Source: an uncultured Rhodospirillales bacterium (lineage in GTDB: Bacteria; Pseudomonadota; Alphaproteobacteria; Acetobacterales; Acetobacteraceae). Taken from it: a stretch of 54,935 nucleotides of DNA. The translations under genes and the position numbers were made by a program. The DNA lies in NCBI GenBank assembly GCA_903893975.1, contig CAITOL010000018.1:1-54935 (forward strand), in the 5' to 3' direction. Numbering within the stretch: the stretch's first letter is position 1; each line of letters begins with the position of its first letter. The notes beneath the pieces are model-generated. The model saw nothing but the letters and a program-made list of their open reading frames with translations. It searched no databases and was not told the DNA's origin. Below, in pieces: positions 1-54,935 of the stretch.

Positions 1-950
1 GCCTTCCGCTCCGTCGTCAGCACCGCGAAAGCCAATCGCGCTTCGGTATTGGACACCATTCGCTTCGTGCTCGCGGCCAAGCTACCCGCCGGGCCGATCG
101 CAGGAGTGGGGTGAGCAATTACCTCAAGATTGGCGCGATTTAACCGCGTTGCCAGCAGGCCTGGTTCTGCAGCCATCGCCGCATCATAGGCCTCCAACGC
201 CTTGGCGGTGTCTCCGCGATCAGTTGCCAATAAGCCCTTTAGTGACAGGGCCTCACCAGAAAGCGGATTGATCTCGAGTGCACGGTCGATCGCCTTCTCG
301 GCTTCGTCCCTATCGCCACGCGCATAAGCAACGCGGGCCGCAGCAATCGGCGGTTCAACCTTGTCCGGATCGAGTTGCTCTGCCAGGGCAACCGATGATG
401 CGGCGGCTGCATTATCATTCAAGGCCAGTTGCGCCATGGCGTGAAGCGTCAGGAGCGCCGCCGCCTCGTTCGGTGCCAAGCCTGATGTTGGGAACTCCTC
501 AAGCAGTTCCTTATACATTTGCTGGCCAAGATACGCCTGCGCAAGTAACGGCGACACCTGACGCGGCGGCATCCCCATGTCGCGTGCGATGCGCAACTCT
601 TTGCTAGCGGCGACAGCATCATTGAGCCGAAGATGCAGCGATCCCAGCCGAAAATGGGCGTCGAGATTGCCTGGATCCGACGCGACTATATCGCGCAGTA
701 GAGCCCGAGCTGCCTGCAATTGGCCACTCTCTAGCAGGCGGGTCGCAATGGTCAGTGGCTTCTCCGGACGGAAAAACTTCCACCATGCGCCGCCGGATCC
801 AATCAGCAGCACCACCGCGAGGCTTAGATAAACCCACCAAGGCACACGAATAGCGCTGCGAGAAGACGTAATGCCCGTCCCTTCAAGCAGATCTCGCTCA
901 GCAACAGACGCTATGGTTGGTAGCGGCCGTCTGAAAAACAGCCACTTCAT
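1..950 (-). CDS. TPR-repeat protein, PrsT-like (PEP-CTERM/exosortase system), partial
   Basis: The frame is open from an ATG at 950 to the left edge, so only the first ~316 residues are present. A GAGG ribosome-binding site lies seven bases upstream of the ATG. A cytoplasmic stretch of ~38 residues is followed by one membrane segment at about residues 41-56 (WVYLSLAVVLLIGSGGAWW). The rest is alpha-helical tetratricopeptide repeats, for example around RALEINPLSGEALSLKGLLA. The early repeat LLAQAYLGQQMYKELLEEF resembles the PrsT TPR protein that accompanies exosortases. Its close coupling to a PEP-CTERM protein gene (24 bases apart, same strand) supports that reading. A generic TPR scaffold such as a CcmI/CycH-type protein is the alternative. 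The TPR assignment is firm; the PrsT link is inference. Confidence 0.72.
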   Translation of the reverse strand, partial: MKWLFFRRPLPTIASVAERDLLEGTGITSSRSAIRVPWWVYLSLAVVLLIGSGGAWWKFFRPEKPLTIATRLLESGQLQAARALLRDIVASDPGNLDAHFRLGSLHLRLNDAVAASKELRIARDMGMPPRQVSPLLAQAYLGQQMYKELLEEFPTSGLAPNEAAALLTLHAMAQLALNDNAAAASSVALAEQLDPDKVEPPIAAARVAYARGDRDEAEKAIDRALEINPLSGEALSLKGLLATDRGDTAKALEAYDAAMAAEPGLLATRLNRANLEVIAHPTPAIGPAGSLAASTKRMVSNTEARLAFAVLTTERK

Positions 951-974
951 GCGCGTTCCTCGGATGGATTCGGG

Positions 975-3900
975 CTAGAATGGATTGCCTTGCACCTCAA
1001 TTCGTCGGCCACGACGCCGACGAACTACCGAGATTATACCAAGCCCGCCTGTTGCAAGGAAGGTCAACGTCGCAGGCTCCGGAATGGACACAACCATCAG
1101 ATTGAACTGCTGCTGGCCACCGCTAATATTGACAATCGCCGCCCGCCAACCGAGTTGCGCACTGCCCAAGCTGGGCAAACCAACGATGCTGCTAAAGTTT
1201 CCGACAATGCTGGTGGCCTGTAACAAATTATACGTCGCACCGAGCGTTGGCGTAGCACCCGTCCATGCGACTTGTAGAATACCACCCAACTGCATGCTCG
1301 CAGTCGACGTATCGCCAATCGCGGTATAGGCCGTACCACGCGCACCCGACCCGTTTATCAACACATTCAAAGTGTTGCTGGACAGAAAGTTCATCGTGGT
1401 GCCGTGAATCAACACGGGCGTTGCCCCGGTATTCAGGCTATTGTTGAAATTCACCACACCCGTATAGGAGCCAGACCCAATAACGGCCCCCGCTAGAGTC
1501 AACCCAGTTCCACCGGCAACCGTGCCGCCCGCATTATTGTTGATCGCGTTGGCCAAGGTAATGGTCGATGTTGCGGCCAAGGTGCCGCCGCTATTGATCG
1601 TAATAGCGCCACTACCGGCCGCACCGGATGCAGCCACGGCGACACCACCGGCATTGATTACCGTGCCCCCGCTATAGCTGTTGCTGCCATTCGTCAGGGT
1701 GAGCGTACCAGAGCCTTGCTTGACGATTGACCCGGAGCCGGTGATCAACGACGCAGTGGAGGTCGAACTCGCCGTCCCCGCCGTCAGGGTGCCACTGCCC
1801 AACGATACGGTCCCACCCGTGCCGCTTAGGTCGGCGACAGTTTGAGAATTACCGTTGAGGTTAAAAGTGCCACCGTTAACCGCAAGATTACCCGATGCGG
1901 CCAAACTACCGCCGGAGCCAAGTGTTAAAGCACCAGCGGAGACCGTCGTGCCACCGGTGTAGGTGTTGGCACCAGTGAGAGTCGTCGTACCGCTCCCACT
2001 CTGCAACAGCGCACCGGTTCCACTAATCACCTGGCTAATCGACAGGCCGGTATCGGTTCGATTAAACACCAAATTACCGTTATCGGTGATGGGCCCAGCA
2101 ACAGCACCGGTAGTTCCGCCGGCACCAAGGCTGAGTGTGCTGCTGCTATTGATCGTTGTGGCGCCGGTGAAACCTGAATTCGCATTTGACAATGCGGTGG
2201 TTCCGGTCCCGGCAATGGCGAGGCCAGCAGAACCTGAGATGGGCCCCGAGTATGTCACGCCACCAGAGTTAGAGTTGTTGAGCGTCGCCCCGCTGGACCC
2301 GACCGTCACCGCCTCGGAAAGGGTGAAGCCTGACGTACCCGTCGTTGCCAAAGTGCCGCCGTTAATCGTGAGCCCGCCGGCACCGGTCCCAAGCGGGGCG
2401 GCACTCGACACGGCCACAGTGCTACCACTGCCAATCGTTGTCGCACCGGTGAAGCTGCTGCCACTGGCCCCGGATAGCGTGGTGGTGCCTGTGCCGGTGA
2501 AGTTAAGCGCGGTCGATCCGGTGACAACGCCGGAGAGGGTCACGCCACCGCTATCGGTGTTATTAACAGTCCCTCCACCAGTGCCCAAGGTGATCGCATT
2601 GTTGAGACTGATCGAGGAGCTGCCTGTGGTTGCCAGCGTCCCGCCAGCAAGGGTCAGCCCGCCGCTAGACATGTTCGAGGCGGAGGAAATCGACAATGCG
2701 GCGCCGGAATTCACGGTCGTCGTGTAGCTGGCACCGCTGTTGGTGCCGCTCAACGTCTCCGTTCCACCGGACACAACCAAGGCACCAGTGCCCGAGATAG
2801 CACCTGACAGCGTGCCGGTGGCGGCCGTCACCGTTAGAGTCTTGCCGCCGAGGGCAACCGAACCGGCACCGCTGATTGAGGTAACCGATGCACCAGAGGT
2901 CGTGCTGGAGATACTGAACGCACCGGCATCCGTAATCCCTGAGGAACCAGCGAGGGACCCACTGCCACTCAACGCCAGGGTGCTGCCACTGCCGATAGAG
3001 GTGGCCCCCGTGAAGGTGCCGCCACTTGCCCCTGTCAGCGTTGTGGTGCCAGCACCGGTGAAATTCAACGCCGTTGAACCGGTCACGGCTCCAGACAAGG
3101 TTAACCCACCAGTATTGGTGTTGTTGAACGTGCCGCCGCCGGTGCCGAGGGTGATTGCCTCGCCAAGCGTAAAGCCGGTGCTGCCGGTTGTTGCCAATGT
3201 TCCGCCAGCGAGCGTAAGCCCCCCGGCGCCAGTTCCCAGCGGCGCCGCGCTGGAAACAGCGACCGTGCTGCCGTTGCCAATCGATGTGGCACCGGTGAAG
3301 GTGCTACCGCTTGCGCCGGTCAGCGTGGTGGTACCCGTGCCGGAGAAGTTAAGCGCCGTAGATCCGGAGATTGCGCCAGAGAGGGTCAAGCCGCCGGTAT
3401 CGGAATTGTTAAACGTGCCGCCACCCGTGCCCAGCGTTATGGCATTCGCCAAGCTTATGGCCGTACTACCGGTTGTGGCCAAAGTGCCGTTGGCAAGGGA
3501 GAGCGTACCGGTAGACATATTTGCCGCAGACGCGATCGATAGTGTGCCAGTCCCATTTACGGTCGTCGCGAAGGTCGCGGCACTGTTGGTGCCGCTCAGC
3601 GTCTCCGTGCCACCTGATACAATCAAGCCACCCGTGCCACTGATGGCACCTGATAGGGTACCAGAAGCAGCCGTCACGGTTAGGGTTTTAGCGCCAAGGG
3701 TCAACGCGCCACTGCCAGACAGAGCGGTCACAGAAGTACCGGTAGCTGTAATGCCGGAAATGTTGAACGTGCCATTGTCGGTCACGCTTGAGCCCGTAAT
3801 CGCGCCATTACCGGTTAGCAATATCGCACCACCACTGCTGATTGTGGTCGCGCCGGTATAGGTATCGGCGGCCGTGAGCACGAGATTGCTGGTTCCCGTT

Positions 3901-4571
3901 TTGGTCAGCGAACCCGAACCGCTAATCACGCCCCCCAAAGTGAGCACAGACCCGGTGTTTGCGAATGTGCCCCCACCGGTGCCCAGCGAAATGGTGTTAA
4001 TGAGGCTTACGTTCGCCGACGTCGACTGCAGCACACCGCCATTGCTGAGCGAAATTGCTCCGGAGCCAATATTACTTGGCGCGCTAATCGATATGCCGCC
4101 AGTGCCGCTGATGTTTAACCCCCAGGTCCCTGTACTTGTGCCCGACAAGGTTTGAATAGCCGAACCCGTCTCCGCGAGTGTTCCGGTTCCAGAAAATTTC
4201 ACCGACGACGTTTGCGCCAATGTGTTGTTTAGGGTGAGCGTAAAGCCGCCGAGGGCGATCGTATCCGATGTGTTAGCGCCCAAACCCGCAACTGTTGCGG
4301 GCGAGGCGGTCAACGTAACGGTGAGGTTGCTCCCCCCAAATGTCACAACGTCAGTGGACCCAGGTGGGGATGTGGCGCAGCCCGTCCAAACGGACGCGCT
4401 CCAGTTCCCACTCGCCGACAGCGCGCATGCAGCTATTGCGGGCGTAGAAACGAAGGCGGACAGGGCTGAAAACACGATAATCGTGAGGGTCAGAAGTAGT
4501 GCGAAGGGAGGCACGCACCACGTGAGGCGTAATTTAGATGGCCCTGAGGTGCCGCAATAAACCCCGGTCAT
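975..4571 (-). CDS. Large repeat-rich surface protein with PEP-CTERM sorting signal
   Basis: The predicted protein has 1198 residues. It opens with a signal peptide (charged start, then LLLTLTIIVFSALSAF, then an AxA-like site before CALSASGNW). The body is Gly/Ser/Thr-rich autotransporter-associated beta-strand repeats (GANTYTGGTTVSAG type), expected to form a beta-helix. The C-terminus has the PEP-CTERM hallmarks: IPEPATL, a ~17-residue hydrophobic segment, then RRRRGRR. Such tails are cleaved by exosortase and the protein is sent to the surface or into exopolysaccharide. There is no autotransporter beta-barrel. The start at 4571 was chosen because GGGGGA precedes it and the signal peptide follows; a frame open to 4679 adds 36 residues that look unlike a leader. 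Ligand and function are unknown. Confidence 0.85.
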   Translation of the reverse strand: MTGVYCGTSGPSKLRLTWCVPPFALLLTLTIIVFSALSAFVSTPAIAACALSASGNWSASVWTGCATSPPGSTDVVTFGGSNLTVTLTASPATVAGLGANTSDTIALGGFTLTLNNTLAQTSSVKFSGTGTLAETGSAIQTLSGTSTGTWGLNISGTGGISISAPSNIGSGAISLSNGGVLQSTSANVSLINTISLGTGGGTFANTGSVLTLGGVISGSGSLTKTGTSNLVLTAADTYTGATTISSGGAILLTGNGAITGSSVTDNGTFNISGITATGTSVTALSGSGALTLGAKTLTVTAASGTLSGAISGTGGLIVSGGTETLSGTNSAATFATTVNGTGTLSIASAANMSTGTLSLANGTLATTGSTAISLANAITLGTGGGTFNNSDTGGLTLSGAISGSTALNFSGTGTTTLTGASGSTFTGATSIGNGSTVAVSSAAPLGTGAGGLTLAGGTLATTGSTGFTLGEAITLGTGGGTFNNTNTGGLTLSGAVTGSTALNFTGAGTTTLTGASGGTFTGATSIGSGSTLALSGSGSLAGSSGITDAGAFSISSTTSGASVTSISGAGSVALGGKTLTVTAATGTLSGAISGTGALVVSGGTETLSGTNSGASYTTTVNSGAALSISSASNMSSGGLTLAGGTLATTGSSSISLNNAITLGTGGGTVNNTDSGGVTLSGVVTGSTALNFTGTGTTTLSGASGSSFTGATTIGSGSTVAVSSAAPLGTGAGGLTINGGTLATTGTSGFTLSEAVTVGSSGATLNNSNSGGVTYSGPISGSAGLAIAGTGTTALSNANSGFTGATTINSSSTLSLGAGGTTGAVAGPITDNGNLVFNRTDTGLSISQVISGTGALLQSGSGTTTLTGANTYTGGTTVSAGALTLGSGGSLAASGNLAVNGGTFNLNGNSQTVADLSGTGGTVSLGSGTLTAGTASSTSTASLITGSGSIVKQGSGTLTLTNGSNSYSGGTVINAGGVAVAASGAAGSGAITINSGGTLAATSTITLANAINNNAGGTVAGGTGLTLAGAVIGSGSYTGVVNFNNSLNTGATPVLIHGTTMNFLSSNTLNVLINGSGARGTAYTAIGDTSTASMQLGGILQVAWTGATPTLGATYNLLQATSIVGNFSSIVGLPSLGSAQLGWRAAIVNISGGQQQFNLMVVSIPEPATLTFLATGGLGIISVVRRRRGRRIEVQGNPF
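2158..3000 (-). repeat. 843-bp intragenic repeat, copy 2
   Basis: This is the second, C-terminal copy of a long module in the PEP-CTERM protein gene. Matching landmarks occur 846 bp away in the other copy: the start of the 'gtctccgt' tract at 2755 versus 3601, and 'gtgct.cc..tgcca' at 2419 versus 3265. Each copy encodes one unit with KTLTVTAA-type sequence followed by two units beginning GGTLATTG. Outer boundaries are approximate because the flanking sequence is itself repetitive. Copies differ at many third positions, so the duplication is not recent. Confidence 0.7.
3001..3846 (-). repeat. 846-bp intragenic repeat, copy 1
   Basis: This is the first, N-terminal copy of the module. It encodes about 282 residues, an exact multiple of three, so the duplication keeps the reading frame. 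It contains the unit GTSVTALSGSGALTLGAK and two GGTLATTG-type units, in the same order as copy 2. The junction between the copies was placed at the GATSIG/GATTIS motif. Confidence 0.7.
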
Positions 4572-5006
4572 TGATTTTCCCCCACAGCGATTTCGTAGAC
4601 CGTTGTCGTGTGCACAGCCACAGGTCCCGCTACGCTCGCAACCGCGAGTCCATGAGACACGCCCATCCAGCCTGCGCAATCAATTCGCAACAATGGCCCA
4701 ACCCCTTGAATCAACACTCGTTCTCATAATTTCTGCCGAAGTGGCACGTCACCAAAATCAAGCAACATCACATAATGAAAGATAACCCGCCCAAAAACCA
4801 TGACGCAGCAAGATTTGTCAAGCTTTTCGGCGAGTTGATTGACTCAAATCGATCTTTGAAAATGTTTATTTATTTAACAAATCAATCATCGCACCTACCC
4901 TCCCCCCGCCCACTCACACTCAGAACGCCCGTAGCACGACGCATTACAATATGACCCGGCTCATAAGGTGGATGACATCGCGTCGCGACGACATGGGAGT
5001 GTGTCA
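4572..5006. other. Intergenic region between divergent genes
   Basis: This stretch separates the PEP-CTERM gene (minus) from the monooxygenase (plus). The part at about 4790-4900 is clearly more AT-rich than its surroundings, including aatgtttatttatttaac, so it is the best place for promoters of both genes. It holds one GACTC (GANTC) site near 4849. I see no tRNA, no convincing RNA gene and no operator that I can name. Short frames in it lack ribosome-binding sites, apart from the small ORF starting at 5007. Confidence 0.5.
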
Positions 5007-5138
5007 ATGGACAAGCTGCCCAATGATGCCTCTGGCCAGGTGACAAAGCGGCTGCGAGTAATCCATGATCCGGCAGCGGTTAAAAAAGCAAAGAACAAAG
5101 GTGGGAATGAAAATGTCGAACGACAGTACGACGCATGA
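5007..5138 (+). CDS. Possible 43-aa small ORF overlapping the monooxygenase start
   Basis: An ATG at 5007 is preceded by GGGAG with a seven-base spacer. It opens a 43-codon frame (start MDKLPNDASGQV, end VERQYDA) that stops at 5138, 26 bases inside the monooxygenase frame and in a different phase. The peptide is hydrophilic, with a Lys-rich stretch (VKKAKNKGG), and has no membrane segment. It could be a leader peptide coupling translation to the monooxygenase, or a chance frame. I recognise no family. Only the ribosome-binding site and the overlap support it. Confidence 0.3.
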   Translation: MDKLPNDASGQVTKRLRVIHDPAAVKKAKNKGGNENVERQYDA

Positions 5139-6771
5139 GGCGCCCAAGAACGCAATGGCCCTGGATGTTGCGATTGTCGGCGCCGGATTCGCGGGGATGT
5201 ATATGCTGCATCGCCTGCGCAGTATGGGGCTGCAAGCACGCGTGTTCGAGCGCGCAAGCGATGTGGGCGGCACTTGGTATTGGAACCGCTATCCCGGCGC
5301 CCGGTGTGATGTGGAAAGCATGCAGTATTCGTACTCGTTCGACCAGGCGTTGCAGCAGGAGTGGCACTGGAGCGAGCGGTTCGCCTCGCAACCAGAGATT
5401 TTGCGCTATGCGTGCCATGTCGCGGATCGCCTCGATCTAAGGCGCGATATCCAGTTTCATACATCTGTTACCTCCGCGACCTTCAATGATGCGGCCAAGC
5501 GGTGGGATATAACCACTGATCGCGGCGATCGCGTTTCAGCACGGTTCTGCGTAATGGCAACTGGCTGCCTTTCGACCTCGCGGCAGCCCGATTTTAAGGG
5601 TATCGATCGCTACAGGGGAAAAACCTACCATACCGGCAACTGGCCGCATGCCGGTGTCGACCTGACGGGGCTGCGCGTCGGGGTCATCGGTACGGGGTCC
5701 TCTGCGATCCAGGCCATACCTGTTATCGCCGCGCAGGCCGAGCATCTGACCGTATTCCAGCGCACCCCGAATTTTTCCATTCCCACCAGAAACCGCCCGA
5801 TGGATGAGACCTACGAGCAGTCTTGGAAGCAAGACTATCCTGCGCGTCGCGCCGTGGCACGCACCTTACGGACGGGCGTGATGACCGAGGTGAACGACAT
5901 GTCCGCACTGGCCGCATCTGAGGCCGATCGCCAGCGGATCTATGAGGAGCGATGGCAGCTTGGCGGCACGAGCTTCATGGCGGCTTTCAACGATTTATCC
6001 ATGAACAAAGCATCGAACGATACGGCGGCAGAATTCGTGAGGGGCAAAATTAGAGGCATAGTTAAGGACCCGGCCGTGGCGGAAATTCTGTTGCCGCACA
6101 ATCATCCTATTGGAACCAAACGCATTTGCGTCGATAGTCAGTATTATGAGACCTATAACCGCGACAATGTCTCGCTGGTAGACGTTCGCGCCACCCCCAT
6201 CGAGGAGATCACCGAACGCGGGGTTCAGGTTGACGGCAAAGTTTACAATTTGGATGTGATTGTGTTCGCCACTGGGTTCGATGCCATGACTGGGACACTC
6301 ATCGCTATAAACCCACATGGCCGCGACAATGTGGCCTTGGCCGACGAATGGGAAGCAGGGCCACGGACCTACCTCGGCCTTATGTCGGCGAATTTCCCCA
6401 ACATGTTCATGGTAACCGGGCCCGGCAGCCCTTCGGTCCTCAGCAATATGATCGTCTCCATCGAGCAACACGTGGATTGGATCGCGGATTGCGTGGGTTA
6501 TTTGCAGGCGCACGACTTGCCGACGATTGAACCAAAGCGCGAGGCGCAGGATGCCTGGGTCGAACACGTCAACGAAATGGCGTTTCGAACTCTGTACCCG
6601 ACGGCGAATAGCTGGTACATGGGCGCCAATATTCCCGGTAAACCGCGCGTTTTCATGCCGTATATCGGTGGTGTAGGGGCATACCGGGCTAAATGCGACG
6701 AGGTAGCTGCGAAGGGTTACGAAGGGTTCGCGCTCGGCTCAAATCGGGCGACACAAGCCGCTGCAGAGTAA
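5113..6771 (+). CDS. Baeyer-Villiger flavin monooxygenase
   Basis: A 552-residue class B flavoprotein monooxygenase that would use FAD, NADPH and O2 to turn ketones into esters or lactones. The FAD-binding Rossmann motif VGAGFAGMYML is near residue 22. The fingerprint YRGKTYHTGNWPH near 170 matches the F-x-G-x3-H-x3-W-P signature of Baeyer-Villiger enzymes. An NADPH-binding GTGSSAIQ is near 193 and FATGFDAMTG near 386. The EWHWSERFASQPEILRY segment is close to phenylacetone and cyclohexanone monooxygenases. AAAGGTGGG at 5097-5105 is seven bases before the ATG at 5113, which decided the start; ATG 5107 is the alternative. The substrate cannot be told. No pathway genes flank it. Confidence 0.88.
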   Translation: MSNDSTTHEAPKNAMALDVAIVGAGFAGMYMLHRLRSMGLQARVFERASDVGGTWYWNRYPGARCDVESMQYSYSFDQALQQEWHWSERFASQPEILRYACHVADRLDLRRDIQFHTSVTSATFNDAAKRWDITTDRGDRVSARFCVMATGCLSTSRQPDFKGIDRYRGKTYHTGNWPHAGVDLTGLRVGVIGTGSSAIQAIPVIAAQAEHLTVFQRTPNFSIPTRNRPMDETYEQSWKQDYPARRAVARTLRTGVMTEVNDMSALAASEADRQRIYEERWQLGGTSFMAAFNDLSMNKASNDTAAEFVRGKIRGIVKDPAVAEILLPHNHPIGTKRICVDSQYYETYNRDNVSLVDVRATPIEEITERGVQVDGKVYNLDVIVFATGFDAMTGTLIAINPHGRDNVALADEWEAGPRTYLGLMSANFPNMFMVTGPGSPSVLSNMIVSIEQHVDWIADCVGYLQAHDLPTIEPKREAQDAWVEHVNEMAFRTLYPTANSWYMGANIPGKPRVFMPYIGGVGAYRAKCDEVAAKGYEGFALGSNRATQAAAE

Positions 6772-6784
6772 CCGCGGCAACCAT

Positions 6785-6813
6785 CCCGATCGGCGAACAC
6801 GTCGCCGATCGGG
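6785..6813. terminator. Bidirectional hairpin between convergent genes
   Basis: A perfect 12-bp inverted repeat (CCCGATCGGCGA at 6785-6796, TCGCCGATCGGG at 6802-6813) with a five-base loop lies between the convergent 3' ends of the monooxygenase and ndk. It lacks a T-run on either strand, so it may block read-through or protect 3' ends rather than act as a classical intrinsic terminator. Confidence 0.6.
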
Positions 6814-6823
6814 ACAGGCCGGA

Positions 6824-7246
6824 TCAGCCGACGATTTCGGTGCCGGCGAAGAAGTATGCGATCTCGATGGCGGCGTTTTCAGCGCTATCCGAGCCGTGAA
6901 CGGAATTGGCCTCGATGCTCTCGGCAAATTCCTTTCGGATGGTGCCCACGGCCGCGTTCTCCGGGTTAGTGGCGCCCATGATTTCACGATTGCGCGCAAC
7001 GGCGTTTTCGCCTTCCAGAACCTGCACGACGACCGGGCCGGAGGTCATGAAGGTCACCAGGTCGCGGAAGAAGCCACGCTCGCTGTGGACGCCATAGAAG
7101 GTCTCGGCTTGGGCGGTGGTCATGTGCAGGCGCTTTTGCGCGACGATGCGCAGGCCTGCCTCTTCAAACTTCGCATTGACCTTGCCGGTCAGGTTACGGC
7201 GCGTTGCATCGGGCTTAATGATGGAAAACGTGCGTTCGATCGCCAT
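6824..7246 (-). CDS. ndk: Nucleoside diphosphate kinase
   Basis: The 140-residue protein is the standard family length. It transfers the gamma phosphate of ATP to nucleoside diphosphates through a phospho-histidine, keeping NTP and dNTP pools balanced in the cytoplasm. The start [21 protein letters not shown] and the active-site segment [12 protein letters not shown], with the catalytic His, are diagnostic. GAGGT precedes the ATG. It is a single gene transcribed away from the ABC-F gene, and a strong hairpin follows its stop. Confidence 0.97.
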
Positions 7247-7365
7247 GATGGTACCTCATGAGTGTTGGTTATTCGCGGTGGTTCGCTTGCGGCGCGGCTT
7301 TAGAGCAGGCTCCCCTGCACGGCAACCCCTTCCCCCATTCGACAGTACGCGGCTAAACGACGGAC

Positions 7366-9237
7366 ATGAGTCTTTTGATCATCCGCGATCTTTCGATACG
7401 CATGGCTGGGCGCCTATTACTGGACGATGCCAACTTGGCGGTCGATCCGGGCCGCCGGATCGGCTTGGTCGGTCGGAATGGCACCGGCAAATCAACGTTG
7501 CTACGGGCCATTTCTGGCGAATTGGGGATCGATGGTGGGGAAATCCGCCTCGCTGCCCGGATGCGTCTGGGTCAGGTGAAACAAGAAGTGCCGGAGGGAC
7601 CGGAAAGCCTTGTGGACATTGTGCTCGCGGGCGATCAGGAGCGGCTGAACCTGCTGCACGAGGCCGAAACTGCGGCACCCGAGCGGTTGGCGGCGATCCA
7701 TGACCGTTTGATTACCATTGGCGCCGATAGCGCTCCATCACGGGCGGCAACGATTCTGGCTGGACTTGGCTTTGATACCGCCGCTCAGGCGCGCCCAGTG
7801 AACTCCTTTTCCGGGGGATGGCGGATGCGTGTGGCTTTGGCGACGGCACTGTTCTCGCAGCCGGACCTATTGCTACTCGATGAACCAACCAACCATTTGG
7901 ACCTCGAGGCCACTATGTGGCTCGAATCCTGGTTAGCGAAATTTCCAGGGGCGGCCATTGTCGTGTCCCATGATCGCGGGTTGCTGGACCGTTGCGTGGA
8001 TTCCATCGTCCATCTGGACCATGGCAAGCTCAATATGACCCCTGGTGGGTATCAAGAGTTTGTTCGCATTCGGACGGAACGCGCCGCACAACTGGCTGCC
8101 GCGGCCACAAGAATTGCGGCGCAGAAGGCCCATATGCAGGCTTTCGTGGATCGTTTTCGCTACAAAGCCAGCAAAGCGCGCCAAGCCCAAGCGCGGATCA
8201 AGGCAATTGCCAAGCTGCCGCCGCTGGAAGCGACAATCGAAGAAAGCGCAACACGCTTTTCCTTTCCAGAGCCACAGCAATTGGCACCGCCAATCCTGTC
8301 GTTGGAACGGGTCTCAGTTGGCTACGGCGGCACACCGATTCTGCGTGATCTGTCGTTGCGGATCGATATGGATGACCGGATTGCCCTTTTGGGTGCAAAT
8401 GGTAACGGGAAATCGACGCTCGCCAAGCTACTTGCCGGTAAATTAGACGCACTGGCGGGAGAAATGCGACGCGGCAACAAGCTGAAAGTTGGATATTTCG
8501 CGCAACATCAGACCGATGAACTGACCCTGACGGAAACTCCAGTGGACCATATGCAGCGGGCGATGGGGCGCGCCACGGTGCAGCACGTGCGGAGCCAATT
8601 AGCACGATTTGGCTTGGACGTAGATCGGGCCGAGACCAAGGTAGGGTCGCTTTCGGGGGGAGAAAAGGCACGCTTGCTGCTGGCGTTGGCAACGCGGGAT
8701 GCTCCGCATTTGCTCATCCTCGATGAGCCGACGAACCATTTGGACATTGACGCCCGCGAGGCGCTGGTGCGCGCGCTCGCCGACTTTTCCGGCGCCGTAT
8801 TGTTGATCACCCATGATCCCGATTTGGTGGACTTGATTGCCGACCGGCTGTGGCTGGTCGGCGACGGCACGGTCAAAGCCTATGACGGTGATCTAGACGA
8901 TTATCGAAAGCTGCTCAGTGAACGGAGCCGATCAGCAGCCAAGCCAGACAGCCCAATCGCCGGTAAGCGCACCGACCGGCGCGATCGGGCCGATGCGCGT
9001 GCGGCTACGGCGCCTCTCCGCAAGCGAGTCCGTGATGCGGATACCCGAATGACGGCGTTAGCGGCTGAATTAGCGCGGTTGGAAAGCAAGTTGGCGGACC
9101 CAGCCTTATATGGTGGCGCCCGCAAATCCGAAGTGCTGGCAACCCAAGCGCAACTTGCAGCCACGAAAAAATTGATTGCTGATGCAGAAGCCGAATGGCT
9201 TGAAGCCTCTGAGGCGCTGGAAGCCGCAACGGCCTGA
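7366..9237 (+). CDS. ABC-F family ATPase (Uup/YheS type)
   Basis: A 623-residue protein with two ABC ATPase domains and no membrane segments, the layout of ABC-F proteins that act on ribosomes. The first domain has Walker A GRNGTGKSTLL (~35-45), signature FSGGWRMR and Walker B LLLLDEPTNHLD (~168-179). The second has GANGNGKSTLAK (~341), LSGGEKAR (~427) and LILDEPTNHLD (~448). A linker rich in Arg, Lys and Ala lies between them. The C-terminal ~80 residues form a charged coiled coil, as in Uup and YheS. The cellular role cannot be fixed from sequence; ribosome rescue or assembly and, less likely, antibiotic protection are the family options. The ATG has only a weak upstream purine tract. Confidence 0.9.
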   Translation: MSLLIIRDLSIRMAGRLLLDDANLAVDPGRRIGLVGRNGTGKSTLLRAISGELGIDGGEIRLAARMRLGQVKQEVPEGPESLVDIVLAGDQERLNLLHEAETAAPERLAAIHDRLITIGADSAPSRAATILAGLGFDTAAQARPVNSFSGGWRMRVALATALFSQPDLLLLDEPTNHLDLEATMWLESWLAKFPGAAIVVSHDRGLLDRCVDSIVHLDHGKLNMTPGGYQEFVRIRTERAAQLAAAATRIAAQKAHMQAFVDRFRYKASKARQAQARIKAIAKLPPLEATIEESATRFSFPEPQQLAPPILSLERVSVGYGGTPILRDLSLRIDMDDRIALLGANGNGKSTLAKLLAGKLDALAGEMRRGNKLKVGYFAQHQTDELTLTETPVDHMQRAMGRATVQHVRSQLARFGLDVDRAETKVGSLSGGEKARLLLALATRDAPHLLILDEPTNHLDIDAREALVRALADFSGAVLLITHDPDLVDLIADRLWLVGDGTVKAYDGDLDDYRKLLSERSRSAAKPDSPIAGKRTDRRDRADARAATAPLRKRVRDADTRMTALAAELARLESKLADPALYGGARKSEVLATQAQLAATKKLIADAEAEWLEASEALEAATA

Positions 9238-9252
9238 TCAAGGAGACTGGAT

Positions 9253-9768
9253 GTGGTTATCCCTGAGGCACTACAAGCTGTGTTCGACACCTTAAGCATC
9301 GGGCCAGCCTGCCACGTACATCCGCCGTTGATGACATCGGACGATGCGGCCGTACAGTGGGACCGATTGGACGGTTGGCAGGTCAAAAATCTGTTTCTAA
9401 AGGATGCCGGAGGACAGTTGTGGCTGGTTGTACTGCCCTGCGAGCCGCTCGTGGACACTAAAATTCTAGCAACCGTGATCGGATCGAAGCGGATTTCATT
9501 TGGGAGTGCCGCATTATTATTGGAGGTGCTGGGAGTCACACCGGGATCGGTAACCCCACTGGCCATCATGAATGATCGTCAACGCCAGGTGCGGCTGGTC
9601 ATCCACGCTGGGATCATGCACCTTCGCCCCTTGCTGGTACACCCGCTGATCAACACCGCTACGCTCGAACTCCAACAGTCGGACCTGTTGCGATTTCTAG
9701 CCCATCATGACGTAATGCCAGAAATCGTTGATCTAAGCGCCGCGTTTCGCCAGCCAGTTTCCGCCTAA
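9253..9768 (+). CDS. Prolyl-tRNA editing deacylase, ProXp/YbaK family
   Basis: A 171-residue free-standing editing domain related to the INS domain of prolyl-tRNA synthetase. It hydrolyses mischarged Ala-tRNA(Pro). Recognisable parts are [17 protein letters not shown], with the catalytic Lys region, [31 protein letters not shown] and [19 protein letters not shown]. It starts at GTG 9253, with AGGAGA six bases upstream; an ATG at 9251 is out of frame. It begins 15 bases after the ABC-F stop, so the two are probably co-transcribed. Its end overlaps the convergent nadK stop by four bases. Confidence 0.9.
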
Positions 9769-10550
9769 ACGGTAAATTGCTCGGCAATAATTCGTTCTGA
9801 TAGACCTTGACCAGGGTCGAAGAGCACGGTTGCCGAAATCTCCCGGTCTTCATGCACGGCGACCGACATCACATCGCGGACTTCGTGTGAGTCCGCGACG
9901 GCAGCGACCGGGCGCTTGTCGCTTTCGAGCACTTCAAACAGCACTTCGGCTGAACTCGGTAGCAAGGCCCCGCGCCAACGGCGCGGCCGAAACGCGCTGA
10001 TCGGGGTCAGCGGTAGTAGATTGGCCGACAGCGGCACTATAGGGCCGAATGCGGAGAGATTATAAGCCGTTGAACCCGCTGGTGTGGAGATGAGCACACC
10101 GTCGCAAATCAACTCAGCCAACCGAACATTACCATCGACGGTGATGCGGATCTTCGCGGCCTGCGCCAGTTCCCGCAACAGTGACACTTCATTCAACGCC
10201 AACGCTTCATGCACGGCACCGCCCGTTGTCACTGCAAACATCCGCAGTGGGTGCAGCCGTGCCGGCTGAGACTTCGCCAGCCGGCGCAGTAGGTCATCCT
10301 CGTTCAAGGCGTTCATTAAGAAGCCAACGGACCCGCAATTCATGCCATAAACTGGAATGCCGCGATCAAGCACCAGGTGCAGCGTTTCCAGCATGAAGCC
10401 GTCGCCACCGAGCGATACGATAACATCTGCGTCATCGACAGGCACATCACCATAGCGATCCACCAACCGTGCCCGAACGTCACCGGCCATCGGCGCAGAT
10501 GAAGCGCGGAAGCAGATGCGCCGATAGCCGCCCGTTACATTGTCGGTCAA
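9765..10550 (-). CDS. nadK: NAD kinase
   Basis: Phosphorylates NAD to NADP using ATP. The signature motifs are present: [13 protein letters not shown] (GGDG at ~48-51), [10 protein letters not shown] (~117-126) and [15 protein letters not shown] (~156-170). I start it at a TTG at 10550 that shares bases with the TGA of the upstream nitrilase gene (TTGA overlap), giving 261 residues, the usual alphaproteobacterial length. A longer in-frame extension to 10631 would lie inside the nitrilase gene and is unlikely. The overlap points to translational coupling with the nitrilase. Confidence 0.93.
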
Positions 10551-11383
10551 ACGAGTTTCCGCTGGGCGACCACCGGCATGTCGCGGCGGATGCGGTGGGT
10601 TAATTCCGGGTCGATCCGCGCCGTTGCCCAACCAGTCCCATCCGACACTTTAGCCACGACATGGCCCCAGGGATCAACCAGCATGGAATGGCCATAGGTC
10701 GCGCGAGTTTCGCCGTTCCCTTCCTTATGGGGGCCGTACATCGCCGGCGCCGCGAACCAGCATTGTGTTTCGATCGCGCGCGCGCGGATGAGGGTTTCCC
10801 AATGATCTTTGCCGGTTTGCAGCGTGAAGGCGGCAGGCAGGAAAATGAGCTCCGCCCCGGCTTGACGCAGCCGCAGAAAAAGTTCCGGGAAACGCACGTC
10901 GTAGCAAATCGAACAGCCAACTTTGATCCCGTCGGCCTCGTAGGTCACAACTTCATCCCCAGGCGCGTAGGTGCGACTTTCGCCGAACACCAAGCCGTCT
11001 GGCGTGCTGATATCGAATAAATGGATTTTTCGGTACCGCGCGATCTCGGTGCCATCCGGATTAAACACCAAAGTGGTGTTAAATAATCTTTCGCCACCAC
11101 GCTCGCCGATCGAGCCACCATGCACGAAAATGCGCTTCTCGCGGGCGGTGCTGCGCAGGAACTCATAGGCCTCCCCACCCGGGAGATTGCTGCCCGGCGG
11201 CGGCAGATCTTCGGCCTGCCGGAACTTTCCGTCGCGATCGCCGCCCATGCAACTCCACACTTCGGGCAGGCTGACGATATTGGGACGGTCGGCTTCAACC
11301 GCAGATGCGATCAGCGCACGCGCTTGATCGATATTGGCCAATTTATCGGCCCCAGAATTCATCTGCACGACGCTCACTCGCAT
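10547..11383 (-). CDS. Nitrilase-superfamily carbon-nitrogen hydrolase (Nit1/Nit2-like)
   Basis: A 278-residue amidohydrolase with the Glu-Lys-Cys triad: E41 in SLPEVWSC, K119 in RYRKIHLFD and C160 in [13 protein letters not shown]. The [14 protein letters not shown] stretch and overall length fit the branch that includes deaminated-glutathione amidase (metabolite repair) and omega-amidase. AGGAG lies eight bases before the ATG. It is the first gene of a two-gene operon with nadK, whose start overlaps its stop. The exact substrate is inferred from family resemblance only. Confidence 0.88.
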
Positions 11384-11506
11384 ACAGCACTCCTGTCACG
11401 GCGGATATGGCACGATCACTAATCTAGCAGGGGAGTGGCGAGCCTGCTACTGCTAGCGCCCTGACGCACAGGCGTGCGCTCTGCCTGCGCACTGGGGAGA
11501 TTTTTG

Positions 11507-12637
11507 ATGAAGCTACTCACCCCCGGCCCGGTGACGACCCGGCCCGAGGTCAAGGCCGCGATGACACAGGATATCGCGCCTTGGGACAACGAGTTCCGCC
11601 CCATCTACCAAGCGGTGCGCGACCGGCTCCTGCGGATCGCTGGCGGCACACCCGAGACACATGTGGCCTTGGCACTCCAGGGCTGTGGGCACTTCGCTAT
11701 GGAAGCCGCCATCCGTACGTTCGTGCCGGTTGGCAGAAAAATTTTGATACCCCTGGTAGGGTCTTATGCGGACCGCATGGCGCACCTGGCGAAAGACGCC
11801 GGCCGAATTCCTGTGCCTTTGCCCGTCGATCAAGAGCGACCGGTCTCGCCGGCCGCGATCGCCCAGGCCTTGGCAGAGGACCAGAGCATCGGTCATGTCG
11901 GGCTCGTCTACAGCGAAACAGGCAGTGGGGTCGTACATGATCCTGCGGCAATCGGTGCGGCGGTGCGCGCTGCCGGACGCCGATTGCTGGTCGATGCGGT
12001 ATCGGCTTTTGGGGCGCTGCCTTTGAATGTCGCCAGCCAGCCGGAACTGGATGCAGTGATGTTCACGTCCAACAAATGCCTGGAAGCCATGCCCGGCTTG
12101 GGATTTACGGTCGCCCGCATTAGCAGCCTGCAAGCCGCCGCGGGAAATGCTGGAAGTTGGTCGTTTGATTTCGCCGATATTTATCAACATACCCTGCGCC
12201 CTGACAGCGGCGGCAGTTTCCGGTTCACGCCACCGGCGCAGGTTTTATCCGCAGTGCATACAGCGTTGGATCTGTTCGACGCCGAGGGCGGGCAACCAGC
12301 GCGGCTGGCGCGGTATCGGCAGAATGCTGACGTGCTTTACGAGGGCATGCGGGCATTGGGTTTAGACCCGTGTTTAGCGCGGGATGTGCAGGGGCCAATC
12401 ATTGTCAACATCGCGGCGCCTGATGATCCGGCCTGGGACTTGCAACGGTTCGTTGACCTGCTCAAGCAGAGCGGCTGGCTGATCAGTAACTTCTACAACA
12501 CCGCGCAGCCGAGCTTCCGGGTGGGGTGCATCGGCGCCATCACCCCCGACGATATGCGCGGCTTTCTGAAAGCGGTAGCATCCGTATTAACCACGATGGG
12601 TATTCGCAACCGTCGCGCCTGCCGCGCGGTTGCATAA
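11507..12637 (+). CDS. Class V aminotransferase, 2-aminoethylphosphonate:pyruvate transaminase-like
   Basis: A 376-residue PLP enzyme of fold type I. The start [17 protein letters not shown], the substrate loop [15 protein letters not shown] (~58-72), D163 in [12 protein letters not shown] and the PLP lysine K190 in [14 protein letters not shown] match PhnW. The tail ([24 protein letters not shown]) also fits that family. PhnW makes phosphonoacetaldehyde from 2-aminoethylphosphonate. No phnX, phnA/phnY or phosphonate transporter is in the window, so the substrate is uncertain; a serine- or alanine-glyoxylate aminotransferase is the alternative, and the adjacent fhs would suit one-carbon metabolism. 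GGGGAG precedes ATG 11507 and fixes the start. Confidence 0.8.
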
Positions 12638-12662
12638 TCCGAGCAAGAGGCAACACACGCCC

Positions 12663-14333
12663 ATGGCGAGCGATATTGAAATTGCGCGTGCCGCGAAACT
12701 GCGGCCGATTACCGAAATTGCGGCCAAGGCTGGCATCTCAGATGACGCGTTGGTTCCTTATGGCCGGTTTAAGGCGAAACTTGAGTTCGATTTCCTGAAA
12801 AGCCTCGCGCAGCGGCCCGATGGTGCGCTGGTACTGGTCACAGGGATTAGCCCGACGGCCGCAGGGGAAGGTAAGACAACGACGACGATCGGCCTGGGCG
12901 ATGCGCTGAACAGCATTGGCACACGGACGATGATCGCATTGCGCGAGCCAAGCCTCGGCCCGTGCTTCGGGGTAAAAGGCGGGGCGACCGGGGGTGGCTA
13001 TGCCCAAGTCGCCCCGATGGACGAAATCAATCTGCATTTCACCGGCGATTTCCACGCGATTACCTCCGCCAATAATCTGCTGGCAGCGATGATCGACAAC
13101 CACCTCTATTGGGGGAACGCGCAGCGCCTTGATACACGGCGCATCAGTTGGCGACGGGCGCTCGACATGAACGACCGCGAACTGCGCCATGTTGTGCTTG
13201 GGTTGGGCGGCAGCGCCAATGGCGTACCCCGCGAAGACCAGTTCGATATTACGGTCGCCAGTGAGGTGATGGCTGTCCTGTGCTTGTCCCGCGATCTCAA
13301 TGACCTCCAGGCACGGCTGGGTCGGATGATCGTGGGTAGCCGGCGCGACGGTTCCTTTGTAACCGCGCATGATTTGAATGCGGACGGGGCAATGGCCGCG
13401 TTGTTACGCGATGCCTTGATGCCGAACCTGGTGCAGACTTTGGCAGGCTCCCCCGCGTTGGTGCATGGCGGGCCGTTTGCGAACATTGCCCATGGCTGCA
13501 ATTCGGTCATGGCGACCAAAACCGCGCTAAAACTTGCTGATGTCGTAGTAACCGAAGCTGGATTTGGCGCCGATCTCGGGGGGGAAAAGTTCCTCGATAT
13601 CAAATGCCGCGTCGCGGAATTGGCGCCCGCTTGCGCGGTTGTGGTCGCGACGGTGCGGGCGTTGAAAATGCACGGCGGGGTTGTGAAGGCCAATCTCGGC
13701 GACGAAGACGTCGATGCCGTGGTGCGCGGCAATGTGAACCTGGCACGGCATGTTGAAAACATGCAGAAATTTGGCCTGCCGGTCGTGGTCGCCCTCAATC
13801 GCTTCTCATCGGATACCGATGCCGAAATTGCCGCAGTTCGGGGCGCGATGGCGGCGTTGGGCACCGAGGTCTGCCTGTGCACCCACTGGTCGGATGGGGC
13901 GGCGGGTGCGGTGGATTTGGCGCGGGCGGTCAATGCGCGGATAGCGGCAGGCAGCGCGCGATATAAGCCTTTGTATCCCGATGCGATGCCGCTGGCAGAT
14001 AAGCTTCGCACCGTGGCGCGTGAAATCTACCGCGCCGATGACATCGCCTTGCCGCCAGCGGTGGTGCGTAAACTTGCCAGTTTCGACGCGGCCGGTTTTG
14101 GTGGGCTGCCGGTCTGCATCGCCAAAACCCAATACAGCTTCAGCGCCGACCCCACGCTGTTGGGTGCCCCGGTGGGCCACACGATCCCGATCAAAGATGT
14201 CAGGCTTTCGGCGGGCGCAGGTTTCGTTGTCGCGATGGCGGGAGACATCATGACAATGCCAGGGCTGCCGCGCATTCCCGCTGCCGAACAGATCGGATTG
14301 ACTGCAGACGGGGCCATTGATGGCTTATTCTAG
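12663..14333 (+). CDS. fhs: Formate-tetrahydrofolate ligase
   Basis: A 556-residue protein, the exact family norm. It makes 10-formyltetrahydrofolate from formate, ATP and THF. The P-loop [17 protein letters not shown] is near residue 63. [27 protein letters not shown], with the folate and formate site residues, and the C-terminal [17 protein letters not shown] are typical. The ATG at 12663 lies 25 bases after the aminotransferase stop; a TTG at 12630 is possible but adds residues not seen in the family. lolA starts inside its last codons. Confidence 0.97.
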
Positions 14334-15006
14334 GCCGCATGCCACGCGCTGGACGGGCCTAGTCACGCACCTCGCCGTCATTGCGGCGGTCGTGCTCGGC
14401 TTGACGTCGGTGTGGGCGCCCCCAGGGTTTGCGGCTGCGGCGGGTGATGCCGCGGATATTGGGCGTGTTGAAGCCTATCTCAACGGGATCAAGTCGCTCA
14501 AAGCCCGGTTCCTGCAGATCGATCCCGATGGAAGCACCAAGGAAGGCACGGCCTGGATCGAGCGGCCGGGTAAGATGCGGTTCGAATATGACCCGCCAGT
14601 CCCGTTGCTGTTGATTGTCGGCTACGGCGTGGGCTTTCTGATCGACAAGCAGCTGCATCAGACAAACAATTTCCCGGTACTCCGTTCCCCTCTGTCGATC
14701 TTCCTCGCCGACACAGTCAAACTAGCGGACGACGTGACCGTCGATGCGATTGAGCGCTTGCCTGGCCAGCTTCAGGTTACCGTGCATCAGACACGATCAG
14801 CGGGTGAAGGACATTTGACACTGGTTTTTGCCGACAAACCGCTGACGTTACTACAATGGGCGGTTGTTGATGCCCAACATCGTGAAACGCGGGTGTCGTT
14901 GTTCAATATTGAAACTGGCGACAGTTTTGACCCAAAACTGTTCCTGAATTCCGGCACCAATCAGGGCGGGCAACCCGGCGGCCCTGGACCGAGATCCAAT
15001 AATTGA
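14320..15006 (+). CDS. lolA: Outer-membrane lipoprotein carrier, LolA-like
   Basis: A 228-residue periplasmic protein with a signal peptide ([15 protein letters not shown], cut after the Ala run near residue 40). The mature part begins with [25 protein letters not shown], followed by [19 protein letters not shown], the classic LolA opening. LolA takes lipoproteins from LolCDE to the outer-membrane acceptor. Its ATG lies 14 bases inside the end of fhs, so translation is probably coupled. The Gly/Pro/Asn-rich tail ([15 protein letters not shown]) is a lineage-specific extension. Confidence 0.88.
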
Positions 15007-15062
15007 CGCGGTGAGGCGCAGGTTCCACCATTGAGTGCGTGCACAGAGGCTGCTGGAGTACT

Positions 15063-15836
15063 ATGGCGATGAAACCACTGATCGGGATTTCGTGCTGCAC
15101 GAAATTGTTTGGCGCATTTGGGATGCCGAACCATGCGGCATCCAATACCTACGTGCGCGCTACGGATCTTGTTGTTGGCGGCGTACCGATCCTCGTGCCC
15201 GCAAATGGCCATAACGCTGATATTCCGACGTTATTAGCTCGGCTCGACGGGATCATATTCACGGGCAGCCGCTCTAACGTGCAGCCCTCGCTCTATGATG
15301 GGAGCCCTCATCCCGATGATACGCCGGAAGATGCTGATCGTGACGCGGTCACGCTGCCGTTGATCCGCGCCGCGATTGAGGCTGGCTTGCCCGTTCTGGC
15401 CATTTGTCGTGGCCTGCAGGAAATGAACGTGGCCCTCGGGGGGAGCCTCCATCAGCGCCTGCAGGACTTACAGGGTAGAATCGATCATTCAACGCCGATG
15501 TCGCCACTCTCGAAGGTCAGAACCGGGAAATCGCATATCATCACCGTGACGCGTGGCTCCTGGCTGCACCACATTACCGGTGGCGATACGATTTCGGTTA
15601 ACTCGCTGCATAATCAAGGTATCGACCGTCTTGCGCCCAGCCTTGTTGTCGATGGTATGGCGCCAGATCGGACCATTGAGGCAGTGCACGTAAACGCAGC
15701 CGGATTCGCCGTTGGTGTGCAGTGGCACCCAGAATACGACTGGGAGCACGACCGAATTTCCCGAGGGATATTCGAAGCTTTCGGAGCGGCGGTCGAGGCT
15801 AGATTGAGAGGAGCTCTGTCAGCGGCCGCTGAGTGA
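15063..15836 (+). CDS. Gamma-glutamyl-gamma-aminobutyrate hydrolase family protein (class I GATase-like, PuuD type)
   Basis: A 257-residue peptidase C26 member. The nucleophile elbow AICRGLQEMNVALGG gives C115, and the partner His and Glu are H222 and E224 in VGVQWHPEYDW. FTGSRSNVQPSLYDG is also typical. Relatives hydrolyse gamma-glutamyl-GABA in putrescine breakdown, but no other puu genes are nearby, so the substrate is open. The start at 15063 is preceded by GGAG; a GTG at 15039 is less likely. It is 56 bases downstream of lolA. Confidence 0.85.
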   Translation: MAMKPLIGISCCTKLFGAFGMPNHAASNTYVRATDLVVGGVPILVPANGHNADIPTLLARLDGIIFTGSRSNVQPSLYDGSPHPDDTPEDADRDAVTLPLIRAAIEAGLPVLAICRGLQEMNVALGGSLHQRLQDLQGRIDHSTPMSPLSKVRTGKSHIITVTRGSWLHHITGGDTISVNSLHNQGIDRLAPSLVVDGMAPDRTIEAVHVNAAGFAVGVQWHPEYDWEHDRISRGIFEAFGAAVEARLRGALSAAAE

Positions 15837-15850
15837 GTCCCAGCCCCCAA

Positions 15851-15869
15851 AAGCCGGCGATAGCCGCTT
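15851..15869 (-). terminator. Possible weak terminator after fliJ-like gene
   Basis: Read on the minus strand, a short imperfect hairpin (AGCGGC, loop TATC, GCCGGCT with one bulge) starts at the fliJ-like stop codon and runs into TTTT. It is short, so support is modest. Confidence 0.3.
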
Positions 15870-16284
15870 AGGAACGACGCAGCGACGCTTCGTGGATCAT
15901 AGCCATTTCGGCCTTGTGCAGACGCTCCTGCAACGCAATGCGCCGTGTCGCTTCAATAATTTCAACCGCTGCGAGCCCAACTTGATGGCCGATCAGGTGT
16001 TCCCGAGCTTGGTAGGCACTCGTTGACGCAGTGGCTTCCGCCTGACGTTGGGTTTCTATATTAACACGCCCGATTGGCAGCCAGTCCATCATAGCGAGGC
16101 GCGGTGTAGTAGTTTCGTCGGTCTGGCCGGCGCACAACATCTCATCGATCAGCGCTCGCTCGGCCTGAATGCGGGCCTCGGTCGCGGCATCTTCTAGTAG
16201 TCTAGCGTCGGCGAAACATCGTTGCGCTGCATCGCGGTCAAGTTTGCGCAATCGCAGAATGGTTTTCAGTGCATTCGGTCGCAT
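15868..16284 (-). CDS. FliJ-like flagellar export chaperone
   Basis: A 138-residue, strongly helical, coiled-coil-prone protein (ADARLLEDAATEARIQAERALID and a long Ala/Glu/Arg-rich C-terminal helix). Its ATG lies two bases after the fliI stop. FliJ binds the FliI ATPase ring at the flagellar type III export gate and escorts substrates. The sequence itself is poorly conserved, as is usual for FliJ, so the call rests on length, coiled coil and position directly after fliI. Confidence 0.7.
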   Translation of the reverse strand: MRPNALKTILRLRKLDRDAAQRCFADARLLEDAATEARIQAERALIDEMLCAGQTDETTTPRLAMMDWLPIGRVNIETQRQAEATASTSAYQAREHLIGHQVGLAAVEIIEATRRIALQERLHKAEMAMIHEASLRRS

Positions 16285-16286
16285 GG

Positions 16287-17759
16287 CTACTGTACCCCGA
16301 TGAGATCGCGCAGGCGTTGAAAGCCCTCGGCGATGCCGACATGGGCGTTACGATCTTGTCGCAACAGCATCTCGATCTGTGGCGCTAGGCGGACCGCTTC
16401 GTCGACCTTTGGGTCCGTGCCAACCTTGTAGGCACCGAGCCGCAAAAGATCCTGCATGTCGTCATGAACCGCCAACAATTCGCGTGCTCGGCGGGTTAGC
16501 GCATTCTCCTCTGCAGAGTTGCATCCAGGGACGGAGCGAGACAAGGAACGCAGAACGTCGATCGCGGGGTAGCGGCCACGATCGGCGATCCGCCGATCCA
16601 GTACGACGTGGCCATCGAGAATTCCGCGGATTGCGTCGGCGATTGGCTCATTGTGATCGTCGCCCTCAACCAGGACGGAGAACAGACCTGTGATGTAGCC
16701 AGCGCCGTCCGGCCCATCGCGACCAGGACCCGCACGCTCAAGCAGGCGTGGCAATTCCGCGAATACGCTCGGGGGATAGCCGCGTGCGGCAGGAAGTTCA
16801 CCCGTCGATAGCCCAATCTCCCGCAGGGCCATGCAGTAGCGCGTTACGCTATCCATCATGAAGAGCACATTCCGGCCGCTATCACGGAAGTGCTCGGCGA
16901 TCGCCATTGCTGCGGGGGCCGCCTCGCGGCGCATCAATGGCGGGCTATCGGAGGTCGCGATGACAACAATCGCGCGCGCGAGGCCGGCGGCGGTCAGATC
17001 ATCCTCGAGGAATTCACGAACTTCGCGCCCACGCTCCCCAACCAGCGCCACGACGGTCACGTCACACTCGGTATTTCGCGCGAGCATGCCCATCATGGTC
17101 GATTTACCCACGCCAGCACCAGCGAAGAGGCCCAAACGTTGGCCGCTACGGCACGTTGTGAAGACGTTAAGGGCGGCAACTCCTAGGTCGATCCTGGGTC
17201 CAAGGCGTGCTCGATTAATCGCCTCAGGTGGAGCAGTGTGGACCGGCCGCAGGGTCGGCCCTCGTCCAAGGGGACCTTTGCCATCGAGCGGGTTGCCGAG
17301 GGGATCCACCACCCGGCCTATCCAAGTCTCGTCAACCGCTAGGCTGGCAGGACAAGCGGGAAGCGTTGCCAATGCTTCGCTTCCAAGGCCCAGCCCCTCA
17401 GCTGACGCGTACGCCATGGCTTTGCATATGCTGCCGCGAAACCCAACGACCTCGGAAATAACGTCTTCCTGACGGGTTGTTCGCAGCACAATTCGATCAC
17501 CAATCCCGACATGCGCGGAGAGACCGTCAATATCGACCGCCAAGCCGGATGCTCCAACGACACGACCAACAATTTTGGTTGGCGTTAATTCATCAATGAC
17601 ATGCGTCACATCGGTTAGACGGCGCGTGAGCGATGCGTGCCTCACAGGCGGTAGCCATCGGGCTCGATCGGGAGGGATGTAATCATGTCTGGCATCTCTA
17701 TCGGGATGGATAACGCCGTTTTCCACCAAATTCGTAAAAATTATCTTTTCATTTTTCAA
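16287..17759 (-). CDS. fliI: Flagellar export ATPase FliI
   Basis: A 490-residue member of the F1-beta-like type III secretion ATPases. Walker A AGAGVGKST lies at ~213-221. VALVGERGREVREFLEDDL, FMMDSVTRYCMALREIGL, GELPAARGYPPSVFAELPRLLERAG and the SVLVEGDDHNEPIADAIRGILDGH block are diagnostic of FliI rather than F-type beta. It energises export of flagellar proteins at the membrane. The N-terminus is about 45 residues longer than usual and the ATG at 17759 has no clear ribosome-binding site, so the true start may be internal, for instance at a GTG. It is divergent from ctrA. Confidence 0.92.
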   Translation of the reverse strand: MKNEKIIFTNLVENGVIHPDRDARHDYIPPDRARWLPPVRHASLTRRLTDVTHVIDELTPTKIVGRVVGASGLAVDIDGLSAHVGIGDRIVLRTTRQEDVISEVVGFRGSICKAMAYASAEGLGLGSEALATLPACPASLAVDETWIGRVVDPLGNPLDGKGPLGRGPTLRPVHTAPPEAINRARLGPRIDLGVAALNVFTTCRSGQRLGLFAGAGVGKSTMMGMLARNTECDVTVVALVGERGREVREFLEDDLTAAGLARAIVVIATSDSPPLMRREAAPAAMAIAEHFRDSGRNVLFMMDSVTRYCMALREIGLSTGELPAARGYPPSVFAELPRLLERAGPGRDGPDGAGYITGLFSVLVEGDDHNEPIADAIRGILDGHVVLDRRIADRGRYPAIDVLRSLSRSVPGCNSAEENALTRRARELLAVHDDMQDLLRLGAYKVGTDPKVDEAVRLAPQIEMLLRQDRNAHVGIAEGFQRLRDLIGVQ

Positions 17760-17802
17760 AAATATATTCTAATTTGCAACCATAGGTAGCAAGGAGGCTT
17801 AC
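17760..17802. promoter_or_regulatory. Divergent fliI / ctrA promoter region
   Basis: This 43-bp gap and the adjacent end of fliI are strikingly AT-rich for this genome (tttttcaaaaatatattct). They must carry promoters for both directions. AAGGAGG at 17791-17797, five bases before the ctrA ATG, is the best ribosome-binding site in the window. I do not see a full TTAA-N7-TTAA CtrA box here. Confidence 0.45.
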
Positions 17803-18564
17803 ATGCGCGTCTTGTTGGTTGAAGATGATCTGACTGCCGCACGTGGTGTGGAGTTCATGTTGCGCTCGGCTGGGTCGGTTGTGGATCACGCAGAGTGCGG
17901 CGACGACGCCTTGGATCTGGTCAAATACTACGATTATGACATTGTCATTTTGGACTTAATGCTCCCGGGGATGGACGGTTACGAGATCGTCCGCCGGATC
18001 CGTGCGGCGCGCATCGACGTGCCCGTAATGATTGTTTCCGGGCTCAATCGTGCGCAGGCGAAGATCAAGGCGCTCGGCGCGGGGGCCGACGATTTCATCA
18101 CAAAGCCATTCGACAAAGGAGAACTCCTGGCCCGCGTGCAGGCCATTGTGCGTCGCAGCAAAGGATTTAGCCAACCGATGCTGCAAGTCGGTGGATTGCA
18201 GCTAAACCTCGAAAGCCGAGAGGTTATTGTCGAAGGCAATGCGGTTCACTTGACGGGAAAGGAATATGCGATCCTGGAACTTCTGGTACTCAGGAAAGGC
18301 ATTGTCCTGACAAAAGAGTCATTTCTCAACCATCTGTATGGCGGAATGGACGAACCAGAAATCAAGATTATCGATGTTTTTATCTGCAAGTTACGCAAGA
18401 AACTGGCCGACGCAGGCGTCCGCAACATCATCGGAACTGTGTGGGGACGCGGCTATATCCTCAAAGATTCTGATATTCACCTACAGCCCATCGAGCGTGT
18501 GCTTGCAAGCTCCATCGATGAAACGTCGCATGCACCCAGGCTACCGGCCCGAAACGCAGCCTGA
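17803..18564 (+). CDS. ctrA: Cell-cycle response regulator CtrA
   Basis: A 253-residue OmpR-family regulator. The receiver domain has ED at 7-8, phospho-acceptor D51 in VILDLMLPGMDGYE and K in FITKPFDKGELLAR. The winged-helix domain has HLTGKEYAILELLVLRKG and KIIDVFICKLRKKL, which is diagnostic of CtrA. It controls flagellar, division and replication genes. In most non-Caulobacter Alphaproteobacteria it governs motility, which fits its place beside fliI. The last ~25 residues (after GYILKD) are a variable tail. Confidence 0.95.
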   Translation: MRVLLVEDDLTAARGVEFMLRSAGSVVDHAECGDDALDLVKYYDYDIVILDLMLPGMDGYEIVRRIRAARIDVPVMIVSGLNRAQAKIKALGAGADDFITKPFDKGELLARVQAIVRRSKGFSQPMLQVGGLQLNLESREVIVEGNAVHLTGKEYAILELLVLRKGIVLTKESFLNHLYGGMDEPEIKIIDVFICKLRKKLADAGVRNIIGTVWGRGYILKDSDIHLQPIERVLASSIDETSHAPRLPARNAA

Positions 18565-18581
18565 TGCGGCTGCCCCGACCG

Positions 18582-18611
18582 CCGGCGGACGGGTTGATCC
18601 CGATCCGCCGG
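18582..18611. terminator. Hairpin between convergent ctrA and pckA
   Basis: A 12-bp stem (CCGGCGGACGGG against CCCG-A-TCCGCCGG, one bulged A) with a five-base loop lies 18 bases after ctrA and 43 bases after the pckA stop on the other strand. There is no T-run. It probably separates the two convergent transcripts. Confidence 0.55.
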
Positions 18612-18653
18612 TTGGCAGAAAGCCGGCTACTATCGGCGCCCCAGGCCGATAAG

Positions 18654-20261
18654 CTACGCAGCCTTGAGAGCAATAGCCTTTACATCATCGCCAACATGCG
18701 TGGCGAATTCACTGAAGTTCTTCTCAAACCTTGCCACCAACTCTTTGGCAGTCGCATCATATGCAGCCTTGTCGGCCCAGGCCTGACGAGGATCCAACAC
18801 GTCTGCAGGTATTCCGGACACCGCTGTCGGGATCATGAGCCCAAAGAACGGGTCACGACGAAATTCCGCCTTCGCCAAACTACCATCTAACGCCGCGCGG
18901 ATCAGGGCTCGTGTATGGCGAATGGCCATCCGCTTGCCAGTTCCATATTTTCCACCCGACCATCCCGTGTTCACCAACCAGCAATCGGCTTGATGTTCCG
19001 CGATCAGGCTGGAGAGCATTTGCCCATAAACCTCTGGCCGGCGCGGCAGAAACGGCGCGCCAAAACAGGCGCTGAAAGTCGCAGTCGGCTCGCTACCAGC
19101 ATCTTTCTCGGTGCCCGCGACCACGGCGGTGTAGCCAGAGAGAAAATGGTACATCGCCTGCGCGGGCGATAATTTAGAAATGGGGGGCAACACACCGAAC
19201 GCATCCGCGGCCAGCATCACGACATTACGCGGCTGGCCGCCACGACCTGCACGAACAGCATTCGGGATAAACTCGACCGGGTAGCAGGAACGGGTATTTT
19301 CGGTCAGGCTATCGTCGCGTAAATCGAGCACGCCACGCGCATCGGCGACCACATTCTCAAGCACTGTTCCGAATTGATGGCTGGCGGCCCAGATTTCCGG
19401 CTCGGCCTCCTCGCTCAGATTGATCACTTTTGCGTAACATCCACCCTCGAAATTAAAAACGCCATCGGGGCTCCAGCCATGTTCATCATCGCCGATCAGC
19501 GGCCGGGATGGGTCGGAGGACAGGGTGGTTTTTCCGGTGCCGGACAGGCCAAAAAACAAGGCAACATCACCGTTGCTGCCGATGTTTGCGCTGCAATGCA
19601 TCGGCAACACCCCGGTGGGCGGCAACAGCCAATTCATGACGGTGAAGATGGATTTCTTAATCTCGCCCGCATATTCCGTACCCGCAATCACAATCAATTT
19701 CTGCGCAAACGACAGTGCAACGGCGGTGGAGGTGCGGACGCCATCTAACTCGGGATCAGCGTGAAAGAGTGGGGCATGCAAAATGACGTAGTCGGGGGTG
19801 AAATCTTCCAACTCCGCAACCGGCGGACGGATGAACATGTTGCGGGCAAATAGTGCGCACCAGGCTTGGGTTGTGACCAAACGAACCCGAATGCGACGCG
19901 AAGGGTCCGCGCCCGCGTACAGGTCTTGCGTGAATAACTCCTGCCCTTGCAGATAGGCCCGCACACGGCTGGTGAGCAGGGCGAATTTTTCTTGCGGTAG
20001 CTTCTTGTTTACACTGCCCCACCAAATATCGTCGCTTACCCCAGGTTCATCGACGACAAATTTGTCTCGCGGTGACCGCCCGGTATGCACACCGGTGCGT
20101 ACCATCAACGCACCGTCGGCAGATAGGTGGCCTTCGCGACGGGAAATCGCAGCTTCTGTCAGCGCGGGCGCAGTGAAATTTGCATGCACGGCACAGCCTG
20201 CATGGACGCCGGTGCCAGCCAAATGAATCGCGCGCTGCGCTTTGGCCGTCGATATCGACAT
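18654..20261 (-). CDS. pckA: Phosphoenolpyruvate carboxykinase (ATP)
   Basis: A 535-residue enzyme that converts oxaloacetate to PEP for gluconeogenesis. The P-loop GLSGTGKTTLSSDP, the metal-binding RPLIGDDEHGW, RTGVHTGRSPRDKFVV near the start and WLVNTGWSGGKYGTGKRM are diagnostic of the ATP-dependent family. A GGGAGA tract precedes the ATG. It is encoded on the strand opposite chvI, as in many Alphaproteobacteria where ChvI controls pckA, but here hugZ sits between them. Confidence 0.97.
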   Translation of the reverse strand: MSISTAKAQRAIHLAGTGVHAGCAVHANFTAPALTEAAISRREGHLSADGALMVRTGVHTGRSPRDKFVVDEPGVSDDIWWGSVNKKLPQEKFALLTSRVRAYLQGQELFTQDLYAGADPSRRIRVRLVTTQAWCALFARNMFIRPPVAELEDFTPDYVILHAPLFHADPELDGVRTSTAVALSFAQKLIVIAGTEYAGEIKKSIFTVMNWLLPPTGVLPMHCSANIGSNGDVALFFGLSGTGKTTLSSDPSRPLIGDDEHGWSPDGVFNFEGGCYAKVINLSEEAEPEIWAASHQFGTVLENVVADARGVLDLRDDSLTENTRSCYPVEFIPNAVRAGRGGQPRNVVMLAADAFGVLPPISKLSPAQAMYHFLSGYTAVVAGTEKDAGSEPTATFSACFGAPFLPRRPEVYGQMLSSLIAEHQADCWLVNTGWSGGKYGTGKRMAIRHTRALIRAALDGSLAKAEFRRDPFFGLMIPTAVSGIPADVLDPRQAWADKAAYDATAKELVARFEKNFSEFATHVGDDVKAIALKAA

Positions 20262-20368
20262 ATACAGGTCTCCCGATTTTCTCGCGTTATAAGGACGCAG
20301 TTTATCGGGCTAATAAGCGGCCGGCAGGGATCGGTAAAGCCCACCGGGGATAACAAACGTAACGCCAC

Positions 20369-21103
20369 CTATCCGCTGTTTGCATGACGCGCCACCTGGG
20401 CAAAGGCCGCGGCAATATCCTGAACGGTACCAACCGGCGCCAGCCAAGCGTAGCGGACGGCGATCTGGCCGTTCGACAGGTCGAACCCATCGAGGTCGAT
20501 TGCCACCATGCGCCATGCCTCCGCCGCGCCAGCCATTCCTTGCGCCAGGGCTGCTAGCGTATCGGCATGCTCCGCATTGTAATGCGCCAGCAGCCGGCAC
20601 TCTGCGGCGGAAATTTCAGTGACTGCCGCAGGATCGGCAATCAAATCACTGGCCCGCAGGCGGAAGGCGCGGGCGAAACCGGCAACCAGAAGGCCTGCGC
20701 CAGGTGTGATCTGCCACAGGCTGAAATCGGCAAAGTCGGCATAGAGCTGCGCATACGGATGCCGCACCAGCCAATGCGATTTGAACGCAGGGTCGGCCAA
20801 GGTTGCCTGACCGGTGAGCGTAAGCCTGGGTGCGGTTTGCGGATTAGGGCCGTCGGGCTGCCCCACCACCATGACCCCACAGCGTGGGTCCGCGCGGAGA
20901 TGGCGCGTGTGCTCTGACAGTGACGACAGGAGCAGGAGGATAGAACCATCCGCGGCTGTCGCCGGCGTGATAAGCGCCGTAAACGGCTGGCCATCCTTGC
21001 TTGTAGCAAGGGTCCCGGAGCGGGCCGCCCTGAGCAGCTTGCGCGCCGACCAGGACGGAGTGTCCTGCTGGTCCGGCGTTGCCATATTTTGTTCACTCTC
21101 CAT
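20369..21103 (-). CDS. HugZ-family heme-utilisation / FMN-binding split-barrel protein
   Basis: A 244-residue protein with an N-terminal pyridoxamine-5'-phosphate-oxidase-like split barrel ([29 protein letters not shown], then [22 protein letters not shown], then RLTLTGQA) and a C-terminal DUF2470 domain ([27 protein letters not shown]). This pairing defines HugZ-like heme oxygenases that release iron from heme, although many members only bind heme or flavin. ATG 21103 follows GAGG closely, while ATG 21085 has a better-spaced GGAGAG; either is possible. It lies 107 bases upstream of pckA on the same strand. Confidence 0.82.
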
Positions 21104-21169
21104 CCTCGTCCTGCCATAATTCTAGGGGATATACCGTCCACTGCCCGTCCGATTTGGAAAGAGCCGGCT

Positions 21170-21871
21170 ATGAAACAGACCATCGCCTTGGTGGACGACG
21201 ACCGCAATATCCTTACCTCGGTTTCCATGACGTTGGAGCAAGAGGGCTATCAAGTTCGCACTTATACCGACGGTGAAAGCGCGTTGCAGGGAATTACCGC
21301 CCGGCCGGTCGATCTGGCGGTGTTGGATATCAAAATGCCGCGCATGGATGGCATGGAGTTGCTGCAACGTCTGCGGAGCCGGTCGAGCTTGCCGGTGATT
21401 TTTCTGACCAGCAAGGATGAGGAAGTTGACGAGGTGATGGGGCTGCGCCTGGGCGCCGATGACTACATCACCAAACCGTTCAGCCAACGCCTGTTGCTGG
21501 AGCGCATTCGCGCGCTGCTGCGGCGCAATGAAACTGGGCGGGCTGAAGGGTCTGGAACCACGGCGACGGGCGTGATGACGCGCGGTGAGTTGGTGCTGGA
21601 TGAAAACAAGCATCAATGCCTGTGGAAGGGCGGCGACATTCAGCTAACCGTGACCGAGTTCCTGCTGGTGAAGGCCTTAGCAACCCGGCCGGGCATGGTG
21701 AAATCTCGCGACCAGCTGATTGATGCCGCGTATGGCGAGAATATTTACGTCGATGATCGGACAATCGACAGCCATATCAAGCGGGTGCGCAAGAAGTTCC
21801 GCACCGTAGACGACGATTTCAATGCCATCGAGACCCTATACGGCATCGGCTATAAGTACAAGGATGCCTGA
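21170..21871 (+). CDS. chvI: Response regulator ChvI
   Basis: A 233-residue OmpR-type regulator. The receiver domain begins [19 protein letters not shown], with phospho-acceptor D53 in [13 protein letters not shown] and [15 protein letters not shown]. The DNA-binding domain has [20 protein letters not shown] and [16 protein letters not shown], diagnostic for ChvI. It works with ChvG in acid and envelope-stress signalling and carbon metabolism. The internal ATG 21170 matches the family start; a frame open to 21089 overlaps hugZ and is ignored. chvG begins eight bases before its stop. Confidence 0.93.
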
Positions 21872-23537
21872 AAGCAGCAGCTCGATGGGCATCGGGCACG
21901 AGGAGATTCCGCAAGGTAACGCGCGGACCCGCGCCTGGGTGCCGCCGTTGCTGCGCCGCATCCTGCTGGTCAACGCCATGCCGTTGGTGCTGTTGCTGGC
22001 AGCCTTGTTGTACTTGGACCAGTACCAGACTGGATTGCTGGAAGCCGAGGTGACGACCTTGCGGGAGATCGCCCGCATTTACGCCGGCGCGTTGGGCGAG
22101 TCCGCCGTGCAAGAGGACGAGGGGCAGCGCCCCAAATTGGTGCCGGACAAGGCAGCGCCGCTGCTTCGCAATCTGACTGACCCAACGCCGAACGCGCAGG
22201 CACGACTATATTCCCCGGAAGGGGACGTGGTGGCCGATAGTCGCGTTCGGCAAGGCGCCGGCGGAACGGTGGTGACCGAGCCATTGCCCCCTGCCCCGAA
22301 TCGCGGCGCGTTCATGGGCGGCGTGAGTGCGGTGTATGATCGGTTGCTGGCCTGGCTGCCGCATGGTGACCACCCACAACTGGTGGACAACGCCCCGGGC
22401 GCGGGGCCGGAATGGCAACCCGATGTCCGCGAGGAATTGCGGCTGCTTAGCGCCAATCAAGGCCGACAGGTGCCATCATATATTCGCCGCACGCCGGATG
22501 ATCGCCTGTTGATTAGCGTTGCCGAGCCAGTCCTGCGCAATCGTGCGACGGTGGGCATTGTGCTGCTGACACGCGAGACCCGGGAGGTGGATAATAGCCT
22601 GCTGGCGGTGCGGCTTTCGATTTTGGGACTGTTCACGCTCGCATTGGCGCTGACGGTGCTGCTGTCCTGGTATTTGTGGCGCACGATCGCCCGTCCGATT
22701 CTGCGACTTGCCCATAGCGCCGAGCATCTGCGGGAGGGCCGTGGGCGCGCGGGCGAAGTGCCTGAGAGTCTGCTGACGCATAAGGATGAAATCGGCGAGT
22801 TGGCGCATGCGCTGGCCGAGTCGGCAGCGGCACTCTGGGCCCGTATGGATGCAACCGAGCGCTTCGCGGCTGACGTTGCTCATGAAATCAAGAACCCGCT
22901 TTCCTCTATTCGCAGTGCAATCGAGACGCTGCGGCGCATTGAGGAGCCGGATAAGCAACGGCGGTTGCTAGCAATTATCGCCGAGGACGTTGGGCGGCTG
23001 GATCGCCTGATCAGCGATATTTCCGACGCGTCGCGCATCGATGCCGAGCTTTCGCGGGCCGCCGTGGAGAAGGTGCCGGTTACGCCGATTCTGGAGACGC
23101 TGGCCGATATCAACGAGGCAACACGCAAGCCCGGCGACGCCCGCATCGAGTTAGGGATTTCCGAGCCGACCGCTGCCGTGCAGGCGGTGGAAGGGCGCTT
23201 GGTGCAGGTGTTGCGGAACCTGATTGGCAATGCCGAAAGCTTTTCGCCGCCGAACGGGCGTATCACGCTGCGGGCGGTGGATGCCGGCCCAATGGTTGCC
23301 ATTAGCGTGGAGGACGAAGGCCCAGGCATCCCTGAGGCAAAGCTGGAGCATATCTTCGACCGGTTCTACTCCGAACGCCCGCAAGGCGAGCATTTCGGGC
23401 AACATTCCGGGCTGGGCCTGTCGATCAGCCGGCAAATTGTGGCCGCTCTCAAGGGGCGGATCAGCGCGGAAAACCGCCGCAATGCGGCGGGCGACATCAT
23501 CGGCGCACGGTTTGTCGTCTTACTACCGCGAGGGTAG
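21864..23537 (+). CDS. chvG: Sensor histidine kinase ChvG
   Basis: A 557-residue inner-membrane kinase. The first membrane segment is at ~31-51 ([19 protein letters not shown]), followed by a ~195-residue periplasmic sensor, then a second segment at ~249-271, a HAMP linker and the kinase core. The phospho-accepting His lies in [17 protein letters not shown]. The N-box is [12 protein letters not shown], with [24 protein letters not shown] and [11 protein letters not shown]. The ATG at 21864 overlaps the chvI stop by eight bases. Its 3' end overlaps the convergent purN by 15 bases. The hprK/PTS genes that often follow chvG are absent. Confidence 0.93.
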
Positions 23538-24152
23538 ACCAGGGCAATTCCGCAACGCGGCATCTGGACGCGCGAGCGGACCGGTGAGGTTGGAAGCGAA
23601 GGCCGATAACGCTGCGGGATACAGTTGATGTTCTTGCGCGAGCACCCGGCCGGCCAACAGGTCTGCGGTATCGCCTGGCAGGACCGGAATTGCCGCCTGT
23701 GCCAGGATGGGCCCCTCATCCATGGTTTCCGTCACGACGTGAACGGTACAGCCATGCAATGCGACGCCGGCGTGCAGCGCACGTTCATGCGTGTCCAAGC
23801 CTGGGAAGCTGGGCAAAAGGCTCGGGTGAATGTTCAGCATACGCCCGGCATAAGCCCCCACCAGCAATGGGGTCAGCAGCCGCATGTAACCGGCGAGGCA
23901 GATAATATCGACCTGATATTGGTGCAATATCTTCAGCATCGCAGCTTCGTGGCCACGCCGATCCCGCGGAAAATCGCGATGGTCGACCACAGCCGTCGGC
24001 ACGGTCTGTGCGGCCGCACCGTGCAGGCCGCCAGCATCGGGGCGGTTAGTGAGCAGAAGCACGGGTTCAGCCGGGAAAGCCTCCGCACGCATCGCGGCGA
24101 CCAAGGCTTCCATGTTGGAGCCCCGGCCACTGAACAGGATGGCGACGCGCAT
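23523..24152 (-). CDS. purN: Phosphoribosylglycinamide formyltransferase
   Basis: A 209-residue GAR transformylase, which uses 10-formyl-THF in the third step of purine synthesis. FSGRGSNMEAL near the start, the catalytic block MLNIHPSLLPSFPGLDTHERAL (Asn, His) and TVHVVTETMDEGPILAQAAI with the catalytic Asp are all present. The ATG at 24152 comes two bases after the purM stop. The last ~20 residues (after GPLARPD) are a loose tail. The fhs product in this window would supply its cofactor. Confidence 0.95.
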   Translation of the reverse strand: MRVAILFSGRGSNMEALVAAMRAEAFPAEPVLLLTNRPDAGGLHGAAAQTVPTAVVDHRDFPRDRRGHEAAMLKILHQYQVDIICLAGYMRLLTPLLVGAYAGRMLNIHPSLLPSFPGLDTHERALHAGVALHGCTVHVVTETMDEGPILAQAAIPVLPGDTADLLAGRVLAQEHQLYPAALSAFASNLTGPLARPDAALRNCPGLPSR

Positions 24153-24154
24153 TT

Positions 24155-25210
24155 TCAAGCTGGCCAACCTGCTGGCAGGTCAATCTGCACCTCGGCGGGG
24201 CCGTCGCAGGCGTCCAGGACGCCCAGGCGGAACACTTGCTCCCCTTCGGCGGACAACAGGGCTTGTGCGGCGTCCGCCTCTGCGGCGGCAACCACGACGG
24301 CCATACCGATGCCGCAGTTGAACACCCGGAGCATTTCCTCCGCAGAAACCCCGCCGGCGCGGGCGAGCCAACCGAAAACCGGGGGCAACGACCAGTTCGC
24401 ACCGTTGAGCGTGGCGCGCACACCGTCTGGCAGCACGCGCGGCAGATTGCCAACGATACCGCCGCCGGTGATATGGGCGGCGGCCTTCAACATGCCCGCG
24501 CGATGCAAGGCGAGCAGAGATTTAACGTAAATACGCGTCGGCGCCATCAGCGCCTGGCCAAGCGTGTTGCCGGAAGCAAACGGCGCCGGCGCCGCCCACC
24601 CAGCATTACCAGCCTCAACAATGCGGCGCACGAGGGAGAAACCGTTGGAATGAACCCCGGAACTCGCCAGGCCGAGCACCACGTCACCCGGTCCGACATC
24701 CTTCGGCAGCAGCGCATCGCGCTCCGCAGCACCAACCGAGAAGCCGGCGAGGTCGTAATCGCCGTCGGCATACATGCCCGGCATTTCAGCGGTTTCGCCA
24801 CCCACGAGCGCGCAGCCGGCAAGCTTGCACCCTTCGGCAATCCCCCCGACGACACGCGCCGCCTGCTCGACGGAGAGTTTGCCGGTTGCAAAATAGTCCA
24901 GAAAGAATAGCGGTTCCGCGCCTTGCACCACGAGGTCGTTCACGCACATCGCAACCAGGTCTATACCGACGGTGTCGTGCAGACCGGTGTCGATCGCAAT
25001 CTTCAACTTGGTGCCGACGCCGTCGGTGGAGGAGACCAAAACCGGGTCGCGAAAGCCTGCGCCTTTAAGATCAAATAAGGCGCCAAAGCCACCCAAACCG
25101 CCCATCACGCCGGCCCGAGTGGTCGCCTTGGCAAGTGGCTTAATGCGCTCAACGAGCGCGTCCCCCGCGTCGATGTCGACGCCGGCTGCGCGATAGGTCA
25201 TGCTGGCCAT
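24155..25210 (-). CDS. purM: Phosphoribosylformylglycinamidine cyclo-ligase (AIR synthetase)
   Basis: A 351-residue enzyme of the PurM/ThiL fold that closes the imidazole ring in purine synthesis. [51 protein letters not shown] and [16 protein letters not shown] are diagnostic. Among the starts, ATG 25210 has AGGA seven bases upstream; the frame stays open to 25426 but that extension overlaps the divergent gene and is not family-like. It forms an operon with purN. The gap of about 150 bp to the divergent CDP-alcohol transferase should carry both promoters. Confidence 0.95.
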
Positions 25211-25358
25211 GGCTGGTCCTGGACTAGAGTGGGGCCGGTTCGAAACACGGTGAACGATAGGCGGCAGGCAAAAATGATCGCCGGAACGGCAAGCCATCGC
25301 GGCAGCGGCGGAAACAACCATAGAGCGGGCTGGTGCGCAATGCGTTGGATGCGCACAC

Positions 25359-25925
25359 ATGCCTGATGGCAGCCAATTCGGTGATCCGCGCGCCAATATG
25401 CTGGTCAACCTGCCCAACATCATCACCTTCGCGCGGCTTTGCGCGGTTCCGGTTGCGGTGGGGCTGGTGCTATATCAGCGGCCGCTGGTGGCGTTCTGGT
25501 TATTCGCCGCTGCGGGATTATCGGATGCGCTCGACGGCTGGCTCGCCCGCCGACGCGGCATAACCTTGATTGGCGCCATACTGGACCCGGTGGCCGACAA
25601 GGCGCTGCTGGTCTCGATGTACGTGACACTTGCGTTTGTGCAGGCGCTGCCGGACTGGCTGGCTATCTTGGTTGTGTTTCGTGATATCATTATTGTCGGT
25701 GGGGTTTTGGTGCTGACGATGACGGGCCATCCTGTTGCGATCCAACCGCTTTGGATATCCAAGCTCAACACGACGCTGCAGATTTTGCTGGTTGGGGTGA
25801 CGCTGCTACGCACCGCCATGCCTATGGTCCCGGACGGACTGGTCGGGCTATTGGTAGCCCTGGTTACCATTACCACCTTTGCCTCCGGGACAGCCTATAT
25901 TTGGAACACGGTACGCACACCATGA
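25359..25925 (+). CDS. CDP-alcohol phosphatidyltransferase family protein
   Basis: A 188-residue multi-spanning membrane enzyme. The catalytic signature D-x2-D-G-x2-A-R-x7-G-x3-D-x3-D is complete (D56, D59, G60, A63, R64, G72, D76, D80). [20 protein letters not shown] is the usual first membrane helix. Relatives join CDP-diacylglycerol to glycerol phosphate (PgsA), serine or another alcohol; the acceptor here is not evident, though small proteins like this often make phosphatidylglycerolphosphate or cardiolipin. It heads a coupled run, its stop overlapping the permease start by ATGA. Confidence 0.88.
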
Positions 25926-27043
25926 CGCTTGAACCAACTCAACCGCCGGCAACAAAGGGCCAACGCCTGGCCTTGCTCGCCGGGTTGGTGTTGGCCGCAT
26001 GGGCCATGTTGCAGCTTTTTGCGTCTGTTTTGCTGCCATTCGTCGCGGCCGCAGGCATTGCCTATTTTCTCGACCCCCTCGCCCGCCAACTGGCGCGGCT
26101 TGGGCTGCGCCGCAGCGTTGGTGCGGGGGTTTTGATCTTCGGCCTGCTGTTGTTCATTCTGCTATTTGCCCTTCTGCTGTATCCGTTGCTGCTGGCGCAG
26201 GTCGGCATCCTGGTAACCCGCGTGCCGGTTTATGTGCAGTTGATCCGGGCGTTTGCCGGCACGGCGCTGCAAAGTCTGCAAGACCGGCTCGGCGCGGATT
26301 TCGTGGATGAAAAGTTGCGCGACCTTGTCGGCGGACAGGCCGGGGCGATGCTGTCCTTTGTCGGGAGCGCGCTCACGCGCGTGATTGGCGGGAGTTTCGC
26401 GATCTTCAACGTCGTCTCGCTGTTAGTGGTGACGCCGGTGGTGAGCTTCTATCTGCTGCGCGATTGGCCGCTGGTGATTGGATGTTTGGATGGCTGGCTG
26501 CCGCATCGCTATTCCGGCGTGGTGCGGGCGCAGGCTCGCGAGGTCGATCGGATCCTGTCCGCCTGGGTGCGGGGGCAGGCGTTGTGCTGCCTGCTGCTGG
26601 CACTGTACTACGCGGTGGCGTTGTCGTTGGTGGGATTGGACCTGGGGTTGATCGTTGGCATGTCTGCCGGGTTGCTCTCGTTCATTCCTTATGTCGGCAG
26701 CATTACCGGGCTGGTTTGCGCGGTCGGGCTGGCGATGGCGCAGTTCCCGACCTGGGGCGGCGTGATTATGGTCGCCATGGTGTTCGTGGTCGGCAATATC
26801 CTGGAAGGCTATGTGATCTACCCGCGGTTCCTCGGCGACCGTGTTGAACTGCATGCTGTTTGGGTGATCTTTGCCTTGCTCGCGGGCGGTGCGGCGTTCG
26901 GCTTTGTCGGGGTTCTGCTTGCCGTGCCGGTGACGGCAATGATCGGAGTTTTGCTGCGCTTTTGGTTGCGGCGCTATTTGCAAAGCCCGCTCTATCTTGA
27001 CCCGCCCAAGCAAACGTACGATCTGGATGCGGGCCGAGGATAA
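25922..27043 (+). CDS. AI-2E-family transporter / PerM-like permease
   Basis: A 373-residue inner-membrane protein with about eight helices. It has the family pattern: a first hydrophobic pair (LALLAGLVLAAWAMLQLFAS and the following FVAAAGIAYFLDP), a cytoplasmic or periplasmic middle part, then VVTPVVSFYLLRDW and the conserved LSFIPYVGSITGL. Export of AI-2 is shown for only a few members; others are Na+/H+ antiporters or unknown. ATG 25922 overlaps the previous stop (ATGA) and its own stop overlaps the hdaA start (TAATG), so the genes are translationally coupled. Confidence 0.88.
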   Translation: MTLEPTQPPATKGQRLALLAGLVLAAWAMLQLFASVLLPFVAAAGIAYFLDPLARQLARLGLRRSVGAGVLIFGLLLFILLFALLLYPLLLAQVGILVTRVPVYVQLIRAFAGTALQSLQDRLGADFVDEKLRDLVGGQAGAMLSFVGSALTRVIGGSFAIFNVVSLLVVTPVVSFYLLRDWPLVIGCLDGWLPHRYSGVVRAQAREVDRILSAWVRGQALCCLLLALYYAVALSLVGLDLGLIVGMSAGLLSFIPYVGSITGLVCAVGLAMAQFPTWGGVIMVAMVFVVGNILEGYVIYPRFLGDRVELHAVWVIFALLAGGAAFGFVGVLLAVPVTAMIGVLLRFWLRRYLQSPLYLDPPKQTYDLDAGRG

Positions 27044-27783
27044 TGGATACACGCCAACTCGCCTTGCCGTTTGCGCGCGGATCGCATTTTACCGATGCCG
27101 GTTTTCTGCGCGCCGCATCAAACCATGACGCCCTGGCCTGGATTGACGACGACAGTGCCTGGCCGTTGGGGCGTTTGGCCGTGTGGGGTAGCGCGGGGTG
27201 CGGAAAGACGCATTTGCTGCATATCTGGACCAATCGGGTTGGCGCGGAACTACTGGCGTTACGCGACCTGCCGACTGTGTCGCCAAGCCGCCCACTCGCG
27301 CTCGACGATGCGGATCTCGCGCCGGAAGTGGCACTGCTCCATGTGTTAAATGCGGCCGCTGAGGCCGGGTTGCCTGTGTTGCTCGCCGCACGCCGACCGC
27401 CCTCGCGCTGGAATGTCGCCTTACCGGATCTGGCCAGCCGCCTGCGGGCGACGTCGGCGGTTGAAATCCGTCTGCCTGAGGAGGCGTTGCTGCGCGCGCT
27501 GTTGGCGAGCCAGCTGGCGGAGCGGCAGTTGCGGGTTGATGAGGCGGTTCAGGCCTGGATGTTGCTGCGCCTGCCGCGGACACCGGCCGCGATCCGCGAA
27601 GCGGCGGCGCGGCTGGACCATGCCTCGCTCGCCACATCCGGGCGGTTTACCCAGCGGCAGGCGGCACAGGTGCTTGCGGGCCTGACTGACAGCACCGATG
27701 TAGACGATGCGCCATCGCATCGTCATCAGACTGTCTTGCAGGTAGACGCGCATGCGGCAGCGTTCGAACCAGGATTGATTTAG
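27043..27783 (+). CDS. hdaA: DnaA-homologous replication regulator HdaA
   Basis: A 246-residue single AAA+ domain like Hda. QLALPF at residues 5-10 is a sliding-clamp binding motif. Walker [13 protein letters not shown] is at ~48-59 and a Walker B-like ALDDADL at ~86. Sensor sequences [15 protein letters not shown] and [16 protein letters not shown] follow. With the beta clamp it stimulates ATP hydrolysis by DnaA and prevents re-initiation. Its position between the permease and ppk is a recurring alphaproteobacterial arrangement. Confidence 0.88.
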
Positions 27784-27784
27784 G

Positions 27785-30019
27785 ATGCCTCGCCCCAAAG
27801 CACGGACCCAGGTCATGGATGCAAACGATTTACCGAGCCATAGCGCGCAGACCGAAGCCCCGCTGGCGCTTGGCTTCGGATCGCCAGAACGTTTTCTCAA
27901 CCGCGAATTGTCTTGGCTCGATTTCAACCACCGGGTTGTCGAAGAGGCGGAAAATGCCCGCCATCCGCTGCTGGAGCGCGTGCGCTTCGTTTCTATCAGC
28001 GCGGGCAACCTGGACGAATTCTATTCCGTGCGGGTTGCCGGCCTGATTGGCCAGGCGAAGGCCGGATTGACCAAGCTATCCCCGGATGGCCGCACCCCGG
28101 CGCAGCAGTTGATCGCGGTTGAGGCGCGCTGCACGACCTTGATGGGCGAGCAGTTGCGGGTCTGGCATCAACTCCGCGCCAAACTCGCCCAGGCGGGCAT
28201 CAACTTGGTTGAACCCTTGGCCATGACCCAGGCGGATCGTGCGTGGCTCGAAGCCTGGTTTATGGAGCGCGTCTTTCCGGTCCTAACCCCGCTGGCGATC
28301 GATCCGGCGCATCCGTTCCCGTTCATCCCGAATATGGGCCTGGTGATGGCGTTGCGGCTGTATCGCGATTGGGATGGCGTGAGCATGCGGGCGCTGATTC
28401 CGCTGCCCGCCCAGGCGGAGCGGTTCATTCGGCTGCCACCGGTTGAGGGCAGCAGCGAAATTCGGTTTTTGCTGCTGGAAGACTTGGTGGGTATGTTCCT
28501 GGATCGGCTGTTTCCAGCCTTCAGGGTACAAGGCCAGGGAATGTTCCGGTTGATCCGGGACACCGACGTTGAATTTGAGGAAGAGGCCGAAGACCTCGTC
28601 CGCAGCTATGAGACCGCCTTGAAACGTCGGCGGCGCGGCGTGGCGATCCATCTGTCGATCAATGAGGGGATGCCGGACGATCTGCGCGCCTTCGTGATCG
28701 ACGAATTGGAAGCGCATGCCGAGGAAGTTCATATTCAGGATGGGATTCTCGGGCTGGTCGACGTGAAGCAGTTGATCGTCGATGATCGGCCGGATCTGCT
28801 GTTTGTGCCGTATACACCGCGTTTCCCGGAGCGCATTCGCGATTTCGCCGGCGATTGCTTCGCGGCCATCCGGGCCAAAGACATCATCGTCCACCACCCG
28901 TTCGAGAGCTTCGATGTGGTGGTGCAGTTTTTGCGGCAAGCCGCGTTGGACCCGGCGGTGGTCGCCATTAAGCAGACGCTCTACCGCACGAGTGGCGACA
29001 GCCCGATTGTGAAGGCGTTGATCGAGGCCGCCGAGGCGGGCAAGTCGGTGACCGCCATGGTGGAACTGCGCGCGCGGTTTGACGAGGAGGCGAATATTCG
29101 CCTCTCACGGTCATTGGAAGCTGCCGGGGTGCAAGTGGTGTTTGGCTTCACCGAGCTCAAAACCCACGCCAAACTTTCCCTGGTGGTGCGCCGCGAAGGT
29201 GCGACGATGCGCAGCTACGCGCATTTCGGCACCGGCAATTATCACCCGATCACCGCCCGCATCTATACCGATTTGTCGTTCTTTACCTGCGACCCCGATC
29301 TGACGCGCGATGCCGCACGGCTGTTCAACTACATGACCGGCTATGCGCAACCGGCGAAGATGGACGCGATCGGGTTTAGCCCGCTCACCACGCGGGCGAT
29401 GATCTGCGAGATGATCGATCATGAGATCGCGTTTGCCCGCGATGGCAAGCCAGCCACCGTTTGGTTCAAGTTGAATTCGCTGGTCGATGAAATCCTCATC
29501 GACAAACTGTACGAAGCCTCCAACGCGGGGGTACAAATCGTGGGGGTGGTGCGCGGCATTTGCTGCCTGCGGCCGGGCATTCCTGGGCTATCCGCCAATA
29601 TCCGGATCAAATCTATCGTCGGCCGATTTCTTGAACATGGCCGGATCTGTGCCTTCGGGAACGGCCTGCCGCTGCCCAGCCGACAGGCGAAGGTGTTTAT
29701 CAGCTCTGCAGACTGGATGGCGCGGAACCTCGACTGGCGGGTAGAAACATTGGTGCCGATCACCAACCCGACCGTGCATGCCCAGGTGCTTGACCAGATC
29801 ATGGCCATGAACCTCAAAGATACGCTACAATCTTGGGAGTTAGACGCTGATGGGATTTGGCACCGCGTGGCGCCGGGAATTGGCCGCAAGCGGATATCTG
29901 CGCATGAGTATTTTATGACGAACCCGTCGCTGTCGGGCCGTGGATCGGCGCTGCATGGCAGCCCAGCCGCCCCCTTTGGTGTCAATCCACGCCGACCTGA
30001 CCGCTTGCTGCAGGACTGA
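27785..30019 (+). CDS. ppk: Polyphosphate kinase 1
   Basis: A 744-residue enzyme that makes polyphosphate from [22 protein letters not shown] opens the N-domain, [21 protein letters not shown] follows, and the two catalytic His regions are [12 protein letters not shown] (~460) and [13 protein letters not shown] (~618). [19 protein letters not shown] and [17 protein letters not shown] are diagnostic. The ATG at 27785 lies one base after the hdaA stop. ppx follows five bases on, so synthesis and breakdown of polyphosphate are co-encoded. Confidence 0.97.
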
Positions 30020-30023
30020 ACCG

Positions 30024-31541
30024 TTGCCCGACACGACGCCGATCCATTGGCCAGACCGTACCCTTGCTGCGATCCCGCGCTCCGCCGTGATTGATCTTGG
30101 GTCAAACTCCGTCCGTCTCGTCGTGTTTGAGGGTACCGGGCGCAACCCCATCCCCATCTTCAACGAGAAGGCGGTGTTGCGGCTTGGGCGCGGCATGCAG
30201 ACAACCGGGCTGCTGAACGCGGACGCGGTGCAGCAGGCGCTGACAGTGATGAACCGCTATGCCGCGATTGCGGTGGCAATGCATGCAAGCCCGTTTGAGG
30301 TGCTAGCCACCGCCGCGGTCCGCGAGGCGGCGAATGGTGCGGGCTTCGTTGAAGCGTTACGCCAACGCATGCCGGACGTACCGATCCGCATTGTGCCTGG
30401 CGAGGAAGAGGCGGATTTGGCTGCCAGCGGCGTTTTATGCGGCATTCCTAGCGCCGACGGCATTCTGGCCGATATTGGCGGTGGGTCGCTGGAGGTGGTG
30501 CGGCTGCAAAATGGGCAGCGCGGACGGGTGCAAACCATGAAACTCGGCGTGCTGCGGCTGGCTGACCGCGCGGCACAGGACCCGACCCGCGCGCGCGGGA
30601 TCGTCGAGGAAGAGTTGGCCCGGGTGCCCTGGCTGACCGAGGGCAATGGACGGGATTTGTATCTGGTTGGCGGCGCCTGGCGCGCCCTGGCGCGCATGCA
30701 TATCGCCCAGACGGACTACCCGCTGAATATGGTGCACCATTACACCATTAGCCGGGAGGAGGCCCGCGACCTGGCCGGGGTGATTGCCGGCGCCAGCCGC
30801 AAAGCGTTGGAGAAAATGCCGGGCGTGCCGCGTCGGCGGATCGATGATTTGCCATATGCCGCGGTGGTGTTGCGGCGCTTGCTGCGCCAAACCGGCGCGA
30901 AGCGCGTGGTGTTCAGCGCCAATGGCTTGCGAGAAGGCTGGTATATGCAGCGCGTGCATCGCGGCGCTGGCGTGCAGGACCCGCTGATCGCCGCTGGCCA
31001 GAACTATGCGCTGCGCTTCAGCCGGGATATCGAATTGCCCCCGGCACTTTTAACCTGGACCGACACGCTGTTCCCCTATGAAGCTGGGGAGGCACGGCGC
31101 CTGCGTGAGGCGGCTTGCTGGATGTCGGATATCGGCAGCCACGATCACCCTGAATACCGGGCCGAGCAGGCATTTCTGCGGATTTTGCGCCAACCTGGTA
31201 TTGGGTTGGACCATTATGCGCGGGCATTCCTCGCCTTCACCCTGGCCGTGCGGTACGAGGCTGAACCTGAGGCTGTGTTCATGACCCCGGCGCGACGGCT
31301 GCTCAGCCCGGAGGCCATTCAGCGCGCGACCGTGTTGGGCGTGGCACTGCGGCTTGCCTATACGCTGTCGGCCGGAACCGCCGCTTTGCTGCGCGGCACG
31401 GCTTTGACGATGGGGCAGCATCTGACATTGCTGCTCGCGGAGGGCACCGGCGTGTTTGCGGGCGAAGCCGTCACCCGCAGGCTAGACCGGCTTGCCGCGA
31501 CGGTTGGCCTGGAAGCCACAACGAAGCTGGCCCATCCCTAA
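30024..31541 (+). CDS. ppx: Exopolyphosphatase, Ppx/GppA family
   Basis: A 505-residue member of the ASKHA fold. SAVIDLGSNSVRLVVFEG is the first phosphate loop, LATAAVREAANG and PGEEEADLAA follow, and ILADIGGGSLEVVRL is the second loop. The C-terminal half is the helical extension of exopolyphosphatases. I start it at TTG 30024, four bases after the ppk stop and with CAGGA upstream; an in-frame start at 29940 would lie within ppk. It releases phosphate from polyphosphate, or pppGpp in the GppA branch. Confidence 0.93.
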   Translation: MPDTTPIHWPDRTLAAIPRSAVIDLGSNSVRLVVFEGTGRNPIPIFNEKAVLRLGRGMQTTGLLNADAVQQALTVMNRYAAIAVAMHASPFEVLATAAVREAANGAGFVEALRQRMPDVPIRIVPGEEEADLAASGVLCGIPSADGILADIGGGSLEVVRLQNGQRGRVQTMKLGVLRLADRAAQDPTRARGIVEEELARVPWLTEGNGRDLYLVGGAWRALARMHIAQTDYPLNMVHHYTISREEARDLAGVIAGASRKALEKMPGVPRRRIDDLPYAAVVLRRLLRQTGAKRVVFSANGLREGWYMQRVHRGAGVQDPLIAAGQNYALRFSRDIELPPALLTWTDTLFPYEAGEARRLREAACWMSDIGSHDHPEYRAEQAFLRILRQPGIGLDHYARAFLAFTLAVRYEAEPEAVFMTPARRLLSPEAIQRATVLGVALRLAYTLSAGTAALLRGTALTMGQHLTLLLAEGTGVFAGEAVTRRLDRLAATVGLEATTKLAHP

Positions 31542-31559
31542 CCGCCGATGCGGCGTTGG

Positions 31560-32783
31560 CTATGGCTGCGGGGGGATGGCGTGCTGGGGATCACGGGTTT
31601 CTGGCATGAGAATGGCCACCACCGCGAAGGCGGCCAGCCCGGCGATGGCTAGGAAACCGAAGGTGATCATGGGGCCGAAGCGATCGGCCAGCAGGCCCGC
31701 GAGCGGATTGCCGAACGCGGCACCCACGCCGCTGACCAAGCCCACGATCCCCATGGCCAGGTTGAAACGACCGTTGCTGTGGGTAATGTCGGCAACGACC
31801 AGCGGGATCATCACGCCAAAAGCTGCCGCGGTGATGCCGTCTAACCCCTGCCAGAGTGCCTCGAGATAGGGGTTCCCATCCGTCGCAAACAACAGCGCCC
31901 GCACGGGCAGCGCAGAGAATCCAAGCAACAAGACCAGGCGACGGCCATAGGTTTCCGCCAAGCGGCCAAACCAGGGTGAAATGCCGGCTGCTAAGGCCTG
32001 TGGCAGCATGATCGCACCGGCGACCACAAGGTCGGTCCGTGGGCCGAGCAGGACTGCCCAACCATTGGACGCAATCGGCAACAGGGCCGCATTGCCCAGC
32101 TGGAACAGCGCCAGGGCGGCCACGAAAACCATAAGCCGTCGATCCAACAGCAATTCGTGCACCGGTGATTGCCGGGCAGTGCGTTGGGATTTTGGCAGAA
32201 CCGCGGCATGCGCCGTCCGCGTTGGCCCGGCTGCGACATCCGCACCACGGATGCCGGCAAGTGCGAGGAGCGCGATCGCCCCTAACCCGGCCGCCGCGAG
32301 TAAAATGGCGCGATGCGAGTAGGTTCCGACCAGCCCCATCGCACCGGCTGCTGCCATGCTACCCAATGCGGCAAAGCGCACGTTATTGCCGAAGCGTTCG
32401 CCCAGCACATCGTGGCGGCTGAGGCTGAGGGTGATGGCTGCAATCGCCGGCGTGAGGACGGCTGCCGCAGCCCCTTGGGTGATCTGTGCCGCCAGAACCC
32501 AGGCATGGCCGGAGACGACACCGATGGTCAGAGCCGCGAGCGCGACGGCGATGATCGCAACGCCGGCTGCCCGCCGCTTATGGGTGAGGGCATCCACCAA
32601 TGCCCCGCCGGGGAGTTGGGAGGCCATTGTGGCGACGATGGCGAGGCTGAGGGCGAAGCCGATCTCGGTATGATGCCAGCCATGGGTTGCGAGATAGACG
32701 GGCAGAAACGCACCAAGCCCCGTTTGCATCCCTGCAACCGCGAGGTTGAGCCCACTCAGCGCCAGTAAGCTACGATCGGCCAT
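31560..32783 (-). CDS. Major facilitator superfamily transporter
   Basis: A 407-residue, 12-helix inner-membrane protein. The loop between helices 2 and 3 (GGALVDALTHKRRAAG) and the repeated loop in the second half (FGRLAETYGRRLVLLLG, AGLLADRFGPM) are typical MFS signatures. The central cytoplasmic loop carries KSQRTARQSPVHELLLDRR. It resembles drug or metabolite efflux proteins of the YfcJ/MdtG-like kind, but the substrate cannot be read. It lies downstream of acnA, separated by that gene's terminator, and converges with ppx (18-bp gap). Confidence 0.85.
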   Translation of the reverse strand: MADRSLLALSGLNLAVAGMQTGLGAFLPVYLATHGWHHTEIGFALSLAIVATMASQLPGGALVDALTHKRRAAGVAIIAVALAALTIGVVSGHAWVLAAQITQGAAAAVLTPAIAAITLSLSRHDVLGERFGNNVRFAALGSMAAAGAMGLVGTYSHRAILLAAAGLGAIALLALAGIRGADVAAGPTRTAHAAVLPKSQRTARQSPVHELLLDRRLMVFVAALALFQLGNAALLPIASNGWAVLLGPRTDLVVAGAIMLPQALAAGISPWFGRLAETYGRRLVLLLGFSALPVRALLFATDGNPYLEALWQGLDGITAAAFGVMIPLVVADITHSNGRFNLAMGIVGLVSGVGAAFGNPLAGLLADRFGPMITFGFLAIAGLAAFAVVAILMPETRDPQHAIPPQP

Positions 32784-32856
32784 GCGGCCTCCAAAGTGTG
32801 GCCGACACTATGCCCGACAACCGCGTTGGGAGCGATGGATGCTGTGGAATAGCAAA

Positions 32857-32882
32857 CGGGCCAGAGGTTTCCCTCTGGCCCG
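32857..32882 (-). terminator. Intrinsic terminator of acnA
   Basis: An 11-bp perfect stem (CGGGCCAGAGG / CCTCTGGCCCG) with a four-base loop lies 26 bases after the acnA stop. Read on the minus strand it is followed by TTTGCTATT. GC-rich stem plus T-rich tail makes this a good Rho-independent terminator. Confidence 0.85.
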
Positions 32883-32908
32883 CTTGAAGGCACTCTCTAC
32901 GCGACAGT

Positions 32909-35599
<2,691 letters not shown>

Positions 35600-35687
35600 G
35601 AAAGCTGCCTTTTTCGCTGGTGTGGGGGGCGATATTGGCGCGGGATTAGCCCATAAGGGGTCAAAGGTCCACTTCCTCGGAGCAATT

Positions 35688-36266
35688 GTGTTTCACGGCT
35701 TAGACATGGCAGCGATCCGCGGCGAACGCCTGGTGTTCTCGGGGGTGAATTTCACGCTGGCGGCAGGCGAGGCGCTGCTGCTGGTGGGACCGAATGGCTC
35801 TGGCAAATCTACCTTGCTGCGCATTCTCGCCGGCCTCGGGCGCCTGGCGGGGGGGCAATTGCGATGGATGGACGAGGACGCGCTGGCGGATCGCACCGCC
35901 CATGCCGGGCGTGTTGCCTATCTCGGGCACCAGGATGCGGTGAAGCCCGGCCTGACGGCGGGCGAAAATCTGACGATGTGGGGCGATCCGCACCCGGGAT
36001 TGGTCGCCATGGACTTGGAACGGCTGGTCGATATGCCCGGGCGGATGCTGTCTGCTGGTCAGAAGCGCCGGCTGGCACTCGCACGGCTGGCCATTAATCC
36101 CGCGCTGATCTGGCTGCTGGATGAGCCGACCTTGGGGCTTGATACCGCGTCGGTCGCGCGGCTGGGGCAGGTATTGGCAGCGCATCGCAAGCGGGGTGGC
36201 ATGGTCGTCGCGGCAACGCATTTGCCTTTGCCACTGCTGGATGCGCGGGAGTTGGCGCTGGTATGA
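35688..36266 (+). CDS. ccmA: Cytochrome c maturation ABC ATPase CcmA
   Basis: A 192-residue ATPase of the CcmABCDE heme-export/maturation complex. The opening [23 protein letters not shown] is characteristic. Walker A is [14 protein letters not shown], the signature is [15 protein letters not shown], and Walker B is [13 protein letters not shown] start it at GTG 35688 with CGGAG five bases upstream, which keeps the conserved N-terminal strand; ATG 35706 is the alternative. A longer frame starts within acnA and is ignored. ccmB overlaps by ATGA. Confidence 0.92.
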
Positions 36267-36928
36267 AACTCACCCTGGCACTGCTGCGGCGCGACCTGCT
36301 GTTGGCGCTGCGGCACGGCAGCGACACCTTGGCCGTGCTGCTGTTTTTTCTGCTTGCCGCCGCGCTGTTCCCGTTGGCGATTGGGCCGGAGCCGCAAACA
36401 CTGGGCCGTCTGGCGCCGGGCATATTATGGGTTTGCGCGCTGCTGTCGGCCTTGCTGCCGCTCGAGCGGTTATTCGCCGCAGATTTTGAAGACGGCACGC
36501 TGGACCAGTTGATGCTGTCTGGACTGCCACCATCGCTCGTCGCGCTGACCAAGGCGGCCGGCCATTGGGTCGTGACCGGGTTGCCGTTGCTTTTGGCGGC
36601 GGGGCCGGTAGCGCTAATGCTACGGATGCCCGAAGAAGGTATTCCGGTGCTGCTGGCCGGTTTGTTGCCGGGCACGATGATTTTGTCGCTGTTGGGCACG
36701 ACAGGAGCCGCAATGATTATTGGCGCGCGTCGCGGCGGCGTGCTGCTGCCGCTCTTGGTGCTACCGCTCGCCGCCCCGGTGCTGATTTTTGGCGTCTCGG
36801 CCGTGGACGCCACGACGGGCGGGCAAACCGCGCAGCCGCATTTGCTGCTGCTGGCGGCGTTATTGGCGATCGCTCTGCCGTTCTGCCCGCTCGCCGCGGG
36901 GGCCGCGTTACGCGCCGCCGTCGAGTAG
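36263..36928 (+). CDS. ccmB: Cytochrome c maturation permease CcmB
   Basis: A 221-residue inner-membrane protein with six helices and the CcmB opening [49 protein letters not shown] is the conserved cytoplasmic loop. It pairs with CcmA to release holo-CcmE. The start overlaps the ccmA stop (ATGA). Unusually for the ccm locus, no ccmC, ccmD or ccmE follows. The gene ends 21 bases inside a convergent racemase-family gene. Confidence 0.93.
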
Positions 36929-37555
36929 CCGGCGCAATTTCCGCACCGCGCTGTCTGGCGTGGTCAGCACTGGCTTGCCAGTGGCCGATGCGATGGCGGC
37001 GGCGGAACGGGCCAGGCTGAACTGGGCCAACGCAATGGCGTCGCAATCTGTCAGTGCGCCGGCGCCGGCCACCGCTGCGCGGTCGTGACCGGTCGTGTCC
37101 CCCCGATCAAGGGCCGCCAATGCGTCGGCAGCAAGATGAGGCACCAAGGTAATGCTGCTCGGAAATTCTGGCGGCATGGAGGCGAGAGTGGGGGCGAACG
37201 TCGCCAGGAGGCCGACCCGTCCGGCAGGACCGACTGCGGCAACGGCTTCTTCGATCATCGCTTCGTTCGGTTTCAGGACGGGCATAGGCGCCAAGGCCCG
37301 GGCACAGGCTTCAATACAGGGGCCAAAGGCCGAACATGTGAACAGGATGCCATGCGCGCCTGTATCGGCGGCGTAGCGGGCGAGGGTCAGGAAGCGGGCC
37401 TCCATTGCCGGGGTGAGGGCGCCGTCGCGGGCCAGATCGGCCGACAGGCTGTCGTCGAGCAGGTTGGCCAATTGCGCTTCCGGCCACAAACGGGCGAAGG
37501 CGGCCTCGATTGGCGCGATTGAGTGCTTCAAGGCATGGATCAGGGCGATACGCAT
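36908..37555 (-). CDS. Asp/Glu/hydantoin racemase-family protein
   Basis: A 215-residue protein of the aspartate/glutamate racemase superfamily. Two candidate catalytic cysteines sit in expected places: one in GILFTCSAFGPCIEACARA and one in ALTDCDAIALAQFSLA. RIALIHALKHSIAPIEAAF is the N-terminal strand. Relatives include maleate isomerases, arylmalonate decarboxylase and hydantoin racemase, and many are uncharacterised. No neighbour indicates the substrate. Confidence 0.78.
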   Translation of the reverse strand: MRIALIHALKHSIAPIEAAFARLWPEAQLANLLDDSLSADLARDGALTPAMEARFLTLARYAADTGAHGILFTCSAFGPCIEACARALAPMPVLKPNEAMIEEAVAAVGPAGRVGLLATFAPTLASMPPEFPSSITLVPHLAADALAALDRGDTTGHDRAAVAGAGALTDCDAIALAQFSLARSAAAIASATGKPVLTTPDSAVRKLRRLLDGGA

Positions 37556-37645
37556 TCGATGTCCTCGGCAAGGCTTGCAACGGCATGACGGTTGAACCGA
37601 TGCGCCGGGCGTGGCAAGCCCTCGTGTGCATTTGAGGGGCAGATC

Positions 37646-38224
37646 ATGCTGCAGTCACTTTACGGCCGTGTATTGGCCTTATCCGCACGACCGAACGCAC
37701 CATGGTGGTTGGCCGTGATCAGCTTTGCGGAAGCCAGCTTCTTCCCTATTCCGCCCGATGTTTTGCTGATCCCGATGGCATTAGCGCGACCGCAGCGTGC
37801 GTGGTGGCTCGCGCTGGTGTGCACTGTGGCTAGCGTCGCCGGCGGGGCTTTGGGGTATTTCATTGGCTATGCGCTATTCGAAATTCTGGCCACACCGCTG
37901 TTGCACGCGTACCATTACGAGGCAGCGTTCGCCCGGTTCAAAGATAGTTACGCCGAATATGGGCTGTGGGTGATTTTGCTCAAAGGCGTTACCCCGATCC
38001 CCTATAAGATCGTCACGATCGCTTCCGGTGCCGCGAGCTTCAATTTCGGTACCTTCATGGCGGCGAGCGTGGTGACGCGTGGCGCGCGCTTTTTCCTTGT
38101 CGCCGGGCTGTTGCGATATTTTGGCGACCCGATCCGCGATTTTATTGAACGGCGCCTGGGTTGGGTGCTGTTGGCGGTGCTGGTTGGGATTATCGGCGGG
38201 TTCGTGGTGCTGAAACTGGCATGA
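37646..38224 (+). CDS. YqaA/DedA-family membrane protein
   Basis: A 192-residue inner-membrane protein of the VTT (SNARE-associated) superfamily. SFAEASFFPIPPDVLLIPMALARP is the conserved re-entrant segment of YqaA proteins. LLKGVTPIPYKIVTIASGAASFNF is the second. DedA relatives act as undecaprenyl-phosphate or phospholipid flippases; YqaA members are not characterised. GAGGGG lies six bases before ATG 37646 and fixes the start. Confidence 0.87.
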   Translation: MLQSLYGRVLALSARPNAPWWLAVISFAEASFFPIPPDVLLIPMALARPQRAWWLALVCTVASVAGGALGYFIGYALFEILATPLLHAYHYEAAFARFKDSYAEYGLWVILLKGVTPIPYKIVTIASGAASFNFGTFMAASVVTRGARFFLVAGLLRYFGDPIRDFIERRLGWVLLAVLVGIIGGFVVLKLA

Positions 38225-38239
38225 ACGGCGAGGCGCGAG

Positions 38240-40063
38240 TCATTCAACGGTGACGGATTTCGCCAGATTGCGGGGTTGATCGACGTCCGTGCCTTTCAAG
38301 ACCGCGACGTGATAGGCCAGCAGCTGCACAGGAATGGCATAAAGGATCGGGGCGACGAACGGATCGACCGTGGGCAGGACCACGACGTCGGCGGCGAAGC
38401 CACGCAGTTTCTCTGCCCCCGCAGCATCGGTCAGCGCGATGATCTGGCCGCCACGGGCCGCGGCTTCCTGCAGGTTGGAGGCTGTCTTTTCAAAGAGCGG
38501 GCCGCTTGGGGCGATGGCGATCACCGGCACGGATTTATCGATCAAAGCGATAGGACCATGCTTCATTTCGCCGGCGGCATAGCCTTCCGCGTGGATGTAG
38601 CAGATTTCCTTCAGCTTGAGTGCGCCTTCCAGAGCGATGGCGTAATTGGCGCCCCGGCCGAGATAGAGCACGTCGCGCGCTTCGGCGACCCGGCGGGCAA
38701 CGCGCGCAATATCGGCGACCTGATCGAGCACGGTTGCGGCGGCAGCGGGAATCTGCAGGAGCGCGTCGGTCATCGCCGCTTCGCGGGTGGCATTGATCGC
38801 ACCGCGTTGCCGGGCAAAGGCGATGGCGAGACAAGCCAGAACCGTCAACTGCGCGGTGAATGCCTTGGTGCTGGCAACGGCGATTTCGGGGCCGGCAATG
38901 GTGAGCATCACCGCATCCGACGCCCGGGCCATGGTGCTTTCCGGCACGTTGACCACCGACAGAACGGGCATGTTCTGCGCTTGCATATAACGCAACGCCG
39001 CCATCGTATCCGCAGTCTCGCCCGATTGGCTGACCAGGATTCCCAGGCTGTCCGGCACGGTTGGAGGCTCCCGATACCGGAATTCGCTGGCCACATCGAC
39101 ATCAGCGGAAATCCGCGCCACTTCTTCAAGCCATTGCCGGCCGGCGAGCGCCGCGAAATAGGCGCCGCCACAGGCTGACAGGCTAATGCGCGATAATGTT
39201 TTCGGGTCGAACGGCAGGGCGGGCAGCATGACGGCACGGGTGGCGGGATTGATCATCTGGCGCAACGTATCGCCGATCACCGCCGGATGTTCGTGCAACT
39301 CCTTTTCCATGAAGTGGCGGTAATTGCCTTTACCGACCGCCGCCCCGGACACTGAAGTGCGACGAATTTCCCGCTGAACTTCAGTTCCATCCATGGTGAA
39401 GAAGCGGGCGGTGTCGCGGGTCACGACCGCCCAATCGCCGTCCTGCAGGAAGGCGATGCGCTGGGTTAGGGGGGCGAGTGCAAGCGCGTCGCTGCCCAAA
39501 AACATCTCGTTGTCGCCGAAGCCTACCGCCAGCGGGGCACCAAGCTGGGCACCGATCATCAATTCCGGGTGTCCGGCGAAGACCATCGCGAGGGCGTACG
39601 CGCCCTCAAGACGGCGCAGCGCACGGGCTGCGGCCTCGATCGGGGGCAATCCCTGGCTGAGGTATAAATCGACCAGTTGCGCCACGGTTTCGGTGTCCGT
39701 TTCAGAGGTGAACACCTGGCCCGCGGCCTCTAATTCAGCACGCAGTTTGGCATGATTTTCGATGATGCCGTTGTGGACGATGGACACGCGGCTGGTGCCA
39801 TGCGGATGAGCGTTTTCCTCGGTCGGGGCGCCATGGGTCGCCCAACGCGTATGCCCGATCCCGGTGGTGCCCGAGAGCGGGCGCGCCTGCAGCACATCGG
39901 CCAAATTGTTCAACTTGCCCGGCGCACGCCGGCGGTCGATCTGACCATCGACCAATGTGGCGATACCCGCACTGTCGTAGCCGCGATATTCGAGGCGCCG
40001 CAGCGCCTCCAGGATCAGCCCTGCTGCAGGACGGCCGCCCAATACTCCGACAATGCCACACAT
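38240..40063 (-). CDS. glmS: Glutamine-fructose-6-phosphate aminotransferase
   Basis: A 607-residue enzyme, the first step to UDP-GlcNAc. The N-terminal nucleophile C2 is in MCGIVGVLGG, with GIGHTRWATHGAP and SIVHNGIIENHAKLR in the glutaminase domain. Two SIS sugar-isomerase domains follow (SACGGAYFAALAGRQWLE, SQSGETADTMAAL), and the end is DQPRNLAKSVTVE. The ATG lies four bases after the glmU stop, so glmU and glmS form an operon. No ribozyme-like leader is present in the gap. Confidence 0.97.
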   Translation of the reverse strand: MCGIVGVLGGRPAAGLILEALRRLEYRGYDSAGIATLVDGQIDRRRAPGKLNNLADVLQARPLSGTTGIGHTRWATHGAPTEENAHPHGTSRVSIVHNGIIENHAKLRAELEAAGQVFTSETDTETVAQLVDLYLSQGLPPIEAAARALRRLEGAYALAMVFAGHPELMIGAQLGAPLAVGFGDNEMFLGSDALALAPLTQRIAFLQDGDWAVVTRDTARFFTMDGTEVQREIRRTSVSGAAVGKGNYRHFMEKELHEHPAVIGDTLRQMINPATRAVMLPALPFDPKTLSRISLSACGGAYFAALAGRQWLEEVARISADVDVASEFRYREPPTVPDSLGILVSQSGETADTMAALRYMQAQNMPVLSVVNVPESTMARASDAVMLTIAGPEIAVASTKAFTAQLTVLACLAIAFARQRGAINATREAAMTDALLQIPAAAATVLDQVADIARVARRVAEARDVLYLGRGANYAIALEGALKLKEICYIHAEGYAAGEMKHGPIALIDKSVPVIAIAPSGPLFEKTASNLQEAAARGGQIIALTDAAGAEKLRGFAADVVVLPTVDPFVAPILYAIPVQLLAYHVAVLKGTDVDQPRNLAKSVTVE

Positions 40064-40067
40064 GAAA

Positions 40068-41387
40068 TTATGCTTTCGATTTAAGCTTCACGGCACGAAA
40101 TTCGGCGGCGCGGTTCGGCTTATCCACTTGGGTCGCGCGGCCAAACGCCATCGCGTCAGCAGCGACGTCGCGGGTGATGACGCTGCCGGCGGTGACAAAA
40201 GCGCCGTCACCAATCGTGACTGGTGCGACCAATACGGAATCTGAACCGATGAACGCGTTTGCGCCAATTGTCGTGCGGTACTTATCGAAGCCGTCGTAAT
40301 TGCAGGTAATGCTTCCGGCACCGATATTAGTTCCGGCGCCGATATCGCTGTCGCCGAGATAGGCGAGATGGTTGGCTTTCGCACCCGCCCCGAGGCGCGT
40401 CGCCTTCAGCTCAACAAAATTCCCAACATGCGCGTCCGCCCCCACCTGCGTGCCAGGACGAAGGCGCGCGAACGGGCCGATGATGGCGCCCGGGCCAACT
40501 TCACAGGCTTCAAGATGGCAAAAGGAACGGATTATCGCGCCACTGCGCACCACAACGCCGGGGCCGAAAACGACGTTCGGGGCAATGCTCACATCGGGCT
40601 CAAAGATTGTGTCAGCAGACAGGAACACGGTTTCTGGTGCTGTCATCGTGACACCCGCATCCAGTGCGCTGTCACGGAGCCAGCCTTGCACCGTTGCTTC
40701 CGCTTGCGCCAGCTCCGCACGGGAGTTGATGCCGCGCAATTCACCTTCTGGCGCTTCCACTGCCACCACGTTCATGCCATCGGCCCGGGCGAGCGCGACC
40801 AGATCCGTCAGGTAATACTCACCGTTGGCATTGGCGTTATCCACGGCCATGAGCCAGCGGCGCATATCGGTGGCGGAGGCGCACAGCACGCCGGCATTGC
40901 ACAAGCCAATGTTGCGTTCGGCCGCCGAGGCATCCCGCCATTCGACGATGCGGTCAACGATGCCGTCGCGGGCGACCACGCGGCCGTAGCGAGCCGGGTC
41001 TGCCGGACGCATGGCCAACAACGCCAACCCGGCATCCCCCGCGGATCGGCGGTCGCGCAATGTACGCAGCGTGTCGGGCCGGATGAGGGGATTGTCGGCA
41101 TAGAGCACCGCCACTTCACCATCGCCAAAGAGCGCGGCGGCCTGGAGCGCGGCGTGGGCCGTGCCCAGACGATCATGTTGGACGACAACCTCATGCGGGG
41201 CGGCCGCCGCTGCGACCGCTTGCATATCCGGCCCAACCACCACCACGATTCGATCAAAAACCGCCTCGCAGCTCGCCAATAAATGCCGCAGCATCGGACG
41301 GCCGGCGATGGGGTGCAGGGCCTTCGGCAGCGCGGACTTCATGCGGGTGCCGAGACCGGCCGCGAGGATGATGGCTGTGGATGTCAT
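40068..41387 (-). CDS. glmU: Bifunctional GlcNAc-1-P uridyltransferase / GlcN-1-P acetyltransferase
   Basis: A 439-residue enzyme making UDP-GlcNAc for peptidoglycan and lipid A. The nucleotidyltransferase motif ILAAGLGTRMKSALPKALHPIAGRPM opens the protein. The second half is a left-handed beta-helix of hexapeptide repeats (GPFARLRPGTQVGADAHVGNFVELKATRLG) with the active-site region AYLGDSDIGAGTNIGAG. ATG 41387 gives the family start; an extension to 41438 is not conserved-looking. It is the first gene of the glmU-glmS operon. Confidence 0.96.
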   Translation of the reverse strand: MTSTAIILAAGLGTRMKSALPKALHPIAGRPMLRHLLASCEAVFDRIVVVVGPDMQAVAAAAAPHEVVVQHDRLGTAHAALQAAALFGDGEVAVLYADNPLIRPDTLRTLRDRRSAGDAGLALLAMRPADPARYGRVVARDGIVDRIVEWRDASAAERNIGLCNAGVLCASATDMRRWLMAVDNANANGEYYLTDLVALARADGMNVVAVEAPEGELRGINSRAELAQAEATVQGWLRDSALDAGVTMTAPETVFLSADTIFEPDVSIAPNVVFGPGVVVRSGAIIRSFCHLEACEVGPGAIIGPFARLRPGTQVGADAHVGNFVELKATRLGAGAKANHLAYLGDSDIGAGTNIGAGSITCNYDGFDKYRTTIGANAFIGSDSVLVAPVTIGDGAFVTAGSVITRDVAADAMAFGRATQVDKPNRAAEFRAVKLKSKA

Positions 41388-41471
41388 AGTTGTTCCGAGT
41401 AGCGGTCCGACCGGTATCGTGTCAAAGAAACTCAGCACAAATTTGGTTTCAAATGTCTTGTCGGAGTGATG

Positions 41472-42131
41472 ATGTCCCCGCTCGTCGTCTTAGACCTTGA
41501 CGGTACGTTGGTTGACTCGGTGCCCGATTTGGCCGCCGCGCTCAACCGCCTGATGAGCGCCCGGCAGATCGCGCCGTTTTCACACCCCGACGTGGCGGCA
41601 ATGGTCGGCGATGGCGCGGCGGCGCTGGTGGGGCGGGCCTTTGCGAGGCGCAACGTGGCGCAGGACCCGCAAGCGCTGGGGGCATTTTTGGCCGATTACG
41701 GTGCCCATGTCGCAGTGGCCAGTCACCCGTATCCGGGTGTGGTGGCGACGCTGGCGGCAATGGCTGCGCGCGGCTGGACCCTTGCGGTTTGCACCAACAA
41801 GCCTGTGGATGCGGCACGTAGGTTGCTCGAGACGCTCGGGCTGGCGAGGTTTTTTGCCGCGATTGGCGGCGGGGACAGTTTTCCGACGCGCAAGCCAGAT
41901 CCGGCGCACCTGCTGGCGACCATTGCGGCTGCGGGCGGCGTCGCTGGGCGCGCCGTTATGGTTGGCGATCACCACAACGACATCCTGGCCGCACGGGGCG
42001 CGGGCATGCCGTGTATCTTTGCCGCCTGGGGCTATGGTCCGGCCAGTGCCGGTGACGAGGCGGCGGCGGTTGCGACTGGCTTTGCCGACGTGCCGCACCT
42101 GGCCGATGCGATGTTTCGTGCCGCGCCTTAG
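41472..42131 (+). CDS. gph: Phosphoglycolate phosphatase (HAD-IA)
   Basis: A 219-residue HAD hydrolase with the nucleophile motif VVLDLDGTLVDS, motif II VCTNKP, and the motif III/IV pair RKPDPAHLL and VMVGDHHNDILAARGAG. It fits Gph, which removes 2-phosphoglycolate produced by DNA repair or photorespiration. Three starts are clustered (GTG 41466, ATG 41469, ATG 41472); CGGAG is best spaced for 41472. Its stop overlaps the convergent dehalogenase stop by four bases. Confidence 0.88.
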   Translation: MSPLVVLDLDGTLVDSVPDLAAALNRLMSARQIAPFSHPDVAAMVGDGAAALVGRAFARRNVAQDPQALGAFLADYGAHVAVASHPYPGVVATLAAMAARGWTLAVCTNKPVDAARRLLETLGLARFFAAIGGGDSFPTRKPDPAHLLATIAAAGGVAGRAVMVGDHHNDILAARGAGMPCIFAAWGYGPASAGDEAAAVATGFADVPHLADAMFRAAP

Positions 42132-42850
42132 CGGGCGCGCTCAATCGCTTCGGCTTGGTGGGCTGCAACCATTTCCGCCAGGCTGGTGAAGCGGAATTTG
42201 TAGTCAACGGCGCCGCCGGGCGGCTTGGTGGCGCCGCCGGTGCGACCGGCACGACGGTCGATCCAACACGTGGTGAACCCGGCGGCATATGCGGGCACGT
42301 GATCGTGATACAGGCTTTGCGCCGTGTGCAGTACATCACCCTGCGCAATCCCTTGCTCGGCCAATCGCGCCTGGAGATAGGCGAAGTTGCGCGGGTCCGG
42401 CTTGTAGCTGCCAATGTCTTGCGCGGTGTAGACAGCATCAAACGCCACGCCGAGGCGCTGTGCACTCCCGCGGAAGCTGACATTGTCGACGTTTGACAGC
42501 ACCATCAACTGATAATGCTGCTTCAGATAGGCCAAGGCAGCGGGGGAATCGGCAAAGGCTGGCCAGTTTTTGACGGATGCGCCGAAGCGATGGTCGGCGT
42601 CCATGTCGGCGGGTTGGCCCCAAAAGCGCGCCATGCGGGCGTGGGTGGCGGTGAGCAGTTCCGAATAGATCATGTCCGGGGTTTCGTGCTCCTGCGCCGA
42701 TTCCTGCTCGGCGAAGGTGATGAGAGCGGCTTCAGCGGTTACGCCGACCCGCGTGAGCATCGGTTGCAGGGCTGCGAGAATACCCGCCTCCCAATCGATG
42801 AGCGTGCCGTAGCAATCAAAGGTCAATACCTTGAAATCGTGCAATTTCAT
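42128..42850 (-). CDS. Haloacid dehalogenase type II-like HAD hydrolase
   Basis: A 240-residue HAD-IA protein with the nucleophile motif [15 protein letters not shown], as in L-2-haloacid dehalogenases (FD-x-YGT-L-D). VLSNVDN is motif II and [14 protein letters not shown] motif [21 protein letters not shown] is typical of this branch. True dehalogenation is not assured; many relatives are phosphatases. The ATG overlaps the queC stop (ATGA at 42850-42847), so the two are translationally coupled. Confidence 0.82.
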
Positions 42851-43557
42851 GCGCAGTTTTTCCAACGTTTCCATCCCATTGCCCGTAAATCACACGCTGG
42901 ACATGCGGCGCAGCCAGCCCCCCAAGAATGCATGGTGGTGCGGTCGCCACGATAGCAGCTATGGGATTGGGCGACGATCAACTCAACAAGCCGATCGCCG
43001 CCGAGGGATTGCGCGAGGCCCCAGGTGGCCGCCTTGTCGCGCCACATCAGCGGGGTTTCGAGCACGAAGCGCCGGTCCATCCCGAGGTTGAGGGCTAGTT
43101 GCATGGCCTTGATGGTGTCGTCGCGGCAGTCGGGGTATCCGGAGTAATCGGTTTCACACACGCCGGTGACGATGCGGCGTAACCCCCGGCGATAGGCGAG
43201 CGCGGCGGCGTAGGTCAGAAAGACCAGATTGCGGCCGGGCACGAAGGTGTTGGGGAGCCCGTCGGCGCCCAGGCGAATTTCCACCTCGGAGGTCATGGCC
43301 GTTTGACCAATCGCCGCAAGCCCCAAGCCGAGATCGATGATGTGGTCTGGACCGAGGCGGCTGCCCCAGTCGGCAATGGCGGCCATGCCGTCGCGCAAAG
43401 GCGCCCGACACTCCAGTTCCACCGCATGCCTTTGACCATAGGCGAAGCCCGCGGTTTCAACATGCGCATAACGGTCCAGCGCCCAGGCCAGGCAGGTGGC
43501 GGAATCCTGGCCGCCGGAGAAGAGCACGAGGGCAGCGTCGGGAGAGCGATCGGTCAT
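42847..43557 (-). CDS. queC: 7-cyano-7-deazaguanine synthase
   Basis: A 236-residue PP-loop ATPase converting carboxydeazaguanine to preQ0 in queuosine synthesis. [18 protein letters not shown] is the PP-loop (SGGxDS), GQRHAVEL follows, and [17 protein letters not shown] and [18 protein letters not shown] are diagnostic. The zinc-binding cysteines are in SCYRGD and [13 protein letters not shown]. Other queuosine genes (queD, queE, queF) are not in the window. A HAD hydrolase gene overlaps its stop. Confidence 0.95.
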
Positions 43558-43610
43558 GCGTGCTTCATGCCATATTTCGCCTTGCGCCGCCGAGTGCCTA
43601 TATTGGCGGG

Positions 43611-44432
43611 ATGAACCTTGATTTTACTGAAGACGAGATCGCCCGCTACAGCCGCCACATTCTGCTGCCAGAGGTTGGCGGCATTGGGCAGGCGAAATTG
43701 CGCCAGGCCAAGGTGCTGCTTGTGGGCGCCGGTGGCTTGGGCAGCCCGTTGCTGCTTTACCTGGCAGCGGCGGGGGTCGGCACGATCGGGTTGATCGATG
43801 ACGACGTTGTCGAGCTATCGAACTTGCAGCGCCAAGTGGCTCATAACATGGCCTCGCTTGGTACCCCTAAGGTAGAGAGTGCCGCTGCGGCGGCGCGCGC
43901 GCTCAATCCTAGTGTGCGCGTCGTAGGGCATCGGGCGAGGCTGGCGGCGGACAATGTGCTGGATCTGATCGCTGGCTACGACATTGTTTGTGACGGCACG
44001 GATAATTTCCCAACCCGCTTCCTGTTGTCAGACGCGTGCGTTATCGGGCAGCGAACCTTGGTATCGGCCGCGGTGCTGCGCTTTGAAGGGCAGCTTTCCG
44101 TCTTTAAGCCACATGCCGGCGCTGGCTGCCCGTGCTATCGCTGCCTGTTTCCAGCGCCGCCGCCCGAAGGGATGGTGCCGAGTTGCGGCGAGGCGGGCGT
44201 GTTCGGCGCGGTGACCGGGGTGATGGGGACGTTGCAGGCCACTGAAGTGCTGAAGGAGATTGTCGGGATTGGCGATACGCTGGCCGGCCGATTGTTGATC
44301 TGGGACGCGTTGGCGACCCGCTTCCGCACCGTGCGCTTGCCGCGAGACCCGCATTGCCCGTCTTGCGGGCCTGAAGGATATCCGGACCTGTCTCACCATA
44401 ACGACATTGCGGCGCCGGTCTGTGCCGTCTGA
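43611..44432 (+). CDS. ThiF/MoeB/HesA-family adenylyltransferase
   Basis: A 273-residue E1-like enzyme that adenylates the C-terminal Gly of a ubiquitin-like sulfur carrier (MoaD or ThiS). The opening [42 protein letters not shown] and [14 protein letters not shown] are diagnostic. The zinc cysteines are in CPCYRCLFP and CPSCGP. It lacks a rhodanese domain. GGCGGG precedes ATG 43611. The DsrE-like gene downstream starts within its end, hinting at a sulfur-transfer pair; the carrier protein is not nearby. Confidence 0.9.
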
Positions 44433-44793
44433 CCCACTCGGTATCCTGTTGATCTCCGGCGGGCATGAGCGGGCGCATTATGCGTTCCTGCTCGCGGCCG
44501 GGGCGGCGGCGATTGATCGGGCCGTGGTGATCTTTGCCACCAATGCCGGGTGCCATGCATTGACCGCCGATGCCGTGTTAGATCGGCGCGAGGCGGAGGT
44601 TCAGGCGGCGGGTGTGGCCGGGTTGGGCACGTTACGCGATGCCTGCCGCGAACTCGGGGTGAAACTGCTCGCCTGCGAGGCTGGGATGCGTGTTGCGGGG
44701 CTGGACGCAGGGCGGCTTATTTCTGGGGTTGAGGTTGCCGGCGTGCCGCATTTTCTGGCGGAGGTTGGTCGCGGGCAGATCGTGACCCTGTAA
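44407..44793 (+). CDS. DsrE-like small sulfur-relay-type protein
   Basis: A protein of up to 128 residues with the DsrE-type alpha/beta fold: a first strand GILLISGGHERAHYAFLLAAG, then VVIFATNAGCHAL, then VKLLACEAGMRVAGL carrying a conserved-position Cys. Relatives pass persulfide sulfur or bind small thiols. The start is uncertain: TTG 44407 or GTG 44422; both overlap the end of the MoeB-like gene. Overlap with an adenylyltransferase used in sulfur-carrier activation suggests a joint role, which is inference. Confidence 0.7.
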   Translation: MRRRSVPSDPLGILLISGGHERAHYAFLLAAGAAAIDRAVVIFATNAGCHALTADAVLDRREAEVQAAGVAGLGTLRDACRELGVKLLACEAGMRVAGLDAGRLISGVEVAGVPHFLAEVGRGQIVTL

Positions 44794-44838
44794 AACCGAG
44801 GCTTGACCCGAAACGGCAAAGCTTGGCACCCATAGTGT

Positions 44839-45678
44839 ATGAAAAACGCGCTGACGCTGACCGTGGTATTGGGCTTGTGCGTTGCCGGCCTCACAGGCCG
44901 GGCGGGTGCGCAAACCCAGGGTGTGCTGGGGGTGCCGCCGAAGGGCCAATCGGTCGGCGGCACTGGCACGCCGGTGCCGCCGACAGCCGCGCCGCGTGCC
45001 TCCGTCCAGCAAGTGGCGCCGCTGGCGAGCCAATCCTTATTGGGTAAAGCGACCCCAACAACCCCGGTTGTGCAGCCGCCCAAAAACAGCCATGCGCAAA
45101 AGGCGGCGCCGCCCGCTAAGCCGGCGACGCCTGGCGCCGCAGCCCCGGCCGCAGCGGCGGGTGCCGTTGCGGCAGCCAAACCGGTGGCAGAGCCGCCGGC
45201 ACCAGCTGCGCCGGCGAAGCCCGAAACCGCCAAGCCCGATCCGAGTAAAGGGACGGTTACGGGCGCCCCGGTGCCGCGCTGGGCGACGTTTCGGGCCGAC
45301 GAGGTGAATTTGCGCACCGGGCCGGGCACCCGTTACCCGATTGAGTGGCAGTACCATCGGCGCGATCTGCCGGTCCAGATCCAACGCGAATTCGAGGTTT
45401 GGCGGCTGATCGAGGACCAGGATGGGGTCAAAGGCTGGGTGCATAAGGCGACACTGACCGGGCGGCGGGGATTTGTGGTGAAAACGGCCGATCAGACCTT
45501 GCGCAAGTCAGCCGCAGAGGATGGCAACCCGGTGGCGGTGCTGAAGGTTGGCGTGGTCGGTCGGATCCGGGCCTGCGAGGCCAAGGCAACATGGTGCGAA
45601 GTGGATGCCGGCGGTTTTCGCGGATGGATCCGGCGGGACATGATCTGGGGCACTTTCAAGGACGAGGCGATAAACTAA
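44839..45678 (+). CDS. Secreted SH3-domain protein
   Basis: A 279-residue exported protein. A signal peptide (LTLTVVLGLCVAGLTGRAGA) is followed by a ~110-residue low-complexity Ala/Pro/Lys linker, which could span the periplasm or bind peptidoglycan. The C-terminal ~140 residues hold two SH3-like units (ADEVNLRTGPGTRYPIEWQY, WRLIEDQDGVKGWVHKATL and TLRKSAAEDGNPVAVLKVG, WCEVDAGGFRGWIRRDMIWG). Such domains bind cell-wall peptides in other proteins. The function is not known. Confidence 0.82.
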   Translation: MKNALTLTVVLGLCVAGLTGRAGAQTQGVLGVPPKGQSVGGTGTPVPPTAAPRASVQQVAPLASQSLLGKATPTTPVVQPPKNSHAQKAAPPAKPATPGAAAPAAAAGAVAAAKPVAEPPAPAAPAKPETAKPDPSKGTVTGAPVPRWATFRADEVNLRTGPGTRYPIEWQYHRRDLPVQIQREFEVWRLIEDQDGVKGWVHKATLTGRRGFVVKTADQTLRKSAAEDGNPVAVLKVGVVGRIRACEAKATWCEVDAGGFRGWIRRDMIWGTFKDEAIN

Positions 45679-45727
45679 CGCGCCGGTGGGCGAGGCTGCA
45701 CCGCCGCTTTCAGGGATCAAGAACAAG

Positions 45728-47401
45728 ATGAACACCCCTATCGCTGGCCGCCGGCTATTTCTGGAATTGCTGAAACAAGAGGGCGTGAAAGTCATGTTCG
45801 GCAATCCGGGCACGACGGAATTGCCGCTGATGGATGCGTTGGCGGGTGAAGACGACATCCATTACGTGCTGGCGTTGCAGGAATCTCTGGTGATGGCGAT
45901 GGCGGATGGCTACGCCCGCGCCTCCGGGACGGTCGCGGTGGCCAATGTGCATGTCGCACCGGGTTTGGGAAACGCGATGGGGATGCTGTTCGACGCGCAT
46001 AAAGCAGGCGCGCCGGTTTTGGTCACCGCCGGGCAGCAAGCGCAGGGTTTTGGCATTACGGAGCCCAATCTCTATGCCGAATTACCGTCGCTCGCTCGGC
46101 CTTTTGTGAAATATGCGGCCGAGGTGGCCGGCGTTGGGGACCTGCCACGCCTGGTGCATCGGGCGGTGAAAACCGCGCTCGCGCCCCCGACCGGGCCGGT
46201 ATTTTTATCGCTGCCGGTTGATGTGATGAATGCAGAGGGGGATGGCGCGATGGGGGAACCCACGCGGGTGGCCCCGTTCATCGCAGCCGATCCGGATGAA
46301 ATCCGCCGTGCGGCGCAGTTGCTGGCGGCGGCGGAACGGCCGGTGATTATCGCGGGGGATGCGGTTGCGCAGTCGAACGCCGCAGCCGCGCTGGTGGCGT
46401 TTGCCCACGCGTTAGGGGCACCGGTTTATTTGGAAGGTGAGCCGACGACGCTGCCATTCCCGCCGGCCCATCCGCTGTTTCGGGGCCCGATCACCCGGTT
46501 GGGGAGTTGGATCCGGCCCATGCTTGATCAGCATGACCTGCTGGTATCGATTGGCGCCGATTTATTCACACTCTCCCTGCCGCCGACGGTGGAGCCGCTG
46601 CCGCCGGGCATGAAGATTGTGCACCTCGACACCGACCCCTGGCAGTTGGGGAAGAACTTTCCCACCCAAGCCGCGTTGTTTGGCGACCCGCAAACCAGCC
46701 TGCCGCAATTGACCAACGCGCTCGAAGCCGCGCTGGGGGCGCCCGGGCGGAGCAAGGCGGCGCTGCGTCGGGCTGAGGTGGCGGCGGTGGTTGCTGCGGA
46801 TTTTGCCGCATTGGATGCGCGGGCGCGTGCAGAAGCGCACCGCAGCCCTATGTCGCCACTGGCGTTGATGCAGGCGCTTGGGGAGACGCTCCCGGCGGAG
46901 GCGGTCGTCATCGACGAGACGATTTCCTCCGCCGCAGGGCTTTTCACCTTTCTCCGCAACGCGGCACCGGGAAGCCTGTTCGGCAATCGCGGCGGCGGCA
47001 TTGGCTGGGGATTGCCCGCAGCCATTGGGGTGCAACTGGCCCTGCCCGACCGCCCGGTTGTGGCGCTGATTGGCGATGGATCGGCGATGTATTCGATCCA
47101 GGCGCTGTGGACGGCGGCGCATGATCAGGTGCCGGTCACCTTCGTGATCCTCAATAACCGGTCTTATCGCATTCTGAAGACGCGGCTAAGTGCCACGCAG
47201 GGCGTAGCTGCGCAGCGCGGGCGTTACATCGGCATGGAACTTGACCAACCCGCGATCGACTTTTGCGGTTTGGCGCAATCCCTTGGGGTCGCAGCGGTGG
47301 CGGTGAATGATATTGCCGGCTTTGTCGCGGCCTTGCAGCGTGGCATCGCCAGCGGCGCACCCCTGCTGATCGATGCCGCAATCGATCCGAGCTTCCAGTA
47401 A
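45728..47401 (+). CDS. Thiamine diphosphate enzyme, benzoylformate decarboxylase-like
   Basis: A 557-residue ThDP-dependent protein with three alpha/beta domains. MFGNPGTTELPLMDAL, YVLALQESLVMAMADGYARAS (activating Glu) and NVHVAPGLGNAMG are close to benzoylformate decarboxylase. The ThDP/Mg motif is ALIGDGSAMYSIQALWTA followed by VILNNRSYRILK. The benzoylformate-type Ser at the NPGS position is Thr here, and I do not find the second active-site His, so another 2-keto acid or an acetolactate-synthase-like reaction is possible. ATG 45728 was chosen by family start. An SDR gene follows 22 bases on. Confidence 0.82.
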   Translation: MNTPIAGRRLFLELLKQEGVKVMFGNPGTTELPLMDALAGEDDIHYVLALQESLVMAMADGYARASGTVAVANVHVAPGLGNAMGMLFDAHKAGAPVLVTAGQQAQGFGITEPNLYAELPSLARPFVKYAAEVAGVGDLPRLVHRAVKTALAPPTGPVFLSLPVDVMNAEGDGAMGEPTRVAPFIAADPDEIRRAAQLLAAAERPVIIAGDAVAQSNAAAALVAFAHALGAPVYLEGEPTTLPFPPAHPLFRGPITRLGSWIRPMLDQHDLLVSIGADLFTLSLPPTVEPLPPGMKIVHLDTDPWQLGKNFPTQAALFGDPQTSLPQLTNALEAALGAPGRSKAALRRAEVAAVVAADFAALDARARAEAHRSPMSPLALMQALGETLPAEAVVIDETISSAAGLFTFLRNAAPGSLFGNRGGGIGWGLPAAIGVQLALPDRPVVALIGDGSAMYSIQALWTAAHDQVPVTFVILNNRSYRILKTRLSATQGVAAQRGRYIGMELDQPAIDFCGLAQSLGVAAVAVNDIAGFVAALQRGIASGAPLLIDAAIDPSFQ

Positions 47402-47423
47402 CGCCATCAAAGGAGTGACGTGC

Positions 47424-48164
47424 ATGCTACCGCTATTGACTGGAAAGCGTGCGTTGGTAACCGGCGGTGGGTCTGGCATTGGCGCGGGGATTGCGGCCGC
47501 AATGGCGGCGGCGGGTGCGGAGGTTATCGTTGTTGATCGCAACGGTGCCGCAGCGGCACAGACTGCCGAACGTATCGGCGGCCGAGCCTTTGCCCTGGAT
47601 GTAACCGACCGGGACGCGGTTGCCGCGTTGGCGGCCGAGATTGGCCAACAGATCGGGCCGATTTCCGTGCTGGTGAACAATGCCGGCATCGTGCGGCGCG
47701 GCAAGGTTGAGGATGCAAGCGCGCCGGAGGATTGGGACGCGACCTTAGCTGTGAACCTGACGGCGCCGTATATCGTTACCCTCAGCTTTCTGGCGCAGTT
47801 GAAGGCCACCCAAGGCTGTGTGATCAACATTGGCTCGATTCAGTCTTTTACCGCCCTGCCCAATTCCGCCGCCTATACCACCTCCAAGGGTGGGGTGCGG
47901 TTGCTGACGCAGGCATTGGCAATCGAATTGTCGCCACAGGGTGTGCGGGTGAACGCGATCGGGCCGGGCTTGATTGCCACGCCGTTGAACGAGACGGCAC
48001 GGCAGAACCCAGCCTTTCTGAAAACCTTTGACGGGCGGATCCCGATGGGACGTTTGGGCACGCCGGAAGATATCGCTGGGCCGGCAGTGTTTCTAGCCTC
48101 CGACCTCGCGCGCTACGTGACCGGCGTGACGTTGCCGGTGGATGGTGGTTTTCTGGCTGGGTAG
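47424..48164 (+). CDS. Short-chain dehydrogenase/reductase
   Basis: A 246-residue classical SDR. The cofactor motif is VTGGGSGIGAGIAAAM (TGxxxGxG), an acidic residue after the second strand (VVDRN) suggests NAD(H), NNAG is present, and the active site is Ser in NIGSIQSF with YTTSK. The tail SDLARYVTGVTLPVDGGF is typical. AAAGGAG is eight bases before ATG 47424. It is probably co-transcribed with the ThDP enzyme and may reduce or oxidise that enzyme's product. The substrate is unknown. Confidence 0.9.
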   Translation: MLPLLTGKRALVTGGGSGIGAGIAAAMAAAGAEVIVVDRNGAAAAQTAERIGGRAFALDVTDRDAVAALAAEIGQQIGPISVLVNNAGIVRRGKVEDASAPEDWDATLAVNLTAPYIVTLSFLAQLKATQGCVINIGSIQSFTALPNSAAYTTSKGGVRLLTQALAIELSPQGVRVNAIGPGLIATPLNETARQNPAFLKTFDGRIPMGRLGTPEDIAGPAVFLASDLARYVTGVTLPVDGGFLAG

Positions 48165-48254
48165 GCGGTGGGATCAGTTGGGCGCAGCTGAACGCCATCC
48201 TCCCCCGCCTTACTAGCAGTGGCATTTGGGGGGCAATCAGCCTATGCCCCGCGC

Positions 48255-49919
48255 ATGAATTTTCCCCCTGTACACCCGGTACTCGATGCGGCGCTGATTG
48301 CCCGCGGCTACCTTGAACCGACTGCGGTGCAGTCAGCGGTGCTTCAACCAGAAACCGAGGGGCGCGATCTGCTGGTATCCGCCCGCACCGGATCGGGCAA
48401 AACCGTCGCATTTGGCTTGGCCGCCGCATCAACATTGATGCCCGATGGGCAGATGCCAAAGCCGGGCGTGCCGATCGCATTGGTCATTGCGCCCACACGG
48501 GAACTGGCGTTGCAGGTGCAAGCGGAGTTGGCCTGGCTGTATGCGGGCGCACGGATCGCGTCTTGCGTCGGTGGGATGGATATTCGGCGCGAGGCGCGGA
48601 CGCTATATGCGGGCTGCCATTTCGTGGTGGGAACTCCGGGCCGGCTAGGCGATCATTTGCGGCGTGGCAACCTGGACTTGTCCGGCTTGCGCGCGGTGGT
48701 GCTGGACGAGGCCGATGAGATGCTCGATCTCGGCTTTCAGGAGGAGTTGGAGTTCATCCTGCAGGCCGCCCCCACCGAGCGGCGGACCTTGCTATTCTCC
48801 GCGACCATCCCGCACGATATCGCCAATCTGGCACGCAAGTATCAACGGAACGCACTGCGGATCGACACGATCGACCGCACGGTGCCGCATGATGATATTG
48901 AGTATCGCGCCATGCTGATTGCCGCCCCCGAGGGTGAGGGTGCGTTGATCAATATCTTGCGCTGGTACGAAGCCCCCGGCGCGCTGGTGTTTTGCGCCAC
49001 ACGGGATGCGACGCGGCGACTGCAATTGGCGTTGGTTCGACGTGGGTTTAGCGCGGTGATGCTGTCTGGCGAACTGAGCCAGCACGAACGCACTTCAGCG
49101 CTGGATGCTCTGCGCTCCGGCCGGGCGCGGGTTGGGGTTTGCACCGACGTAGCCGCCCGCGGTCTGGATCTGCCGGCGCTGGATTTGGTGGTGCATGCGG
49201 ACCTGCCGACCAACCCCGAGACCTTGCTGCACCGGAGTGGCCGCACCGGGCGGGCGGGACGCAAGGGGGTTTCGGTGCTGATGGTGCCGCAAGCTAAGCG
49301 TCGCCGCGCGGAGCAAATCCTGAATGCCGGGCGGGTGCGTGCGACGTGGTCGAGCGCCCCAAGTGCGGAAGACATTAACGCCCGCGACCGCGAGCGGCTC
49401 CTAACCGACCCGATGCTCGACGCGCCCGACGGTATGGAACGCGCGGACGCGGAAGCGCTGTTGGCGGCACATGATCCGGTGGCCATTGCAGCCGCTCTAT
49501 TGCGGCTTTATCGTCGCGGATTGCCTGCCGCTGAAAATGTCAGCCAACCGTGGCACCCCGCGCCGGCGGACGATGGTTCGCGCACAGCGGCGGCGCCCGC
49601 GGGAGATGGCGGGGCTGGCGGGTTTGTGCAATTCCGCCTCGCGGTCGGCCGCAACAACCGCGCTGACCCCAAATGGATCATCCCTCTGTTATGTCGTATC
49701 GGCAACATCACCAAGCAGGAGATCGGTGCCATCCGGATTTTTGATACCGACACGCGCTTCGAGATCAGCCGTGCGGTGAGCGATGCCTTCGAGGCCGCGG
49801 CAGCTGATCTGCCACCGCATGAACCCCGGATCATGCGTGCCGGCGATGGGCCAATGCCGGCGCGGCAGTTCCGTCCACGCCCCGGCGGCTCGCCGCCTCG
49901 CAAGCGGCGAGCTTCGTGA
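48255..49919 (+). CDS. DEAD-box RNA helicase with DbpA-type RNA-binding tail
   Basis: A 554-residue helicase. The Q-motif region is LIARGYLEPTAVQSAVLQPE, motif I is ARTGSGKT, motif II is VLDEADEML, motif III is FSATI, and motif VI is HRSGRTGRAGRKG. The C-terminal ~110 residues (GFVQFRLAVGRNNRADPKWIIPLL, TKQEIGAIRIFDTDTRFEIS) match the RNA-binding domain of DbpA/CsdA helicases, so a role in ribosome assembly or RNA unwinding is likely. The very end is basic (RPRPGGSPPRKRRAS). ATG 48255 was chosen over 48219. Four bases separate it from the convergent gene. Confidence 0.92.
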   Translation: MNFPPVHPVLDAALIARGYLEPTAVQSAVLQPETEGRDLLVSARTGSGKTVAFGLAAASTLMPDGQMPKPGVPIALVIAPTRELALQVQAELAWLYAGARIASCVGGMDIRREARTLYAGCHFVVGTPGRLGDHLRRGNLDLSGLRAVVLDEADEMLDLGFQEELEFILQAAPTERRTLLFSATIPHDIANLARKYQRNALRIDTIDRTVPHDDIEYRAMLIAAPEGEGALINILRWYEAPGALVFCATRDATRRLQLALVRRGFSAVMLSGELSQHERTSALDALRSGRARVGVCTDVAARGLDLPALDLVVHADLPTNPETLLHRSGRTGRAGRKGVSVLMVPQAKRRRAEQILNAGRVRATWSSAPSAEDINARDRERLLTDPMLDAPDGMERADAEALLAAHDPVAIAAALLRLYRRGLPAAENVSQPWHPAPADDGSRTAAAPAGDGGAGGFVQFRLAVGRNNRADPKWIIPLLCRIGNITKQEIGAIRIFDTDTRFEISRAVSDAFEAAAADLPPHEPRIMRAGDGPMPARQFRPRPGGSPPRKRRAS

Positions 49920-49923
49920 CGCG

Positions 49924-50388
49924 CTAGCGTAAGATCTCCAACACGACGACCGGAATTTCTCGGCCTGTGGCCTTCTGCTGATAGTCGGCGAACGGCGGCC
50001 AGATCTTGACCGCTTGTTCCCAAAGCCGGGCGCGTTCCGCCCCGGTTGCGGTGCGGGCCTTTGCAGGCATTATCGTCGTGGCGACTTGGATGGTCACTTC
50101 AGGATTGGCCAGGATATTGCGATACCAGCCAGGGTGGTCCGGTGCCCCGCCTTTGGAGGCGATGACGAAGTAGCCACCGTCGGTCTGCCCGTAAAATAGC
50201 GGGAATAGATACTTTTGCCCGGACTTGCGACCGATGGTCGTCAGGAGCAGCGACGGCACGGACATCGCCGGGACATTGGGGGACGTGATGGTGTACATAT
50301 GGCCATCCGTGCCGCCACTGGATTGGTATCGCGCGACATGGTCCCGCATCCATTGCGGCAAGTTTGGCGCCACCGTTGCATCGGTCAT
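49924..50388 (-). CDS. DUF385-family deazaflavin-dependent nitroreductase-like protein
   Basis: A 154-residue protein of the split-barrel Ddn/DUF385 family. LLLTTIGRKSGQKYLFPLFY, YFVIASKGGAPDHPGWYRNILANPEV and ARTATGAERARLW are the family landmarks. Actinobacterial members use F420; in Alphaproteobacteria the cofactor is uncertain, since many lack F420, and none of its synthesis genes are seen here. GAGGGA is ten bases before ATG 50388. Confidence 0.85.
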   Translation of the reverse strand: MTDATVAPNLPQWMRDHVARYQSSGGTDGHMYTITSPNVPAMSVPSLLLTTIGRKSGQKYLFPLFYGQTDGGYFVIASKGGAPDHPGWYRNILANPEVTIQVATTIMPAKARTATGAERARLWEQAVKIWPPFADYQQKATGREIPVVVLEILR

Positions 50389-50442
50389 CGTGTTGTGTTC
50401 CCTCAATGGACTATCTTGATCTTACGGCCCTTAAGCCGAAAC

Positions 50443-53400
50443 TCAGGCTGCCAGTTTAGCGGTTGAATCGCCGAACAAAAACTCCAGATCATCGATCTCG
50501 ATGCCTGTGAGGTCGCCCTCTTCGCTGAGGGCGATGTTGGCGAGGTCGGCTTTTCGTCGTTGCAATTCTACGATTCGGTCCTCGACGGTATCAACCGCAA
50601 TCATCTTGTAGACGAAGACGGATTTTGTCTGGCCTATGCGGTGCGCACGGTCCGAGGCCTGATCTTCGGCGGCCGGGTTCCACCAGGGGTCATAGTGGAT
50701 CACGGTATCCGCGCTGGTGAGGTTCAGACCGCGTCCGCCCGCCTTCAGGCTGATCAGAAATAACGGCACCTCCCCGCTTTCAAACATTCGCACCGGCTCA
50801 GCACGGTCGCGCGTGTCTCCGCGCAGCTCCGCGAACCGAATACCCGCGGCTGAAAGTCGTGGCTTTATGAGATCAAGCATTGAGGTGAATTGGGAAAACA
50901 ACAGGATCCGCCGTCCTTCGGTCATCATCTCCGTCACCATTGCAAGCAGATCATCCAGCTTACTGGAGGTATCGACGAGGCGGGCGGAAGGCAGCTTTAC
51001 CAACCTTGGGTCGCAGCAGACTTGGCGCAACTTGAGGAGCGCGTCGAGCACGACGATACGGCTTTGCGCGGCGCTGAGTTCGGCGATTTGTTCCCGCACC
51101 TTGTCGTACAGCGTGCCGCGGATGGTTTCGTACAATTCCCGCTGCTCCGGCGCGAGATTGATGCGGCGCAAGATGGTGTGCTTCGGCGGCAGGTCGGTCG
51201 CAACCTCGACCTTCGTGCGGCGCAGAAGAAAGGGCCTGATCCGGCGGATCAACTGAACGCGCCTGGTCATGTCGTTGTTCTTCTCGATTGGGGTACGGAA
51301 ACGTTTGGCAAAACCTTTCCGGTCTCCCAATAAGCCGGGCATAAGGAAAGCGAACTCCGACCATAGTTCTTGCAGATTGTTCTCGATTGGTGTGCCGGAT
51401 AGGCAGAGCCGATGCCGAGTATCGAGTTGGCACACCGCTTTCGTCACTTTCGCATCAGGGCTTTTGATGATTTGCGCTTCATCCAGCACCACCAAGTGCC
51501 ATGGGAGCTTCTTCATCGCCTCAATATCGCGGGTTAAAACGGTATAGGTGGTTATCACCACGGTCGTACCGGCAAGTTCGTTGCGACGTTCATGGCGATC
51601 GAGGCCGTGTAATACGGCGACGGTTAGTGTTGGGGCGAATTTGGCCAGCTCGGCAGTCCAATTGCTGACGAGACTAGTGGGGACGACAATCAACGCCGGT
51701 CGATCGAGCCGGCCCTCAGCATGCTCGATCACAATATGGGCGATGGTTTGCGCGGTTTTGCCAAGCCCCATGTCATCTGCCAGGAATCCTCCCAAAGCGT
51801 GGGCGCGCAAATGTTGCAACCAAGCGACGCCGTGTTGCTGATACGGCCGCAAAATGGCGTTGAAGTCTGGCGGGACAGTCACCGGGACGATTTCGGCATT
51901 GCCGCGGAACCGTTGCGCGTAGGCCTCAATCGCGGCGGCATTCTCCCACCGCGTGGTCAAAAGGTCCTCAAGGTCCAGCACGCTTGCGGCTTCGGCGTCC
52001 GGCAGCAGCAGCCCGCCATCTGCGGTGCGACGGGCGGCATCAATGAGGTCGGCCATCACGGTGAGGAGGCGCCGAATGCGTTCCGCAGGCAGTTTCAGGA
52101 TGCGGCCATCATCGAGGCTGGTGATGAGTTCGCCATCGACAATCTGCGCTGCGGCGATACCGCCGCGATCAAGCAAGCGGGAGAGGATCGGTAGGAGCGG
52201 CAGCCGGGCGCCGTCGACTTCGATGCCGAAATCGAGCGCAAATTTGCCGGCCTCTGCATCGCTGACCCGTACATCGTACTCGCCGACCATCTGAACGATG
52301 CGCGGGCCGAAATCCCGGTCGATTTGGCTGCGCCACCCCAGTCCCAGCAAAGCCGGGACACGTTCCGAGACAAAATTTTGCCACCGCTCTGCCGCATCGC
52401 GCCCACGATAAACGAATACCATCCGACCTTTGGCGGTTGGGCCTTCGGCAATCCGCATCTGATTGAATCCATCGCGCCGAAGGACATCAAGTGCCGCCAT
52501 TTCTGCCGTGCGGTCACGACGGATGAAGCTGGGGGAGCCTGCAATTTCGCCTACCCGGGTGGCCGGCACGAATTGCCGTTCGTCGTCGGCATGCGTAAGT
52601 GCGCCGTTATAGTCGAAATCAAGCGTCACAGCGTCGGTTGGCTGGAGACGGCCAGTCTCGTCCAGGCATTCGATCCGACGCAGCCGCAAAACGGGAATGA
52701 GTGGCTGATCGACGATTACGGGATCGGCGGCTATAATGCTAACTGGCTCGCTACGCCGAGGCGCTGGACGGTGTTTGGCTGAAAAGCCGAGTTTCTTGCC
52801 GGTTGGTGCAGCACGAACAGGCAGAGGGCGCTGGAATGTTGGGCTAGGCGGTTGGCTCTCGCCAAGAAATGATCGCCGCACTACGCTTGCAGGCTGGACC
52901 TGCGGCGTTGCCGCTTGCCGCAGCCTGACACGACCAACGGCCCCGCTGGCGCTATCAACATACCAAGGCCCGGAATCACCAAGGATGATCGCGGAATCCG
53001 GCGGTAGGTTGGGCGGCACATTCGCCTGAAACGCACGTTCTTCTCCCATTTTCAGCAGCTTGCCCGTCGCCTTCCATCGGGCTTTGCCGAGTCTGGCAAG
53101 CAAACCCAGCACAGCGGCAGTCGAGGTCGGCGCTACTGCCGTGCGCGTCGCATGGCCGCCAAGGAGCTTAGCCATTATTCGCGTGGACTCACTGTTGGCG
53201 CGGCTGACGATAATCTGCTGTGGCGTAGTTTCGGTCCTGTAGCCGGTGCGTTCGCCTTCAAAAAATGTGGAGACAAAGCAGGCGTGTGGCGGCTCCGCAG
53301 GAGATAGTTCAAAGACCAAGTGCCGGCGTTCGCCGTTGGCTGCTGGAGTTGACGGGGCAACAGGTGCGTCACTCGCTGCAGGTTGGCGCAAAGTTGGGAG

Positions 53401-53670
53401 GCGGTCGAGCGCCGCCAAACAGAGCGCCGCGACGTGCACGCACGCGTTGTGGCCACAACTACACTGGTTAGGAAACGTCACGCGATGACGAACCAGCGTC
53501 GGCGTCACGCTTGTTGTGCAACGCTGGCCAAGATGCTCCACAGTGGCAGTTAACGTCGCCCCGGCTAGCCGAGTTTCGACCGTTCCGAGCAGAACTAAAG
53601 TCCGCCCCTTGGTTAAGGTGCGGGCATCGAAGCAGGATCGAAGGTCGTCCGCCGTGAAAAGGGTCATCAT
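50443..53670 (-). CDS. SNF2-family helicase with SWIM zinc finger
   Basis: A 1075-residue DEAD/H translocase of the HepA/RapA type. The N-terminus has a SWIM zinc site CSCGHNACVHVAAL (C70, C72, C77, H79). After a long middle region the motor has motif I LADDMGLGKTAQTI (~632), motif II LDEAQIIKSP (~730) and the C-terminal lobe with LKAGGRGLNLTSADTVIHYD and QASDRAHRIGQT (~990). Such proteins move on double-stranded DNA; their biological roles in bacteria are mostly unknown. It is divergent from the PfkB kinase gene. Two adjacent ATGs (53670, 53667) are equivalent starts. Confidence 0.92.
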   Translation of the reverse strand: MMTLFTADDLRSCFDARTLTKGRTLVLLGTVETRLAGATLTATVEHLGQRCTTSVTPTLVRHRVTFPNQCSCGHNACVHVAALCLAALDRLPTLRQPAASDAPVAPSTPAANGERRHLVFELSPAEPPHACFVSTFFEGERTGYRTETTPQQIIVSRANSESTRIMAKLLGGHATRTAVAPTSTAAVLGLLARLGKARWKATGKLLKMGEERAFQANVPPNLPPDSAIILGDSGPWYVDSASGAVGRVRLRQAATPQVQPASVVRRSFLGESQPPSPTFQRPLPVRAAPTGKKLGFSAKHRPAPRRSEPVSIIAADPVIVDQPLIPVLRLRRIECLDETGRLQPTDAVTLDFDYNGALTHADDERQFVPATRVGEIAGSPSFIRRDRTAEMAALDVLRRDGFNQMRIAEGPTAKGRMVFVYRGRDAAERWQNFVSERVPALLGLGWRSQIDRDFGPRIVQMVGEYDVRVSDAEAGKFALDFGIEVDGARLPLLPILSRLLDRGGIAAAQIVDGELITSLDDGRILKLPAERIRRLLTVMADLIDAARRTADGGLLLPDAEAASVLDLEDLLTTRWENAAAIEAYAQRFRGNAEIVPVTVPPDFNAILRPYQQHGVAWLQHLRAHALGGFLADDMGLGKTAQTIAHIVIEHAEGRLDRPALIVVPTSLVSNWTAELAKFAPTLTVAVLHGLDRHERRNELAGTTVVITTYTVLTRDIEAMKKLPWHLVVLDEAQIIKSPDAKVTKAVCQLDTRHRLCLSGTPIENNLQELWSEFAFLMPGLLGDRKGFAKRFRTPIEKNNDMTRRVQLIRRIRPFLLRRTKVEVATDLPPKHTILRRINLAPEQRELYETIRGTLYDKVREQIAELSAAQSRIVVLDALLKLRQVCCDPRLVKLPSARLVDTSSKLDDLLAMVTEMMTEGRRILLFSQFTSMLDLIKPRLSAAGIRFAELRGDTRDRAEPVRMFESGEVPLFLISLKAGGRGLNLTSADTVIHYDPWWNPAAEDQASDRAHRIGQTKSVFVYKMIAVDTVEDRIVELQRRKADLANIALSEEGDLTGIEIDDLEFLFGDSTAKLAA

Positions 53671-53808
53671 GACGTAGCGGGCGCCTGTGGGGCTGCAACC
53701 TTGGCGCCAGGTGCTGGAACGGGCCGCGAGACCGGCACAATAAGTGAGGTATTTGACATTGAGAGTTGTCTAATACCTGGAATGGCGCCAGAGCACGAGG
53801 GGAAGTGT

Positions 53809-54786
53809 ATGGCTGCACAACGCCGCACTCTTGAGACGTTAAATGGATCGACCATGACGAACAATGCTTCAATTATTTGCCTGGGTCATGCGGCACTGGA
53901 CCGAATTTATGGCATCCCCGCCTTTCCATCGGTGCCGGAGAAGGTCACAGCCACGACAATGGAAGAGGTGGGTGGGGGAATGGCCGCCAATGCCGCGGTC
54001 GCCGCCGCACGCTTGGGTGCCAGCGTGGCATTTTATGGGCGTGTGGGCAGTGATTTGGCCGGACAGGCTATCCGGGAGGGACTGCAACGCGAGGGGATCG
54101 ATGTTGCGCAATTGCGCCACTTTGATGGCGGCATTTCGTCAACCTCGGCCGTTATTGTCGACTCGCGCGGAGAGCGGCTGTTAGTGAATGATCGAGGCAA
54201 AGGGCTGGCGGAGGATGCCGCCTGGATTGATCTCGTGCCCGTCTCGCGCGCCAAGGTGGTGTTAGCTGACGTTCGGTGGCCACAAGGTGCATTGGCGCTG
54301 TTTCAAGCCGCACGCGCCGCCGGCGTTACGACCGTTTTGGATGGAGATATTGGCGCGGGCACGGCCCTGCCACAGCTATTGGCGCTGAGCGACTATGTGT
54401 TGTTTTCAACGCCCGGCTTGGCGGAATTCTCACCCGGCGATCCTCTTGCGGCCCTTGATAAGGCACGAACGCTTGGCGCACTGCATGCAGGCGTAACCCT
54501 TGGGGCCGAGGGCTATATGTGGACGGATCAGGCGGGTCGACATCACAGCCCGGCTTTCGCAATATCGGTCGTGGATACCAGCGGCGCAGGCGATGCGTTC
54601 CATGGTGGTTTTATTTGGGCGCTCGCAGAGGGGCAGCCGATTGCAGGTTGCGTGACTGTCGCTCAGGCGGTTGCGGCCTTGAAGTGTCAGCATCGCGGCA
54701 ATCGCCATGGATTGCCTGACCGTTTGGCTTTGGCGGAATTTTTAGGCTTTTCCCATTGGACACAAAAAAACCCACCTCAGCTTTGA
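53809..54786 (+). CDS. PfkB-family carbohydrate kinase
   Basis: A ribokinase-like sugar kinase. IICLGHAALDRIYGIPAFP is the opening strand, VGGGMAANAAVAAARLG the substrate-lid region, GRVGSDLAGQAIREGL follows, and VDTSGAGDAFHGGF carries the catalytic Asp. DVRWPQGALALFQAARAAG resembles the sulfofructose/fructose kinase-like branch, but the sugar is not determinable. GAGGGGA precedes ATG 53809, giving 325 residues; ATG 53854 begins at the conserved strand and is a reasonable alternative. The stop codon lies inside a hairpin. Confidence 0.87.
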   Translation: MAAQRRTLETLNGSTMTNNASIICLGHAALDRIYGIPAFPSVPEKVTATTMEEVGGGMAANAAVAAARLGASVAFYGRVGSDLAGQAIREGLQREGIDVAQLRHFDGGISSTSAVIVDSRGERLLVNDRGKGLAEDAAWIDLVPVSRAKVVLADVRWPQGALALFQAARAAGVTTVLDGDIGAGTALPQLLALSDYVLFSTPGLAEFSPGDPLAALDKARTLGALHAGVTLGAEGYMWTDQAGRHHSPAFAISVVDTSGAGDAFHGGFIWALAEGQPIAGCVTVAQAVAALKCQHRGNRHGLPDRLALAEFLGFSHWTQKNPPQL

Positions 54787-54795
54787 GGTAGGTTT
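54768..54795 (-). terminator. Intrinsic terminator for a minus-strand transcript entering from the right
   Basis: A 12-bp stem with one mismatch (AAACCCACCTCA / TGAGGTAGGTTT) and a four-base loop spans the PfkB stop codon. On the minus strand it is followed by seven T residues, a classical intrinsic terminator. On the plus strand only TTT is available within the stem, so it is weaker in that direction. Confidence 0.7.
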
Positions 54796-54935
54796 GATCT
54801 GGTTGCGGGGATAGGAAACTACCGAAGTCTGCCGGCACTTCGAGTTGCGTGCTGAAATGCGAAAGTGGCGGGCGACTAAGCGATTCAGCCTCCAACCCGC
54901 ACCGCATCAGCCTACCCAGAGCTGACAGGAACGTA
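54796..54935. other. Right-edge sequence, unassigned
   Basis: About 140 bp between the PfkB hairpin and the window end. Because a minus-strand terminator follows it, it may be the 3' part of a minus-strand gene or RNA that begins outside the window. One minus-strand frame is open through it but continues across the terminator and looks unlike a gene. No tRNA clover-leaf fits. Confidence 0.35.

Follow-up and report, generated by a model that had tools for sequence, protein, structure and literature searches.

Two described systems come closest to the locus analysed here. In Aquincola tertiaricarbonis RN12, a transposon in prsT abolished flocculation, plasmid-borne prsT restored it, and prsT transcription was seemingly unaffected by disruption of rpoN1, according to the accessible text of that report (PMC9850573). 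The XrtA system of Haft et al. (2006) is the second; the accessible text counts the Alphaproteobacteria among the PEP-CTERM-positive divisions and discusses R. rubrum (PMC1569441). The role of PrsT is left unsettled in the accessible parts of both accounts.

The window, a stretch of 54,935 nucleotides, is contig C18 of a 4.2 Mb assembly comprising 202 contigs. Near its left end, a gene for a PEP-CTERM protein with PATR repeats is followed by a gene for a TPR protein, and from this pair a preliminary description had suggested that sortase and exopolysaccharide genes would be found immediately beyond that end. What the description missed is that the TPR gene codes for a second PrsT and has been disrupted by a transposon. 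The pair, a PEP-CTERM substrate gene with its own PrsT paralogue, is probably accessory to an ordinary XrtA system that has its main locus in another part of the genome.

The PATR gene and its PEP-CTERM tail

The features of the locus are collected in Table 1. PATR is an autotransporter-type beta-strand repeat, and the protein encoded by the first gene of the pair was matched by PF12951 in 5 stretches (65.7 bits) and by TIGR02601 in 6 stretches (65.3 bits). Its N-terminus is signal-peptide-like, with start codon and signal peptide assigned by eye, and its C-terminal sequence is IPEPATLTFLATGGLGIISVVRRRRGRRIEVQGNPF. Single-sequence structure models were poor, with a mean pLDDT of 36 for the PATR protein and 60.8 for the N-terminus of PrsT2. 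The monooxygenase-like assignment of the divergent gene rests on an NF045818 match below the cut-off of that model.

Table 1. Coordinates of the PATR-prsT2 pair, its surroundings and the inserted element (positions in the window unless a contig is given).
Feature	Position	Strand	Remarks
IS66-type element end, transposase C-terminus	1..122	+	interrupts prsT2; terminal repeat GGTGAGCAATTAC at 110-122
8-bp target duplication ATCTTGAG (minus-strand reading)	123..130	-	copy also at C14 side of element
prsT2, N-terminal 276 codons	123..950	-	start ATG 950; TIGR02917 match
prsT2, remainder	contig C14:24902-26944	-	PrsT profile positions 239-898
Gap between PATR gene and prsT2	951..974	-	24 bases; 27 in the three congeners whose pair is complete
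PATR-repeat PEP-CTERM protein CDS	978..4571	-	1198 aa; stop codon 975-977; possible start ATG 4571
PEP-CTERM sorting domain (IPEPATL, hydrophobic helix, RRRRGRR)	1011..1085	-	TIGR02595 and PF07589
Region upstream of PATR gene, divergent from monooxygenase-like gene	4572..5064	-	neither a PEP-CTERM box nor a sigma-54 promoter found

In the genome scan the PATR tail scored 19.4 bits against TIGR02595, and 19.2 bits when the last 60 residues were searched; both values exceed the cut-off of 16, in agreement with the PEP-CTERM reading of this C-terminus in the preliminary description. PF07589 gave 23.8 bits on the last 60 residues, above its cut-off of 20.7, and 16.8 bits, below it, on the full-length repetitive protein. 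When the full-length protein was scanned against profiles at E values up to 1, TIGR02595 was not among the matches. It is a weak model of 24 positions: 12 of 14 control genomes gave matches at E values up to 10, and two of the 14 gave matches above cut-off. Because the model is weak and short, the adjoining prsT2 gene and the presence of XrtA in the genome were counted as evidence for a PEP-CTERM signal as well.

A similarity search of 60 genomes with the PATR protein returned a match of any kind in 12, among them its own genome and three of the four congeners (other genomes of the genus, G001 to G004); none was found in congener G002. Outside the genus, matches in this search amounted to repeat-type similarity only.

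The interrupted prsT2 gene and its neighbourhood

The prsT2 piece in the window matched TIGR02917 (PrsT) over positions 21-236 of 899 with 140.5 bits; as the gene is interrupted, this falls short of the cut-off of 312.2 set for the full-length protein. The piece on contig C14 alone narrowly exceeded that cut-off (325.4 bits), and an intact congener orthologue scored 457.1 bits; one of the 14 control genomes gave a match above cut-off. Together the two pieces tile the intact 952-residue congener proteins, residues 1-276 corresponding to 1-274 and the C14 piece starting from residue 272, and both retain open frames, as does the PATR gene. The N-terminal piece consists of a cytoplasmic tail, one hydrophobic helix placed by eye at about residues 38-57, and TPRs. 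The preliminary description had placed a PrsT-like TPR membrane protein 24 bases downstream of a protein ending in IPEPATL, a hydrophobic helix and RRRRGRR, and the open reading frames, TIGR02595 and TIGR02917 all agree with this. When compared with solved structures, a congener PrsT2 matched assorted TPR proteins, PA4667 included, from which no function was read.

The window starts at a contig end, within a multicopy IS66-type element. Its first 122 bases have 13 matches in the genome, their own position included; nine are full-length, and because eight of these nine are identical the insertion looks recent. At 10 loci examined, copies of the element stand at contig ends, with 106-209 bases of element before the contig stops. 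Other copies terminate exactly at GGTGAGCAATTAC, with a different flank in each. The ends of the element on C18 and C14 match as perfect 13-bp inverted repeats, and ATCTTGAG flanks each of them. The insertion site is uninterrupted in all four congeners, so that among the five genomes compared prsT2 is broken in this one only.

Hallmarks of the IS66 family are ends starting with GTAA and an 8-bp target duplication. The element in the window resembles this family in its GTAA ends, its 8-bp duplication and the homology of its transposase C-terminus, and differs in being known here from its two ends only. In a tblastn search of plasmids, a 66-residue transposase C-terminus, taken from a longer copy on contig C80, matched 32 records; among the 12 of these that were listed, six were genes annotated as IS66 family transposases, with 44-60% identity. 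The 37-residue piece from the window gave a single weak plasmid match (E value of 8). PF03050 scored 12.9 bits on the 66-residue piece against a cut-off of 23.1. A search of the genome with this model gave no match, and the element interior was not found there; we attribute the missing genomic match to a repeat left out of the assembly and do not count it against IS66. Because the element cuts prsT2 after codon 276, PrsT2 is in all likelihood non-functional in this genome.

The assembly contains no physical join between C14 and C18. We nevertheless regard C14 as the left neighbour of the window, since its right end carries both the remainder of the TPR gene and the other end of the element. 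From prsT2, the gene order on C14 is a convergent ftsK, one gene without assignment, ribF, ileS, lspA, pgi and mutL. Leftward extension, from which exosortase and eps genes had been expected, thus leads through the element into housekeeping genes.

The gene order of the congeners settles this adjacency. The ftsK gene is directly convergent with an uninterrupted gene for a 952-residue PrsT2 in G003, and it adjoins prsT2 in G002, where the contig ends within prsT2. In the other two (G001 and G004) a single ORF of 647-675 codons, with no Pfam match at E values up to 1, lies between them. In G001 and G003, ribF follows beyond ftsK; the piece from G004 ends before this point. In all three congeners whose contigs continue (G001, G003 and G004), a PATR gene with a PEP-CTERM-like tail lies upstream of prsT2, and G004 has two such genes in tandem. 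Next to the congener PATR genes come a divergent glutathione S-transferase-like gene and then a monooxygenase gene (Pfam was checked for G003); the glutathione S-transferase-like gene is not present in the window.

PrsT2 shares about 40% identity with PrsT1; with the congener PrsT2 proteins, identity is 65-72% over the N-terminal piece and 68-69% over the C-terminal piece. In a tree, PrsT2 forms one clade (support 100/100) outside the clade of the genus PrsT1 together with sequences from G008 and G024 (96/95). This suggests an origin of PrsT2, by duplication or transfer, that predates the genus; support for its exact position is modest (90/85). In a survey of 299 genomes of the family, this genome included, scored with at most 2 candidates per genome, 62 had a match to a congener PrsT2 at 1e-120 or better. 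Identities of at least 69% occurred only in the five genomes of the genus, the next being 43%, and G112 and G282, from outside the genus, had two matches each. No plasmid match to a congener PrsT2 was found at 1e-20.

Third-position G+C of prsT2 in this genome is 0.57-0.61, at the low end of the values for 62 ORFs picked mechanically, vs 0.74-0.77 in the congeners, where it is similar to that of PrsT1 (0.73-0.75). Comparably low values occur in several other ORFs of the window. Horizontal acquisition of prsT2 by this species was considered and rejected: the low third-position G+C is not seen in the congeners, and the branching of PrsT2 within the genus mirrors that of PrsT1.

The XrtA locus and the regulation of the pair

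A genome search with TIGR02602 detected a single exosortase, on contig C22; one of the 14 control genomes gave a match with this model and none did so above cut-off. TIGR03109 (273.7 bits; cut-off 208) identifies it as XrtA, and PF09721 matched with 190.8 bits. Read from a TTG codon, the protein has 561 residues, including a C-terminal extension of about 240 residues for which no family was matched in NCBIfam (E values up to 1) or Pfam (E values up to 0.001). A fusion of XrtA with EpsI, seen by eye in the extension, was dropped, as neither of these scans lists EpsI. The genes next to XrtA encode a TIGR03087 glycosyltransferase and a TIGR03019 FemAB protein.

Contig C5 carries exopolysaccharide genes, encoding an XrtA deacetylase, chain-length and export proteins, PrsK, PrsR and PrsT1. 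The genes prsK, prsR and prsT exceed their profile cut-offs, the intact PrsT1 with 548 bits. A TIGR03016 outer-membrane protein scored 91.1 bits (cut-off 90.85), and an autokinase-like protein fell below the TIGR03018 cut-off (162.8 against 230.65). The EpsB-type transferase was slightly below the cut-off of TIGR03013 (384 against 393.35) and above that of TIGR03025. Extrapolation along contig C26 of G004 places the end of C22 within about 10 bases of where C5 starts, and we therefore treat C22 and C5 as one locus. It is there, and not just left of the window, that the sortase and exopolysaccharide genes stand.

With one XrtA and with prsK, prsR and prsT above cut-off, the preliminary description was right to propose a PEP-CTERM/exosortase system in an alphaproteobacterial genome, and the search for an exosortase did not contradict it. 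The class is supported by an alpha_tmRNA match of 257.3 bits; among the 14 controls only Caulobacter matched. That description also regarded exosortase systems as known best from exopolysaccharide-building beta- and gammaproteobacteria. An alphaproteobacterial genome is indeed at hand, but its possession of such a system is not new for the class: XrtA exceeds its cut-off in 17 of 60 related genomes, this genome and all four congeners included, and the Alphaproteobacteria already appear in the accessible text of the earlier survey (PMC1569441).

TIGR02595 gave 24 matches above cut-off genome-wide, the PATR protein of the window being one. Upstream regions were scored at 19 of 29 TIGR02595 loci, L026 and L027 among them although both are below cut-off. 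The PATR gene (L022) was scored separately from the window. Left out were three loci running off a contig edge (L008, L010 and L023), one with a short frame (L020), and five for which a wrong C-terminal frame or none was picked (L021, L024, L028, L029 and L030). Nine of the 19 genes have a box resembling TGTC-N7-TTTACA (score of at least 17, p of at most 0.01), and the same nine have a sigma-54-like site scoring at least 8 of 10, located 58-127 bases before the start. For the remaining ten, the best box score was 10.5 and the best sigma-54 score 7. The box matrix was trained on five of the nine positive genes, so that four positives are independent. Random 420-base segments of the window, 1000 in all, served as the background; scoring covered 480 bases for the PATR regions and 400 for the others. 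Judged by their text description, motifs 1 and 2 of Haft et al. 2006 fit these boxes (accessible text of PMC1569441).

Upstream of the PATR gene the best box scored 7.9 (p=0.097) and the best sigma-54 site 7 of 10. The four PATR genes of three congeners gave box scores of 5.4-10.3 (p 0.05-0.32) and sigma-54 scores of 6-7, and none of the five PATR genes had both the box and the sigma-54 site. A TTGACA element is visible by eye upstream of all five. Because the PATR genes have no qualifying box or sigma-54 score, the pair appears, as judged from these motif scores, to stand outside the PrsR regulon; in the absence of the regulon box, the PATR gene may be expressed independently of the system.

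Rival readings, a proposed role and known systems

It is exceedingly improbable that the pair is the edge of an exosortase/exopolysaccharide cluster immediately left of the window. PrsT is commonly found within the XrtA locus, as PrsT1 is here, but the sole exosortase found is on C22, the genes across the element on C14 are housekeeping genes, and in G004 both XrtA and PrsT1 are on contig C26 while PrsT2 is on C27. If C14 is the true neighbour, the tiling of PrsT2 over C14 and C18 and the congener gene order refute this reading; a PrsT/PEP-CTERM pair alone is no marker of the position of an exosortase locus. We also find it very unlikely that the PATR C-terminus is a chance PEP motif and hydrophobic tail on an autotransporter-like passenger, with no exosortase signal. 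Such a reading could draw on the shortness of TIGR02595 and its above-cut-off control matches, and on PF07589, which is below cut-off for the whole protein and above it for only one of four congener tails. Yet a Pfam scan of the protein (E values up to 1) listed PATR and PEP-CTERM only, and no autotransporter (type V) beta-barrel. The tail is kept in the congener homologues, three of four exceeding the TIGR02595 cut-off, and the gene adjoins a PrsT gene in an XrtA-bearing genome.

Two further readings concern the break in prsT2. The fragmented assembly, the copies of the element end at contig ends, the missing element interior and the lack of a PF03050 match in the genome would all fit an assembly artefact. 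This is very improbable, however, given an exact 8-bp duplication around two perfect terminal repeats, a congener site that is uninterrupted in every case, and other element copies that end at the same base with differing flanks. Alternatively, the locus may be in the process of being lost, with the insertion as the first step of decay and the pair already dispensable in this species. We regard this as possible while leaning somewhat against it. The interruption is confined to this genome among the five, and its prsT2 has a lower third-position G+C than those of the congeners; on the other hand, the open frames of both prsT2 pieces and the PATR gene are intact, PrsT2 branch lengths show no large acceleration relative to PrsT1, the insertion looks recent, and several other ORFs of the window are similarly low in third-position G+C.

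We favour the reading of an accessory pair to an ordinary XrtA system. Observed are the order of the genes, their domain matches, an XrtA locus at another site, conservation among the congeners searched, and the insertion with its target duplication. In the usual XrtA scheme, a substrate is exported by Sec, retained by its C-terminal helix and acted on by XrtA at the PEP motif, and is then delivered to the surface or matrix. This scheme very probably applies to the PATR protein, which would be exported via Sec, anchored in the inner membrane through its C-terminal helix and cut at the PEP motif by the XrtA encoded on C22. XrtA would then release the repeat domain, putatively an adhesive matrix protein, or attach it to the surface or exopolysaccharide. 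PrsT2 would be an inner-membrane-anchored periplasmic TPR protein, presumably co-transcribed with the PATR gene, and might escort this substrate alone. With prsT2 cut, the PATR protein may rely on the intact PrsT1 or be mis-sorted.

That PrsT2 serves mainly the PATR substrate is nonetheless a doubtful proposition; neighbourhood and co-conservation in one genus, in five non-independent genomes, are weak evidence for a dedicated partner. A wider proposal is that PrsT proteins are substrate-specific escorts, PrsT2 of this genus being dedicated to the giant PATR protein outside PrsK/PrsR control and this species being a natural prsT2 knockout. We consider it unlikely. The congeners would offer a matched comparison for the role of PrsT, because the species would be such a knockout with an intact PrsT1. 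Where a PrsT paralogue accompanies one substrate gene across a genus and is naturally interrupted in one member, one can ask whether PrsT serves particular substrates or exopolysaccharide generally.

There is precedent for a PEP-CTERM gene next to prsT, for XrtA in Alphaproteobacteria and for PEP-CTERM proteins in general. As far as we have seen, the second PrsT of this genus with its PATR partner, and its natural interruption, are new; no published account of a second PrsT with a PATR partner was found in the open-access literature searched, subscription papers being mostly outside the search. As in the XrtA system of Haft et al. 2006, there is one XrtA, prsK, prsR and prsT1 form a tandem array adjoining exopolysaccharide genes, and part of the PEP-CTERM genes are preceded by a motif-1 box with a sigma-54 site. 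Unlike the system in the accessible text of that work, the present one has an extra PrsT2 outside the XrtA locus and an XrtA with a long C-terminal extension (PMC1569441). A lipoprotein signal for PrsT is also described there, whereas neither PrsT here has a lipobox near its start. By eye there is no cysteine in the first 75 residues of PrsT2, and no lipobox was seen in the first 45 residues of PrsT1 or of 20 related PrsT sequences, some of them incomplete or with unsure starts. The NCBIfam description, "TPR-repeat protein PrsT", says nothing of a lipoprotein.

The closest likeness is to pepA-prsT of RN12, where a PEP-CTERM gene also lies upstream of a TIGR02917 PrsT gene, apart from the epsB2-prsK cluster (PMC9850573). 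According to the accessible text, RN12 has a mapped sigma-54 promoter at pepA, and its prsT is preceded by a putative terminator. Upstream of the PATR gene, by contrast, no sigma-54 site was found, and the PATR gene and prsT2 are separated by the short gap listed in Table 1. The substrate here is a large PATR repeat protein rather than PepA, a second, intact PrsT is present, and the interruption of prsT2 is a natural one.

Ends of the element at or near other PEP-CTERM matches

A further copy of the end of the IS66-type element that splits prsT2 was located on contig C175 of the genome under study (locus L010, Table). An open frame with a PEP-CTERM tail runs up to the element end with no intervening stop, and its 5′ part is absent there. 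The frame thus apparently represents a second PEP-CTERM gene cut by this element. On contig C49 (L027), the opposite element end lies at most a few hundred bases from a PEP-CTERM match that scores under the TIGR02595 cut-off.

Table. Coordinates of features at the loci compared
Feature	Location	Strand	Basis or remark
Element end, further copy	L010 (G000:C175), 1-37		Same element as in prsT2
PEP-CTERM open frame, start missing	L010 (G000:C175), 38-508		Tail VPEPVTLALLGSGLIGLGVMRRRSKSR
Tandem PATR genes upstream of prsT2	L113 (G004:C27), 4533-8747 and 9243-12521	+	Congener
647-675-residue protein, ftsK-prsT2 interval	L112, 5453-7396	+	Congener
Same	L113, 15436-17463	-	Congener
Hint_2 protein (self-processing-type domain)	L031 (G000:C22), 7251-8645	-	137.9 bits vs. 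cut-off 28.4

The prsT2 region in congeners and PrsR/PrsT in relatives

Of the two PATR genes in congener G004, the one more distant from prsT2 encodes AEP in place of PEP and scores 11.7 bits with TIGR02595, below the cut-off, which would fit a sorting signal in decay. Two congeners carry a gene for a 647-675-residue protein in the ftsK-prsT2 interval, and this protein had no Pfam match at E values up to 1.

PrsR- and PrsT-like proteins were found in three other related genomes, G008 (L125), G030 (L128) and G018 (L129), in which searches for XrtA returned no match, possibly reflecting gaps in the drafts or a different exosortase type.

Surroundings and base composition of the XrtA locus

The Hint_2-domain protein gene lies close to the XrtA locus. 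Third-position G+C is mostly 0.80-0.85 at the XrtA locus on C5, as opposed to 0.57 in the prsT2 piece in the right part of C14 and 0.67-0.71 in ftsK, ribF, ileS, lspA, pgi and mutL on C14. The two regions are unlike in this measure, the right part of C14 being lower than C5.
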